Source of the DNA: Siphonodentalium dalli
Lineage: Eukaryota; Mollusca; Scaphopoda; Gadilida; Siphonodentaliidae
Length of the DNA stretch: 64,000 nucleotides
Direction of reading: 5' to 3'
Assembly: GCA_032622095.1 (NCBI GenBank)
Contig: CP136069.1
Span: 1,833,462-1,897,461 of the forward strand
A program made the position numbers and the translations under genes. This document shows positions 1 to 64,000 of this stretch, in pieces; positions within the stretch are counted from its first letter, which is position 1; the number at the start of each line of letters is the position of its first letter. Below the pieces are notes generated by a model. The model worked only from the letters and a program-made list of their open reading frames with translations. It searched no databases and had not been told where the DNA came from.

Positions 1-689
1 TAATACTGACAATCACCATTATTATATTACCTCAAAGTTATAATACTGACAATCACCATTATTATATTACATCAAAGTTAAAAAACTGACAATCACTATT
101 ATTATATTACCTCAAAGTTATAATACTGATAATCACCATTATTATATTTCCTCAAAGTTATAATACTGATAATCACCATTATTATATTACCTCAAAGTTA
201 TAATACTGACAATCACTATTATTATATTACCTCAAAGTTATAATACTGATAATCACCATTATAATAATACCTCAAAGTTATAAAACTGACGATCACCATT
301 ATTATATTACCTCAAAGTTATAAAACTGACAATCACCATTATTATATTACCTCAAAGTTAAAAAACTGACGATCACCATTATTATATTACCTCAAATTTA
401 TAAAACTGACAATCACCATTATTATATTACCTCAAAGTTATACAACTGACAATCACCATTATTATATTACCTAAAATTTATAAAACTGACGATTACCATT
501 ATTATAATACCTCAAAGTTATAAAACTGACAATCACCATTATTATATTACCTCAAAGTTATAAAACTGACGATTACCATTATTATATTACCTAAAATTTA
601 TAAAACTGATGATCACCATTATTATATTACCTCAAAGTTATACAACTGACGATCACCGTTATTATATTAACTCAAAGTTATAAAACGGA
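1..689. repeat. 40-bp minisatellite array, copy 1
   Basis: About 17 tandem copies of a 40-bp unit of the form CCTCAAAGTTATAAAACTGA followed by CGATCACCATTATTATATTA, with scattered substitutions. The array runs off the left edge of the window. It ends in the same unique sequence (CTCAACTTCAAATTTACATA) that follows the second array near 9.8 kb, so it lies in an intron of a duplicated TSP1 module. Noncoding. Confidence 0.97.
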
Positions 690-875
690 CTCAACTTCAA
701 ATTTACATATTCAGTAATCCATATTAAACCATTCCTACATAGAAACTGTATACGGTAACGCACATAACAACTTGTCCCCACCTTGTTTGTTGTGACTGAA
801 TGGGGAGAGGGGCGATCTAAGTTGCTATAACTTGTGCACAAATCCCAATTGCACATAACTGATGCGATAACATAT
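690..875 (+). other. TSP1-module intron sequence, interrupted by an insertion
   Basis: This unique-looking stretch is nearly identical to 9799-9980 and also resembles 10916-11125. It stops at the ATAT target sequence of the inserted element at 876. The small open frame on the minus strand here is a by-product of the repeat and recurs in the second module. Confidence 0.85.
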
Positions 876-905
876 CGCGACCTGAGTTCCAATCTGTTCT
901 AAGTC

Positions 906-3900
906 CATTTTTTATGGTTTTGAGTAAATCGATTTTCAAAGTTTGAATTGCCGTCACAACTGAAATGTATGGTTTAAAGTGGAAATTTTGACATCTTTGG
1001 ATTCCTTAATGTCTTAGCTATGCAATTTTATCAAGGCATATGCGCATAAGTCTGTTATATCTCTTAAATTTTGAGAAATGTAGACCTAGGGTGTGAAATT
1101 TAGCACTTAGAGCAAAATAGAACTAAATATTTGTTGTTGAACACGCAAATGACAGTTCAGCCTTAACACTATTTTAGGGCCAGGTTGTCCTATGTTCCGA
1201 AAGATATGTCATTTTGGAACTCAGGACAACTAAGAGTTAAACTATATACTCTATTCACCAGAATAACAAATTGATTTCCGACTCTTCTGGAAGCCGCATT
1301 TGTTCCAAGTACACTACTTTGGTCATGTTGGTTTACAGTATGATGCATTTAAATGAGTACCAACATCACTGTAAATACAATGCTAATCGAGAGATGGACT
1401 TTACACATCGTGCATACCATTATAATGTATTGCGTTAACATTGGTAGGAAATTAGTTTACGTATACTCACCAAAGTTTTGTAATCTACCAGATGAACAGA
1501 ACTGTGTATTGGAAATTAGCAATATATATAATTGCCAGGTTTAATATGAACTCAATTGATCACCCCATTCATTAAAGTTGGTCTTTTGACACACTCATTT
1601 CAGCTGCTACGCTAATATTCGGATACCATCAATGTGTTCATCATTGAACACCATATTAGTAGCTTCCAGCCACACAACCTCCAACAATAGCGTGAACAGC
1701 TATGTGGTTACCATAGCGCAATTCATGCACGTTGCTAATAAGGACAGGTGGCCAAATGATCCAGAATTGTTCACTCACTCAATCTACTGTGCTACGGGCG
1801 TCCCTGTTTGGATCAATGGCAATTTAAACATGGACAAATTGTGGCAGCTATGATTGTTCCAAGAGCACATGCGTTGGTTTTGTTTCGCCAAAAAGTGCTT
1901 CCAATGTAGACGCTCATGTATATATAGCTGGCATATGCAAGAGCGTTGGATATGCATGTACACATTGGTAACCGCATCTACTATTTAAGCTGGAGTAAGA
2001 ATCTATCTTCAAATTTACTTTTTTGTCTAGATCAATCGGGGGTTTTATCTGAAATTTTTCTCATACAGTTTTTTCTTTGCGAGAGGGCCATTGTTTGTTG
2101 ATTCGACAATTCATTATATATTAGTACGGTGTTCATTTTCGTTCCGATTGCCTGGCCTGAAAGTGTGATGATCAGGTTGGCTTTGTATGTTGTTTGTGCA
2201 CCAATGTTGATTCTTTATTGTGAGGAATAGCAATGTGCTGTTGAACGCACATTGAAGGTAGTGAAACATACATGTTTCACATTGATTGATGTTGTGAACC
2301 GTTTTTACCTCTCCATAGTGGCGATCCGCGCCCTTCCTGTGAGCCTACCGCTGCTGTTATGTGGTACATGTGCTTACGTGCCGTTCATGGGAACGTGACT
2401 TCGTAGAGAACTATCGATGGGGACCGTACAAAATTCGCATGCGATGTGTCGGACGTGGGGTCGTCATATTGCGGCGAACATACCCACGATTAGACTGATT
2501 GATGTCATGGACAGTTTATGGTATTTTAATGACTGGGTGGTGTCTGGACGAAGCGCCGCTATGTGTTCGCTGCAATGTGGTGGTGCGCTCTGATTGACTG
2601 AATTCATGGTATTGCTACAATAGTTGAGTAGGTGTTTGGTTAAAATTGCAATCCGTGCATTAGTTTCCAGAATATGAGCAAATGGTAGTGTCAGTCGTTT
2701 GGAAACATGCTCGCATTGAATACTGGCGCGAAGACATCGGTGTGCGATGTCGGCGGTTGATGATGTGGATCATTGTGGGCTATGGACACTTCACGTGCAT
2801 CTGATATACAACATACACGAACAACGCCTATCGGAAACTGCCATATAATTTCAAGATGACCATAGCCTATATGATCATGTAACAGTGTTCAGTATTTTCT
2901 AACTCGGGACGCTGTATATTGCTGGTGTCTGGGCTGCTGACAGGGATCTTCCAACTTATTGCGATTTTAAGTGAAGTTCAAAATTCAAATACCACAAGAA
3001 AAGCTATTCATAGAAATGTGTCTCCTTGGATAACATGGGCACTGGTTAGGGAAAGGAACAAAACATCTAGGTTATTATGCATGTCTTGTGTTCGACGTCT
3101 GCAAAGCTCCGCAGTAGTAATTAGTCCATGTGTCGCTTGCTGTGTTTTTTTTTTTGGTGGGTCTAAATAGCTGTTCTCTGCAAGTGCATTTGGGGCGGTC
3201 GGCAATGCAGCGTAAAAGTGAGCTAGGATGTTACATGTATTTCGTGTGCCAAATGCATGACTCATTTGTCTATATATCAGTCACGTGCGTATAAATACTA
3301 TCCTATTGAATTATCACAATGGGTATAAGAGTGTATGCTAAACACAGAACCAACAACACTCCACCATGCTGTTACATATACATACATGGCGCGTATTTCG
3401 GTTTCTTATCTACGGAATCGAGTGTCTTCGGTAGGCTGATGCGCCGTTCAATGTGGATATATGTTGGGTGTCATGGTCATAGTTCATGTTTGGTACCTCG
3501 TGAGATTAACCCATGAACGCTGACGTATGCATCCTCTGCGTTGTTGGTTGAGGTCTCTCTGCACAAGTTCACTACCGTGTTGCGTTTTAGCAACCAGCAT
3601 TTTACTTGCCAATAAACGTTGTATGTAATAGGGAATATAGTAGGCGCCAATATTGCAGAATAATGTTGTCCCGTGGGTGTATCGTGTTGTGGCCTTTGTA
3701 CTGTGGTTCAGAGTCTCAAAGCGGCATTTTGTTTCGTATGCTGTGTTTGTCAGTCTTTAAAACCAATGTACAAGCCACAGATGGTGTGCGACTTTTTAGC
3801 AAGAGGATATTGTTGGGTCATATCGATGTGCGAAGCTGTGCACCTGTCTGCAGTGTTGTAACATAGTTACCGTGTACAACTGTTTCTGTGTTGTGGATGC

Positions 3901-5025
3901 ATCGGTCGAATGTACTTGCTGTCTCCGGGACCTATGGTGGATGTGTTTCGAGACATCCAATCCAGACATCATATCCGTCCAGATCTTATTCTGTCGGCTA
4001 TGTTCAAGTTGGGCTTTAAATTCGTTGCGCTTTATGCCTTATTGGAGTTGTCCTGTGGTTGAGTTAAGAGTGAAATATTGCCTTTCTGAATAGAATTGTA
4101 CATCCATGGGTATGATGTCGTGCTGGTTCCATGTGCTCCATTCTGTCGCATGCGCTTATGTAGTGCCTCTGAGTGTAGTAAGTTTTTGCCCTTCATTTGG
4201 GCTATACAATGGCCGATGTACCGCGTATTACGGAGCTGCATGGTTATTGTGGCATCCCCTGATGCGTTCTTATGTAGAAAGAACTGGGATGGATGGGGCT
4301 AGGATGGAGATGCCTAACGGAATTATGAAATGACTTAATGTTAACATGGGTGGAGCGAGTGATGTATGTTGGTGATGAAGATCACGGTGATGTATGTGCG
4401 CGTTTGCTGACTGTTTCTGCATTTACAATACTTTATTCTGATGTGCATGGTGTGCTGGAATAACATGGGATCTATCGGCTAATGTGCGCTTATGAACAGC
4501 CAATATATAACGTAGTTGGGGAAGGGTGGCGTTGATGTGCTACATGTATAGCAGTCTTCACCAAAATGGCTGATCATGTGTTTGGTGTGGCTAGGCTGGG
4601 TGGTAGTTGATTGCTGAAGTTGACGTTTCTGTTGGCACGACTGAATTTATTGAATCCCTTGATATGAGCGGTCAGTAATTGGGGCTGAGCATATAAGTAT
4701 GCTGTCCAACACACACGATAACTTTCTAATTATTCTGAATTATATATCCACTATTGTGACGCCCAAGGTGTGCTCTGGTGTATTTCCAAAACTGGGTGGA
4801 TAAAGTGAACACCAGAAAGTCGTTGATAGAGTGTATGTATGTGCGTGTATGTGTAGTTCTGGCCACTTTCATATATGGTGATCCCATGTTCATAGTCACA
4901 GCCGACTAACAGATATATACTGTCAATGCACCAGCATTAAGTCTCATGAATAAATGTGTGTTGAATGTCCTTCAACTATAAATCCGCTATCAAATCGAAA
5001 ATTATAAGGGTGACGAAAAGTAACA
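906..5025. other. Interior of the 5.8-kb element, no recognisable gene
   Basis: About 4.1 kb without an ORF above roughly 90 codons and without a domain I recognise. From about 2.0 to 4.9 kb the + strand is rich in TG and GTG words and more GC-rich than its flanks, which could be decayed coding sequence, but no frame holds. Nothing else seen. Confidence 0.6.
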
Positions 5026-5936
5026 AATCTATGGGGCGCCATCCCTGCAAATATTCGTTTTCGGAAATATCTCCTTGGATCCAAGCAGATATCTGCTCGC
5101 ATTATGGAGATATCTCCTCGGTTTCAAGCAGATATCTGCTTGGAATATGGAGATATCTCCTCGGAAATATTTTCAAGGAGATATCTCTTTGAAACCGAGG
5201 AGATATCTCCATAATGCGAGCAGATATCTGCTTGGATCCAAGGAGATATCTCCTTGGATCCGAGCAGATATCTGCTTGCATTATGGAGATATCTCCTTGA
5301 AATATGTTCAAGAATATATCTCCTTGGATTCAAGCAGATATCTGCTCGGATTATGGAGATATCTGCTTGAAAAATATTTCAAGAAGATATCTCCATATTC
5401 CGAGCAGATATCTGCTTGGATGTATTTCGATCATAGATATATGTACTGTGGAGAAATCATTAATATTTCATGGCCGCGGTTTTTCAAGGAGATATCTCCA
5501 TAATCCAAGCAGATATCTGCTTGGAATATTTTCAAGGAGATATCTGCTTGGAATATGGAGATATCTCCTTGGGTCCAAGGAGATATCTCGTTGAAAACTA
5601 TTTCAATGAGATATCTCCATAATCCGAGCAGATATCTGCTTGGATCCGAGCAGATATCAGCTCGGTTTCAAGGAGATATCTCGTTGGAAATATTTCAAGC
5701 AGATATCTCGTAGTTGCGAGGAGATACCTCCTAGGATCCAAGGAGATATCTCCATAATCCAAGCAGATATCTCCTTGGATCCAAGGAGATATTTCCATAA
5801 TGGACCATATTCCAAGCAGATATCTGCTAGGAATTGCAATTCCAAGGAGATATCTCCTCGAAACCTAGGAGATATCTCCGAATTACGAGGAGATATCTCC
5901 GAAAACGAATATTTGCAGGGATGGCGATCCATACAA
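5026..5936. mobile_element. TIR-bounded array of GATATC-centred palindromes
   Basis: Inverted ends (CGCCATCCCTGCAAATATTC, continuing to about 5070 on the left; complement at about 5886-5925 on the right) enclose about 830 bp in which nearly every 25-35 bp carries GGAGATATCTCC or GCAGATATCTGC. I count about 30 GATATC cores by hand. Spacers are also self-related (TTGGATCCAAG, TTTCAAG, CATAATCC). ACAAAT flanks both ends as a possible partial target duplication. Open frames on both strands (repeats of DISLK, RYLLG, QISAW) come from the palindromic composition and are not genes. Confidence 0.85.
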
Positions 5937-6654
5937 ATTCGTATTAACGTGCTACTGTTCGTGGAGTGGATTCGCATACCATTAACCATCTGCGCATTAT
6001 TTGTAAATGAAAGTGGTGTATGTCCTAGAAGCGGGAATGACTATAAATAAAATATTAAACCAATGCAAACATTCAGAACGTTAGACATGCACAGTTAATC
6101 ACTATGTATGTCAAATATAATTAACCAGTTATGTCATTGAATGAATAATATAGGATACTAACATATTAAAACTTATATGTACCTTGTTTGGGAAACGGAA
6201 TATAGGCACCAAGAAACTGGGTGGTTATTCATCTACTCCATTACAATATTATAGTCTGTTTTGCACTGCGAAGGTTAATTAGAGTAGATTAATATAAACC
6301 TATCTATATAGTTTAAATATGATAAGGTATCGGCTTCGATCATATTTTAGATCCACATTGTTCCATGTAGGGAGAAGATTAATACACGTAGAATTCTTCA
6401 GACATTGCCAATATTGAAATAGAACAAGATGGAGCTAAGAAATTACATCCACTTGAGTTATAGACCAATATGGTTTCAGCCCCCTTTGTGCACGAAAGCA
6501 GATGGAACAAGTCAGTTCTCAATACAACTCACTTTCGCGTACTTCGGACAAGAAATAACCGTGTTTTACGGCGCTATTGTTCGAAATATCGCTTCGGTGT
6601 TGCGACAATCTTGTAGAGAATATAATTCCGGTTCCAACGGTACCCCAGAACGGT
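5937..6654. other. Right interior of the 5.8-kb element
   Basis: AT-rich sequence between the palindromic array and the right TIR. An 89-codon open frame at 6429-6698 runs through the TIR into flanking intron, so it is unlikely to be a gene. No domain recognised. Confidence 0.6.
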
Positions 6655-6683
6655 ACTTAGAACAGATTGGAACTCAGGTCGCG

Positions 6684-7046
6684 ATATGTGTAAACTAATG
6701 GTTTATCAGCAATATCGTGTTGTGATTTTGTGGCTTTCTAGTTACACGTTGATAGTCTCAATAGTTAAAATCTCGAATGACAAGAAACTTCACACACAGT
6801 GAGTCACATTCAACGAGACCACGTGTCCAGTATTGTGTGCATTATGATTTCGATTTCGCAGGTTGTACAATGATTTCTATGATAAGTTGTGTTTGTTTGT
6901 TTGTCTTTTTTTGCTTCTACAGTTTTACACGAATTACACGGTTGATGGTTTCAGTTTTTAGAATCTCGAATTGACGATGTCGGTTTCAAGTGAGCGACAT
7001 ATCCCTGTGTATCACGAAATTCCAATGATTTCCTTCTGTTTTTAAG
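6684..7046 (+). other. Intron upstream of TSP1 exon 1
   Basis: This resumes the module interrupted at 875 and matches 9979-10240 (GTTTAAACTAATGGTTT, then GACAAGAAACTTCACACACA and GAGACCACGTG). It ends in a splice acceptor, TCCTTCTGTTTTTAAG at 7046. Confidence 0.8.
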
Positions 7047-7217
7047 TGGACGGTGCTTGGACGGGATGGAGTGAATTTGGAATATGTTCTGTCAATTGCG
7101 GAGGCGGATCAAAGACAAAGACACGACATTGCAAAAATCCACCGCCAAGTAACGGTGGAGCACCCTGTGATGGGAGTGCAACCCAAACTGACGTCTGCAG
7201 CGAGGACGAATGTCCAG
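7047..7217 (+). CDS. Thrombospondin type-1 repeat exon (first copy)
   Basis: A 171-bp internal exon encoding one complete TSP1 module. It reads from the second base of a codon (GAC at 7049 is the first full codon). The diagnostic features are in order: WTGWSEFG, CSVNCGGG, a basic strand KTKTRHC, the APCDG turn and the C-terminal pair VC...DEC. All six cysteines and the WxxW ladder are present. The acceptor is TTTTTAAG and the donor is CCAG|GTTTGT; both introns are phase 1, the usual arrangement for TSP1 cassettes. TSP1 modules are extracellular disulphide domains found in adhesion, matrix and immune proteins, but the parent protein cannot be named from one exon. The open frame reported by simple ORF callers here is in the wrong frame. 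Confidence 0.92.
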
Positions 7218-8363
7218 GTTTGTGAAAGATTGCATGAATTTAATATTTTTAATATCACACAACCGTAATAATAATGACAAATTAATATCTGCAGAAGTTC
7301 AAAAATATATAGTAGCTGCAAACCTTTTTCCAAATGAAACTAAATTACCTCAACTGCATTATCATCACCAAGATATACCGAAAACACCCTAAATACTGAT
7401 ATACCGCCTCCAGAAAAACCAAAATGGAGCGATTTGTAATAATTTGTAAAAATTTGTACGATAATCCTTGAACCAATTAAAGCTGGCAGCCCACCGCATG
7501 TTTGTGAAAATGAAATCGAAGACGCGCACCGCTATTTTGTTACACGTTGAGTGCCAACTAGGAGTTATCTGGTACTTTTGTGTGCATGTAATTGGACGGG
7601 ACCCGGCATTCAACGTGTTCTGTCCCCTATAACACGAAAGCCTGCTGGGTTATATTTGGACAATCGCGTACGAAAGGTTTGATGCCCAAGATTTGTTCCA
7701 CACCAGGAACATTCAAATAAATCCGATTTCTTAAGTTCCGCATTAATGGCGTTTAGGGACCAGGGACCCCACAAAAACCCCAAACATAACTGCTATTTGC
7801 GCTTTCGAGTACAAAGCTGATTTTCATATTAATAGTGCTCCAACAATTACAGATCAACAATACACAATTCTGAAACGAAATTTCCTGGCGTTTTCATTTC
7901 AGAAGTGGGGGGGGGGGGGGGGTTTACCCAGAAAACTTCCAAAATGACTTTTATTTGCACTTTCGAGTACAAAGCTGATTTTCATATTAATAGTGCTCCA
8001 GTCATCAGTGATCTATATATAATACACAATTTCTGAAACGGAATTCCCTGGCGTTTTCATTTGAGAATGTGTTTTTTGAAAGAACCCTGAAGTACATATT
8101 GTTGAAGACAAAGCTGATTTATTTTCCTTAATAGTTACCCTGCAATCGCGATTGTGCAAATAGAACCCAACAGGCTCCCTGATTACTATACTAATAATAA
8201 TGTTTTTCAAAAGGCTTCGGACAATGAATATACACCTGACATCATGAAAGGTACATCAAACATCAGCAATAATAGAAACTAGATAATATGTTATAAAGTT
8301 CGAAAATAAAGCTACAAACCGCTTTCAAAATTAGGCCGAACTACCTCCACTGCATCATCATCA
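7218..8363 (+). other. Intron downstream of TSP1 exon 1, with internal duplications
   Basis: The first about 170 bp match the sequence after the second TSP1 exon (10745-10870). A second, diverged copy of the end of that segment (GCTACAAACC...CTCCACTGCATCATCATCA) lies at about 8310-8363 next to the satellite. Between them is about 900 bp of inserted sequence, including a direct repeat of about 110 bp at 7795-7900 and 7950-8070 (TTTCGAGTACAAAGCTGATT) and a G14 run near 7910. No gene. Confidence 0.7.
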
Positions 8364-9798
8364 AGATCACCATTATTATATTACCTCAAAGTTATAATAC
8401 TGACGATCACCATTATTATATTACCTCAAAGTTATAATACTGACGATCACCATTATTATATTACCTCAAAGTTATAAAACTGACGATCACCATTATTATA
8501 TTACCTCAAAGTTATAATACTGACGATCACCATTATTATATTACCTCAAAGTTATAAAACTGACGATCACCATTATTATATTACCTCAAAGTTATAAAAC
8601 TGACAATCACCATTATTATATTACCTCAAAGTTATAATACTGACGATCACCATTATATTACCTCAAAGTTATTAAACTGACGATCACCATTATTATATTA
8701 CATCAAAGTTATAATACTGACGATCACCATTATTATAATACCTCAACGTTATAAAACTGACGATCACCATTATTATAAAACCTCAAAGTTATAAAACTGA
8801 CGATCACCATTATTATAATACCTCAAAGTTATAATACTGACGATCACCATTATTATATTACCTCAAAGTTATAATACTGACGATCACCATTATTATAATA
8901 CCTCAACGTTATAAAACTGACGATCACCATTATTATAATACCTCAAAGTTATAAAACTGACGATCACCATTATTATAATACCTCAAAGTTATAATACTGA
9001 CGATCACCATTATTATATTACCTCAAAGTTATAATACTGACGATCACCATTATTACTTTACCTCAAAGTTATAAAACTGACGATCACCATTATTATAATA
9101 CCTCAAAGTTATAATACTGACGATCACCATTATTATATTACCTCAAAGTTATAAAACTGACGATCACCATTATTATATTACCTCAAAGTTATAATACTGA
9201 AGATCACCATTATTATATTACCTCAAAGTTATAAAACTGACGATCACCATTATTATATTACCTCAAAGTTATAATACTGACGATCACCATTATTATATTA
9301 CCTCAAAGTTATAATACTGACGATCACCATTATTATATTACCTCAAAGTTATAAAACTGACGATCACCATTATTATAATACCTCAAAGTTATAAAACTGA
9401 CGATCACCATTATTATATTACCTCAAAGTTATAAAACTGACAATCACCATTATTATATTACCTCAAAGTTATAATACTGACGATCACCATTATATTACCT
9501 CAAAGTTATTAAACTGACGATCACCATTATTATATTACATCAAAGTTATAATACTGACGATCACCATTATTATAATACCTCAACGTTATAAAACTGACGA
9601 TCACCATTATTATAATACCTCAAAGTTATAAAACTGACGATCACCATTATTATAATACCTCAAAGTTATAATACTGACGATCACCATTATTATAATACCT
9701 CAACGTTATAAAACTGACGATCACCATTATTATAATACCTCAAAGTTATAAAACTGACGATTACCATTATTATAATACCTCATATTTATAAAACTGAC
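8364..9798. repeat. 40-bp minisatellite array, copy 2, with internal large duplication
   Basis: About 36 copies of the same 40-bp unit as at 1-689. A distinctive shortened unit (CACCATTATATTACC, then ATTAAACTGA) occurs at about 8641 and again about 837 bp later, each time followed by the same series of variants. The array has therefore grown by block duplication as well as unit by unit. Confidence 0.97.
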
Positions 9799-10573
9799 TC
9801 AACTTCAAATTTACATATTCAGTAATCCATATTAAACCATTCCTACATAAAAACTGTATATGGTAACGCACATAACAACTTGTCCCCACCTTGTTTGTTG
9901 TAACTGAATGGGGAGAGGGGCGATCTAAGTTGCTATAACTTGTGCCCAAATCCCAATTGCACATAAATGATAAGATAAAATATGTTTAAACTAATGGTTT
10001 CTCAGCAATATCGTGTTGTGATTTTGTGGCTTTCTAGTTACACGTTGGTAGACTCAATTGTTAAAATCTCGAATTGACAAGAAACTTCACACACAGCGAG
10101 TCGCATTCAACGAGACCACGTGCCCAGTATTGTGTGCATTATGCTTTCGATTTCGCATGATGCACAATGATTTCTCAGCAATGTCGTTTTCATGATTCTA
10201 TAGTTGCACACGAATTACACGGTTGATGGTTTCAATATTTATAATCTCGAATTGACCATATCGACCTGAAATGTCACCCTCGGCTCTGGTGGCCCTTGGT
10301 GACATTCCAGGGTTGAAGGTAGTACTGACATATCCCTTTGTATCACGAAATTCCAATGATCTCCTTCCAGATTTGTGAAAGGTTGCATGAATTTAATATT
10401 TGTTTCATACATAATAATGACAGATTAATATATGCAGAAGTTAAAAAATATGTCGACCTGAAATGTCACCCTCGGCTCTGGCACTTTATAACCTCCGGTG
10501 ACACTCCAGGTCTCAAGCGAGTGATATATTCCTGTGTATCACTAAATTCCAATGATCTCCTTCTGATTTGAAG
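9799..10573 (+). other. Intron upstream of TSP1 exon 2
   Basis: Contains the uninterrupted counterpart of 690-875 joined to 6684-7046. It also holds two copies of a hairpin-like motif (CGACCTGAAATGTCACCCTC...GGTGACATTCCAGG) at about 10258-10315 and 10452-10512, and an exon-less module remnant at 10353-10445. The acceptor at 10573 reads TTCTGATTTGAAG, with a weaker pyrimidine tract than the first copy. Confidence 0.75.
10353..10445 (+). pseudogene. TSP1 module remnant with the exon deleted
   Basis: The sequence that precedes TSP1 exons (AATTCCAATGATCTCCTTC) is joined directly to the sequence that follows them (TTTGTGAAAGGTTGCATGAA, then AATATTT and TATGCAGAAGTT). The 171-bp exon and its acceptor are absent. 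This is best read as a duplicated module whose exon was deleted. The module therefore existed in at least four copies in this window, two of which still carry an exon. Confidence 0.75.
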
Positions 10574-10744
10574 TGGACGGTGCTTGGACAGGATGGAGTG
10601 GATTTGGAATGTGTTCTGTCACTTGCGGAGGCGGGTCCAAAACAAAGACACGACATTGTACTAATCCACCACCAAGTAACGGGGGAGCACCCTGTGATGG
10701 GAGCGAAATCCAGACTGTCGCCTGCAGCGAGAACGAATGTCCAG
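10574..10744 (+). CDS. Thrombospondin type-1 repeat exon (second copy)
   Basis: A 171-bp phase 1-1 exon paralogous to the one at 7047. It keeps WTGWSGFG, CSVTCGGG (the usual SVTCG form; the first copy has SVNCG), KTKTRHC, APCDGSE and the two C-terminal cysteines. Substitutions relative to the first copy fall mainly in the loops, and neither copy has a stop or frameshift, which suggests both are used. Donor CCAG|GTTTGT. Splicing of one exon to the other preserves frame, giving tandem TSP1 modules. Same caution as the first copy: domain certain, parent gene unknown. Confidence 0.92.
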
Positions 10745-11210
10745 GTTTGTGAAAAATTACATGAATTTAATATTTTCCTTACATCACACAACCGCAATAA
10801 TAATAACAAATTATTATGTGCAGAAGTTCAAACATGTATAGTGGCTAATAAAACCAAAATACAACCACTGCATTATCATCATCATAAAGATCATCATTAT
10901 GATATTACCTCAAAGTTATAAAAATATCTCAACTTCAAACGTACAAATTCAGTAATCTAAATTAAGCCATCGCTACCCAGCACCTGAATCTGGCAACGCA
11001 CGTAACAAGTTAAACATTGACACCATCTTGTTGTTGTTTGTTGTAACTGGATCGGGAGAGGGCGATCTAAATTGCTATACTCGTGCCCAAATCCCAATTT
11101 CACATACAATACGATAAAATATGTTTAAACTAATGGTTTCTCAGCATTGTCGTGTTATGATTTTGTGGATCTCGAGTTACACGGTTGATAGTTTGAATTG
11201 TTATTAACAC
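10745..11210 (+). other. Intron after TSP1 exon 2, start of a further module copy
   Basis: Carries a single unexpanded unit of the 40-bp satellite (AGATCATCATTATGATATTA then CCTCAAAGTTATAA, about 10880-10915) followed by the same unique intron sequence found at 690 and 9799. This third module stops at the inverted repeat beginning at 11211; its exon is not found in the window. Confidence 0.8.
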
Positions 11211-11590
11211 CCGGAGAGGGAATTTATGGCACTTATATTTTCTTGTAGGCCTATAACTGACGTTTCACGGTCCGGTTTTCGCAGAGACGCAACAGGACGC
11301 GTTTTTTGGATACAGTTGATTTTCAGAAAAAAATATACCTCGATTTTTGGTCATTTTTCGAAAATGACCAATTTTAACTTTTCGTTATAAAACACCAGAA
11401 AGAGAAATGATTCACGAGATTTTTGTCGCACGATAGTTTATACTTGAGTGATTCATGAAATGAAATGAAAAACAACGCCAAGTTCAACGTATGCGTGACG
11501 TCATGCTCGTTCGAATTTCGTTTCGCGCATTTTTTTCGTGACGATTCAGGCAAACCCCCACCTTTCAATCATTGTAGAATTCGCATTTGA
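11211..11590 (+). repeat. Left arm of a 25-kb-spaced inverted repeat
   Basis: Begins CCGGAGAGGGAATTTATGGC and contains TTGGTCATTTTTCGAAAATG, GAAATGAAAAACAACGCC and GCTCGTTCGAATTTCG. The reverse complement occurs at 36131-36483 with clear but imperfect identity (point changes and a short insertion near 11310). No coding sequence. Confidence 0.9.
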
Positions 11591-12060
11591 TGAACATTGA
11601 ATTCAATTGCATATCATATGAAAGTGCATTAAATTTGCGTCACGAAAATCGAACATTGGTGTCTGTGGTACGAACTGAGTAGGAACAATATTAAAAAACT
11701 TACCCCTCCCCAAACGAGAACATTTCCTCATATGACTCTGCACTGCCAAAAATAATTTCTTAATAAGATAAAATATCTTGAAACAAGAAAAACTATTTCC
11801 TGAAACAGGAAAATAAATCTTATTTTGGGAAATATACCCCCAAGTCTGCTACATCAAGAAAATTTAAGAAACTCCCACCAGACAAGAGATAGTTTTCTCA
11901 AATAAGATAGATTTTAGTCTTGAAACAAGAAACAATTTCCTTACTAAGAAAATGGCTTCAAAAATTAAATATATATTTCTTGTTTCAAGATTTTTTTTCC
12001 AAGTTAAGAAATACTTAAAGAAAATATTTCTAAACCAAGAATTAATTGTTATGTAGAAAT

Positions 12061-12729
12061 TACTGCTGTATTGGAATAACTGTAAAAGTCCAACGAGAGC
12101 AAAATTGTGATCAAAATTTTATGGTAAACATTGAAAAAGGTCCAACCAGACCAACCTGTTGATTAAATATTCTGAAAATTCATATTCATACTTAAATATT
12201 TGAACTACATGTAATACTACAGCTATAGGATTATATAATTGTTGACAAGTCACTCACTGTAACAGTTTTTTTTACATAACATTGGAAAAGGTCCAACCTG
12301 TTGATTAAATATTCTGAAAATGTTATTCATAGTTAAATATTTGAACTAATAATACAGCTAGAATTATATATTTGTTGACAAATCACTGTAACAGTTTTGT
12401 TTACATAACAATAGTTTCAACAGATGTAATTTTGTTATTGGCAATCTGTCAGTAAGTGTTTTTATCTATTTCTCAATGCTCTTAGGGCATGCTGACCTTT
12501 ATACAATTTTAATAAAATTTTGTTTGCACAATATAGTGGGTCGCCATTGAGGAGACCTAGAGCTCCCTTGAAATCTCCAAATGGCGGTTTGCCACACCAT
12601 CCCGAACTAGACAAACCTCTCTGGTGGCCCCTTGCATTGAACCTATTAATTAAACCGGTACTTCAAGCTGGTATATACCCCTCTTATATAAGGATGGAAG
12701 ATGCTACCAATTTCAAACCGATGGTATTT
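12061..12729. other. AT-rich spacer with short direct repeats
   Basis: Contains a direct duplication of about 165 bp (AAAGGTCCAACC...TGTTGATTAAATATTCTGAA at about 12131 and 12290). A stretch near 12373-12460 (TGTTGACAAATCACTGTAAC) recurs at 22430-22510. No gene recognised; the 73-codon frame at 12520 has no visible domain. Confidence 0.6.
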
Positions 12730-14190
12730 ATTCAGAGTTGACTCTCTTGTATTATGAAAGCAAGCCCAATGAGGCCATGCACCTATTGTATGTTTATAAC
12801 ACACAAAAGACTATATAATAGCAGAATGCTAATATCTCTGATGATACAAACAATAAAATATCCAATTTATCCATAGTTGAATTTCATTTGGCTATATAGG
12901 AAAGCATACAATGTGGCTTTTATGTAGTTTCCACAAAGTATTTTAAGTAAAATATCCATCAAGTGATGTATTCTGCCTTGTCCTATATATTAAAATGCAT
13001 GCAATGGTCATGAGAAATGCTTAATGTATTGGTAGAGATGTCCATCTGATAAGAAATACTGACATTTTAGGTTTGATACACCATTTCAGCTGGCTTGGCA
13101 TCTTTTAAATTTGAAACCTAAGGGAATTTATTCAGCTTTGACTCTCTAAATTATGGAAGAAAGCCCAAATGAAGCCACTATTTGCATGTTTATAACATAT
13201 ATAAGGCTATATCTCAGCAGAATACACCTCTCTGATGAAATAAACAATAACATATCAATAGTTTAATTTCATTTGGCTATACATGGATGCATACAATATT
13301 GCTTTTATGTAGTTTCCACAGACTATTTTAAGTAAAATATCCATCAAATGATGTTTTCTACATTGCCTTGTATATTAAAATGCATGCAATGACCATGAGA
13401 AATGTTTAATTTATTGGCAGAGATATCCATCTAATAAAGAAGTACTAACATTTGATGTTTGTGACATCAATTCAGCAGGTCAGGCATGCTACAACTTTCA
13501 AACTAAGAGAATTTCCTCAGATTTGACTCTCTAAATGATGGAAGTTAGCCCAAAATGAAGCAACTATTTGCATGTTTATAATGTATAAGGCTATATCTTT
13601 CAAGAAGGCATGTCTCTGATGAAATATACAATACCATATCAATAGTTTAATTTCATTTGGCTATACAGGGATGCATACAATATGGCTTTTAGGTAGTTTC
13701 CACAAAATATTTTAAGTAAAATATTCAAAATATAATGTAATCTCCCTTGCCCTGTACATTAAAATCCATGCAATGATCATGAGAAATGTTTAATTTATTG
13801 GCAGAGATATCCATCTAATAAAGAAGTGCTAACATTTGATGTTTGTGACATCAATTCAGCAGGCCAGGCATGCTACAACTTTCAAACTAAGAGAATTTCC
13901 CCAGATTTGACTCTCTAAAATCTAAATGATGGAAGTTAGCCCAAATGAAGCAACTATTTGCATGTTTATAATGTATAAGGCTATATCTTTGCAGAAGGCA
14001 TGTCTCTGATAATACAAATAATAACATGTCTATAGTTCATAGTTCAGTTGGCTAGACAGGGTGCATAAAATATGAAAGTTAGTTTTCAAAAACTATAATA
14101 TCTATTAAATGGTGTAATCTACCTTGCCCTGTGTATTAAAAGTGCATGCAATAACCTGAGAAATGTTTAGTTTATTGGCAAGCCTTGTAA
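12730..14190. repeat. Four tandem copies of a roughly 390-bp unit
   Basis: The landmark TTTGACTCTCTAAA-type word recurs at about 12735, 13133, 13519 and 13901, each time followed by AGCCCAAATGAAG, TTTGCATGTTTATAA, ATTTCATTTGGCTATA, GTAGTTTCCACA and GAGAAATGTTTAATTTATTG. Copies are diverged by substitutions and small indels. Noncoding satellite-like DNA. Confidence 0.9.
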
Positions 14191-14197
14191 ACCAGTA

Positions 14198-14255
14198 CAT
14201 TCTCTTATATATGATGCGAGGCTCCATATGGATGACTCACATATATAAGAGAATG
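14198..14255. repeat. Hairpin with CATTCTCTTATAT arms
   Basis: CATTCTCTTATATATG and its complement CATATATAAGAGAATG are separated by about 26 bp. The same hairpin type followed by similar sequence (GATCTTTAATGCTG) occurs twice more at 22117-22266, so this is a small dispersed foldback family. Confidence 0.8.
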
Positions 14256-14359
14256 CTCTAACACATGGTCTTTAATGCTGCACTGGTCAGCGCAATTCCC
14301 GCCATGGTCATATATACATGTATGGGAGGCCCTTTTCACATTTATTATTTATTTACGCA

Positions 14360-14432
14360 TCAGCGCAAATATTTGCGCTTAAGCACAAATATTTGCGCTT
14401 AATTGCAAATAACCTCTATCATTTGAGCTTAA
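14360..14432. repeat. GCGCAAATATTTGCGC palindrome cluster
   Basis: GCGCAAATATTTGCGC at about 14363 is followed by two diverged copies linked by TTAAGC and TTAATTGC. It lies immediately upstream of the truncated LINE. Confidence 0.7.
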
Positions 14433-15990
14433 GCGTAAATATATACATTTAGGAAAAACAGAATCAATTCTGTTTGGGTCTGGAAAGAAACTTGTAAAAC
14501 ACTCTGAACTGAGGGTCTGCTGCGATGGCGTTGACATCGCACCAACTAAATCGGTTAAATATCTAGGGGTGTTCCTCGATCAGAGGCTAAATGGTGAAAT
14601 GATGGCAGAGCATGTTCTAAGTAAGGTAAATGCAAAACTGAAATTTTTGTACAGAAAAGCAAACTATCTGAATGAAAAATGCAGAAAACTTCTAATTAAT
14701 GCTCTTATTCAATGTCATTTTGACTACTCAAGTGGTTTCTGGTTCTCTAGTCTGACAGTAAAAACAAAAAAGCGTCTTCAAGCATCTCAAAACAGACTTG
14801 TCAGATTTATCATGAAACTAGATCGCATGACTCATATTGGTTATAATGAATTTAAACATGTTAAATGGCTTCCAGTGAGTGATAGGGTAGACTTCAGAAA
14901 AATACTGATGGTACTAAAAATCTCGGAAAAGAAAGCTCCAGCATATCTAGACAATAATTTTATATTAGCTAGTACTCATTGTACATATGTAACTCGATCA
15001 GGGACCCTGAAATACTCATTACCCTCTGTAAAATCCAAGGGCATCCACAGTTTCTATTTTACAGGAGCGAAACTATGGAATGGTCTTGATAAAGTATACC
15101 ATACTCGTGACCCTTTTGATCTCAAACACTGGAAATTTTGCATTAAACAACACCTACTAGAGAAATTGATGAAAAGAGAAGAAAATCCATTTGCCTTTTA
15201 CTAGGAACAATCTATTTTATCATCTTTTAACTAGAATTTCCTCAATACAGCAGTTCAATTTATATTGTAATGTACGATGACAGTATTTGGCCAGTTGCAT
15301 ATATCGTTACTGCTGCCTGTATTTCGGGTTTCCATCTTTCGGTCATGGACAGACCAGTCCAAAGCCGGCCATACATGGCAGTGGTGCGTGTATGCAGGTG
15401 GCGAAGGGCTGTTGAAGTTACATTACTTGCGTATTGACTTATTTTATTAGCTTTTCCCTCTCCATATAAGTCTCGTTTCTGAAATGGCTTTTATTTAATT
15501 TATATATTTTAAATACTTTTATACATTGTGCTCCGAAGTTTCGAACTTCACTCACTGCCCATGTGCCGAAAGCCACCAGGGACCGCAATGGAATTAAGTT
15601 CTCGTTTAGAGAACTTTTTGCGTTATCCCTGATGGTCTCAGGTCACATGAGTATTTCTATTTTTATACAGATTTCTGCCACATAATTTACCTTATATTCT
15701 GACGACAACCTCTATAAAATAAAATGATTTAGTTCTTGAGAAAATTGATAAATCCTCTTAGGGTATATATCAATTGTTTACACAGTCTGAACTCTAACTG
15801 TCTCATCAGACCCCAACATATAACATATTTGTATTTAATATATACTATTATAATTATAATATGTATATACTGTTGTGTATTATATTGATTCAACTTGTAA
15901 ACATATCCATAATATGTATTCATGTACACATGTATAACCTGAACTGTCAAAATAAAATCTAATCTAATAAAATCTAATCTAATCTAAGCA
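14433..15990 (+). pseudogene. 5'-truncated LINE: reverse-transcriptase C-terminus and 3' UTR
   Basis: The open frame runs from about 14440 to 15204, beginning upstream of the first ATG with LGKTESILFGSGKKL and KSVKYLGVFLD, which is the region just after the RT catalytic YxDD box. It continues through thumb-like sequence (NALIQCHFDYSSGFW, KRLQASQNRLVRFI) to the usual LINE C-terminal end. Finger and palm motifs and the endonuclease are missing, so the copy is 5' truncated and inactive. The 3' UTR of about 750 bp ends in a tail of AATCTAATCTAA repeats at 15952-15988, typical of LINE 3' ends. The family is probably in the CR1/Jockey group, judged from the C-terminal pattern only. Confidence 0.85.
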
Positions 15991-16194
15991 ACGTAAATAA
16001 AAATTAATATGCATTGATTCCCCCCCCCCTGAATTAATTTTAAATGGCACAGGCCAAAACACATCACTCAAGTCTATATAGGACCACCATATGAGTAATC
16101 CCTAGATACCTTTTATGACCATGCAAATGGTATAGATCTGTGCAGAAATGACACCAGATACAGAGATGTGTTTAATTTCGTTCCGCTATAACCA
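15991..16194. other. Spacer with a C10 run
   Basis: AT-rich sequence with a run of C near 16020. No feature recognised. Confidence 0.5.
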
Positions 16195-16308
16195 ACCGTT
16201 CCTGATATTTTGTTTACCGCCCGCGCCACGTCACGGGTATTGGTTCGTCCATTTTGACAAATTTTCAAGGTCGCGGAAATGAATTCTTCATTTGATATGA
16301 ATATTCAG
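16195..16308 (+). promoter_or_regulatory. Possible promoter and short first coding exon
   Basis: A local GC-rich patch (CCGCCCGCGCCACGTCACGG, then TATTGG) with a CRE-like ACGTCA and an inverted CCAAT precedes ATG at 16279. The frame MNSSFDMNIQ runs 30 bp to a strong donor, CAG|GTAAGTGAG at 16308. This is the pattern of a first exon. The best downstream acceptor I see is at 20487, which would give a very short peptide, so a noncoding transcript or a distant next exon is as likely. Confidence 0.3.
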
Positions 16309-16833
16309 GTAAGTGAGCTAATAAGTAAACTGTTGAAGTGTTTTCTCTTTACGACAATGTTGTTACGAGTGATATACTTAATTGAACAATGATTAAAATT
16401 GCGTGATTTATTCATATTCTTCAAATGAAATCAACGTGAATTTCACTGTCCGTGAAATATGTAATTTTTTTTAGAATACGATGATCGGGTTGTGATATGT
16501 TATGATTTGTCATGTTAAAATAGTAACATCTGATGAACTATGATTATACGGCATTGATCATTCGTATATCTATGTACCCCTACACAATATTCGCAAAACT
16601 GGGAAACTTTGCAAAAACGGTTTTTATTAAATTATAATTTTGCTTAATTTCTTTGCTATATAAAAGAAAAGTATTCCGTGAATGGGAATCTTTACTCTGC
16701 AAAATCAAATTCTGGCATAAAGCCATAATTGCTGTGTATTATCGGTCGATATTAATATGACAATACTAGTTGGAAGACAAAAAGGTAACATTTATTGAAA
16801 ATATAACTTAAAAGGCAATTGTATATAAAGGTA
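16309..16833. other. AT-rich sequence, no feature seen
   Basis: Would be intronic if the exon at 16279 is real. No ORF, repeat or RNA recognised. Confidence 0.5.
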
Positions 16834-17135
16834 TGGAGCCCCGGAGGTGACATCCGAATGTTTTTTGTGGCCACGAGAATAAAGTCGAGGCCACGAGAAT
16901 ATGAAGTCGTGGCCACGAGCATATGAAGTCGTGGTCACGAGCATACCGGTATGAAGTCGTGGCCACGAGAATATGAAGTCGTGGCCACGAGAATATGAAG
17001 TCGTGGCCACGACTTCATATTCTCGTGGCCACGACTTTATTCTCGTGGCCACGACTTTATTCTCGTGGCCACGACTTCATTTTCTCGTGGCCACGACTTA
17101 AAAAAAAACATTCGGATGTCACCTCCGTGGCTCCA
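16834..17135. mobile_element. 302-bp MULE-like TIR element filled with GTGGCCAC palindromes
   Basis: Ends TGGAGCCCCGGAGGTGACAT (left) and its near-perfect complement (right) form TIRs of about 33 bp. The element is bracketed by the perfect 10-bp direct repeat TATAAAGGTA at 16824-16833 and 17136-17145. A 9-10 bp target duplication is typical of Mutator-like elements. The interior is a series of CGTGGCCACGAGAATATGAAGT-type units that switch orientation near the middle, so the whole element can fold on itself. It is non-autonomous. Confidence 0.9.
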
Positions 17136-17239
17136 TATAAAGGTACTTCTTCATAGCATTATTTTGAACAAATGTGAACCTGATAATATTAAAATGCCCA
17201 TGGCATTCAGTGCCATTCACACTCTCGTTATTGTGTGGC

Positions 17240-18010
17240 CAATTCAACACTATGTGTACGTTCAGACGACCACGATTCAATCGTAAGTGGAGGAATCGGG
17301 GCCCGACGAGATCGTGGATAGTTTGTTCCCACAATTACGATGTCGTCCTACATGTACATGATTAGACAGTAGGTTGAACATCCTAAAGCATGTGATTGAC
17401 TACACCGGTCATTTCCAGCTACAATTTTTACGTACACAGGACTGCGAATCTTGCGTCGCAAGTGGAGGTATCAAATCAAGGATACGCCACAACTTCGCAT
17501 CTAAAATCAAACAGTGCTTGATATTATTTTTAACCTACGAATTTTATGTCAGCATGCACAGTCCAATTACCGGTTACTTCCTACGACGGAAAAGTTTCCA
17601 CTTACGATTGAATCGTGGTCGTCTGAACGTTCACCAAGTGAATGTTCTGATGATCACGATTCAATCGTAAGTGGAAAGATTTTGTTGTGGGTAGTAACCG
17701 GTAGTTGTACTGCGCATGCTCACGACATGATCGCGAGTGATAAAAAGTAATATCAAGCACTGTTTGATTTTAGATGCGAAATTGTGGCGTATCCTTGGTT
17801 ACCTCCACTTGTGACTAAATCAGAACTGGGTGTGTACTTAAAATTCGTACAAAGTAAATGGAAAAAACATAGGGTAGTTAATCACATGATTAACCGCCTA
17901 TATAAATATACTCATCTGCGATGACATCGTAATCGTGTCAACAAACTATCCATGATTTTGCCAGGTGAATCATGGTCATCTGAATTTCCGAGGACGCTCA
18001 CATTGTTGGA
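17240..18010. repeat. 770-bp foldback (long imperfect palindrome)
   Basis: Arms of about 380 bp meet near 17636. Paired landmarks are GATCGTGGATAGTTTGTT with AACAAACTATCCATGATT, GTGGAGGTATCAAATCAAGG with CCTTGGTTACCTCCAC, AAATCAAACAGTGCTTGATA with TATCAAGCACTGTTTGATTT, and CCACTTACGATTGAATCGTG around the centre. ORFs here are read-throughs of the arms. No target duplication was found. Confidence 0.85.
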
Positions 18011-18489
18011 AGAATGAACTTTACACTTTGTTTATAAATATGTTTGCAAATTATGAAAATACATGTATCCATATATCACATACATGTATATGCAGCATAT
18101 TTTTCTTCCAATTGCATTAGCCACGGTCACTGTTTTTGAGCTACAGTACCGTGTACTAGTAGTTACGATACACCAAAAGAAAATTAATACAACCACAAGG
18201 ATCTCGTTAAATGAACATATATATGCATGTATAAGATGAATCACTATATTGTGTTTCCATGCCTGTTTGTGTAATGCCAATCAATGCGGCCTGACAACAG
18301 GCGATGGGTGGAGTTTATAAATTGATACCAGAAACAATGTCGGCAACTTCAAAGTTCATGGTGTGCTACATTTAACCCCCTACTTGTATATACAATACAA
18401 ATTTTCTATCAAGCGTTCCCATGTCCTATAGAAAGTATAGTTGGAAAAATGGCCATATGATCAGCGGGAGGGGGTCGGATATATGTTCA
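18011..18489. other. Spacer, no gene seen
   Basis: AT-rich sequence with several TACATGTA-type words. No domain, RNA or array recognised. Confidence 0.5.
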
Positions 18490-19860
18490 GGCATGTATGC
18501 TGATTTTTTCCATTCGACCCTTGTTGGGACCCACCCACCCCCGCGTCCAAACATCCACCCCCACCATTTTAACAATAAAACAGATTTGCGGGGGGGGGTG
18601 GGAGAATGGAGATTCACTGTAAACAGCTGTACATGTATATGAATTTCTGTGAATAATATTTGTCATGGATGTTAACATTGACATGTAAATAGGAACGACT
18701 CATTTTGGGGTCGTTCAGCAAAAAAACATGGCTGCCGGTCACCAGCCGGTGGCCATCTTGGAATTCAAAATTCAATCCATTAGCATGAGCTACAAGCTCT
18801 GTTTGTCTGATCATCATGAAATTTGTCATTTCTGTTTATAAACACCGGTATTTCTCTTATTGTAATGAGTTTTAAGCCAAACTCATTGCAAAAACAGTCA
18901 AACGACTTGCAGGAAAAAAACATTTTAGTTGCGGAAAAAAATGTTTGTTGGTCCCATCAAGTTCAACCACCCATCCACCCTGGCATACGTGCCCGGAAAT
19001 CCCCCCTGATATGATGGCCAATCCACCCATCCAACCCGGCATACGTGCCCGGAAATCCCTCCCTGATATGATGGCCAATATTTTTAAAGAAGTCAATCCG
19101 CAGTATATAAAGTGGTATATACTGGTATGTGTGATATTTGACATGCAGAAGTACTAGTTTGTGCCGCTATCTTCTAGTATACATAATTATGCTTGTATAT
19201 TATACAGTATAATTTGTTCAATTCCCCAATGATTATGTATAATTGTGTTTACTAGTATATGCATGGAAATAGAGTATTTGTGAACTCACCTAATTCAAGT
19301 AAAGATGATAAAATCAAATGTTGTATTGACATTTGGGGTTGGAATTCAGGCACGTATGGCATTTTTTCCCTTTCGATCATTTTTTGTACCCACCCACCCC
19401 CACCGCCAAATTTTTTTCAGTTTTCGGCAGTTTTTTCCGACCATTTTGTTTACACCCACCCCCCTTTTAACACTAAAACAGAGATTGGCGGGGGAAATTC
19501 ACTGTAAACCGCTGTATATGAATTTCTGTGCATACTATTTATCATGGATGTTAACATGGACATGTAAATAGGAATGAGTCATTTTGAGGTCATTCGGCCA
19601 AAAAAACATGGCTGCCAGTGGCCATCTTGGATTTCAAGATTTGCAACAAAATACAACACGATAACTGCCTGCAGTCAGTTTACCAGTTAGAATTACATTA
19701 TTTCTCTCATTCAAAGTGGTTTTGAAGCCCAACTCATTGCCAAAACACTAAAAAAACAAGCAGGAAATTTTTGTTTTAGTTGCGGAAAAAATTGCTTGTT
19801 GGTGGCTTTGACCACCCACCCACCCCGGCATACGTGCCGGAATTTTTTTTTTCACCCGCC
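18490..19860. repeat. Two diverged copies of an interspersed repeat
   Basis: Copy 1 is at about 18500-19080 and copy 2 at about 19345-19860. Shared landmarks are ACCCACCCACCCCC, AACACTAAAACAGA-type words, ATTCACTGTAAAC, GGATGTTAACAT, TGACATGTAAATAGGAA, CATTTTGGGGTC, CATGGCTGCC...GGCCATCTTGGA and CATACGTGCC. The last part is related to the repeat cluster at 40652-41604. Confidence 0.8.
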
Positions 19861-20487
19861 CCCCCCCCCCAAGCTGTTTAAATTGCCTTAAAACATTTAC
19901 AAATATATGATATTTACAAGACCAATATGATATCATACCGGTACCTATATACATGTATCTGGAATGTTTTTGGGAGTATTTGGTGCAGGTGCAGCTTTTT
20001 TTGTCATGTAGTTGCTGGGTGGGGGGGGTGGTGGAATATCCAAGCCTGGACATTTGAAAGAAAAAAAAAAGACCATCAAATTCGTGAAAACAATAATTTT
20101 GTCACTTTTTTTTTAAAAATAAAAAATAAATTAATAAAAAAAAAATTTAATCTCAAAAAACATTTTTCTGGCCATTTCAGAACCAAACGATATCAAATGA
20201 GTGAAATTATATTTTAGTCGTACATGGGGGGCAAGATATCCAGGGTGGGGGAAAGATATCCTAGGATATCTTCCCCCCCCCCCCCCGGGGGGGGGAGATA
20301 TCCTGTTACACCGGTACATGTATTTGTAGCTGTTTCTGACCATCATGCAGCATTTGAATGGATATAATTTACTGTTATAACTCGGCCCCCGGGTGATCAA
20401 TTTGGATGATGTATCTTAATAATATGTATATGATCAGTCATTCCTCTTTTCTGATGTCATTACAAGCATTAAAATCTTTTTTTTCAG
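19861..20487. other. Homopolymer-rich spacer
   Basis: Contains C and G runs near 19860, 20275 and 20287, an A/T-rich stretch at 20100-20165 and GATATCC-type words at about 20235-20305. No gene. Homopolymer lengths here may be unreliable. Confidence 0.6.
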
Positions 20488-20523
20488 ACAGGAGGAGCTG
20501 CTTGACTGGATTGAGACATAAAA
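20488..20523 (+). other. Possible terminal exon start
   Basis: A strong acceptor (AATCTTTTTTTTCAG) is followed by a short open stretch that in one phase reads QEELLDWIET and then stops. It could pair with the donor at 16308 or with an exon outside the repeats. Weak: no homology recognised. Confidence 0.2.
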
Positions 20524-22116
20524 ATTTCATTCAAGGCCTGATGTGATTATCTGATAACCAATCATAGAATCATGTTTCCTGTCAGAGTGCTTCTTGCAGA
20601 CACTGCATGGTGACCCTTAATACCAATATTATTAATTCTGTCCAAGACTGGATGAGGAAGGATTTCAAATGTTATTCGGTGTACATGTACTGGATACATG
20701 TACTGTATACATGTACTGTAGATGTTATCGGTATTCGTCCATGCATGACAATGATGATGACATGTGTGTTGTTGCTGTATGACAGTGGGTCCTGAGTCTC
20801 CTGGCTATACACATGTACCATATGTATACATACGGACGGTATGCACTGAATCCAGTACCATGCTTACCTGGTAACTAGTGCACACTGCAGCGAAGGGGAG
20901 GCTTTAATTTATAACCAAATGACGATCAATGTGTTCATCAAAGGCAAAAATGACACATATATGTATACATACCTTCCTTGATGGAGACCGATCAGTGACC
21001 TCTACATTTTATCAGACTTATGTGGTGAAAATCTTGGCAAGTGAAGTTAGTGAATTCAATTCTACAACAGACATGTACTTGTATGCTTCATTGAGTCTCA
21101 GAAAATGTGCACTATGGCATCCAGCGTATGCATAAACTGTTTTATATTTCATACTACATTGACCAGAATTTGGAGGTGTACCAGTTTCAAATATCCACAC
21201 AAAGCACAACAGTACCCATGGAACAGTCTCAAGCCATGTTTCTGAGCTTATCTGAAGGATATGAACTTTTAAGTGACATATTATTGCAGTATGTCAATAT
21301 AATCAGATTCATGTTCACATACAGGCCTTAAAATCTAAACAGAATCAAAATATTCTAATGTTCCTTTATCTTTGTCAACCTGCTGTATCACCAAGTAATC
21401 TGTACACGGAGCTTAAAGTGGCTTATACATGTATCATACATGCACATTTAAAGATAGATAATCCGAGTTCACGCTCCTCAATTACTATTTCTTTGGCTTC
21501 GGGGGTAAAAATAATTGATTCGAGTCGAGGAACACACTCTTTAAAGTTCTGAGTTACAAAATATAAATTTTTGAAATCTGTTATTTTTCACCGCCTTGAA
21601 TATTTCCCGGCCTAGCAAATATTCAACGAGCCGACTGAGTCGACTGACCTAATCTTGATACCAAGTTGCGATGAACAAAATGTTGATATATAACATGTTT
21701 TGGAAAATGTTACACTAGAGTTGACAGTAGTTAGCATTATGTTTTGGTATTTAATCGATTAAGAAATGTTGTTCTTGGAATCTGATTGTATGGAGACCAT
21801 CAATTCAGATTGTTTACCTTTAATTGTCCATGTTGACTTTAAAGCATAACATATGTTATCTTTAATTTTTGTATCCCTGCATAAAATGGGGTGATAAATT
21901 TATATTATACTCACATCTGGTCTTTCGATATTCTGTGAGTTAATTAATTTATATGAAAGAATGTCATTGCATGCTAGCAATTCTGATAAACATCACTGTT
22001 ACAGTGACATTACCATCCAATGTTGAATAAGTCCAATAAGATGCCAAAGTTTAATAAAAACTTAACCCTTCCATGACTGGAGATTCTTGAAATGTTGCTA
22101 AAACCCTGCGCCAATG
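20524..22116. other. Long spacer, no gene seen
   Basis: Only short unsupported ORFs. TACATGTACTG-type words cluster at 20680-20720. No domain, RNA or tandem array recognised. Confidence 0.5.
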
Positions 22117-22266
22117 CATTCTCTTATATTTGCGAGTCTCCAAAATGGAGCCTCACATATATAAGAGAATACATGGCCTAACAATATTTACCTTGACCTT
22201 GTAATCCAGTGCATTCTCTTATACATATGAGGCTTCCTATGTGAGACTTGCATATATACAAGAATT
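22117..22266. repeat. Two adjacent CATTCTCTTATA hairpins
   Basis: Two hairpins of the family seen at 14198: arms at 22117/22170 (CATTCTCTTATAT with ATATAAGAGAAT) and a looser pair at 22211/22266. The downstream sequence GATCTTTAATGCTGTACCAG also matches the 14.2-kb copy. Confidence 0.8.
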
Positions 22267-24130
22267 AACTGGTACATGATCTTTAATGCTGTACCAGCGC
22301 AGCTCCCATCATGAAAGGGTTAAACATTGCATGGCCAAACGCCGCCAAAGCATTGAAAAATATTCTGAAAATAATATTTTAATAGACTAAAATATGTTTT
22401 AACCTTCTACGCGATTACTAGTAGCAATGTTTGTTGACAAATCACTGTAACAGTTCTGTTTACATAGCAATGGTTCCAACAGGAGAAATTTCGTTATTGG
22501 AAAACTTTCAATAATTAATATAGGAATCAGGAATTCATGTTTTTCTGAGTGGTGATGTTTTTACGAACTGTTGTATGTTATATGTTTGGCATATTTACTC
22601 ACTATGAGTGCCTTGGGTCCCTTTAAAATGATTTGAAACACTCAATGAAATATCTGCACACCAGTAGATTATTTTGTAGGGATTTTAATGTGATGAGAGT
22701 CAGAATCATGATTCTTCGTTTGAGTCTGGTAAAAAGCAGCTGATTTGATGTAGAAATGCTATAGTTTGATTCTTGCAAAATTTTAAGGCCTGTATACATT
22801 CGCTTTTATCCATCAAAGGTGCTCCAGACACTTCATACCGCTATAATCATAGTATGTACATGTACCTTGTTTTACAAACTTTTATGTTATTTTGCATGAC
22901 CGCACTTCAAAGAACTCTAAAGCCGCTCATGCACTTAATGCATCAATTTAAAATTCTGCAACTTAATGCATCAATTTAGAATTCTGCACTTTTATCCGCA
23001 TTTTTATCACAAAAAGTCTGGAAATACTAGTGAGTACTAGTGCTATACTATTAAACATGTAGACTATATACTGTGAAAAGACTTGATAAAGTCTTAATAA
23101 ATTTAACAGTTGTTTCCAGTAGAAGATAGACAAAAGCTCTTTAAGTTCCATATTTGCAGTGTTTTACACTGAGCATTAAGAGCATCTCCTTTTATTCTCA
23201 GCAGAATATATGCAAACAACATGGTATAAATTATAATGAAAATGAATTTATGACTCCAGCCAATAATTCATTATCATTATAAACACCATGTTTGCATTGT
23301 TCATAGAGCACACAGGTGTTGCACTTATCCATGGGCCAAATTCATTCATTTGTTGCATATATTCTGTTGAGTATACAAGGAGTGGGCTCATAAATGGCCG
23401 GATTTAGTGTACCCTTTAATGCTTGTAATACATGCATGTACTAGTACCTGTTTAGACCAAGTTTTCCCTGTCCACAACTTGTGGTATCGGTTGGGTTGAT
23501 GCTGTTTTGGACCGAGTCCCATCCCGATACTCTTCTATAATGGACTTTACGCCCAGAATTGTGGGTTGAAGTTATCTTGATTGTAGCACTACCAGTATTT
23601 CGTCAGATTAGGTCAAAGTGACGCTTTTTTATAAGAACATAGAGGGCAGCCTTTCCCAAGCGTGATGATTTCAAACCTGCATATACTTAAAGTAATTGAC
23701 CATCTCTAACGTGGTGTTACCCAGGTAATGCTGTGGTATTACACTGCAGTAATTTCCAACACCATGGTAAGGTTGTCACTTGAACACAAAACAGCACCAC
23801 GATGGATGCGGTATGCAATTAAAATGCAGTGATTCTCCTTATATCTTTGGAACTTAAAGGAATGGATGGCCTTCGTTATAGGTTATAATTTATAAATAAC
23901 ATTTACAAAAAGTTTCCCAAGAATATACTAATAGTATAGGATACTGTTCATATGAATGCGTTATTATCCACAAAACACACTTTGTGTGAGTCAATCGTTT
24001 GTTTATATACAGCAGTAAATAGTGAGCGATAAGCAAAACACTCAACACCGTTGCGATTGTTTAATTGAGCGATTCATGGTGACCCATTCAACACTTCAAA
24101 ATCTTGAGAGGTTATAGAAGAGTAGCCGGA
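22267..24130. other. Spacer with a segment repeated from 12.4 kb
   Basis: 22430-22510 (TGTTGACAAATCACTGTAAC, then TTTACATAGCAATGGTTCCA) is a diverged direct copy of 12373-12460. The rest has only short ORFs and no recognisable feature. Confidence 0.55.
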
Positions 24131-24399
24131 CAGGACTCGATCCAAAACAGTTTCAACTGCAGTAATGCTCTAAGTAATCAACTCCTTAACCACAGCAGAA
24201 TTATTGGTAACTTTTCAGGATTTAGTCGGAAATATGGCTTGTTGCCATTCATCGGAAAGCTCTCAGAGAGCTTTCCGATGAATGGCAACAAGCCATATTT
24301 CCGACTAAATCCTGAAAAGTTACCCATAATTCTACTGTGTTTAAGGAGTCGATTATACTCGGGGCATTACTGTATTCGATATCTCAAGCTGTTGCATAC
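24131..24399. repeat. Foldback with a perfect 119-bp palindromic core
   Basis: From 24206 to 24324 the sequence is a perfect palindrome with a single central base (A at 24265) and 59-bp arms. Centre: GGAAAGCTCTCAGAGAGC. Imperfect pairing extends outward (CAACTCCTTAACCACAGCAG with CTACTGTGTTTAAGGAGTCG) to about 24131 and 24399. The 106-codon ORF here is a by-product. Confidence 0.95.
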
Positions 24400-25046
24400 C
24401 GAAAAGACTTGGGCTAGTACCTGAACAGTAAACCTGCAATCTGCATGATTCATGAAACAGCTATTGAAACCATGCTGTATATACTCAGAATTACACAATT
24501 TTGTTTATGGGTTTGTTGATATGACACGAGTGCTAGCGCACAATGACGGAATGAACAGCACACCCTAGAGTTCTATCTTTCCTCAATGGCACAAGTGCCG
24601 TATCAACAAATCCATTAATACAAGTGTCTTTCTGTGTTTATTACACATCACCCGTCCTAGAATATATGCATTTAAAAATACAGGGTTACGATGTTTATTA
24701 AGGCACATACAGTGCTTGTTTTGTCATGTGTGATGATTTTTTTTCCTATCGTTTGAACTGGATACTCAAATAACAGAAATTGTTATATATTTTTTTTGCA
24801 ACCGACAGATTTGAGGTAACTCTTTCTATAAATATATTGAAAATCATGTGTCGGGATGTAATTATTTGCAATCAATATATTTTTTGTTGCGTATATAGGT
24901 TTATACAATTTTAAGAGGCAGAACAAGATACAGGTACTTTGTATAGTTTCATTTCGCGAATGTACACAGTATCTTGTTTGGCCACTTGCAATTTTAGAAA
25001 CCCATAACTGTAACGAGAAATTGTTGATTGTATATTTAAAGTTTAA
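24400..25046. other. AT-rich spacer, no gene seen
   Basis: Short ORFs only; T runs near 24735 and 24790. Nothing recognised. Confidence 0.5.
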
Positions 25047-25549
25047 AGGTACGGGAGGCCTTGGCGGTGGGTATGCTGTGAAAATATTTCCACCGGTCAA
25101 AAACCGCCACAAACAGAAAGAATATTAAAATGTAGACAGACTCTTTGTCCGTATACAAATAAGAAATATCGCATAAACAGTATGTTATTGTCATATGTTT
25201 GACCATTCTTATGTAAACAAAAGCATAAAAAGGTACTTTCCTGGTGTTTGTTTATATTATGATGGTAAACATAAAGAGCGTTCATTGTTGCTGAATTTTG
25301 ATATGGAACGAATAAAGAGCATTTATATGATTTGTGTGTGATTAGCCAGTAACACTGTGCTGCCTTCTGTAACACAATCAGGCTCCTGCTTAGGTAAAAT
25401 ATAGTAGGTCTTTATGATAGCATGCTGTTTACGCGATGGTCATGGTATATATGAACAAAACTGTATGTGTTTTAATGTTTTTCTGTTTACGGTGATTGAA
25501 ACAAATTAACAAATATGAATATTTTCGACAACTAAGGCCTCCCGTGCCT
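25047..25549. mobile_element. 503-bp TIR element flanked by TTAA
   Basis: The left end AGGTACGGGAGGCCTT and the complement of the right end AGGCACGGGAGGCCTT match at 15 of 16 positions. TTAA lies directly outside both ends (25043-25046 and 25550-25553), as in TTAA-specific, piggyBac-type elements. It has no coding capacity, so a non-autonomous (MITE-like) copy. Confidence 0.75.
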
Positions 25550-25553
25550 TTAA

Positions 25554-26212
25554 GCCCCCTTATTGTCTCTATTATACATTTAACAATGATATTTACAAAG
25601 AAGTTTTTATATTCAGAATAAATGTCAATTGTATATTTTAAAACACAATTGAAATTATATATTAATTTAAAATTAAATGTTTTTCTTAATTAAGAATTGT
25701 TTTCTAATATATCTTTCCTAATTGGGGAAAATATTCCTAGTTAAGAAAACTTGTTTTCCTTACTTAGATTTATTTTCCTGCTTGAGAAAATCTTATTCTA
25801 GAAAAAATTGGCATCACTTAAGAAAAAATATCTTGACGATATTTCTAACTATAGAAAATATAATTTCTTGTTCTAGATTAATTGTATAGCTTTCTTAAAT
25901 TTCTAGCTATTCTCCCAAGATAATCGCAGTATCTTAAACTTATCTTATTTCAAGAAAAATAAACTTATGTGAGAAAAACAATCTTTCCTACATTAAGAAA
26001 AACAATCTATACTAAGATTTTTTTTACTAGGATTTTCTTACTAAGATTACTGTGTTTTCTTAAAGAAATTTTCTCAGACAAGAAATTTTCCCACCCTTTC
26101 ATTTCTTGATCTAAAAAATATGTTTTTTCTTATTTTTCTAGCTATTCTCCCAAGATAATATCTCATATCAAGATTTTTTTTTTCCTGAATTGAGAAAATA
26201 TTTTTGGCAGTG
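25554..26212. repeat. Right subterminal zone of the CACTG-ended segment
   Basis: Dense TTTTCTTA, AAGAAAA and CTTGTTTCTAG-like words in both orientations, matching the style of 11745-12060. It ends with TTTTTGGCAGTG at 26212. Confidence 0.65.
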
Positions 26213-26883
26213 TGATTTAGCTTAGGTTCGTTTTAAACTAATCGGGGATGATACTTGTACCTATTATACCATTCAGACATATTGGACTCTAGTTATATAG
26301 TATACATTGCGATACTTAGCATACTAATCAACTGACTCGGTAGTCATATGCATACAAATGTATACATATGCATATATATGCGTATAACCAGCATATAATA
26401 CAAATACGTTAACGCCACAGTTGATGGAAATTCTTATCAAAATTCGCCGATAACGACAAATACCCTTACTTATAATACTTATTCTGCATTATTATGCATT
26501 GGGTGAGTATGTGTCGTTATCCGCGGATTATGATCAGTATTTCCAGCAACTGTATTTAACCCGTCGGGAAGTGTGGGCGATACATGTACTTCATTTTGAA
26601 GATTTGTAGTTATGCACATGCAATTATTTCATAATCAACTTTGGGTTATCTACATAATGCATACTCAAAATAAGGTTTGATATCGTATATATACATGTAG
26701 CATATATTATATTTGTGCACGTGTGTGTTAGTATTCACTCGTTAAACACGTCGCTAATGCTTCGATAGAGTGTAATGTATATGCCTTTAGTGTTTATATA
26801 TTCACACCGCCGGTTGTTAGTGTGCAGGGACATATATGTTCATCATAATTGGTGAGAAGTTATATAAAATGACAAACTAAGCA
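26213..26883. other. Spacer, no gene seen
   Basis: Includes a loose hairpin, GATAACGACAAATAC (about 26450) with GTATGTGTCGTTATC (about 26510), and ATATGCATATA-type words. No coding feature recognised. Confidence 0.5.
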
Positions 26884-27069
26884 TCATTCCGATTCCGAAT
26901 CATCACTTGAGTCCAAAGCTTCAATATCCTCGCCAGACTGGGGATCTGCATCGCTAGCTGTCTCAGTCTCCATTCCGTCTTCGGTTTCGCGATCACACAT
27001 GCTACACAAGATCGACAAGAAAACCATAGTCAGAAATGGTAACGCCACCAAGATCATATTATTAGCCAT
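26884..27069 (-). CDS. Small ORF: hydrophobic N-terminus, acidic tail (61 aa)
   Basis: The 61-residue frame begins MANNMILVALPFLTMVFLSI. Residues 5-24 could form one membrane segment or signal anchor. A short Cys-containing stretch (CSMCDRE) follows, then a strongly acidic, Ser-rich tail (EDIEALDSSDDSESE). The start is chosen because the same ATG context and the first about 17 residues recur on the + strand at 49544-49598, with conserved upstream AT-rich sequence. It lies next to and divergent from the Crypton recombinase at 27551, so it may be element-encoded. Family not recognised; it could be a chance ORF inside a repeat. Confidence 0.35.
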   Translation of the reverse strand: MANNMILVALPFLTMVFLSILCSMCDRETEDGMETETASDADPQSGEDIEALDSSDDSESE

Positions 27070-27109
27070 AAATATAAATTATAATATAATTATAATATAA
27101 AATATTATT

Positions 27110-27143
27110 CATTAGTTAGCGCTAATATAGGCGCTAACTAATG
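27110..27143. repeat. Perfect 13-bp-arm hairpin
   Basis: CATTAGTTAGCGC and GCGCTAACTAATG are separated by 8 bp (TAATATAG). It sits upstream of the small ORF and between it and the recombinase. Possible element terminus or regulatory hairpin. Confidence 0.8.
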
Positions 27144-27419
27144 ACTTGTTAAATAACATCTAATAAATATTCATCTTATTCACAACTTTAAGGAGTCCTT
27201 CTGGCACACGAGAATATTTATCGCCGTTTGATTTGCACCAAGTGAACTCGGCGCATATATAAATGATAGAACAGACCTCTACTATGATGATCGTGTCGTT
27301 ATTTGTTTAAGATACGTATCAATTGACATATACGCACCCGTTCCCTCATTAAAATCTATTTATTACACACTTAGTCGTGATTTATAAGGATTTCTCGTTG
27401 AATTAAAAGTGATAATGTC
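27144..27419. other. Intergenic, no feature seen
   Basis: Region upstream of the recombinase promoter-like patch. AT-rich, no array or ORF of interest. Confidence 0.5.
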
Positions 27420-27550
27420 ACACCTGTGAATTACGTCACCGGCGAGAGCACGCGATTTTTGAGAGTTCCCGTAGCCCCGCCCTAAGCCGGAACTATTTTT
27501 GTTTACGTAAACAGGAAGCGCGTGTTTGAGCTGTCATCTGCGCTGTCAAG
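27420..27550 (+). promoter_or_regulatory. Promoter-like patch upstream of the Crypton ORF
   Basis: A GC-rich island in AT-rich surroundings with TTACGTCACCGGCG (CRE-like), AGCCCCGCCCTAAG (Sp1-like), CCGGAA (ETS-like) and the palindrome TTTACGTAAA. It ends just before the first ATG at 27551. No TATA box is obvious. Motif matches only; no expression evidence. Confidence 0.4.
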
Positions 27551-29267
27551 ATGTCTGACAATACAGACATCGATGATTTCACGAGATATTTCATTTTATC
27601 AGAATTTGAAGAGCTTCCACCTCCAAATAGACCACTTGCAAGCAACAGTGATGAAATTACAGAATTATCTGATACAATTATGCCAGTATTGGCCGGCTCG
27701 AACTCTGAAAGTGAAACTGGTACATTTCGACTTCGTACCGAAATTAACAGTCAACAACAAGGTGAATGTGTTTTGAGCTCAGGCGTTAGGCCTGATAGAT
27801 CAGGGAGCCATTTCAGACTTTATTGCTGATCAAGAAAATTTGAACACACGTAAAAAAAAAATGAAAGTGACATGCGTCTGTTTAGTGTATTCTGTTATTT
27901 GAGAATTTCCTCAGTGTTGTCAAAAAAACCAATGGGGACGATTATGAACCTTCGACTATTCGAGGATTTGTGTCCAGTTTGGAGCGTTATTTACTTTCAC
28001 AGCACTATCCCCACACTGTCAATAAGAACCCTCTCTTTCCACACTGTAACAAGGCTGTTGTTGCAAAGATGAAATATCTAAAATCTCTTGGTCGTGGTAA
28101 TAAACCGAATGAATCAGATGAATTGACTGATGAAGACATTGAAAACTTCTTCAAGACAGGTCAGATGGGAATCGACACACCCAACCAGATAGTGAATTTC
28201 CTTCATGTAACATTCTCAATGGTTCTTGGAATGCGCGGTGGCAGAGAACACCGTAGCCTAACATGGGGTGACATAAGCCTTTCTACAGATGAGGATGGTG
28301 ATGAATATTTGGAGCATGTACGTGAGCGGCAAACTAAAACTCGAACAGGCACAGATCCAACAAATATTAGGAAATTGAAACCAAAGGCATGGCACTATAT
28401 GGAAGATATGCAACGCTGTCCAGTACGAGCTTACAAAATATATAGAGACAAAAGAACTCCTGTACACCTGACTCGCCATTCTTCCTTGAGATAAACTATA
28501 CGAAAAATCCCAATCTACCTTGGTTCAAAAATTGTCCTATGGGAGTGAACCATATTTATGGTCTTGTAAAGAAAATGAAATCAAAATGTGATGAAATAAT
28601 GCAGAAAGAAGATACAAGGAAAATAACAAACCACAGAGTACGCAAACATATGATGCAGAAATGTAACGATATGGGACTGCCTGCTAATTGTACTATCCAA
28701 ATAAGTGGACACAGGAATGTAGGCAGTGCAAACAATTACAGTAAGTTGAATGAAAAGCAACAGAAATCAATATCAACTTCTCTAATGTGCCCCCTGGCGT
28801 CAGCCAGTTCTGCGGTTGTTCCGTATCGACATTCAATGGCACCAAAACCAGTATCTCAGAACCATGCTTCTGCATCATGTTCTACTGTTACTAGTATGAA
28901 TCATCAACTTGATCAAGCTCAACATGAAATGAATTATGATTCCACATGTATTTCAACATCATCGGTGTCAACAAATAACCAAAACTTTGAACTGGACACA
29001 AACTTTGTCGCCTCTTCCCAAAAGTCAATGACAGTAACAAAATCAGGCATGGACTCTAACAAGAGAGTCGTGATAAGAGATAACAGGGACTGCACATTCC
29101 ACTTCAATTTCTACGGATCAAACATGACTGAAGTCGAGCAACAAAAGGGACTTGCCAACGATTATGCGGAAGGAGTTATAAATACACCCGTAAAACGAAG
29201 AAGAATATTACCAATTATCGAATCAGATGATGAGGATGACGGCAAATTCCAGTTGAATGAGCTTTGA
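27551..29267 (+). pseudogene. Broken Crypton-type tyrosine recombinase (DUF3504/KIAA1958-like)
   Basis: The product resembles Crypton and Crypton-derived (KIAA1958, ZMYM/QRICH1 C-terminal) tyrosine recombinases, which cut and rejoin DNA through a tyrosine nucleophile. Pieces in order: an acidic N-terminus; an N-terminal core-binding part (DYEPSTIRGFVSSLERYLL, 27930-27995); the first catalytic arginine region GMRGGREHRSLTWGDI (about 28230-28273); the C-terminal box NHRVRKHM (HxxR, about 28630); GHRNVG; and NNYSKL with the candidate nucleophilic Tyr at about 28740. A tail with NCTF-like RDCTFHFNFY follows. Reading frame changes at about 27780-27810, in an A10 run at about 27853, at about 27895 and at about 28463. 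It is therefore a decayed copy, although some breaks could be sequencing errors in homopolymers. Confidence 0.88.
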
Positions 29268-29737
29268 AAATTCCATGTGAACAGTAAGTAATGAACTTTC
29301 ACGTGTTCCTCTCCAAGTGTTTATTTACGATGATTAAATTATATCGTCACTTCGAAATTAAGTTTTCTACTTTTAGAACGATTTCCAAACATTTCCTGTA
29401 TGAACCAACACTATTTACACATACCAAAAGAATCTTGACAACATTCCGTTCCAAGTGTCATGCTTTTTTGATCAGAATAAACACAATTGTGACTGAAAAT
29501 ATCCTGTAATTTCCGAAACTTTAAAAAATGAATTGCGCCGAAGTGAATGAAAATAATAAGGTCAATCAATATCGTTACGTCACAATTATTTAAATTATGT
29601 ATCCATCCGCGTAACAGCACTCGCAACTGAACGTTACGTTGGGGTTCAAAATGGGAGAATCAGCTGATCTGGGCCTATTTTGTCACATCTACTCTTTAAA
29701 ATTAGCAACTTTTAGTCGTTGAAAGTGTATAATAAAC
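29268..29737. other. 3' flank of the recombinase, no gene seen
   Basis: AT-rich, short ORFs only. Possibly 3' UTR and element flank. Confidence 0.5.
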
Positions 29738-29895
29738 AGAATAATCAATTGGTTTCGATGATTACGTGACATAATTCACTCGGGTAGCCGGTCCTATTGG
29801 TAAAACCCTCGTTCGCTCTGCTCACTCGGGTTTTACCAGGCCCGGCTCCCCTCGTGAATTATGTCACGTAATCATCGAAACCAATTGATTATTCT
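29738..29895. repeat. 158-bp foldback element
   Basis: Arms AGAATAATCAATTGGTTTCG, continuing perfectly through ATGATTACGTGACATAATTCAC (about 42 bp), pair with the complement ending at 29895. The inner part pairs imperfectly (GGTAAAACCC with GGGTTTTACC). MITE-like; no clear target duplication. Confidence 0.9.
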
Positions 29896-30530
29896 CTATA
29901 TATATCGCCCATTTCAGGGGACCTCCGTGAATTCGGGGACTTCCGCAAAGTGACCTCCACAAATCGGGACCTGCTGTAAATCGTCGCACCCAATGCAATT
30001 TGTAAACAAATACGACTGACATGCGTTTTAACGAGGTGAGCTTTAATTAAACGAAAGAAGCATTCTACATAAACTATTTGTCATGGACTCAGCCAGTGTG
30101 CCATATATATGTGTCAACTAAGGTCGCTTTGCGTGGTAAAAGTGAAAAGTGAAAGTGGAAAATCCTATTGAAAATGAAAGTAGCCTACAATTTTGGGAAT
30201 TCCGCGGCAGATTGCAGTGAATCTATACTATTGGAAGTGAATGTACAATTCCTGGAATTCTATCAGATATCGCGACTCTACTCGTTTTCGTGATCATAGG
30301 TTATATAGGGCCTATATGACCACGAAAACGAGTCGAGTCGCGATACATCCATCGGTACAAACACATTGTGTATACGAAACAATTTTGACTTGATGACCAG
30401 AAAATAAAAGATAGCGGTTAATCCAAGTCTCCAACAGAACAGACATGCGCGCTCCAATTAAAATTACCCATAATTCACTTCACTACACCAGGGGTTCCTA
30501 ATGGGTTATTACATTATTTTCAGGCTATCA
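29896..30530. other. Spacer with a strong 78-bp hairpin
   Basis: 30268-30345 is an inverted repeat, TATCGCGACTC and ACTCGTTTTCGTG with their complements CACGAAAACGAGT and GAGTCGCGATA, around a loop of about 22 bp. The rest has no recognisable feature. Confidence 0.75.
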
Positions 30531-30539
30531 GATTATTTA

Positions 30540-30815
30540 TATTGTCAAGAACATATTATTACACCGGTGACTTTAAGTTTACAATTTCAGCCTGTCCTGA
30601 CTCTATCGGTATGTTTGAGTTATATTTTCAAGAACATGTTATTTTACGGTGGCGTTAATTTTACAATTTCAGTATTTTTACGTGATTCTATCGGTACGAT
30701 TGAGCAAGGTACAAAAACCTATTCTCCCACAATGTATTCGCTCACTGCTCCACAGATTATCAAAAACTGAAAAACAACTTACACCACCTTGTGGCGTAAT
30801 GACATGTCAGTTGGG
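30540..30815. repeat. Block shared in inverted form with 47430-47620
   Basis: Contains a tandem duplication (TATCGGTA and TTTACAATTTCAG, each twice). In the same order as the complement of 47430-47620 it carries ACACCGGTGAC, GACTCTATCGGTA, TGAAAAAC, CTTACACCAC and TGTGGCGTAAT. Together with the small ORF at 26884 it brackets the recombinase. Confidence 0.65.
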
Positions 30816-30863
30816 AATGCCACCGTCGTCCACGTAGCACTCATATCTGAATTCTAACCATGG

Positions 30864-33800
30864 TCAGTTTGGTCTGGTGCATTCACAAGGGGCATATTCT
30901 GCTAACAAAATTCGCTCTCTGGACATGGAGCAGAAGACTACTTTTGCATGGTGGTAACAACGAAAGATCCATGATTTGACCGTTCTTCTGATAATTCTTC
31001 CAGAATATCTGTTGTCTAGTCTCATCACATGATGTGGGACGATTTTTACCATAGAGTTTGCAAACATAATCTTCCAGAACTGCGACAGTACATGCGTCAG
31101 ATTTGACATCCCACGATGATCCCAGAGAAACAAATGCATTGATATAATTCTCATCTTTGAGCATATTGTTATAGCAAATAGTTTTCCCTTTTTTAAAAAG
31201 GATGACACGTAGTCGTTCCCCGTGAACGCATGCGTGCCAATTAGACCAACCTTCACGTTGCTAGGGAGAGAACAGCTGTTCAGTTTGAAGATGGTTCGAG
31301 CGTTTCCGTAGCCGTTATCCAAATACAAATCACGGCCATTGTCGGCGAAAACACTGATAAGAAAGTCAATGTCGATGTCCCCAGAGGGAGATCGAACAAT
31401 AACGGGTCCCAAGAGCATCCTTCACGTGCAGAGCGATCTTCGTATCAGCTTCCTCGTGATCCGATGCAAGTTGCAATGCCAGCTCAACAGAATCAGTAGT
31501 TATTGCGTAACACTTGTCTCTCAAAGAAAACTGTTTGTCCCAAAACTACTAAATCACTTCGACGTTCTTGCCAAATTTGCAGTAAGATATCAAGAAGCCT
31601 TTCCTTGTTAGACCCATTAGCCATAAATGACGCAAAATTTCTGGGAATTTTACATTTTGGTCCTTTTAATACGTAAGTATCGCTTGATCCCATATTAAGC
31701 CTTTCACCGCCCTTGATTGTTATATCTCTATGTGAATAAGCTACAATGTCCACACGTTCATACCCCGATGGAATACTGGAATTTTTTTTATAGCAAGGTC
31801 TTCGAACGTTTCTGGGATAGCTGAAATAGAGCGAATAGCGGCCATTAAATCCAGTGTATAAGCAGATACATATCTTCTCTCGGGAAGATCTCGGGAATCA
31901 ATTACCTCGCATGACGAACCGACGCACTCGAGAAGGACACTCTTAATCGGTGTTCTCCGTGTCCCGTCTGAATGTGCTAAACGTGGGGGGGACAGGGCCG
32001 AGACAAAAGTACAAGGCCTTGTCCATATCAATTGGACATTTCTTTGTGTTCGAGTAACCGAGAAGTTTTGCGAGTATGTCTCTCTCCAGTACAACTTCTC
32101 GAACTTTAAGCTTATCACTCGACATCAGTTTGAGTTTACTGTTGGCGTTGCTGAAAGAGACTATCTTTGCCCTCTTAATTGGACTAAAAAATCCCTGGCC
32201 GCTGACACATCGATCCAAGAATTCCTTCGCTCGGTCATTCCCGTTGACAACACATCGCGTAATCTGCTCCCCGATTTCAACTGTCACTGGTGCCCCTGAA
32301 GATATATTGTATAACCGTTTCTCGTCCAGCTCGCTATTGAACGGGTTAATCAGATCCTGACTAATCGACTTTAATACTTCTTGAACCTTTTTTTTTCAGA
32401 GCGCTTCATGCTACTTACCCTGCAAGATTTATGGGAATCCTCTGTCGATTTTTGAAGTCCAATTATCTCATACAACATGCTCTTAAACTTCGCCATCTGC
32501 GGCCTGTTTAGCGCCCATTTTTCATAGGCGATTTGATTCCAGGCGAATGTCTTAATCCCACCAGGCACCTTAGCATGTCTGTTGAATGTTCGATAGCCGG
32601 CTGGATCAGTTGCCACTCGACCTCCAGCCAGAGTACTACGACGAACCGATAATCCTTTCTCGTCAAGATCATGATTACCTCTTGCTGCCATTTGCTCGAG
32701 TTGACGAACATAGAATGTTCCATTTCGAGTATAGTTCACCTTATTAAGGCAAAGAACGTGGGCAAGGAAAGTTTCCATGCGTACAAACGTGCAATGAAAA
32801 CGTTCTCCTTTATCGATCTGTGAAGTATGTGTTGCACTTCCATTACGTCTAAGTGGAGCATCCAGAATTTTGCTGTCAAGCCGCAGTCTCATATCCTGAC
32901 CCGTTCGCGGAATTTCTCATAGACTTCAGCAAACAGTTTGATTTCAGGATCATCGGTAAGAATCTGATTATCTATCTGATAAGGATTTGAGTCTGTCATA
33001 TGCTTTAAGACTTTGGGGATGGCGGTATCCTGGCAGACTTCTGTAAATCTTTGGTACAGAAGACGTTCCAACATTTCGGCAAAGTGTTCATGCACATGCC
33101 AAGCACGATTGTAATGATTCCTTTCATAATCCCACTTATACTGCCAGTTGCACACAAACCGGACTGGAAGATGATATCTTCAAAGCCACCATCCTGTAAT
33201 AATTTTCCAAGCACAGCAAAATGCTCTTGCATTAGGTGAAAATCCCCCAGATGCACTATAACGTTATTGAAATGATGGGGTAATTCCAAATTGTTTGGTA
33301 TACTTTCGCGGCAGCCCCGACATCTAGTGTTATATGGACTTTCCTCATATTCATCTGTTTGGCAAGCGATTTGATCTGCTTCAGGAACTCTAATATGGTG
33401 GCATAGTCGGTAATAGGGTGGTGTATTGGAGGTAAATATGTTATTACAGTCTTTTCCTCACATTCAGATGGTGTAGAGATGAGAGACTGCCATCCCCCAT
33501 AAATAGGGACTATCTGCTCACTCATGTGTGGCTGGCGACTCATTTTACAGACCATAAGATTTTTCCTCGATATCTAAATGGATGATTGCGGTATTTGGAA
33601 ACATGACACCATAGGCGGTGGTTCACATTTTGAGTTTATACTCCTGTGCTCCAAAACTTGAGGCATACTTGAAACGTCCAACGATCTCCGTTTCGATTTT
33701 GTTACTTGAACAGATGTCTCCGATTGTTCCTGGTAAGCAACAGCATATGTACTATGTATGGTGCCATCACCGGTAGGCGTTTCCAGGTTATAGTCAAAAT

Positions 33801-35160
33801 TGTCTACCGAAAAGTAGGTAAGAACGATGGACGAATTAAACTTTGGTTGTAATGGTAGGAACCGTTGCTGTCGCAGATGAATCAAGGATTGTTCAACTAG
33901 AGCACTTTCCTTGATTTCGCACACCATGTCGTAGCTGACAGAATGTCCCAGCTTTGACAGCATATGCACCGGGTTTTTCTGGCCAGTAATGTTATGAATT
34001 ACTAATCCGAGAAGGATATGTTTTGTACATAGGAATTTCCATTGAGACACACCATGAACGATATCTTGTGCAAGTGATTTTGCAACAAAATGCTATTTTT
34101 CACTGATTGGATGTTTGGGAGACTTAAGTACTCTGACGAAGAATGACACGATATTTCCGGAGATTCTCGCGCAGAATCGGAGAGTGACTTCTCTGATGGG
34201 AGCCATGGTAAGTCCGGCGTCTCTTCTATGAAATCGAAGGCAAGTCGTCTCATAACTTCATATGCTTTCACCATGACCGCATCATCACACAGAACCATGA
34301 CATCATTGGACGAGAACGTCAGCGATTTGTGGTTTATTTTGCTCAACAGATGCGAACATAATTTTTCCACCATATGTTTGCTCGAGACATTTTTTTTAGC
34401 TTATGACGATATCGCCTTCACCAACACCCGCACCATATAACTCGTTCAGGACATTCATCGAGATGCTCCGGCTTTGACGCAGGACGTGATCATCAATGAA
34501 CTTGCACACATACCCGTACTTGTCACAACCACTCAATCCATCTGGTTCGTCGCCATCATCGACATTTACTTCGTCATCCGATGAATCCTCTTTGTACAAT
34601 ATCCGCGTGTAATTTCTGTAACACACATCGTGCTTGTTGAACTCTCGGGCTATCAAGTCCTCTCCGCGTATTTTTGCGATCATGTATTGGTCATCGTGAC
34701 AAGCTGTGGCCCGTTTAAAAGTATTTTCCGCAATATTGGTAGTAATTGCAGTTGGAAATCGTTTAACGTGATTATAGGTTATTTCGAACTTTCCACATAT
34801 TCCTCACTCTTTTGGAAATAGGTTACCACACGATACAAATTGTTTTCCACGTAGAGTATAACCTTTCGATGTCGAGGATGAGTTCATTGCTCCCAAGTTC
34901 CTCGTATGCATTAACTTTTTGTAGCGTGCGACATGATACCCTTGTTTAGCAGATACATAGCCTCCGTCAGGTATTGCATCACACTGAATCGTATGATTCT
35001 TCCTGTCGCCTTGATTCTGAAGTTCTGATTTGCGTTGAATAAGCTTCTTGTAACTTTCATCATTGAGTGGAGTTAGTCTTGCTCCACAAGTATTCAATTA
35101 TGGATAATGAATCACACAAGCTAGGGTGACATCAAGCTTTCTTTTCTCTGCCTTGGGCAT
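30864..35160 (-). pseudogene. Large decayed minus-strand gene, unrecognised family, PIN/XPG-like C-terminal motif
   Basis: A 4.3-kb coding-like stretch on the minus strand in consecutive ORF pieces covering all three frames. It opens at ATG 35160 (MPKAEKRKLDVTLACVIH), hits a stop after about 20 codons, then continues TCGARLTPLNDESYKKLI. Later pieces carry EFNKHDVCYRNYTRILY, GLVIHNITGQKNPVHMLSKL, YFSVDNFDYNLETPTGDGTI, HVTLDVGAAAKVYQ, GDFHLMQEHFAVLGKLLQDG, FQSGLCATGSISG and NRAWHVHEHFAEMLERLL. Near the end come SPSGDIDIDFLI and GTHAFTGNDYVSSFLKKGK, resembling the acidic and GCD-like motifs of PIN/XPG-type nucleases, then LPPCKSSLLLHVQRANF. The layout resembles a high-copy, unnamed protein family I associate with cnidarian and mollusc genomes. 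At least nine frame changes and one stop make it a pseudogene. Function not assigned. Confidence 0.75.
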
Positions 35161-36130
35161 TCTTTGCCTGCAAAATAAAATGTTAAGAACGCCATTAGTT
35201 TACAATATCACAATTCATACATATATGCATAACTTATCTAGTCGTGCAAACACATTTTAATTTCTATAATCTATATGTACCAACGAATAATATAAATACA
35301 GTTTGTTTCAACTATTTACCTGCATCAATATATCCATTAAATATACTTCACATAAGCAAGTATGTAACTTGGAGAGCACTTGATCAGCGAACTTTACTAT
35401 ATATTGTTTTTATAAAAAATTTGTCATCGTGGCTTTCCGTACATTTCTGGAAAATTTTAGCGTGAGGTTGGCATATATACAGTTCATTTATAAATATTTT
35501 TTTTATGCCAGCTTTCTGATTAATACATGGGTCATGTTGTGGATTTTATTGGGGATTTACCTTCGAGCATGATGGTCACATATTTACGTACCTGATATTG
35601 AACAGTGAAAGGCGGGAACAGTTGTCAAATCTGCGTATTCTTCATCTGGTTGTAAATTCGTGTTCGATAAACATTTATCACGTGACCGTTTAACATACGA
35701 AAGGTTAACGTGATAAAGATTCTTACATTTGTCGCAGATAAAGGAGCGATTTCTCTGTGAGGAAAGGGTTTAACTTTAGTTTAATCTTAATCAGAAGAGC
35801 TGGATGGGACATCATAGCATGGCAATAACATTTTAGTCACACATTTCTCGTCCCAACAGTGATGTCATTTTGGTGACTGCCTAACAGAGGGGTTTGTAAC
35901 TCGCTCCGCCGCCCCTCGCACTGCCCGTATGCGCCGCGCGTCTCTATGTACACAACTGCTCTACGCTATGGTAGTATACAAGAAACTCTTGAATACTGCC
36001 ATAACTTAAAGCAGGCGCGTATATAGAGACGGCGCATTTATAAAGCAGGGGTTGGGGGGCATGCAGCGGAGTGCGTTACAAGTCCATGTGCTGTGTAACA
36101 TGCATATGACGCCGCCTTGGTCTACTATTT
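35161..36130. other. 5' flank of the minus-strand gene, no gene seen
   Basis: AT-rich, with a GC-rich patch at about 35905-36070 (CGCCGCCCCTCGCACTGCCC). It could hold the promoter of the minus-strand gene, but nothing decisive is visible. Confidence 0.5.
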
Positions 36131-36483
36131 TGTCAAATGCAAATGCTACAATGATTGAAAGACGGTAGTTTGTCTGAATCGTCGCGAAAATGATGGGCGA
36201 AACGAAATTCGAACGAGCATGAAGTCACGCATACGTTGAACTTGGCGTTGTTTTTCATTTCATTTCATGCAGCACTCAAGTATAAACTATCGTGTGACAA
36301 AACAATCGTTGATCATTTCTCTTTCTGATGTTTTATAACGAAAAATTAAAATTGGTCATTTTCGAAAAATGACCAAAAATCGAGGTATCCAAAAAACGCG
36401 TCCTACGTCTCTGCGAAAACCGGATCGTGAAACTACAGTTATCGGCCTACAAGAAATATAAGTGCCATAAATTCCCTCTCCGG
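36131..36483 (-). repeat. Right arm of the 25-kb-spaced inverted repeat
   Basis: Reverse complement of 11211-11590. It ends ATAAATTCCCTCTCCGG at 36483, so the outermost CCGGAGAGGG is intact in both arms. Relative to the left arm it lacks about 20 bp near the middle and carries scattered substitutions. No matching target duplication was found immediately outside. Confidence 0.9.
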
Positions 36484-36739
36484 ATGACACCTTGCCTCAG
36501 CTGACACCTTGACTAATATAATTCAACAAAAACAACATGTTCACAGTTTATTACACCGGATGAGTTGATAATACAATGTTTGGAGCTTCCTCTTTCAAAT
36601 AGTATATAATATGGCATATATTTTATATATGTGATCTGTGTATATAATATGGCATATATTTTATATATGTGATCTGGGTATATAATATGGCATATAGTTT
36701 ATATATGTGATCTGATGGTTCGAAAATTAAGTGGGCCTT
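36484..36739. repeat. Spacer and three copies of a roughly 39-bp AT repeat
   Basis: From 36602 the unit TATATAATATGGCATATA followed by TTTTATATATGTGATCTG is present three times. The preceding 120 bp is unremarkable. Confidence 0.8.
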
Positions 36740-37757
36740 TAAAGGAAGATAATCTGAAATATAGATAATATTGAATGTCAAAAGGAGATAACCCATAACT
36801 CATAATTATATATAGATACTGTTCAATGTCAAAGGGAGATAACTCATACATGATAATTAAATATAGATAATATTGAATGTCAAAAGGAGATAACCCATAA
36901 CTTATAATTATAAATAGATAATATTGAATGTCAAAGGGAGATAACCGATACCTCATAATTAAATATAGATAATATTGAATGTCAAAAGGAGATAACTCAT
37001 AACTCATAATTAAATATAGATAATATTGAATGTCAAAAGGAGATAACTCATAATTAAATATATATACTGTTGAATGTCAAAGGGAGATAAAAGGGAGATA
37101 ATTAATATCTCATAATTAAATATATATACTGTTGAATATCAAACGGAGATAACTCATACCTCATAATTAAATATAAATACTGTTGAATGTCAAACGGAGA
37201 TAAAAGGCGATAAAAGGGAGATAATTAATATTTCATAATTAAATATAGATACTGTTGAATGTCAAAGGGAGATAACTCATACCTCATAATTAAATATATA
37301 TACTGTTGTATGTCAAAGGGAGATAAAAGGCAGATAATTTATATCTCATAATTAAATATAGATACTGTTGAATATCAAAGGGAGATAACTCATACCTCAT
37401 AATTAAATATAAATACTGTTGAATGTCAAAGGGATATAAAAGGGAGATAATTAATATCTCATAATTAAATATATATACTGTTGAATATCAAACGGAGATA
37501 ACTCATACCTCATAATTAAATATAAATACTGTTGAATGTCAAACGGAGATAAAAAGGCGATAAAAGGGAGATAATTAATATTTCATAATTAAATATAGAT
37601 ACTGTTGAATGTCAAAGGGAGATAACTCATACCTCATAATTAAATATATATACTGTTGTATGTCAAAGGGAGATAAAGGGCAGATAATTTATATCTCATA
37701 ATTAAATATAGATACTATTGAATGTCAAAGGGAGATAAAAGGGAGATAATCCATAAC
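36740..37757. repeat. GGGAGATAACTC minisatellite, left part
   Basis: Tandem 50-60 bp units of the form TGTTGAATGTCAAAGGGAGA then TAACTCATACCTCATAATTA and AATATAGATAC. A block of about 350 bp, including ATATCAAACGGAGATAACTC and the unusual AAAAGGCGATAAAAGGGAG, is duplicated (about 37110-37460 and 37460-37740). The 102-codon minus-strand frame of repeated SYGLSPFDIQYYL is repeat read-through, not a gene. Confidence 0.95.
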
Positions 37758-39005
37758 TCATGTAAAACACAACTGTTGGAATATCTGTCACACGTTACAT
37801 CAGAACTCGACAGAGGCGAACCGGTAGATGTGATATACCTAGACTTCCAAAAGGCGTTTGATACTGTGCCACACGAGAGGTTGATTCACAAACTGAGAGC
37901 ATATGGTATACAAGGCAGTTTGATAACATGGATTCGAGACTTTCTAAGTAATAGAATACAGCGTGTTAAAGTAAACAGTGAGTGTTCAGAATGGATGAGT
38001 GTTACGAGCGGAGTTCCACAGGGTAGTATATTGGGTCCTATTCTATTCATAATATTCACCAATGACTTAACAGATAGTGTTAAAGGGATATGCCATATAT
38101 TTGCTGACGACACTAAACTGGTAGGCAACCCTAATACAAGTAACATCCAAAACAATATTGATGATGTGTGCCAATGGTCAACAAATTGGCAACTTAAATT
38201 CAATTCCTCAAAAATTTACGTGCTGCACTTTGGATTCAACAACCCTCGGCATCAATACAACATGACAGATTCGACAGAAAGGCCACCAATTCTAGTGAGC
38301 GGGTATGAAAAAGATCTGGGAGTGACTATTGATACGCAACTAAAGTTTGATTGCCATATTAACAGTGTGTAGTCGCGCATATAGAACTCTGGGCATAATC
38401 AGGAGAACTTTCGCCAGTTTAGAACCAGATACATTTAGCTACTTGTACGGGTCTATGGTGAGACCAATACTAGAATATTGTAATACGGCTTGGAACCCTC
38501 ATCACAAGAACAGAAGCATAACCTTTGAACGGGTGCAGAGGCGAGCAACAAAAATGGTGCCGAAATTTCGAAAATTAAGTTATAGAGACAGAATGATAAA
38601 CCTTGGTTTGATGTCTTTGAAATATCGCCGATTCAGAGGTGATATGATAGAGACATACAAATACCAGAATGAGTTATACAACGTGGACGAGAGTAAACTG
38701 TTCAAGCGAGCAGAGTACACCCGAACAAGAGGTAACACTATGAAATTGGCATATTCGAGATCGTCGAAGGATATCGGGATGTTCTTCTGCAACCGAATTG
38801 TTTCCAGCTGGAATGCCATGCCTGATTATATTGTACAATCGCAAACGCTAGAAGAATTCAAAACTCTATTGGACAATCACTTCCGCCCAATACGGTACGA
38901 ATATGATACAGAAGGGATGGATTGCCATGCAGTAAAATAACTTTTGATATAATCCGGAACTAAGAGTCATTCGACTCGTTCTGTGTATCGTGATGTTATG
39001 TTATA
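37758..39005 (+). pseudogene. 5'-truncated CR1/Jockey-like LINE (reverse transcriptase)
   Basis: The frame enters at SCKTQLLEYLSH and carries the RT palm motifs VIYLDFQKAFDTVPHERL (first catalytic Asp), SGVPQGSILGPILFIIFTND and FADDTKL (catalytic DD pair), then GYEKDLGVTID. At about 38368 the frame shifts and continues SRAYRTLGIIRRTFASL, RPILEYCNTAWNPHH, QRRATKM and the C-terminal SSWNAMPDYIVQSQTLEEFK to the stop at 38940. The endonuclease and ORF1 are missing. The 3' end carries a TGATGTTATGTTATAAC-type tail. It sits inside the GGGAGATAACTC minisatellite, which resumes on its right. Truncated and frameshifted, so inactive. Confidence 0.92.
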
Positions 39006-39425
39006 ACTTATAATTAAATATAGATACTGTTGAATGTCAAATGGAGATAACTCATCCCTCAGAATTAAATATAGATACTGTTGGATATCAAAAGGAGATA
39101 ATTCATAACTCAGATTTAATTATATATACTGTTGAATGTCAAAGGGAGATAAAAGGCAGATAAAGGGCAGATAATTAATATCCCATATAGACACTGTTGA
39201 ATGTCAAGGGAGATAAGTCATAATTAAATATATACACTGTTGAATATCAAAGGGAGATAATTCATAACTCATAATTAAGTATATGTAATGTTGGTTGTCA
39301 AAAAGGAGATAATTCATAACTCATAATTAAATATTGGTACTGTTAAATGTCAAAGGGAGATAATTCATCAATCATAATTAAATATAGATACTGTTGGTTG
39401 TCAAAGGGAGATAACTCATACCACC
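39006..39425. repeat. GGGAGATAACTC minisatellite, right part
   Basis: Continuation of the array left of the LINE with more degenerate units (TGTTGGTTGTCAAAGGGAGA, TTCATAACTCATAATTA). Confidence 0.93.
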
Positions 39426-40065
39426 TTCAATAATAAACAGCAACAGTATTAAATCAATCTTTAGTTGAATCCTTGTGAAAATCACAAAACAGAAATATAA
39501 TGCTGTGATATGGTAAAACAAAAATATAATCAAATTTGATTTTTGAGACAATGCAAATTTGTTGAGATTGGGTGGGATACGAACCCCGGCCCGACGGCGA
39601 GCGCGCCTTGCGACTCAAAGTCCGACGTCAATACCACACGGCCACCGAAGCAACCCCAAAAAAGGAAGCTCGAATGGCCGCTGTATTCCGACGTCGCCCT
39701 TAGGGCCGGGGTTCGTATCCCACCCAATCTCAAAAAATTTGCATTGTCTCAAAAATCAAATTTGCTTCTAAAAATAGGCGCCTGGTGTGTTGTATAGTCC
39801 CAAGCATGTTCTAAGAGCAATGCTCGCCATGTTTCGGAGGCATACAATATATAACATTTCTGCTGTGCCATACCTCCTATATACAAAAATATAATGTTGT
39901 GATAATTATGTTAAAACAGATATATAATGCTGTGATATTGTAAAACAGAAATAAAATGCTCTGATATGGTAAAACATATTAATATGATGCTGCGATAATT
40001 AAGGTAAAACAGATATATATTGCTGTGATATGGTAAAACAGATATATAATGCTCAGTCTTTGTAA
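39426..40065. repeat. Degenerate GCTGTGATATGGTAAAACAG repeats
   Basis: Units of about 30-36 bp (AATATAATGCTGTGATATGG then TAAAACAGA) occur at about 39490-39530 and 39890-40060, with an inverted tRNA-like element between them. The same units recur at 49665-49790. Confidence 0.8.
39538..39765. repeat. Foldback made of inverted tRNA-like (SINE-like) sequences
   Basis: Arms of about 60 bp (AAATTTGATTTTTGAGACAA, TGCAAATTTG, TTGAGATTGGGTGGGATACG, AACCCCGGCCC) pair with their complement at the right end. On the minus strand the left arm ends in GGGGTTCGTATCCCACCC, a T-arm/B-box-like motif, preceded by GGCCGTGTGGTATTGACGTC (A-box-like) and ACTTTGAGTC (anticodon-loop-like). The right arm carries the same B-box-like word on the + strand. 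It is not a convincing functional tRNA because the stems pair poorly. A tRNA-derived SINE duplicated head to head is the best reading. Confidence 0.6.
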
Positions 40066-40651
40066 ACATACACTCAAATTCATAATGATACTGAGTCTAT
40101 TGCACTCCCATCAACTTTTCATTTCTGTACGGTTGCGGGCTTCCCACAAATTACGTCACACCGCGCTAAATATAAATGTAAAATTAGTCGTGATTGACAG
40201 GTGTAAACATAGTCACGTGCCAGTGCCGTCATGGCCGCTTCAACCCATGTGAAGCCGATTCTCAGAATCGGAATTAATAGTTGTTTGGTTTGTGACTTTT
40301 CGTTTGGCGATAGTTTGACCGACAATAAAGGTAAACAGCATCCAGGTTCCAAAATAAAATGTATTTTAAAGACAGATCTGCTTGAAATTATAAAAAATGT
40401 CCATTTATGTGGATTTCTTGGACTTAGAACAAATTATTTCTCTCTTCCGGTATAACACGACGTCATGAATACTATTTTTAACAACCTTTAGCCACACCTT
40501 TGGAATTTCCACACCAAGAGCACGTGACATGTTAATATTTGTTTATTGGCGCACACATTTCTTAGAGTAAGTTTTGATTGGCGGTAAATACAAGGAATCC
40601 CGGGTTTGGGAAATGAAAACTGAACGAAAGGTACACAGACCCACTATTTTT
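40066..40651. other. Spacer, no gene recognised
   Basis: Two overlapping short ORFs on opposite strands at 40119-40455 have no recognisable domain. CACGTGACATG near 40520 is an isolated E-box-like word. Nothing else seen. Confidence 0.5.
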
Positions 40652-41604
40652 TAGCTCAACTTTACTTTGTAAAGTTGGAGCTATTGTCATGGCTTTGTCG
40701 TCCGTCGTCCGTGTGTACGTGTGTATGTGATGCGTCAACAATACAGGCTACATGTCGTACCTTTGATCGGATCATTATGAAATTCGTCATAGCTGTTGAC
40801 ATCAACATTTAGATCGGAATGATTCATTTTGGGGTCATTCGGAATAAAAACATGGCCGCCAGTGGCCATCTTGGATTTCAAAATTCAGGCCGTACTGTTC
40901 GTCTGATCGTCATGGAATTTGTCATGGATGTTAATATTGATATGTAGATGGGAACGAGTAATTTTGGGGTCATTCGGCCAAAAAACATGGCCGCCAGCAG
41001 CCATCTTGGATTTTACTCTTTGCATGACTAAATCCTTTAGCACGGGCTACAGGCCGTACTGTTCGTCTGATCGTCATGAAATTTGTCATGGATGTTAATA
41101 TTGACATGTAGATGGGAACGAGTCATTTTTGGGTCATTCGGGCACAAAACATGGCCGCCAACAGCCATCTTGGATTTTACTCTTTGTATGACTAAATCAT
41201 TATTTTAGCACGGTCTACAGGTCTTACCTTTTGTCTGATCATCATGAAATTTGTCATGGCTGTTGAAATTGGAATGTAGATGGGAACGAGTCATTTTGGG
41301 GTCATTCGGACAAATAACATGGCCGCCAGCGGCCATCTTTGTTTTCAAATTCAACCCATTAGCACGGGCCATAGGTCGTATTGTTCGTCTGATCATCATG
41401 AAATTTGTCATGTATGTTAATATTAACATGTAGATGGGAACGAGTAATTTTGGGTTTATTCGGCCCAAAAACATGGCCGCCAGCAGCCATCTTGGATTTT
41501 ACTCTTTGTATGACTAAATCCTTTAGCACGGGCTACAGGTCGTACCTTTAGTCTGATCATCATAAAATTTGTCATGGACGTTAACAATGACATGTAGATG
41601 GGAA
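40652..41604. repeat. Interspersed repeat with five tandem 140-170 bp units
   Basis: Starts with a hairpin, TTAGCTCAACTTTACTTTGT then AAAGTTGGAGCTATTG. Next come five diverged units, each with GTCTGATCATCATGAAATTT, GTCATGGATGTTAATATTG, ATGTAGATGGGAACGAGTCA, TTTTGGGGTCATTCGG and CATGGCCGCCAGC...CATCTTGGATTT. The opening motif and the units look like a common bivalve interspersed repeat. The last unit is interrupted at GATGGGAAC by the LINE tail. Confidence 0.9.
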
Positions 41605-41605
41605 C

Positions 41606-44527
41606 ACTTACACTTACACTTACACTTCTTCTTCTTTGCACTCACGTATGAGCAACCTCCATTCGGAGTGTAACCATCATCCCCATAATTGTCGCGTACC
41701 GGTATGGAATACAAAATTTGTACAGGTAGGTTAAGGTACTGCGAATGTGTGATTGAGTGCTTTTATTCGCCCTTTCTTCCCCTCCTTCAGTTTCTTCGCC
41801 AACTCGAGCATAATCTTCAGTCTTGTGCAGTGTAGTAGGTAACAGTATCTGTTTGCGGCTATGTTTATTTAATCTGGAGTTTGATGTGTTGTTTGAAATT
41901 ATATTTGTGACATCTAGGATGCTTTGCATTTTTTCTTTTTCCTCCATATCGTTAAAGTTCTTGAAGTTCAGTTGGTTATATTCTTTTGTGAAATGATTTA
42001 GCACTCTCTCCCGTGTATCCTGCAAGGCTCCGCACCGCAGCATGAAGTGGGTCCTGTCCTCTGTTTCAATACAGCACATTCTACATCTCCCGTCAGAATT
42101 CTTTTTATAGTCAGCTCCTTCTAGCGTGTATGTATTTGTTAGAAGTTTAAGTCTTACTGCCAGCATAGCGGCTGCCCTTTCTGGGTTGATGCCTGTCTCC
42201 AGGATAGGGTGAGTTTTTCCGACTTGAAAGTTGATGTTGATAAAGCTGAGATTTTTATATGTTATAGCCTGGTTGATGATGAGATTTCTCCAATGACGAT
42301 TGATCGCTTGCTTCACCATTTCTTTCCATTGTTGTCTTGAGTAAGGTTGTTTAAGTAGGTCCACAGCAGATGGTAGATCGTATTTAATTAGGAGCATTTT
42401 GGATTTAATGAACCAACTGTGACTTTCTTTGTCCTTTACCGTGATTTGACGTTCTGCTAGCCTTCTCTCGATGGATTTTTCAGATTGAGTACAGATGTTA
42501 TAGTAGAAGCATAATGTTTTTATGTTGATCTGCATGTGCTTCGACTGGCAGCAGTCCAGTTAGGATGTAGATCACTGGGTCAGCAACGTTCACGGGAAGA
42601 GATAGTATTCGTTTGAGAAGCTTCTTTTGGAACATCTCCAGATCAATCAGATTTCTTCCATATGGTAAAAGGATTTCGCAGCCATAAGTCAGTACTGGGA
42701 TAATATACGTGCGGTAAAGATGGGTACAGCTAACAGGGTCCAAGCCATTCATTCCATGCATTCCCACTGGCATCAGACTGTATGTGGATCTTCGTGCTTT
42801 CTTGATGTTGGATTCTTTTGACTTCTTGGCTGATAGGTCCATGCTGTTCGAGCGTATTATACCAATGTGTGGGGTATTGTTTTCAGCAGGCATATCATCA
42901 CCATGCATCTTCCATGTTAAAGTGGTCTTCTTTCGGTTAACATAGTAGTTTGGATGGATTTCCACGGTGACGCTCTTTTGCGGCTGTAGTTTGTATCTGT
43001 GTAGCCTGCTATAGTGATGAGCATAGTTAATAAGAATTTGTACTCTGCCGGATTAGGACTAAATACTGCGATGTCGTCCGCGCATGTCGTAGCGTTGACT
43101 CTGTTTCCAATCTTCGGACCGACATCTGCCTTCAGGAATACATCCAGTAGGTCTTCCATATAGATCTTGTACAGGTCGGCGCTCAGTATTTCACCTTGTC
43201 TCACTCCGTGTTCGATGGTAAAATCGTCAGACATCTTTCCGCCCCATTTCACAACTGATGTACATCCGTTATGTAGGTCGTCGATCAGCTTCCATACTTC
43301 ATTCTTGATATTAAACTGTGCCACTTTCCGCATGAGCATCTGGTGGCTAACTACATCGAACGCCCATTTTGCATCTAAGAATGCAACATACAGTGGTTGA
43401 TGGAGATCACGACTTTCTCTGATAGTCTCTTCAAGCAGTAAAGCACTGTTGAGCGGCGAAGAACCAGCTGTGAATCCTCTCTGGATAGGCGACTGCAATG
43501 GTAAGGCAGCATCTCTCAGATCAATACGCAGGACGTGTTCAAGAATCTTTAGCAAGACAGATAATATGGTGATTCCCCTGTAGTTACCAGAGCTGCATTT
43601 ATCGCCTTTCTGTTTGTAGATTGGTGTTACCATCCCAGTTTTCAGCTCATCTGGAATATGTTGGGTACGAAGAATTTCATTGATGATATTTGTAATTTCT
43701 TGTAGGGTTGTCTCAGAAGCATAAGCTAGGTGTTCTGTTTTAAGACCGTCTAGGTCTGCAGCTTTACCTTTCTTCATGCAGCTTATTATCTTCTTCAGTT
43801 GTTCGCAGTTGATTTTTGTGGTGGATTCAGAAGAATACATAGATTCTTTGAGGATGTTGTAGTCTTCGTTACATAACTTATGAAAGTTGTGGATGTATTC
43901 GCTATCTTTGGATTTTGCGAGTTCGCTGAAGTGAAGATTCCAACCGTTAATAACTTCAGAATCGCTGAAGATCTTTCCGTCGACATGGAGATCAGAGATG
44001 AATTGTTGTGATTTCCCTCTTTGTCGCTTAATCATCTTGTACATCATACTTCTGTCTTTTTCACCAGCATTAAGTATCTTCTCTCGCAGGTCACGATTTT
44101 CTTGACATATGGCTTTATTGACTTCGTGTCGATAACATTTCCTGGCATCTTTCTTAAGCTGACTTAAGTGGCCCTCGTTTGGTTTCCCGTAGTCTCTCCA
44201 TCGCTTTGAAATCGAACGGTACTCATGTAATTTTTCAGAGATCATGTCGTTCCATACAGCTAATTTTGGGTTGTTCTTTCTTTTGCCCTTTTTCTTTGGA
44301 GCTGATTCTTCAGCAGTAGTGACCATGATATTAATTACTTCTTTGATGTTGTCGCCAGATTGTTCTGTAAGTAAGGAGCTGCCGTTTTTGAATTTCCGGA
44401 GTCCCTCATCAAGCCGTCCTTGATATTTTGTCAGATCCACCTTCTCCCATCTGATTCTTGGTGTAGATTTTTGGTTGGGGTCTCTATTACTGAATCGGAT
44501 TGTAACATGTGGTTGATTGTTAGACAT
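41606..44527 (-). pseudogene. LINE ORF2: reverse transcriptase and C-terminal zinc knuckle (broken)
   Basis: RT half of a non-LTR element whose 3' tail (repeats of AAGTGT read on the minus strand) lies at 41605-41637. In order: linker; GNYRGITILSVLLKILEHVL; FLDAKWAFDVVSHQML with the first catalytic Asp; EHGVRQGEILSADLYKIYME; CADDIAVFSP, where Cys replaces the usual Tyr/Phe of YADD/FADD; thumb region with YRTYIIPVLTYGCEIL and MFQKKLLKRILSLP; and a CCHC-like knuckle (CRMCCIETEDRTHFMLRC). The frame shifts twice, at about 42950 and about 42515. The stop is at 41642. The lineage is not assigned; the CADD box and knuckle are its most distinctive traits. Confidence 0.92.
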
Positions 44528-45205
44528 TTTGGTAGATGATCAGAGGTATTCGCTTCCATCTCGACTATCTCAGTTGCGAGCCTTTTTGTGTTTCTCGGGT
44601 ACATGATGAAATCGATTTCCGACACACGTATACCCTTAACATTCATGACTGTGTAGCCGTTAGTATTTGTTGTTAGATTAGCGTCCGCCATGAAGCTCCG
44701 TAGGGCTATCGCACGATCTGAATTGTTAGCGATGTTCACGTCTTCATTCAGGTCGCCTCCGATATATATCTTGTGAGTATCAGCATACTTGTAGTATATC
44801 TCACGCAGTTGGTCTAACAGCTCTTCATACTCTCTGGGCTGTGCGTTTGATCTTGTCGGCATATATACGTTGATGATTAGAAGTGGTTCAGTTATTTTTA
44901 ATTCGATGCATTGGATACGAGTACCGCCGTCTGACACCGCTCTCACATGCTTGTCCAAAGATCGTTTCCATAGGCATGCTACACCGCCGTATCCCCTAGG
45001 TAGTTTTATCTGAAGAAGAGGATCTTGAGTATCTACAGCTTTTCCGATTCCGGTCATTTCTGCGTTGATTTCATTAAGAAGGTTTAATTCAAAGTCGAAC
45101 AACCAGTGTTCTTGGATTAAGAATGTGTCAAAGGTTTGCAGCAGATCCTTGAAGGTTTGAGCACATGATTTGATGTTTTTACAATTGTAGGTTAAAAGAC
45201 ATAAT
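44431..45205 (-). pseudogene. LINE apurinic-type endonuclease domain
   Basis: This lies upstream of and in a different frame from the RT. It begins before the first ATG with LLTYNCKNI and FLIQEHWLFD, the N-terminal active-site region of APE-like endonucleases. It continues with RGYGGVACLWKRSLD, IINVYMPTR, YIGGDLNEDVN (catalytic Asp/Asn) and SEIDFIMYP, and ends with the SDHLP box. Together these give nearly all endonuclease motifs, so this copy is close to full length. A frameshift near 44500 separates it from the RT. Confidence 0.9.
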
Positions 45206-45232
45206 TTAGAATGTACGGTTGATTCGGATGAT

Positions 45233-46026
45233 TCAGTAGATGTTATCTTCTACCGCGGTGAGTCTGGCCTCGGTACAAAAAACGATGCTGATTATATCCT
45301 TCGTCTTGGGTCCTCGCATTATAGTCGTCGTTTCTGTGTTGGGAAGAGCAGTATCTTGATTTGAGGTAAGTTGAGAACGATGGTTTTCGTATTGCTGTCT
45401 ATTCGATGAAGCTGTCTCCTTATTAGTCGAGTTGTTGTGCCGAGGGTGTACATAATGAACAGCGCTCAGTTGAGAATGAGGCATTACATTGTGACGTCGT
45501 TCTGTATACTCCGGGTCAGCGTTGACATGAGGATGTAATTGCGTATGATGGTTTAGGTTGGCATTTTGTGCTTGGAAGCTGTGTGAAGCTCCGATTACAT
45601 CCGGTGCTGATGGTTTATTTGCTGCATGGATATGAGTACTTGGCGAGTTTGTTTTCGTGTTTGCAGTTTCTGTAGCAGGATGTTTAGATGTTGTAATGTA
45701 CAGATTCCATTTTATCAAGCTGGTTATTGATTTGTTTCATTACAATGTTTGTCACACGATGTTGTAATTGATGTATCCTTCTGAAATTGTTGATATAGGA
45801 GGATTCATAGGAGGATTCATAGCAGGTTGTTGTTGGGTGTTCACATGAGTAATTTGTTTTCTGGTAGAATGAGTAGTTGTTTCTTTAGCAGATCATTGCT
45901 TTTCTCTAGCTCGTTGATCTTCATTTCTAGCTTCTGTATGTACGATTTAAACCAGATTCTCTCCTCATCAAAATCCTTTATGATACGCTCTTTCAGTTTA
46001 ATATCTTCCTCTCTTTTGCGCACTTT
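45233..46026 (-). pseudogene. LINE ORF1-like remnant: coiled coil and low-complexity region
   Basis: Two frames upstream of the endonuclease. The first (46023-45841) reads as a charged coiled coil (KREEDIKLKERIIKDFDEER, KLEMKINELEKSNDLLKKQL), typical of LINE ORF1 proteins or gag-like N-termini. The second (45718-45233) is rich in Asn, His, Thr and Pro with no globular domain and ends just before the endonuclease. The coding-like sequence stops abruptly at 46026, where the TIR element at 46027 begins, so the LINE 5' end appears cut there. Confidence 0.6.
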
Positions 46027-47230
46027 GGTCTCTTATGACACGAGTTACGCCCAGGATCTGTGGCGGGAATCTGTGGTGTATTTTACTCGATTTACCTAAC
46101 AAATCAATACATGATGCTATATACATCGGAAAGAGAGACATCTTATGGTCATAATGGTGTATAATAATCTAACTTTAATGTTAAATTACACATAGAATAT
46201 ACCGGTTGATTGCCACAAACATCGCGTTTTTCTTTGTTTGTTTACGTTTTAACTGAAAGCCGAAGTGGTCCGAATCACTTCGGCATAATCCGGAGTTTGT
46301 TTTGGGTATACTAGTTTCCGTTTCTATATATAGCGCGGGGTTTTCCGAACAAAATGGCGAAAGCCGATCGCCCCAAAGTCCAGTTTCCTATGTGCTTTGA
46401 GAACAATTCCCGCACTAAAAACTTAATGACATAATGGAGGATCAGAACGGTAGTTTTGTTGACAATTTTCGCAAGCAACTTGTCAAAATTGGAGCAAATT
46501 AGAACTCTTGTGTCTGACTTGCCATGTGTGTGAGTTTCGTCCATGTGCACTTTGACTTTTGTGTTGATAAAATAATCGGAGAACCGAATCACACAGTTTC
46601 GAAATATAGTTCTTCCGTTTTAGTGGGACTTTTCAAACGTACGGTTCAAAATTTATACAAATTTTGTTTGATTTTTTGTGTGCTTAACAAGAGCAGTATA
46701 TTGCTCTGTTCGCTTAGTATATATCTTAATTTCGCGGAAGTCCACCAAATGTTGGTGAAATGTAGCGCCATATTTATTCTAATGCTCGTTGTGTTTACAC
46801 TGTTGTAAACTTTGAGAGCGTTGTATGATTCCCGTAATTTATTTAATGTATTACATTTATATCTTCAATGTTTACTTAATCTATTTATTTTTTATTTATT
46901 GACACACATAATTACGATTACAATGGAGAATTCATCGTAATTTGCGTGGTTAGTCGAAAATCTACGGAATATTTACAACGGAAAATGCCGAACGCAGGTC
47001 GTGAGGTCAACTGAGTTCGCATACTTTTAAAAATTTGTAAACAGTGCGGTAATTGTCTCTTTTCACATTAAATTACCGCTTTCAATTCACAACTGATGTG
47101 GGTTTCAGATCAAATAGCATGTCTTCTTCGGAAAATATCCGTTTATTGTCGCAATTGTGATATTTTATTTCATATAATTGTGGTTTTATTTGAGCGGGTC
47201 ATTAACGCTTAACTCGTGTCATAAGAGACC
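46027..47230. mobile_element. 1.2-kb segment with perfect 21-bp TIRs
   Basis: GGTCTCTTATGACACGAGTT at 46027 and its exact complement ending at 47230 form TIRs of 21 bp (one more base than written). The interior is AT-rich with no transposase and contains a hairpin GCCGAAGTG...CACTTCGGC at 46259-46284. No target duplication is evident, and its left end coincides with the broken 5' end of the LINE. Confidence 0.7.
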
Positions 47231-47635
47231 ATACGGGAGGATCTCGGACTAAATACCAGCATCTCCATCCCGATATCTTAGCTGGTTTTAGTACGAGAAG
47301 ACCTGGACTAGATTAATAGTAGATAGCTGAAAATAAAGTGTTATAGTTGTAATTATAAAAGCCATCAACGTCGTTTTTCGGTTGATCTATGAGCGTATAG
47401 ACCGATCAGTAGACGAATAACATACTTAGTATAATCCGCTTGGCGGAATTATTACGCCACACAGTGGTGTAAGCTGGTGTAGAGTTTTTCATATTCTGCG
47501 GTCGATCGATAATCCACTGGGCGATTGTATTATGGTTATTTCGTACTTGAGTAAACCGTACCGATAGAGTCACGGTAGTACGACAAAGATTAGCACATGT
47601 GTTTACGTCACCGGTGTAATTGTGGGGACATGTTT

Positions 47636-48360
47636 CTATTATGAAGGTTCGCTATCCCGAATGTCCGCTATTCCGAAGGTTCTCTATTCCGAAGGTTTTT
47701 GTTATTTTTAGGTTAATTCTATATTCTAAAGTATTGAAACTAATTTGAGAGGGTGCATTATCACAAAGATTCTTTTTATGGAGTGTGCGCTCACATCCGA
47801 ACTGATCCTGTGCGCATACCGATAGATACAGGAGGAAATAACTTAGAACATTAAATGTGATTTTGTTTTGTTTTCGCGGGTTTTCTTGATATTTAATGTC
47901 ATTACGTGGGCCCATACCTTTGAATTCTTGGCATATAATATGAATGTTGTGGTATATATGGACCCTCCCGCATTGGGACATGACACAGGTACAGTTGACT
48001 TAAGTGATATTCTGTGTGGGCTCCAATTTGGAGTTCAATATTTAAGGGCCAAATTTAGAATTTTATGGGCCCATACCTTTGAACTCTGGGCAGATAATAT
48101 CAATATTGGGGGGCATGTCTCTATTCCGAAGGTTCACTATCCCGAAGGTCCACTATTCCGAAATTTCTCTGAATGTTCGCTATTCCGAACGTTCGTTATT
48201 CCGAAGGTTCTGTATTCCGAAGGTTTTTGTTATTTTAAGGTTAATTCTATATTCTAAAGTATTGAGAGGGCTCATTATCACGAAGATTCTTTTTATGAAG
48301 GAAATAACTTAAAACATTAAATGTGAATTTGTATTGTTTTCGCGGGTTTTCTTGAGTTTA
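47636..48360. repeat. Direct duplication with CTATTCCGAAGGTT units
   Basis: 47636-47890 and 48112-48360 share tandem 14-16 bp units (CTATTCCGAAGGTT), then TTTTTGTTATTTTTAGGTTA, ATTCTATATTCTAAAGTATT and TTTTCGCGGGTTTTCTTGA. The ORFs over the units (RRFTIPKVHYSE) are repeat-derived. A smaller duplication (GGGCCCATACCTTTGAA) lies between. Confidence 0.85.
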
Positions 48361-48835
48361 ATGTCATTACGTATGACCTTATTTCTCATTACATATTCAC
48401 GCCAAGCAGCCCACACAATTGCTATGTTTCCATAGCCATTACGTGTGACCTAATATCTCAATAATCTGAGGCAAGAGTACGCCTGCTAAAGGCGAATTAT
48501 AACAGTGGGGCTATAACGCTCAATGAATACTGGAGGCTATAACAAACTGCCCAGCAGAATATCGCTGAATAGACGAGTATGAGATGAGCCTAACTGCAAT
48601 TGTGACTTTGTTTAAAGGCCCACTTAATTTTCGAGTCATTCATTTTTTTATAGTATATACGGTTTTAATAACAATTTATGCCACAAAATTTGAATAAAAT
48701 ACTATAATTCATCACCATTTGAAACGCAGAATACTTCTATCTCCTAGTTTGAAACACCTTTAAAATACCGCGACAAGTCGTGCGTCGTATATCTAGCAAT
48801 TAGCAACTAACATGTCCTCTTCGGCGTTCCATAGA
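48361..48835. other. Spacer, no gene seen
   Basis: Contains ATTACGTATGACC and ATTACGTGTGACC-type direct repeats near 48365 and 48437, and a TTAAAGGCCCACTTAATTTTCG sequence near 48613 whose complement occurs at about 36720-36740. No coding feature. Confidence 0.5.
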
Positions 48836-49345
48836 TTTCAACGTAATTTGATACTTATGGGTATAAATCGTGTCCGGGAAGTGTTTTGGACGAGTCAAAT
48901 CGTGACCCCGACATGACCTTGACCTTTAAAACTGTCAATGCAAGGTCAATTTGGGTAAAACGGACACATTTCGGCGAAATTTGATACCTAGGGATACTTT
49001 TGTCCGGGGAGTGTTTTGAACGGGTCAAATCGTAACCTCGGCGTGTCCTTGACCTTCAATGTGGTCAATCAAAGGTCAAATCGGGTAAAACGGATGGATT
49101 TCGACGAAATTTGATAACTATGGGTACTTTTGTCGGGGGAGTGTTTTGGACGGGGTCAAATCATGACTCCGACCTTACATTGACCTTCAAAATTGTTACT
49201 TAAGGGTTAAGTGGGGTAAAACGGACGGATTTCGACGAAATTTGATACCTAGGGGTACTTTTCTCCGGGTAGTGTGTTTTGGACGGGTCAAATCATGACC
49301 CTGACCTGACCTTGACTTTCGAAATAGTCAATTGAAGGTCAAATC
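48836..49345. repeat. Four tandem copies of a 125-135 bp unit
   Basis: Each unit carries GACGAAATTTGATACC, TTTTGTCCGGGGAGTGTTTT, GACGGGTCAAATCGTGACC, TGACCTTGACCTTCAAAA and GGTCAAATCGGGTAAAACGG. Copies differ by about 10-20 percent. Noncoding. Confidence 0.9.
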
Positions 49346-49518
49346 GCGCCTTTCGCTGGAAATCAGATGGGAAACAGCCCGGACGAAGTCGGGCCCATCA
49401 GCTTGTGTAATAAAGAAGACAGTTTGAAGAAAGTAATGTATAACACGAGAAACGGGAAAACTTGAAATATGGAAGTATGCAAATTTCCCACATAAAATTT
49501 GAAAGCTAGTTTATAGAA

Positions 49519-49600
49519 TAATTGTATTATAATTTATATTTATGGCTAATAATATGATATCGGTGGCGTTACCATTTCTGACTATGGTTTTCTTGTACAG
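49519..49600 (+). pseudogene. Fragment of the MANNM small ORF (second copy)
   Basis: ATG at 49544 opens MANNMISVALPFLTMVFL, matching the start of the 61-residue ORF at 27069 with about two changes. About 25 bp of matching AT-rich upstream sequence precedes it. Homology breaks at about 49596, where the right inverted repeat of the 2.3-kb segment begins, so the acidic tail is missing. Confidence 0.7.
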
Positions 49601-49656
49601 TATGTTATTCGTCTACTGATCGGTCGATACGCTCATAGATCAACCGAAAAACGACG

Positions 49657-50277
49657 CTGATGACATATAACGCTGTGGTGTGGTAAAACAGAAATATAAT
49701 GCTCTGATATGGTACACATATTAATATAATGATGTGGTGTGGTAAAACAGAAATATAATGCTGTGGTATGATAAAACAGATATATAATTATTTGATATTG
49801 CACATTCACTGGTTTATCTCTTAAAATATATTCACTTTGGTTGAGAACATGGACATTCTTTCGAAAACCAGAAAGTGTTTTCATTATGAATGAAGTGACC
49901 AAATTTGTTTTAATATATTCTTTTCTCCTCAAAATAAATTCATAGGTTTCTGGATTGAGATTAAATTCTGGAAGATTTAGTATCTGAACAAATTGCCATG
50001 ACCCACAATGTTGATATTACCACCTCTGTGCCACATGAACTCAGACTGCTCTCATACGTGTGTTTCGATTGTTTGTAACTGAGACTTTTCTTATGTGTTT
50101 ATATTCAGTATTTATAACTGAAACTTCTGGAATACATGTGAATATTGAGTGTTTATTATTGAAACTTCTGGCATACGTTTATATATCAAGTGTTTGTAAC
50201 TGAGACTTCTCGTATATTCATGTGTACCGATTGTTTGTGACATATTTCTTATTGAGATGTTCTGCTGTCTTCTCAAG
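49657..50277 (+). other. Repeat remnants and intron before the CTLD exon
   Basis: 49665-49790 holds GGTAAAACAGAAATATAATG repeats like those at 39.4-40.1 kb. 50060-50240 has four loose copies of TGTTTGTAACTGAGACTTCT. The interval ends in a good acceptor, TGTTCTGCTGTCTTCTCAAG at 50277. Confidence 0.75.
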
Positions 50278-50478
50278 CTTGCAGAGGAATTGCTGGATAC
50301 TCACAGCATACGCTGGACGGAGGTGTATACTGTCTTCGATACGTCGCAACACACAGGAGCTGGAATGACGCCCGAGATCACTGCGCTTCAGACGGAGCTC
50401 ATCTTATCACTATACGGAGCCGTCAGATGTTAGATGACCTGGTCAGTTTACTCGATACATGGGGCCATCGTAGAACAA
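50278..50478 (+). CDS. C-type lectin-like domain exon (N-terminal half)
   Basis: A 201-bp exon encoding the first half of a long-form C-type lectin-like domain. It reads CRGIAG, then GGVYCLRY, the hallmark SWNDARDHC and DGAHLITIRS, then a second helix (QMLDDLVSLL) ending DTWGHRRT. The extra N-terminal Cys pair typical of long-form CTLDs is present. The acceptor is at 50277 and the donor ACAA|GTAAGT at 50479; both introns are phase 1, compatible with the TSP1 exons upstream. The C-terminal half (WIGL, EPN/QPD calcium site, WND) is not found in this window. CTLDs are extracellular ligand-binding folds; sugar binding cannot be judged without the missing half. The exon's 3' part and donor seed the tandem array that follows. 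Confidence 0.9.
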
Positions 50479-51590
50479 GTAAGTATACCCATCTTATTAC
50501 TATACGGGGCCGTCAGATGTTAGATGACCTGGTCAGTTTATTCGGGACATGGGGCCTTCCTAGAGGACGTAAGTATACCCATCTTATCACTATACGGAGC
50601 CGTCAGATGTTAGATGGCCTGGGCAGATTATTCGGGAGGACATGGGGCCTTCCTAGAGCAAGTAAGTATACCCATCTTATCACTATACAGAGCCGTCAGA
50701 TGTTAGATGACCTGGACCGTTTACTCGAGAGGACATGGGGCCTTCCTAGAGCAAGTAAGTATACCCATCTTATCACTATACGGAGCCGTCAGATGTTTGA
50801 TGACCTGGTCAGTTTACTCGATACATGGGGCCATCGTAGAGCAAGTAAGTATACCCATCTTATTACTATACGGGGCCGTCAGATGTTAGATGACCTGGTC
50901 AGTTTATTCGGGACATGGGGCCTTCCTAGAGGACGTAAGTATACCCATCTTATCACTATACGGAGCCGTCAGATGTTAGATGACCTGGTCAGTTTATTCG
51001 GGACATGGGGCCTTCCTAGAGGACGTAAGTATACCCATCTTATCACTATACGGAGCCGTCAGATGTTAGATGGCCTGGGCAGTTTATTCGGGAGGACATG
51101 GGGCCTTCCTAGAGCAAGTAAGTATACGCATCTTATCACTATACGGAGCCGTCAGATGTTAGATGACCTGGACCGTTTACTCGATAGGACATGGGGCCTT
51201 CCTAGAGCAAGTAAGTATACCCATCTTATCACTATACGGAGCCGTCAGATGTTTGATGACCTGGTCAGTTTACTCGATACATGGGGCCATCGTAGAGCAA
51301 GTAAGTATACCCATCTTATTACTATACGGGGCCGTCAGATGTTAGATGACCTGCACAGTTTACTCGATACATGGGGCCATCCTAGAGGACGTAAGTATAC
51401 CCATCTTATTACTATACGGAGCCGTCAGATGTTTGATGACCTGCACAGTTTACTCGATACATGGGGCCATCCTAGTGGACGTAAGTATACCCATCTTATT
51501 ACTATACGGGGCCGTCAGATGTTAAATGGCCTGGACAGTTTACTCGAGACATGGAACCATAATAGAATATGTAAGTAAATGCATCTTATC
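50479..51590 (+). repeat. CTLD exon-donor tandem array, part 1
   Basis: About 12 further copies of a 90- or 93-bp unit. Each consists of the 3' part of the CTLD exon (HLITIRSRQMLDDLVSLL then GTWGLPRGR) followed by the splice donor GTAAGTATACCC. The unit length is a multiple of three, so one frame stays open from 50427 to 51578. Units with GRTWGL instead of GTWGL carry three extra bases. I count 13 GTAAGTA donors including the exon's own. No acceptor-like pyrimidine tract lies inside the unit. Confidence 0.95.
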
Positions 51591-52517
51591 ACATAATATA
51601 GAACCATGAACGGGAGCGTAAGAACCGAAACCTAATAATGAAACGTACTGTATGTGAAGTTCGTTAATATACCAGAGACGCTCGCCTGATGACTGCAATT
51701 GCTGGCTGTATTATTTTATGATTCCCAACATTTTAAATACCTATTTTCGGCTTGGTCTTATTAAACATTTTCCAAAGTATATAATTTACGCCTCCTAATG
51801 TTATCAAGCTATGCAGACAATCAAACATAAAAAATATTATTGTGTAGACTTTACTGTAGCAGTATAATGTTTGCAAACTATACTAAAAAACACTTATAAA
51901 GAGCGTTCCATTTGCATATGCATTTTATATACACTTATCTCTATGCAATTCATATTATATTTGGGTCATTTTTTCAGTTTAATCCCTTCATACACTGCTA
52001 ATGAAATTCGGGGTCCAGCCCTTTATATGTAACAGTCCTCAATTCATAATGTTGTTACCCCTTATTAATTGTAAGTGCATTACAATTCGTACAATTATGT
52101 ACGATATGAACATAGCTGTGTTACACCACTAAATGTATCATCTGGCAGTAGAGCCAATGCATAAGCATACACTTTTGTTTACAATTAAGAATTTTTCCCG
52201 GTAGTACAATCAGGAAAGTCTATGTGTAAGTTTTTATAATAATTCGTGTATAGTATCATTTTTGTGTATATTGCTTGGTGTGTGGCCCTCGTGATATTTC
52301 TATGATTTAAACTTGCTGAACGGTTTGACTGGTTCGCTGCCGTTCTATGCTTATTATATATTTATTTTGACATTCAAAATTGTCCGTGTGGTGCTTCGGA
52401 ATGTGTACCTAGGGTTATTACGCACCTTTGTCCATGTTACCGAAGACACGTTTACCCCTGTACTCTACGGTGTTCCCAGCCTCCCTGGATCTCTATATTG
52501 TTACAACATAATATAGA
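51591..52517 (+). other. Unique spacer splitting the exon-donor array
   Basis: About 930 bp of AT-rich sequence with no ORF of interest. Both boundaries carry CATAATATAGAACCATGA (about 51592 and 52506), so the spacer could be an insertion into the array or a duplication junction. Confidence 0.65.
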
Positions 52518-55500
52518 ACCATGATCGATATTGTAAGTATACCCATCTTATCACTATACGGAGCCGTCAGATGTTAAATGACCTGGACAGTTTACTCGAG
52601 ACATGGAACCATAATATAATATGTAAGTATACCCATCTTATTACTATACGGGGCCGTTAGATGTTAAATGGCCTGGACAGTTTACTCGAGACATGGAACC
52701 ATAATAGAATATGTAAGTATACGCATCTTATCACTATACGGAGCCCGGGAGCCGTCATATGTTAAATGACCTGTACAGTTTACTCGAGACATGGAACCAT
52801 AATAGAATATGTAAGTATACCCATCGTATCACTATACGGAGCCGTCAGATGTTAAATGGCCTGGACAGTTTACTCGAGACATGGAACCATAATAGAATAT
52901 GTAAGTATACGCATCTTATCACTATACGGAGCCGTCAGATGTTAATTGACCTGGACAGTTTACTCTCGACATGGAACCATAATAGAGGATGTAAGTATGC
53001 GAATCTTATCACTATACGGAGCCGTCAGATGTTAGATGACCTGTACAGTTTTCTCGTGACATGGAACCATAATAGAATATGTAAGTATACGCATCTTATC
53101 ACTATACGGAGCCGTCATATGTTAAATGACCTGGACAGTTTACTCGTGACATGGAACCATAATAGAATATGTAAGTATACCCATCTTATCACTATACGGA
53201 GCCGTCAGATGTTAAATGACCTGGACAGTTTACTCGTGACATGGAACCATAATAGAATATGTAAGTATACGCATCTTATCACTATACGGAGCCGTCATAT
53301 GTTAAATGACCTGTACAGTTTACTCGTGACATGGAACCATAATAGAATATGTAAGTATACGCATCTTATCACTATACGGAGCCGTCATATGTTAAATGAC
53401 CTGTACAGTTTACTCTCGACATGGAACCATAATAGAATATGTAAGTATACCCATCTTATTACTATACGGGGCCGTCAGATGTTAAATGACCTGTACGGTT
53501 TACTCGAGACATGGAACCATAATAGAGGATGTAAGTATACGCATCTTATCACTATACGGAGCCGTCATATGTTAAATGACCTGTACAGTTTACTCGAGAC
53601 ATGGAACCATAATAGAATATGTAAGTATACGCATCTTATCACTATACGGAGCCGTCATATGTTAAATGACCTGTACAGTTTACTCTCGACATGGAACCAT
53701 AATAGAATATGTAAGTATACGCATCTTATCACTATACGGAGCCGTCATATGTTAAATGGCCTGGACAGTTTACTCGAGACATGGAACCATAATAGAATAT
53801 GTAAGTATACGCATCTTATCACTATACGGAGCCGTCAGATGTTAAATGGCCTGGACAGTTTACTCGAGACATGGAACCATAATAGAATATGTAAGTATAC
53901 CCATCGTATCACTATACGGAGCCGTCATATGTTAAATGACCTGTACAGTTTACTCGAGACATGGAACCATAATAGAATATGTAAGTATACGCATCTTATC
54001 ACTATACGGAGCCGTCATATGTTAAATGACCTGTACAGTTTACCCGAGACATGGAACCATAATAGAATATGTAAGTATACGCATCTTATCACTATACGGA
54101 GCCGTCATATGTTAAATGACCTGTACAGTTTACTCGAGACATGGAACCATAATAGAATATGTAAGTATACGCATCTTATCACTATACAGAGCCGTCAGAT
54201 GTTAATTGACCTGGACAGTTTACTCTCGACATGGAACCATAATAGAGGATGTAAGTATGCGAATCTTATCACTATACGGAGCCGTCAGATGTTAGATGAC
54301 CTGTACAGTTTTCTCGTGACATGGAACCATAATAGAATATGTAAGTATACGCATCTTATCACTATACGGAGCCGTCATATGTTAAATGACCTGGACAGTT
54401 TACTCGTGACATGGAACCATAATAGAATATGTAAGTATACGCATCTTATCACTATACGGAGCCGTCAGATGTTAGATGACCTGGACAGTTTACTCGAGAC
54501 ATGGAACCATAATATAATATGTAAGTATACGCATCTTATCACTATACGGGGCCGTCAGATGTTAAATGACCTGTACAGTTTACTCGAGACATGGAACCAT
54601 AATAGAATATGTAAGTATACGAATCTTATCACTATACAGAGCCGTCAGATGTTAATTGACCTGGACAGTTTACTCTCGACATGGAACCATGATAGAATAT
54701 GTAAGTATACGCATCTTATCACTATACGGAGCCGTCATATGTTAAATGACCTGTACAGTTTACTCTCGACATGGAACCATAATAGAATATGTAAGTATAC
54801 GCATCGTATCACTATACGGAGCCGTCATATGTTAATTGGCCTGGACAGTTTACTCTCGACATGGAACCATAATGGAGGATGTAAGTATTCGAATCTTATC
54901 ACTATACGGAGCCGTCAGATGTTAGATGACCTGTACAGTTTTCTCGTGACATGGAACCATAATAGAATATGTAAGTATACGCATCTTATCACTATACGGA
55001 GCCGTCAGATGTTAAATGACCTGGACAGTTTACTCGTGACATGGAACCATAATAGAATATGTAAGTATACGCATCTTATCACTATACGGAGCCGTCATAT
55101 GTTAAATGACCTGTACAGTTTACTCTCGACATGGAACCATAATAGAATATGTAAGTATACCCATCTTATTACTATACGGGGCCGTCAGATGTTAAATGAC
55201 CTGTACGGTTTACTCGAGACATGGAACCATAATAGAGGATGTAAGTATACGCATCTTATCACTATACGGAGCCGTCATATGTTAAATGACCTGTACAGTT
55301 TACTCGAGACATGGAACCATAATATAATATGTAAGTATACGCATCCTATCACTATACGGAGCCGTCAGATGTTAAATGACCTGTACGGTTTACTCGAGAC
55401 ATGGAACCATAATAGAGGATGTAAGTATACGCATCTTATCACTATACGGAGCCGTCAGATGTTAATTGACCTGGACAGTTTACTCTCGACATGGAACCAT

Positions 55501-57600
55501 AATAGAGGATGTAAGTATGCGAATCTTATCACTATACGGAGCCGTCAGATGTTAAATGACCTGGACAGTTTACTCTCGACATGGAACCATAATAGAATAT
55601 GTAAGTATACCCATCGTATCACTATACGGAGCCGTCATATGTTAAATGACCTGTACAGTTTACTCGAGACATGGAACCATAATAGAATATGTAAGTATAC
55701 GCATCTTATCACTATACGGAGCCGTCATATGTTAAATGACCTGTACAGTTTACCCGAGACATGGAACCATAATAGAATATGTAAGTATACGCATCTTATC
55801 ACTATACGGAGCCGTCATATGTTAAATGACCTGTACAGTTTACTCGAGACATGGAACCATAATAGAATATGTAAGTATACGCATCTTATCACTATACAGA
55901 GCCGTCAGATGTTAATTGACCTGGACAGTTTACTCTCGACATGGAACCATAATAGAGGATGTAAGTATGCGAATCTTATCACTATACGGAGCCGTCAGAT
56001 GTTAGATGACCTGTACAGTTTTCTCGTGACATGGAACCATAATAGAATATGTAAGTATACGCATCTTATCACTATACGGAGCCGTCATATGTTAAATGAC
56101 CTGGACAGTTTACTCGTGACATGGAACCATAATAGAATATGTAAGTATACGCATCTTATCACTATACGGAGCCGTCAGATGTTAGATGACCTGGACAGTT
56201 TACTCGAGACATGGAACCATAATATAATATGTAAGTATACGCATCTTATCACTATACGGGGCCGTCAGATGTTAAATGACCTGTACAGTTTACTCGAGAC
56301 ATGGAACCATAATAGAATATGTAAGTATACGAATCTTATCACTATACAGAGCCGTCAGATGTTAATTGACCTGGACAGTTTACTCTCGACATGGAACCAT
56401 GATAGAATATGTAAGTATACGCATCTTATCACTATACGGAGCCGTCATATGTTAAATGACCTGTACAGTTTACTCTCGACATGGAACCATAATAGAATAT
56501 GTAAGTATACGCATCGTATCACTATACGGAGCCGTCATATGTTAATTGGCCTGGACAGTTTACTCTCGACATGGAACCATAATGGAGGATGTAAGTATTC
56601 GAATCTTATCACTATACGGAGCCGTCAGATGTTAGATGACCTGTACAGTTTTCTCGTGACATGGAACCATAATAGAATATGTAAGTATACGCATCTTATC
56701 ACTATACGGAGCCGTCAGATGTTAAATGACCTGGACAGTTTACTCGTGACATGGAACCATATTAGAATATGTAAGTATACGCATCTTATCACTATACGGA
56801 GCCGTCATATGTTAAATGACCTGTACAGTTTACTCTCGACATGGAACCATAATAGAATATGTAAGTATACCCATCTTATTACTATACGGGGCCGTCAGAT
56901 GTTAAATGACCTGTACGGTTTACTCGAGACATGGAACCATAATAGAGGATGTAAGTATACGCATCTTATCACTATACGGAGCCGTCATATGTTAAATGAC
57001 CTGTACAGTTTACTCGAGACATGGAACCATAATATAATATGTAAGTATACGCATCTTATCACTATACGGAGCCGTCAGATGTTAAATGACCTGTACGGTT
57101 TACTCGAGACATGGAACCATAATAGAGGATGTAAGTATACGCATCTTATCACTATACGGAGCCGTCAGATGTTAATTGACCTGGACAGTTTACTCTCGAC
57201 ATGGAACCATAATAGAGGATGTAAGTATGCGAATCTTATCACTATACGGAGCCGTCAGATGTTAAATGACCTGGACAGTTTACTCTCGACATGGAACCAT
57301 AATAGAATATGTAAGTATACGCATCTTATCACTATACGGAGCCGTCATATGTTAAATGACCTGGACAGTTTACTCGAGACATGGAACCATCCTCGAGATA
57401 GTAAGTATACGCATCTTATCACTATACGGAGCCGTCAGATGTTAAATGACCTGTACGGTTTACTCGAGACATGGAACCATAATAGAATATGTAAGTATAC
57501 GCATCTTATCACTATACGGAGCCGTCAGATGTTAGATGACCTGGACAGTTTACTTGAGACATGGAAACACAGAAGAAGTAAGTATACGCATCTTATCACG
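52518..57600 (+). repeat. CTLD exon-donor tandem array, part 2
   Basis: About 57 copies of the 90-bp unit, now of the type HLITIRSRHMLNDLYSLL then ETWNHNRIC, each with GTAAGTATACGC. An 8-bp duplication at about 52745 shifts the first three units out of frame with the rest. From 52759 the frame then stays open for 1658 codons. Most differences between units change the amino acid (Q/H, D/N, V/D/Y, E/V/S, I/G) and few are silent, which argues against selection on a protein. The last unit degenerates after 57580. I do not regard the 1658-codon frame as a demonstrated gene. Confidence 0.93.
53881..57300 (+). repeat. 1,710-bp direct duplication within the array
   Basis: 53881-55590 and 55591-57300 are 19-unit blocks with the same order of variants. 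The rare SLPETW unit occurs at 54041 and again exactly 1,710 bp later. I see only two differences between the blocks (near 55346/57056 and 55052/56762). Very recent duplication, or an assembly artefact. Confidence 0.9.
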
Positions 57601-59279
57601 TCATATGTTCGATTACCTGGACAGCGTACTCAGTGCATTAAAGGTACTCAATCCGACTCGATGGTCCCCATATCATCAGATTTCAACAACAACATTTTTT
57701 TTTTAAATGCCGCTTCAGTTATCAGAATCGATTAATTAACCAAAAATAATGCTAACCACAGTCAAATATAGCATAACATTGCCCAAAACCTGTTATTTAT
57801 CAACATTTCTTTCAAATATCTGACACAAAAGAGTCACTTGATTTTAGAGTTATCCATCTTCGTCCGCAAATTTGGTCCGAGGCAGTATTCTCGTCGACTT
57901 TTATTCGGCCACTATATATTCGAAGTGGTGAAAAATAATAGATTAAAAAAAATTTGGGCAGTTCTTCAGTAGGCGCGCGCTGATAAGATCGGGACCAGAA
58001 GCCTTATCGGGCTGAAGTTTTTTTTAGTGTATTATAGACTTCTAATTCGGAAATTTCAATGCTTTGCAATATAGTATGATTAAGGTCATCTTCGATTATG
58101 TCTGGGGTTTTACTGGGTATAGCTATAGAGGCAATATTACTGAAGTAAATATTAAGTACTGGGGATTTTTTGTCATCTGACGAAACAACATTACCCTGCC
58201 AATGTTAATGAACCAATTGAGCCAGGATCGAGGCCCCAGCAAGTGATTGCATATAATTAAATACGAATATTATCCCTCTCTTTACTAAATTGATTCTTCT
58301 ACCCAGTTATAACTGTATACATAGGAATATTGTATTATTTGCTTGCCCAGTTATACAAGAATAAATCTCCATCACCATTTACGATTAAAACCTGCTTCGC
58401 CATCATTAGGCGGCTTATGTAGGGATAATGTACCATGCACCTCACCAAAGGGTCCACTGACACCACCACGAATGGTTGCATATAATTAAACACCAGCATG
58501 CTCACCCATTAAATACTAGCACGGTCACACATGTAGCATATTAAAAATTAGCCAAAGTTGTTACTGGGTGTTGGCTGAATACTTTCATATTCTGTATCTG
58601 TGTCACAATTTAACCCATATCCCTTACGACTGTAGTAGCCCGATCCCCATCACTGACAAGGCCACCATCACTTACGATTATTAAACTACACTAATATCTG
58701 GTATTATTAAGATGACTATAGGTTTTTGTGAAGTCAGAAACAACATTTTTAGCAAATTTGGTGCCCCTTTTCCTGGGCTCAATTCCCGAATCGAACAATA
58801 AACCTCACTGTTTGATTCCTCGATCGTATCATAAAGATACCTGTATATATTTACACACACCTAAGTTTGTAGGAAAACCGGAGCGAAATTATATACGTTT
58901 TGTTCCCCTCCGGGATCCCGTTCCTGACCTGAGCAGTATCACTTCGAAAACAAAATGAAACTATACGTCATTAGACTCCGTATGTCAGTGGGATGCATAT
59001 ATATAATTTTACAGGAAATGTGTGATGAAAATGTTTTATCATAATGTTTTATCATATTTGTGGTGCGCATCTCGTATCACTTTCCTGGCTTGAACGGCGT
59101 CCCGTCGGCATCTTCAAACCGCATAATTAGATTCTATCTGTCATCGAAATGACTCTATATCATTTTGGTTAAATCGGTGTCCAAAAACATTTCATCGTTT
59201 TTAGTGCCCCTTCCATTCTGCTTTATGCTTTAATGAACCCAATCGTGAGATAACACGCGTTAGAGTTGACAAACATATT
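57601..59279. other. Spacer, no gene seen
   Basis: AT-rich with short ORFs lacking recognisable domains. The missing second half of the CTLD was searched for by eye (WIGL, EPN, QPD, WND and Cys spacing) and not found here. Confidence 0.55.
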
Positions 59280-61377
59280 TACACCATTTACATTTAATAA
59301 TGCTGAACGGTCACCAGTGGTCAACATCATCGGCCATCATCATCACCATCATCACCACCATTGTCGTCATCATCATCATCATTATCACCATCGTCATTAT
59401 CATCATCATCATCGTCGTCTCACCATTGCCATCATCATCATCACCATCATTGTCATCATTATCATCATCATCATCGTCGTCGTCTCACCATTACCATCAG
59501 CATCATCATCGTCGTCATCATCATATTTACACCATTTACATTTAATAATGCTGAAGGGTCATCAGCGATCAACATCATCGGCCATCATCATCACCATCAC
59601 CATCATCGTCGTCGTCATCATCAGTATCACCATCGTCATCACCATCATCATCATCGTATCACCATTACCATCATCACCATCACCATCATCGTCATCATTA
59701 TCATCATCATCATCATCAGCATCTGTATCATCATCACCATCGTCACCATAATCATCATCATCATCATCATCGTCGTCGTTGTCGTCATCTAACCACTTCC
59801 GTCGTCATCAGCAGCATCATCATTATCATCAATATGGTGATGATCATCGTCATCATCTTTAACATCGTATTATCACCATCACCAATACCATCATCTTCAT
59901 CATCATCGTCATCATCATCATCATCATTATCATCATCATCATCATCATCGTCATCATCATCATCATCATCACCATCATCATCAGCATCATAGCCGTCGTC
60001 GACGTCGTCTCACCACTACCACCGTCATACCACCATCATCATCAAAAGCATCACCATCATATTTATCACCATCATCGTCATCATTATCATCATCATCAGT
60101 ATCATCATCATCAGCATCATCGTCGTCGCCGTCGTAGTCGTCTCACCACTACCATCGTCATAAGCATTATCATTATCAGTATGGTGATGGTCGTCGTCAT
60201 CATTGTCATCATATTTAACACCGTCGTCTTTCAATCTTCATCAATAGCATCATCATCATCTTCATCACCATCATCGTCATGATTATCATCATCATCATTA
60301 TCATTACCATCATCGTCGTCTAACCACTATTATCATCATAATCAGAATCTGCATCATTTTCATCGTCGTCATCACCATTGTCATCATCAGCAGCATCACC
60401 ATCACCATCGCCGTCGTCGTCTGACCACTACCATCAGCGTCATCATCGTTGTCGTCGTCATCATCATCGATCTCATCATCATCATTGTCGTCTCACCACT
60501 ATCATCATCATCAGCATGTTTATCATCATATCATAATGATTATCATTATCATCATCATTATCATCATTATCATCAACAGCATTATCATCATCTATATCAT
60601 CATCATCATTATCATCAAAATCATTTTCATCATCATCATCAACATCATCATCGTCATCGTCGTCTCACCATTATCATCATCAGCATCATCATCATCACAA
60701 TCGTCATCATCTTGGTCATCATCATCATCACCATCGTCGTCTCATCAGCATCATCACCATCATCGTCATCGTTATCACCATCAGCATCATCACCATCATC
60801 GTCATCGTTATCACCATCATCATCATTATCATCATCAGTATCATCATCATCGCCGGCGTCGTCTTACCACTACCATCATCATCTCACCATCATCATCAAA
60901 AGCATCAAAATCATCATCGCCATCATCATCGTCATCATCATCATCGTCATCATCATCATCATCATCGTCATCATCGTCATCATCATCACCATCATCAGCA
61001 GCAGCATCATCAACAGTATCACCATCATCATCACTATCATCATCATCTTCAGCATCATCACTATCATCATCATCACTATCAACATTATCATCATCATCAG
61101 CAGCAGCAGCAGTGGCATCATTATCATCATCATCATAATCGTCGTCTCACCACTACCATCATCATCAACATCGCGATCGTCATAATGATCATCATCACCA
61201 TCGTCATCGCGATCGTCATCGTCATCATCATCGTCATCATCATAATCATCATCATCAACATTATCATCATCATCATCATCATCATAATCATCAATAGCAG
61301 CATCATCTTCATCATCATCATCATCATCATCATCACCTGTCATTACATCGTCATCTCACCATCATCATCGTCTTCAT

Positions 61378-61408
<31 letters not shown>

Positions 61409-61670
61409 AGTAGCATCATTATCATCATCATCATCGTCGTCGTCTCACCACTACCATCATCATATTCAGCATCATTAGCATCGTCATCATGGTCATTATC
61501 ACCATCGTCATCGCGATCGTCATCAGCATCATCATCGTCAACATCATAATCATCATTAACATCATCATCATCAACATTATTATCATCATAATCATCAATA
61601 GCCGCATCATCTTCATCTTCATCATCATCACATGTAATTACATCGTCATCTCACCATCATCATCGCCATC

Positions 61671-61702
<32 letters not shown>

Positions 61703-62096
61703 CATCACCATCATCATCATCATATTCATCATCAGCATCATCGTCATCATCTTCGTCATCATCATAACCATCATCACCATCACTATCATTATTGCCATCA
61801 TCATCATCATCGTCATCTCACCACTTCCGTCGTCATCAGCAGCATCCATCATTATCGCCATTATCATCAGTATGGTGATGATCATCGTCATCATCTTTAA
61901 CTTCTTATTCTCACCATCATCAATAGCATCACCATCATCTTCATCACCATCTTCGTCATCATCATCATTATCATCATCATCATCTTCATCATTGTCACCG
62001 TCGTCGTCTCACCACTACCACCGTCATATCACCATCATAATCAAAAGCATCACCATCATCTTTATCACCATCATAGTCATCATTATCATCATCAGT

Positions 62097-62129
<33 letters not shown>

Positions 62130-64000
62130 GCCGTCGTAGTCGTCTCACCACTACCATCGTCATCAACAGCATCATTATCATTATCAGTATGGTGATGGTC
62201 ATCGTCATCATCGTCATCATATTTAACATCGTCGTCTTTCAATCTTCATCAATAGCATCAGCATCATCTTCATCACCATCATCGTCATGAGTATCATCAT
62301 CATCAGTATTATCATTATCATCATCATCGTCGTCTAACCACTATCATCATCATCATCACCATCAGCATAATTTTCATCGTCGTCATCATCATTATCATCA
62401 TCATCGTCGTCGTCGTCGTCTCACCACTATCATCAGCATCATCATCGTTGTTGTCGTCGACATCATCATCATCGATATCATCATCATCATCATCATCATC
62501 AATAGCATCACCATCATCATAATCATCATTAACATCGTCCTCTCACCATCATCATCAATAGCATCACCATCATCTTAATCATCATCATCAACATCATCAT
62601 TATCATCATCATCCTCATAGCCATCATTAACATCGTCATCTCACCATCATCAACAATAGCATCACCATCATCAGCATCATCATTAACATCGTCATCTCAT
62701 CATCATCACAAATAGCATCACCATCATCATTAACATCGTCATCTCATCATCATCATCAATAGCATCACCATCATCACCACCATTAACATCGTCATCTCAC
62801 CAACATCACCAATAGCATCACCATCATCATTAACATCGTCATCTCATCATCATCATCATCATCACCATCATCACCATCATCATTAACATCGTCATTTCAT
62901 CATCAATAGCATCACCATCATCATAATCATCATCGTCAACATCAATATTATCATCATCATTATCATCGTAATCATCATTAACATCGTCATCTCACCATCA
63001 TCATCAATAACATCACCATCATCATAATCACCATCATCAACATCATCATTATCATCATCATCATAAACATCATTAACATCGTCATTTCACCATCATCATC
63101 AATAGAATCACCATCATCATAATCATCATCATCAACATCAACATTAGCATCATCATCATCATCGTAATCATCATTAACATCGTCATCTCACCATCATCAT
63201 CAATAGCATCACCATCATCATAATCATCATCATCAACATCATCATTATCATCATCATCATAACCATCATTAACATCGTCATCTCACCATCATCATCAATA
63301 GCATCGCCCTCATCATAATCGTCATCATCAACATCATCATTATCATCATCGAAATCATCATTAACATCGTCATCTCACCATCATCATCAATAGCATCACC
63401 ATCATAATAATCATCATCAACATCATCATTATCATCATCATCATCGTAATCATCATTAACATCGTCATCTCACCATCATCACCAATAGCATCACCATCAT
63501 CATAATCCTCATCATCAACATCATCATTATCATCATCATCATCGTCGTAATCCTCATTAACATCGTCATCTCACCATCATCATCAGTATCATCACCATCA
63601 TCATAATCATCATCATCAACATCATCATTATCATCAACATCGTAATCATCATTAACATCGTCATATCACCATCACCATCAATAGCATCACCATCATCATA
63701 ATCATCATCATCATCATCATCATCATTAACATCGTCATCTCACCATCATCACCAATAGCATCACCATCATCATAATCATCATTAACATCGTCATCTCACC
63801 ACCATCATCAATAGCATCACCATCATCATAATCATCATCATCAACATCATCATTATTATCATCATCATCGTAATCATCATTAACATCGTCATCTCACCAC
63901 CATCATCAATAGCATCACCATAATCATCATCATCAACATCATCATTATTATCATCATCATCGTAATCATCATTAACATCGTCATCTCACCATCATCATCA
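59280..64000. repeat. CAT/CGT trinucleotide array with higher-order structure
   Basis: About 4.7 kb of CAT, CAC and CGT trinucleotides running off the right edge. Recognisable higher-order units include a block of about 245 bp starting CATATTTACACCATTTACAT (59273 and 59523), a pair about 2.0 kb apart (59791-60480 and 61821-62470) sharing TATGGTGATGATCATCG and GTCTTTCAATCTTCATCAAT, and from 62.5 kb units of about 60-110 bp with TTAACATCGTCATCTCACCA and TCAATAGCATCACC. ORFs of His, Ser, Ile, Met or Asp runs in all frames are artefacts of the repeat. Confidence 0.97.

Follow-up and report, generated by a model that had tools for sequence, protein, structure and literature searches.

A tandem array that spans an exon-intron junction is known from intron 7 of human F7, for which the study of Borensztajn (2006) is reportedly the primary paper. 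This intron is reported to carry 37-bp repeats that vary in number, with the authentic donor inside the first of them, and the most upstream donor alone is used (PMC6627357). Intron gain through tandem genomic duplication has also been described (PMC4974935 and PMC3443670), and metazoan U1 is reported to retain long noncoding RNAs in the nucleus and to suppress intronic or premature polyadenylation (PMC11489095).

We analyzed a stretch of 64,000 nucleotides (the window; C9:1833462-1897461) from the Siphonodentalium dalli genome (2.23 Gb in 9 contigs), which contains a long array of 90-bp units. Like the F7 intron 7 repeats, this is a tandem array that begins at an apparently authentic donor, with donor-like sites repeated downstream and a copy number that varies. 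Unlike them, it is built of a 90-bp unit that is divisible by three and mostly exon-derived, counts 70 predicted donors, is interrupted by an inserted spacer and coexists with shorter stages elsewhere in the genome. With intron gain by tandem duplication, it has in common that the duplicated sequence carries a splice signal; it differs in that no in-frame acceptor was found in the unit, and new introns are for this reason not expected from it. A limited literature search returned no report of this array. Ordinary minisatellites and satellites consist of head-to-tail units, undergo in-register multi-unit duplication, have diverged units at their edges and change in copy number between recent duplicates. 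The array shares these four traits and differs from ordinary minisatellites in that its unit derives from a lectin exon plus donor. Junction-spanning repeats are already known from F7, and the array is a larger member of this kind with shorter stages in the same genome. We consider it very probable that the array is a minisatellite with a unit that by chance lies across an exon-intron junction.

The units are arranged head to tail, each joining the final 79 bp of a C-type-lectin half-exon (50400-50478) to about 10 bp of intron. TRF called one repeat at 50400-51554, with 12.7 copies and 91% matches, and a second at 52516-57599, with 56.4 copies and 92% matches, and 70 GTAAGT donors were counted, 13 in one block and 57 in another. 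This agrees with the original prediction that the 3' part of a CTLD exon and the first bases of its intron were amplified about 70 times as a 90-bp unit; the single array that it described proved to be two blocks, with a spacer of about 0.9 kb between them. Block 1 (50400-51580, plus strand) has 13 units with donors from 50479 to 51571, which are spaced 90 bp or, four times, 93 bp apart and lie in the exon's frame. Block 2 (52513-57587, plus strand) has 57 donors (52533 to 57578) spaced 90 bp apart, except for one spacing of 98 bp and one of 87 bp, and its opening unit is unit-like at the 3' end alone. The non-array spacer (51610-52505, plus strand; 896 bp) is flanked by 19-bp direct repeats, ACATAATATAGAACCATGA (51591-51609 and 52506-52524), and gave no Pfam match in its three plus-strand frames. 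A diverged partial unit (57588-57631, plus strand) directly 3' of the last donor matches the consensus unit over 33 bp at 82% and over 12 bp at 100%. A 19-unit tandem duplication was found at 53868-57320 (plus strand), where 53868-55610 recurs 1,710 bp further on, at 55578-57320, with 2 differences in 1,743 bp, indicating that array growth is recent. No RNA family reached its gathering score. With 69 units of 90 bp plus edge pieces, the array falls among minisatellites, which have head-to-tail units of roughly 10-100 bp.

The sequence GTAAGTAT was present at 69 of the 70 array donors and at one other place on the plus strand of the window. Splice-site scoring included 72 GTAAGT sites, two of which lie in the spacer. 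Since the units were cut at GTAAGT, the presence of a donor in 70 of 70 is partly by construction; a donor-independent anchor, ATACGG or ATACAG, was found at 69 places with matching spacing, and the spacings revealed no donor-less unit. The claim that nearly every unit keeps GTAAGTA was borne out, as these columns were invariant in 69 of 69 units. Forty-one of the 69 units are distinct. As in F7, the unit extends across an apparently authentic exon-intron junction and its donor is repeated, here to 70 copies; the authenticity of this junction rests on the pattern seen in the exon family, not on transcripts.

Other repeats were observed in the window. A 40-bp satellite unit occurs at 1-690 (17.2 copies) and 8365-9798 (36.0 copies), 7.7 kb apart, and dense repeats of about 22 bp surround a palindrome, AGATATCT, at 5063-5796. 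Triplets of the CAT type form an array at least 4.7 kb long at 59335-64000, which also shows a weak longer period of about 101 bp and continues through positions 1 to about 6000 of L029, about 5-6 kb past the window.

The exon upstream of the first donor (50285-50478, plus strand; 194 nt, GIAGYSQHTLDGGVYCLRYVATHRSWNDARDHCASDGAHLITIRSRQMLDDLVSLLDTWGHRRT) looks, from its sequence, like the N-terminal half of a CTLD. By a rough matrix, its acceptor AG at 50283-50284 lies at the 98.7th percentile of AGs, and an alternative acceptor, giving an exon start at 50278, at the 98.1th. The first donor, CAA/GTAAGTAT (50479-50486, plus strand), is among the seven best-scoring donors of the array. Lectin_C (PF00059) matched the exon at 18.8 bits, under the Pfam cut-off of 22.6, over profile positions 3-41 of 107, which is half a domain, and lectins in the PDB matched it with whole-chain E values of 1.3e-08 (a many-domain chain) and 2.1e-04 (the best single-domain chain). 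Searching the genome with the exon protein yielded 815 candidate places, and all 150 that were scored matched (150/150), which makes the exon one member of a very large family. The lectin expansion in this genome is very large, with many of the candidate places on C1, C2, C8 and C9. In four more distant relatives (L039 and L040, both read by eye on the reverse strand, and L041 and L042), the exon closes with TWGHG and a GTAAG donor comes next, an arrangement close to that of unit 1.

The second half of the CTLD was searched for by Pfam scans of stop-masked plus-strand frames of the window, of the 20 kb that follow it and of L023, L024, L026, L041 and L042. This insensitive scan reported no second half at 57580-59350 or, in window numbering, at 64001-84000, nor in about 4.6-5.9 kb after the exon of L023, L024, L041 and L042, nor in two of three frames of L026. 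The scan reported no family in L041 and L042, though both contain the first-half exon, and the result is thus a weak negative; the window's own exon, inside its long frame, scored an E value of only 0.22. A regular-expression search across the window gave nothing convincing, and no second half of the family was recognizable on reading L043 and L044, two relatives with longer open frames. The second half could be hidden by long introns in this 2.2-Gb genome.

Evidence on the state of the exon was mixed. Its open reading frame, acceptor and first donor are all intact in the window copy, which counts against the minisatellite reading. Comparisons of the exon with 250 bp of upstream intron were contradictory: the intron is more alike between the window and L024 (90.7%, exon 88.5%) and between the window and L027 (93.2%, exon 90.6%), a point for a minisatellite, whereas in all valid comparisons with L026 the exon (89.1-90.6%) is more alike than the intron (77.6-78.9%), again a point against a minisatellite. 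Exon dN/dS, to which no significance test was applied, was 0.59-1.07 over 13 valid pairs with differences, comprising six independent comparisons, five of them below 1. These were 13 of 21 pairs, as six L023 rows were invalid (a stop symbol dropped in the alignment had shifted the codons) and two pairs had no differences. Together, the comparisons are compatible both with weak constraint on the exon and with none. We lean slightly toward a lectin exon that is orphaned or decaying.

Matches to the unit were found in at least seven places outside the window, with 1, 1, 1, 2, 2 and 2 units and 13 donors; these counts are lower bounds. L024, L025 and L026 have one unit each. Two units are present in L023, whose exon has a TGA at its start, and in L027 and L028, where the second unit is cut short; the second donor has been lost in all three two-unit copies, being GTTAGT in L023 and absent in L027 and L028. 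A partial unit after the last donor is common to the window, L021, L023, L024 and L026, which were those tested. Because L024/L025 (99.1% identical over 9.6 kb) and L027/L028 are duplicate pairs, the small copies represent at most four independent loci. L024 (C9 17.64 Mb) and L025 (16.84 Mb) form an inverted duplicate of about 9.6 kb, about 0.8 Mb apart, and are either a recent duplication or an assembly effect.

The second array, L021, lies at C9:3.95 Mb, 2.06 Mb from the window, and has 13 donors, 2 in block 1 and 11 in block 2. It shares its two-block layout and its last unit with the window, and has a spacer 98.9% identical over 895 bp and a downstream flank 96.7% identical. Since flanks and spacer differ by about 1-3%, the difference in copy number between the window and L021 is recent. 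Copy-number instability, a property of minisatellites, is thus evident from 70 and 13 donors in copies whose flanks and spacer are 97-99% alike, as well as from the 19-unit duplication. The lectin exon of L021 is split, near the position equivalent to 50331 in the window, by an inserted element of about 5.4 kb (at about 127-5582 of L021), which has inverted ends, AGTGTAGTGACT and AGTCACTACACT, and by its sequence looks like a DNA transposon. Window frames at 42917-45249 (minus strand), 37722-38372 (plus strand) and 27886-28494 (plus strand), matching RVT_1 (two), Exo_endo_phos and DUF3504, are probably transposable element remains.

A minisatellite growing step by step would be expected to leave a series such as 1, 2, 13 and 70, and this copy-number series in the same genome supports the half of the original prediction that it preferred, a minisatellite born on an exon-intron junction. 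The graded copy numbers occur among relatives of one lectin exon, and those tested share an older, partial copy of the exon's end that lies in the intron close to its start. We infer that the array grew and that the small copies did not arise by loss, with unequal exchange or slippage during replication as the engine. Part of the array stems from the recent 19-unit duplication, made in register. The repeated donors and the open frame would have been carried along, because both lie inside the unit. If the locus is transcribed, the first donor at 50479 would be used and the array removed with the intron, by analogy with the human factor VII repeats.

The unit also contains acceptor-like sites. 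By approximate matrices, and among the best 12 kinds of site listed, CTATACAG/AGC in 5 of 69 units ranks between the 91st and 97th percentiles of AGs in the window, and CTCGATAG/GAC in one unit at the 95th. The earlier statement that no unit contains a plausible acceptor was nearly correct. These sites are, by reading, in phases 0 and 2 and the donors in phase 1, so that their use would shift the frame. Mini-exon cassettes formed with them were ruled out on phase.

For variation among units, unit 14, which is unit-like at its 3' end only, was omitted from the column and variant counts, and mostly gapped columns were omitted from the variant test and the shuffles. Distinct single-base variants, 54 in all and spread over 40 of the 90 columns, were classified in each of six frames and compared with simulated mutations. 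In the lectin frame, 45 of 54 variants replace an amino acid and 6 of 54 are synonymous against 11.6 expected, a deficit with P = 0.035 (one of six frames, uncorrected) that counts against the minisatellite reading; by block, the deficit was not significant, with P = 0.27 (block 1, 20 variants) and P = 0.28 (block 2, 38 variants). The six-frame test thus gave no robust signal, and selection for frame in the array was rejected. Invariance of the donor columns GTAAGTA also counts against the minisatellite reading, with column shuffling P = 0.014 for seven columns and 0.025 for six. Selection for the donor was not accepted on these nominal values for pre-chosen columns, since an equally long invariant run, ACTATAC, occurs elsewhere in the unit, and a longest run of 7 arose in about half of the shuffles (P = 0.49). 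Unit variants are close to neutral, and a robust sign of selection is absent, with two results leaning the other way. The original prediction had taken an excess of amino-acid-changing differences as favoring a minisatellite. This argument is weak given the uncorrected deficit and near-neutral variants, and the excess, if real, would argue for selection and not for neutrality.

Three other explanations of the array were weighed against a minisatellite. Two of them depend on its frames. The exon and block 1 form an open frame of 440 aa (50256-51578, plus strand), which ends at a TAA (51576-51578) in the intron-derived part of unit 13. The original prediction held that every donor has the same phase and that choosing donor n would add n x 30 residues to the lectin domain. 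Taking donor 1 as phase 0, we placed 13 of 70 donors in that phase, 54 in +1 and 3 in +2, and donors 14-70 cannot extend the lectin, because the TAA closes the exon frame and the phase changes. A device for length-variable isoforms would have all donors in the exon's frame; the proposed extension is contradicted for 57 of the 70 by the stop and the phase changes, and the other 13 have no positive support. If restricted to block 1, such a device would let in-frame donors 1-13 compete to add 0 to 12 extra copies of about 30 residues. All spacings there are multiples of three, the 440-aa frame is open and, by the rough matrix, the donors rank between the 95.9th and 99.5th percentiles of GTs in the window. 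Yet the sister copy L021 has just 2 block-1 donors and an interrupted exon, second donors were lost in L023, L027 and L028, the F7 precedent uses the first donor only, and a partner exon was not found by the insensitive search. We regard a block-1 device as highly improbable.

Translation of the array as one or two long exons, encoding 440 and 1672 aa of 30-residue repeats, would account for the second open frame as well (52717-57735, plus strand; 1672 aa). This frame is stop-free across about 54 units, which counts against the minisatellite reading, and in the consensus unit all five remaining frames are interrupted by stops. The 1672-aa frame has no in-frame connection to the lectin exon, and its start lies beyond the TAG of unit 16. 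Units 13 and 16 each carry a point stop in the unit frame, and with an 8-bp insertion in unit 17 these stops break the frame at the block junction, where all three lie; one 88-bp unit breaks the frame of the sister array L021 too. Stop-making variants are as frequent as expected (3 of 54 singly make a stop, against 2.4), and an open consensus unit would give open arrays through copying. We therefore place little belief in a coding repeat and consider it very improbable. The third alternative is a function at the RNA level, in which a transcript of the array would bind U1 snRNP at about 70 sites of 8 nt and be retained in the nucleus or shielded from premature polyadenylation. The sequence at 69 of the 70 donors, GTAAGTAT, is complementary to U1 nucleotides 1-8 (5' end), which favors this proposal. 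The nuclear retention and polyadenylation suppression reported for metazoan U1 also fit it (PMC11489095). Against it, the sites are inherited with the unit, and robust preservation beyond that was not seen; we consider a U1-binding function very improbable. Similarly, it is a long shot that an RNA from this locus, which if transcribed would have about 70 regularly spaced U1-snRNP sites and no in-frame acceptor, is a natural U1 sponge or a chromatin-tethered RNA.

A minisatellite on an exon-intron junction therefore remains the reading we prefer. The genome holds apparent stages of its growth, from one unit plus a partial unit through two units to 13 and 70 donors, and the largest resembles the factor VII repeats on a much greater scale. 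These results also serve as a warning, since the growth of an array can by itself generate dozens of strong donors and open frames as long as 1,672 aa, and gene predictors may misannotate them. Transcription of the locus, if it occurs, would offer a natural experiment on how splicing chooses among dozens of near-identical donors, and its expression one on first-donor choice in the presence of up to 13 in-frame donors.
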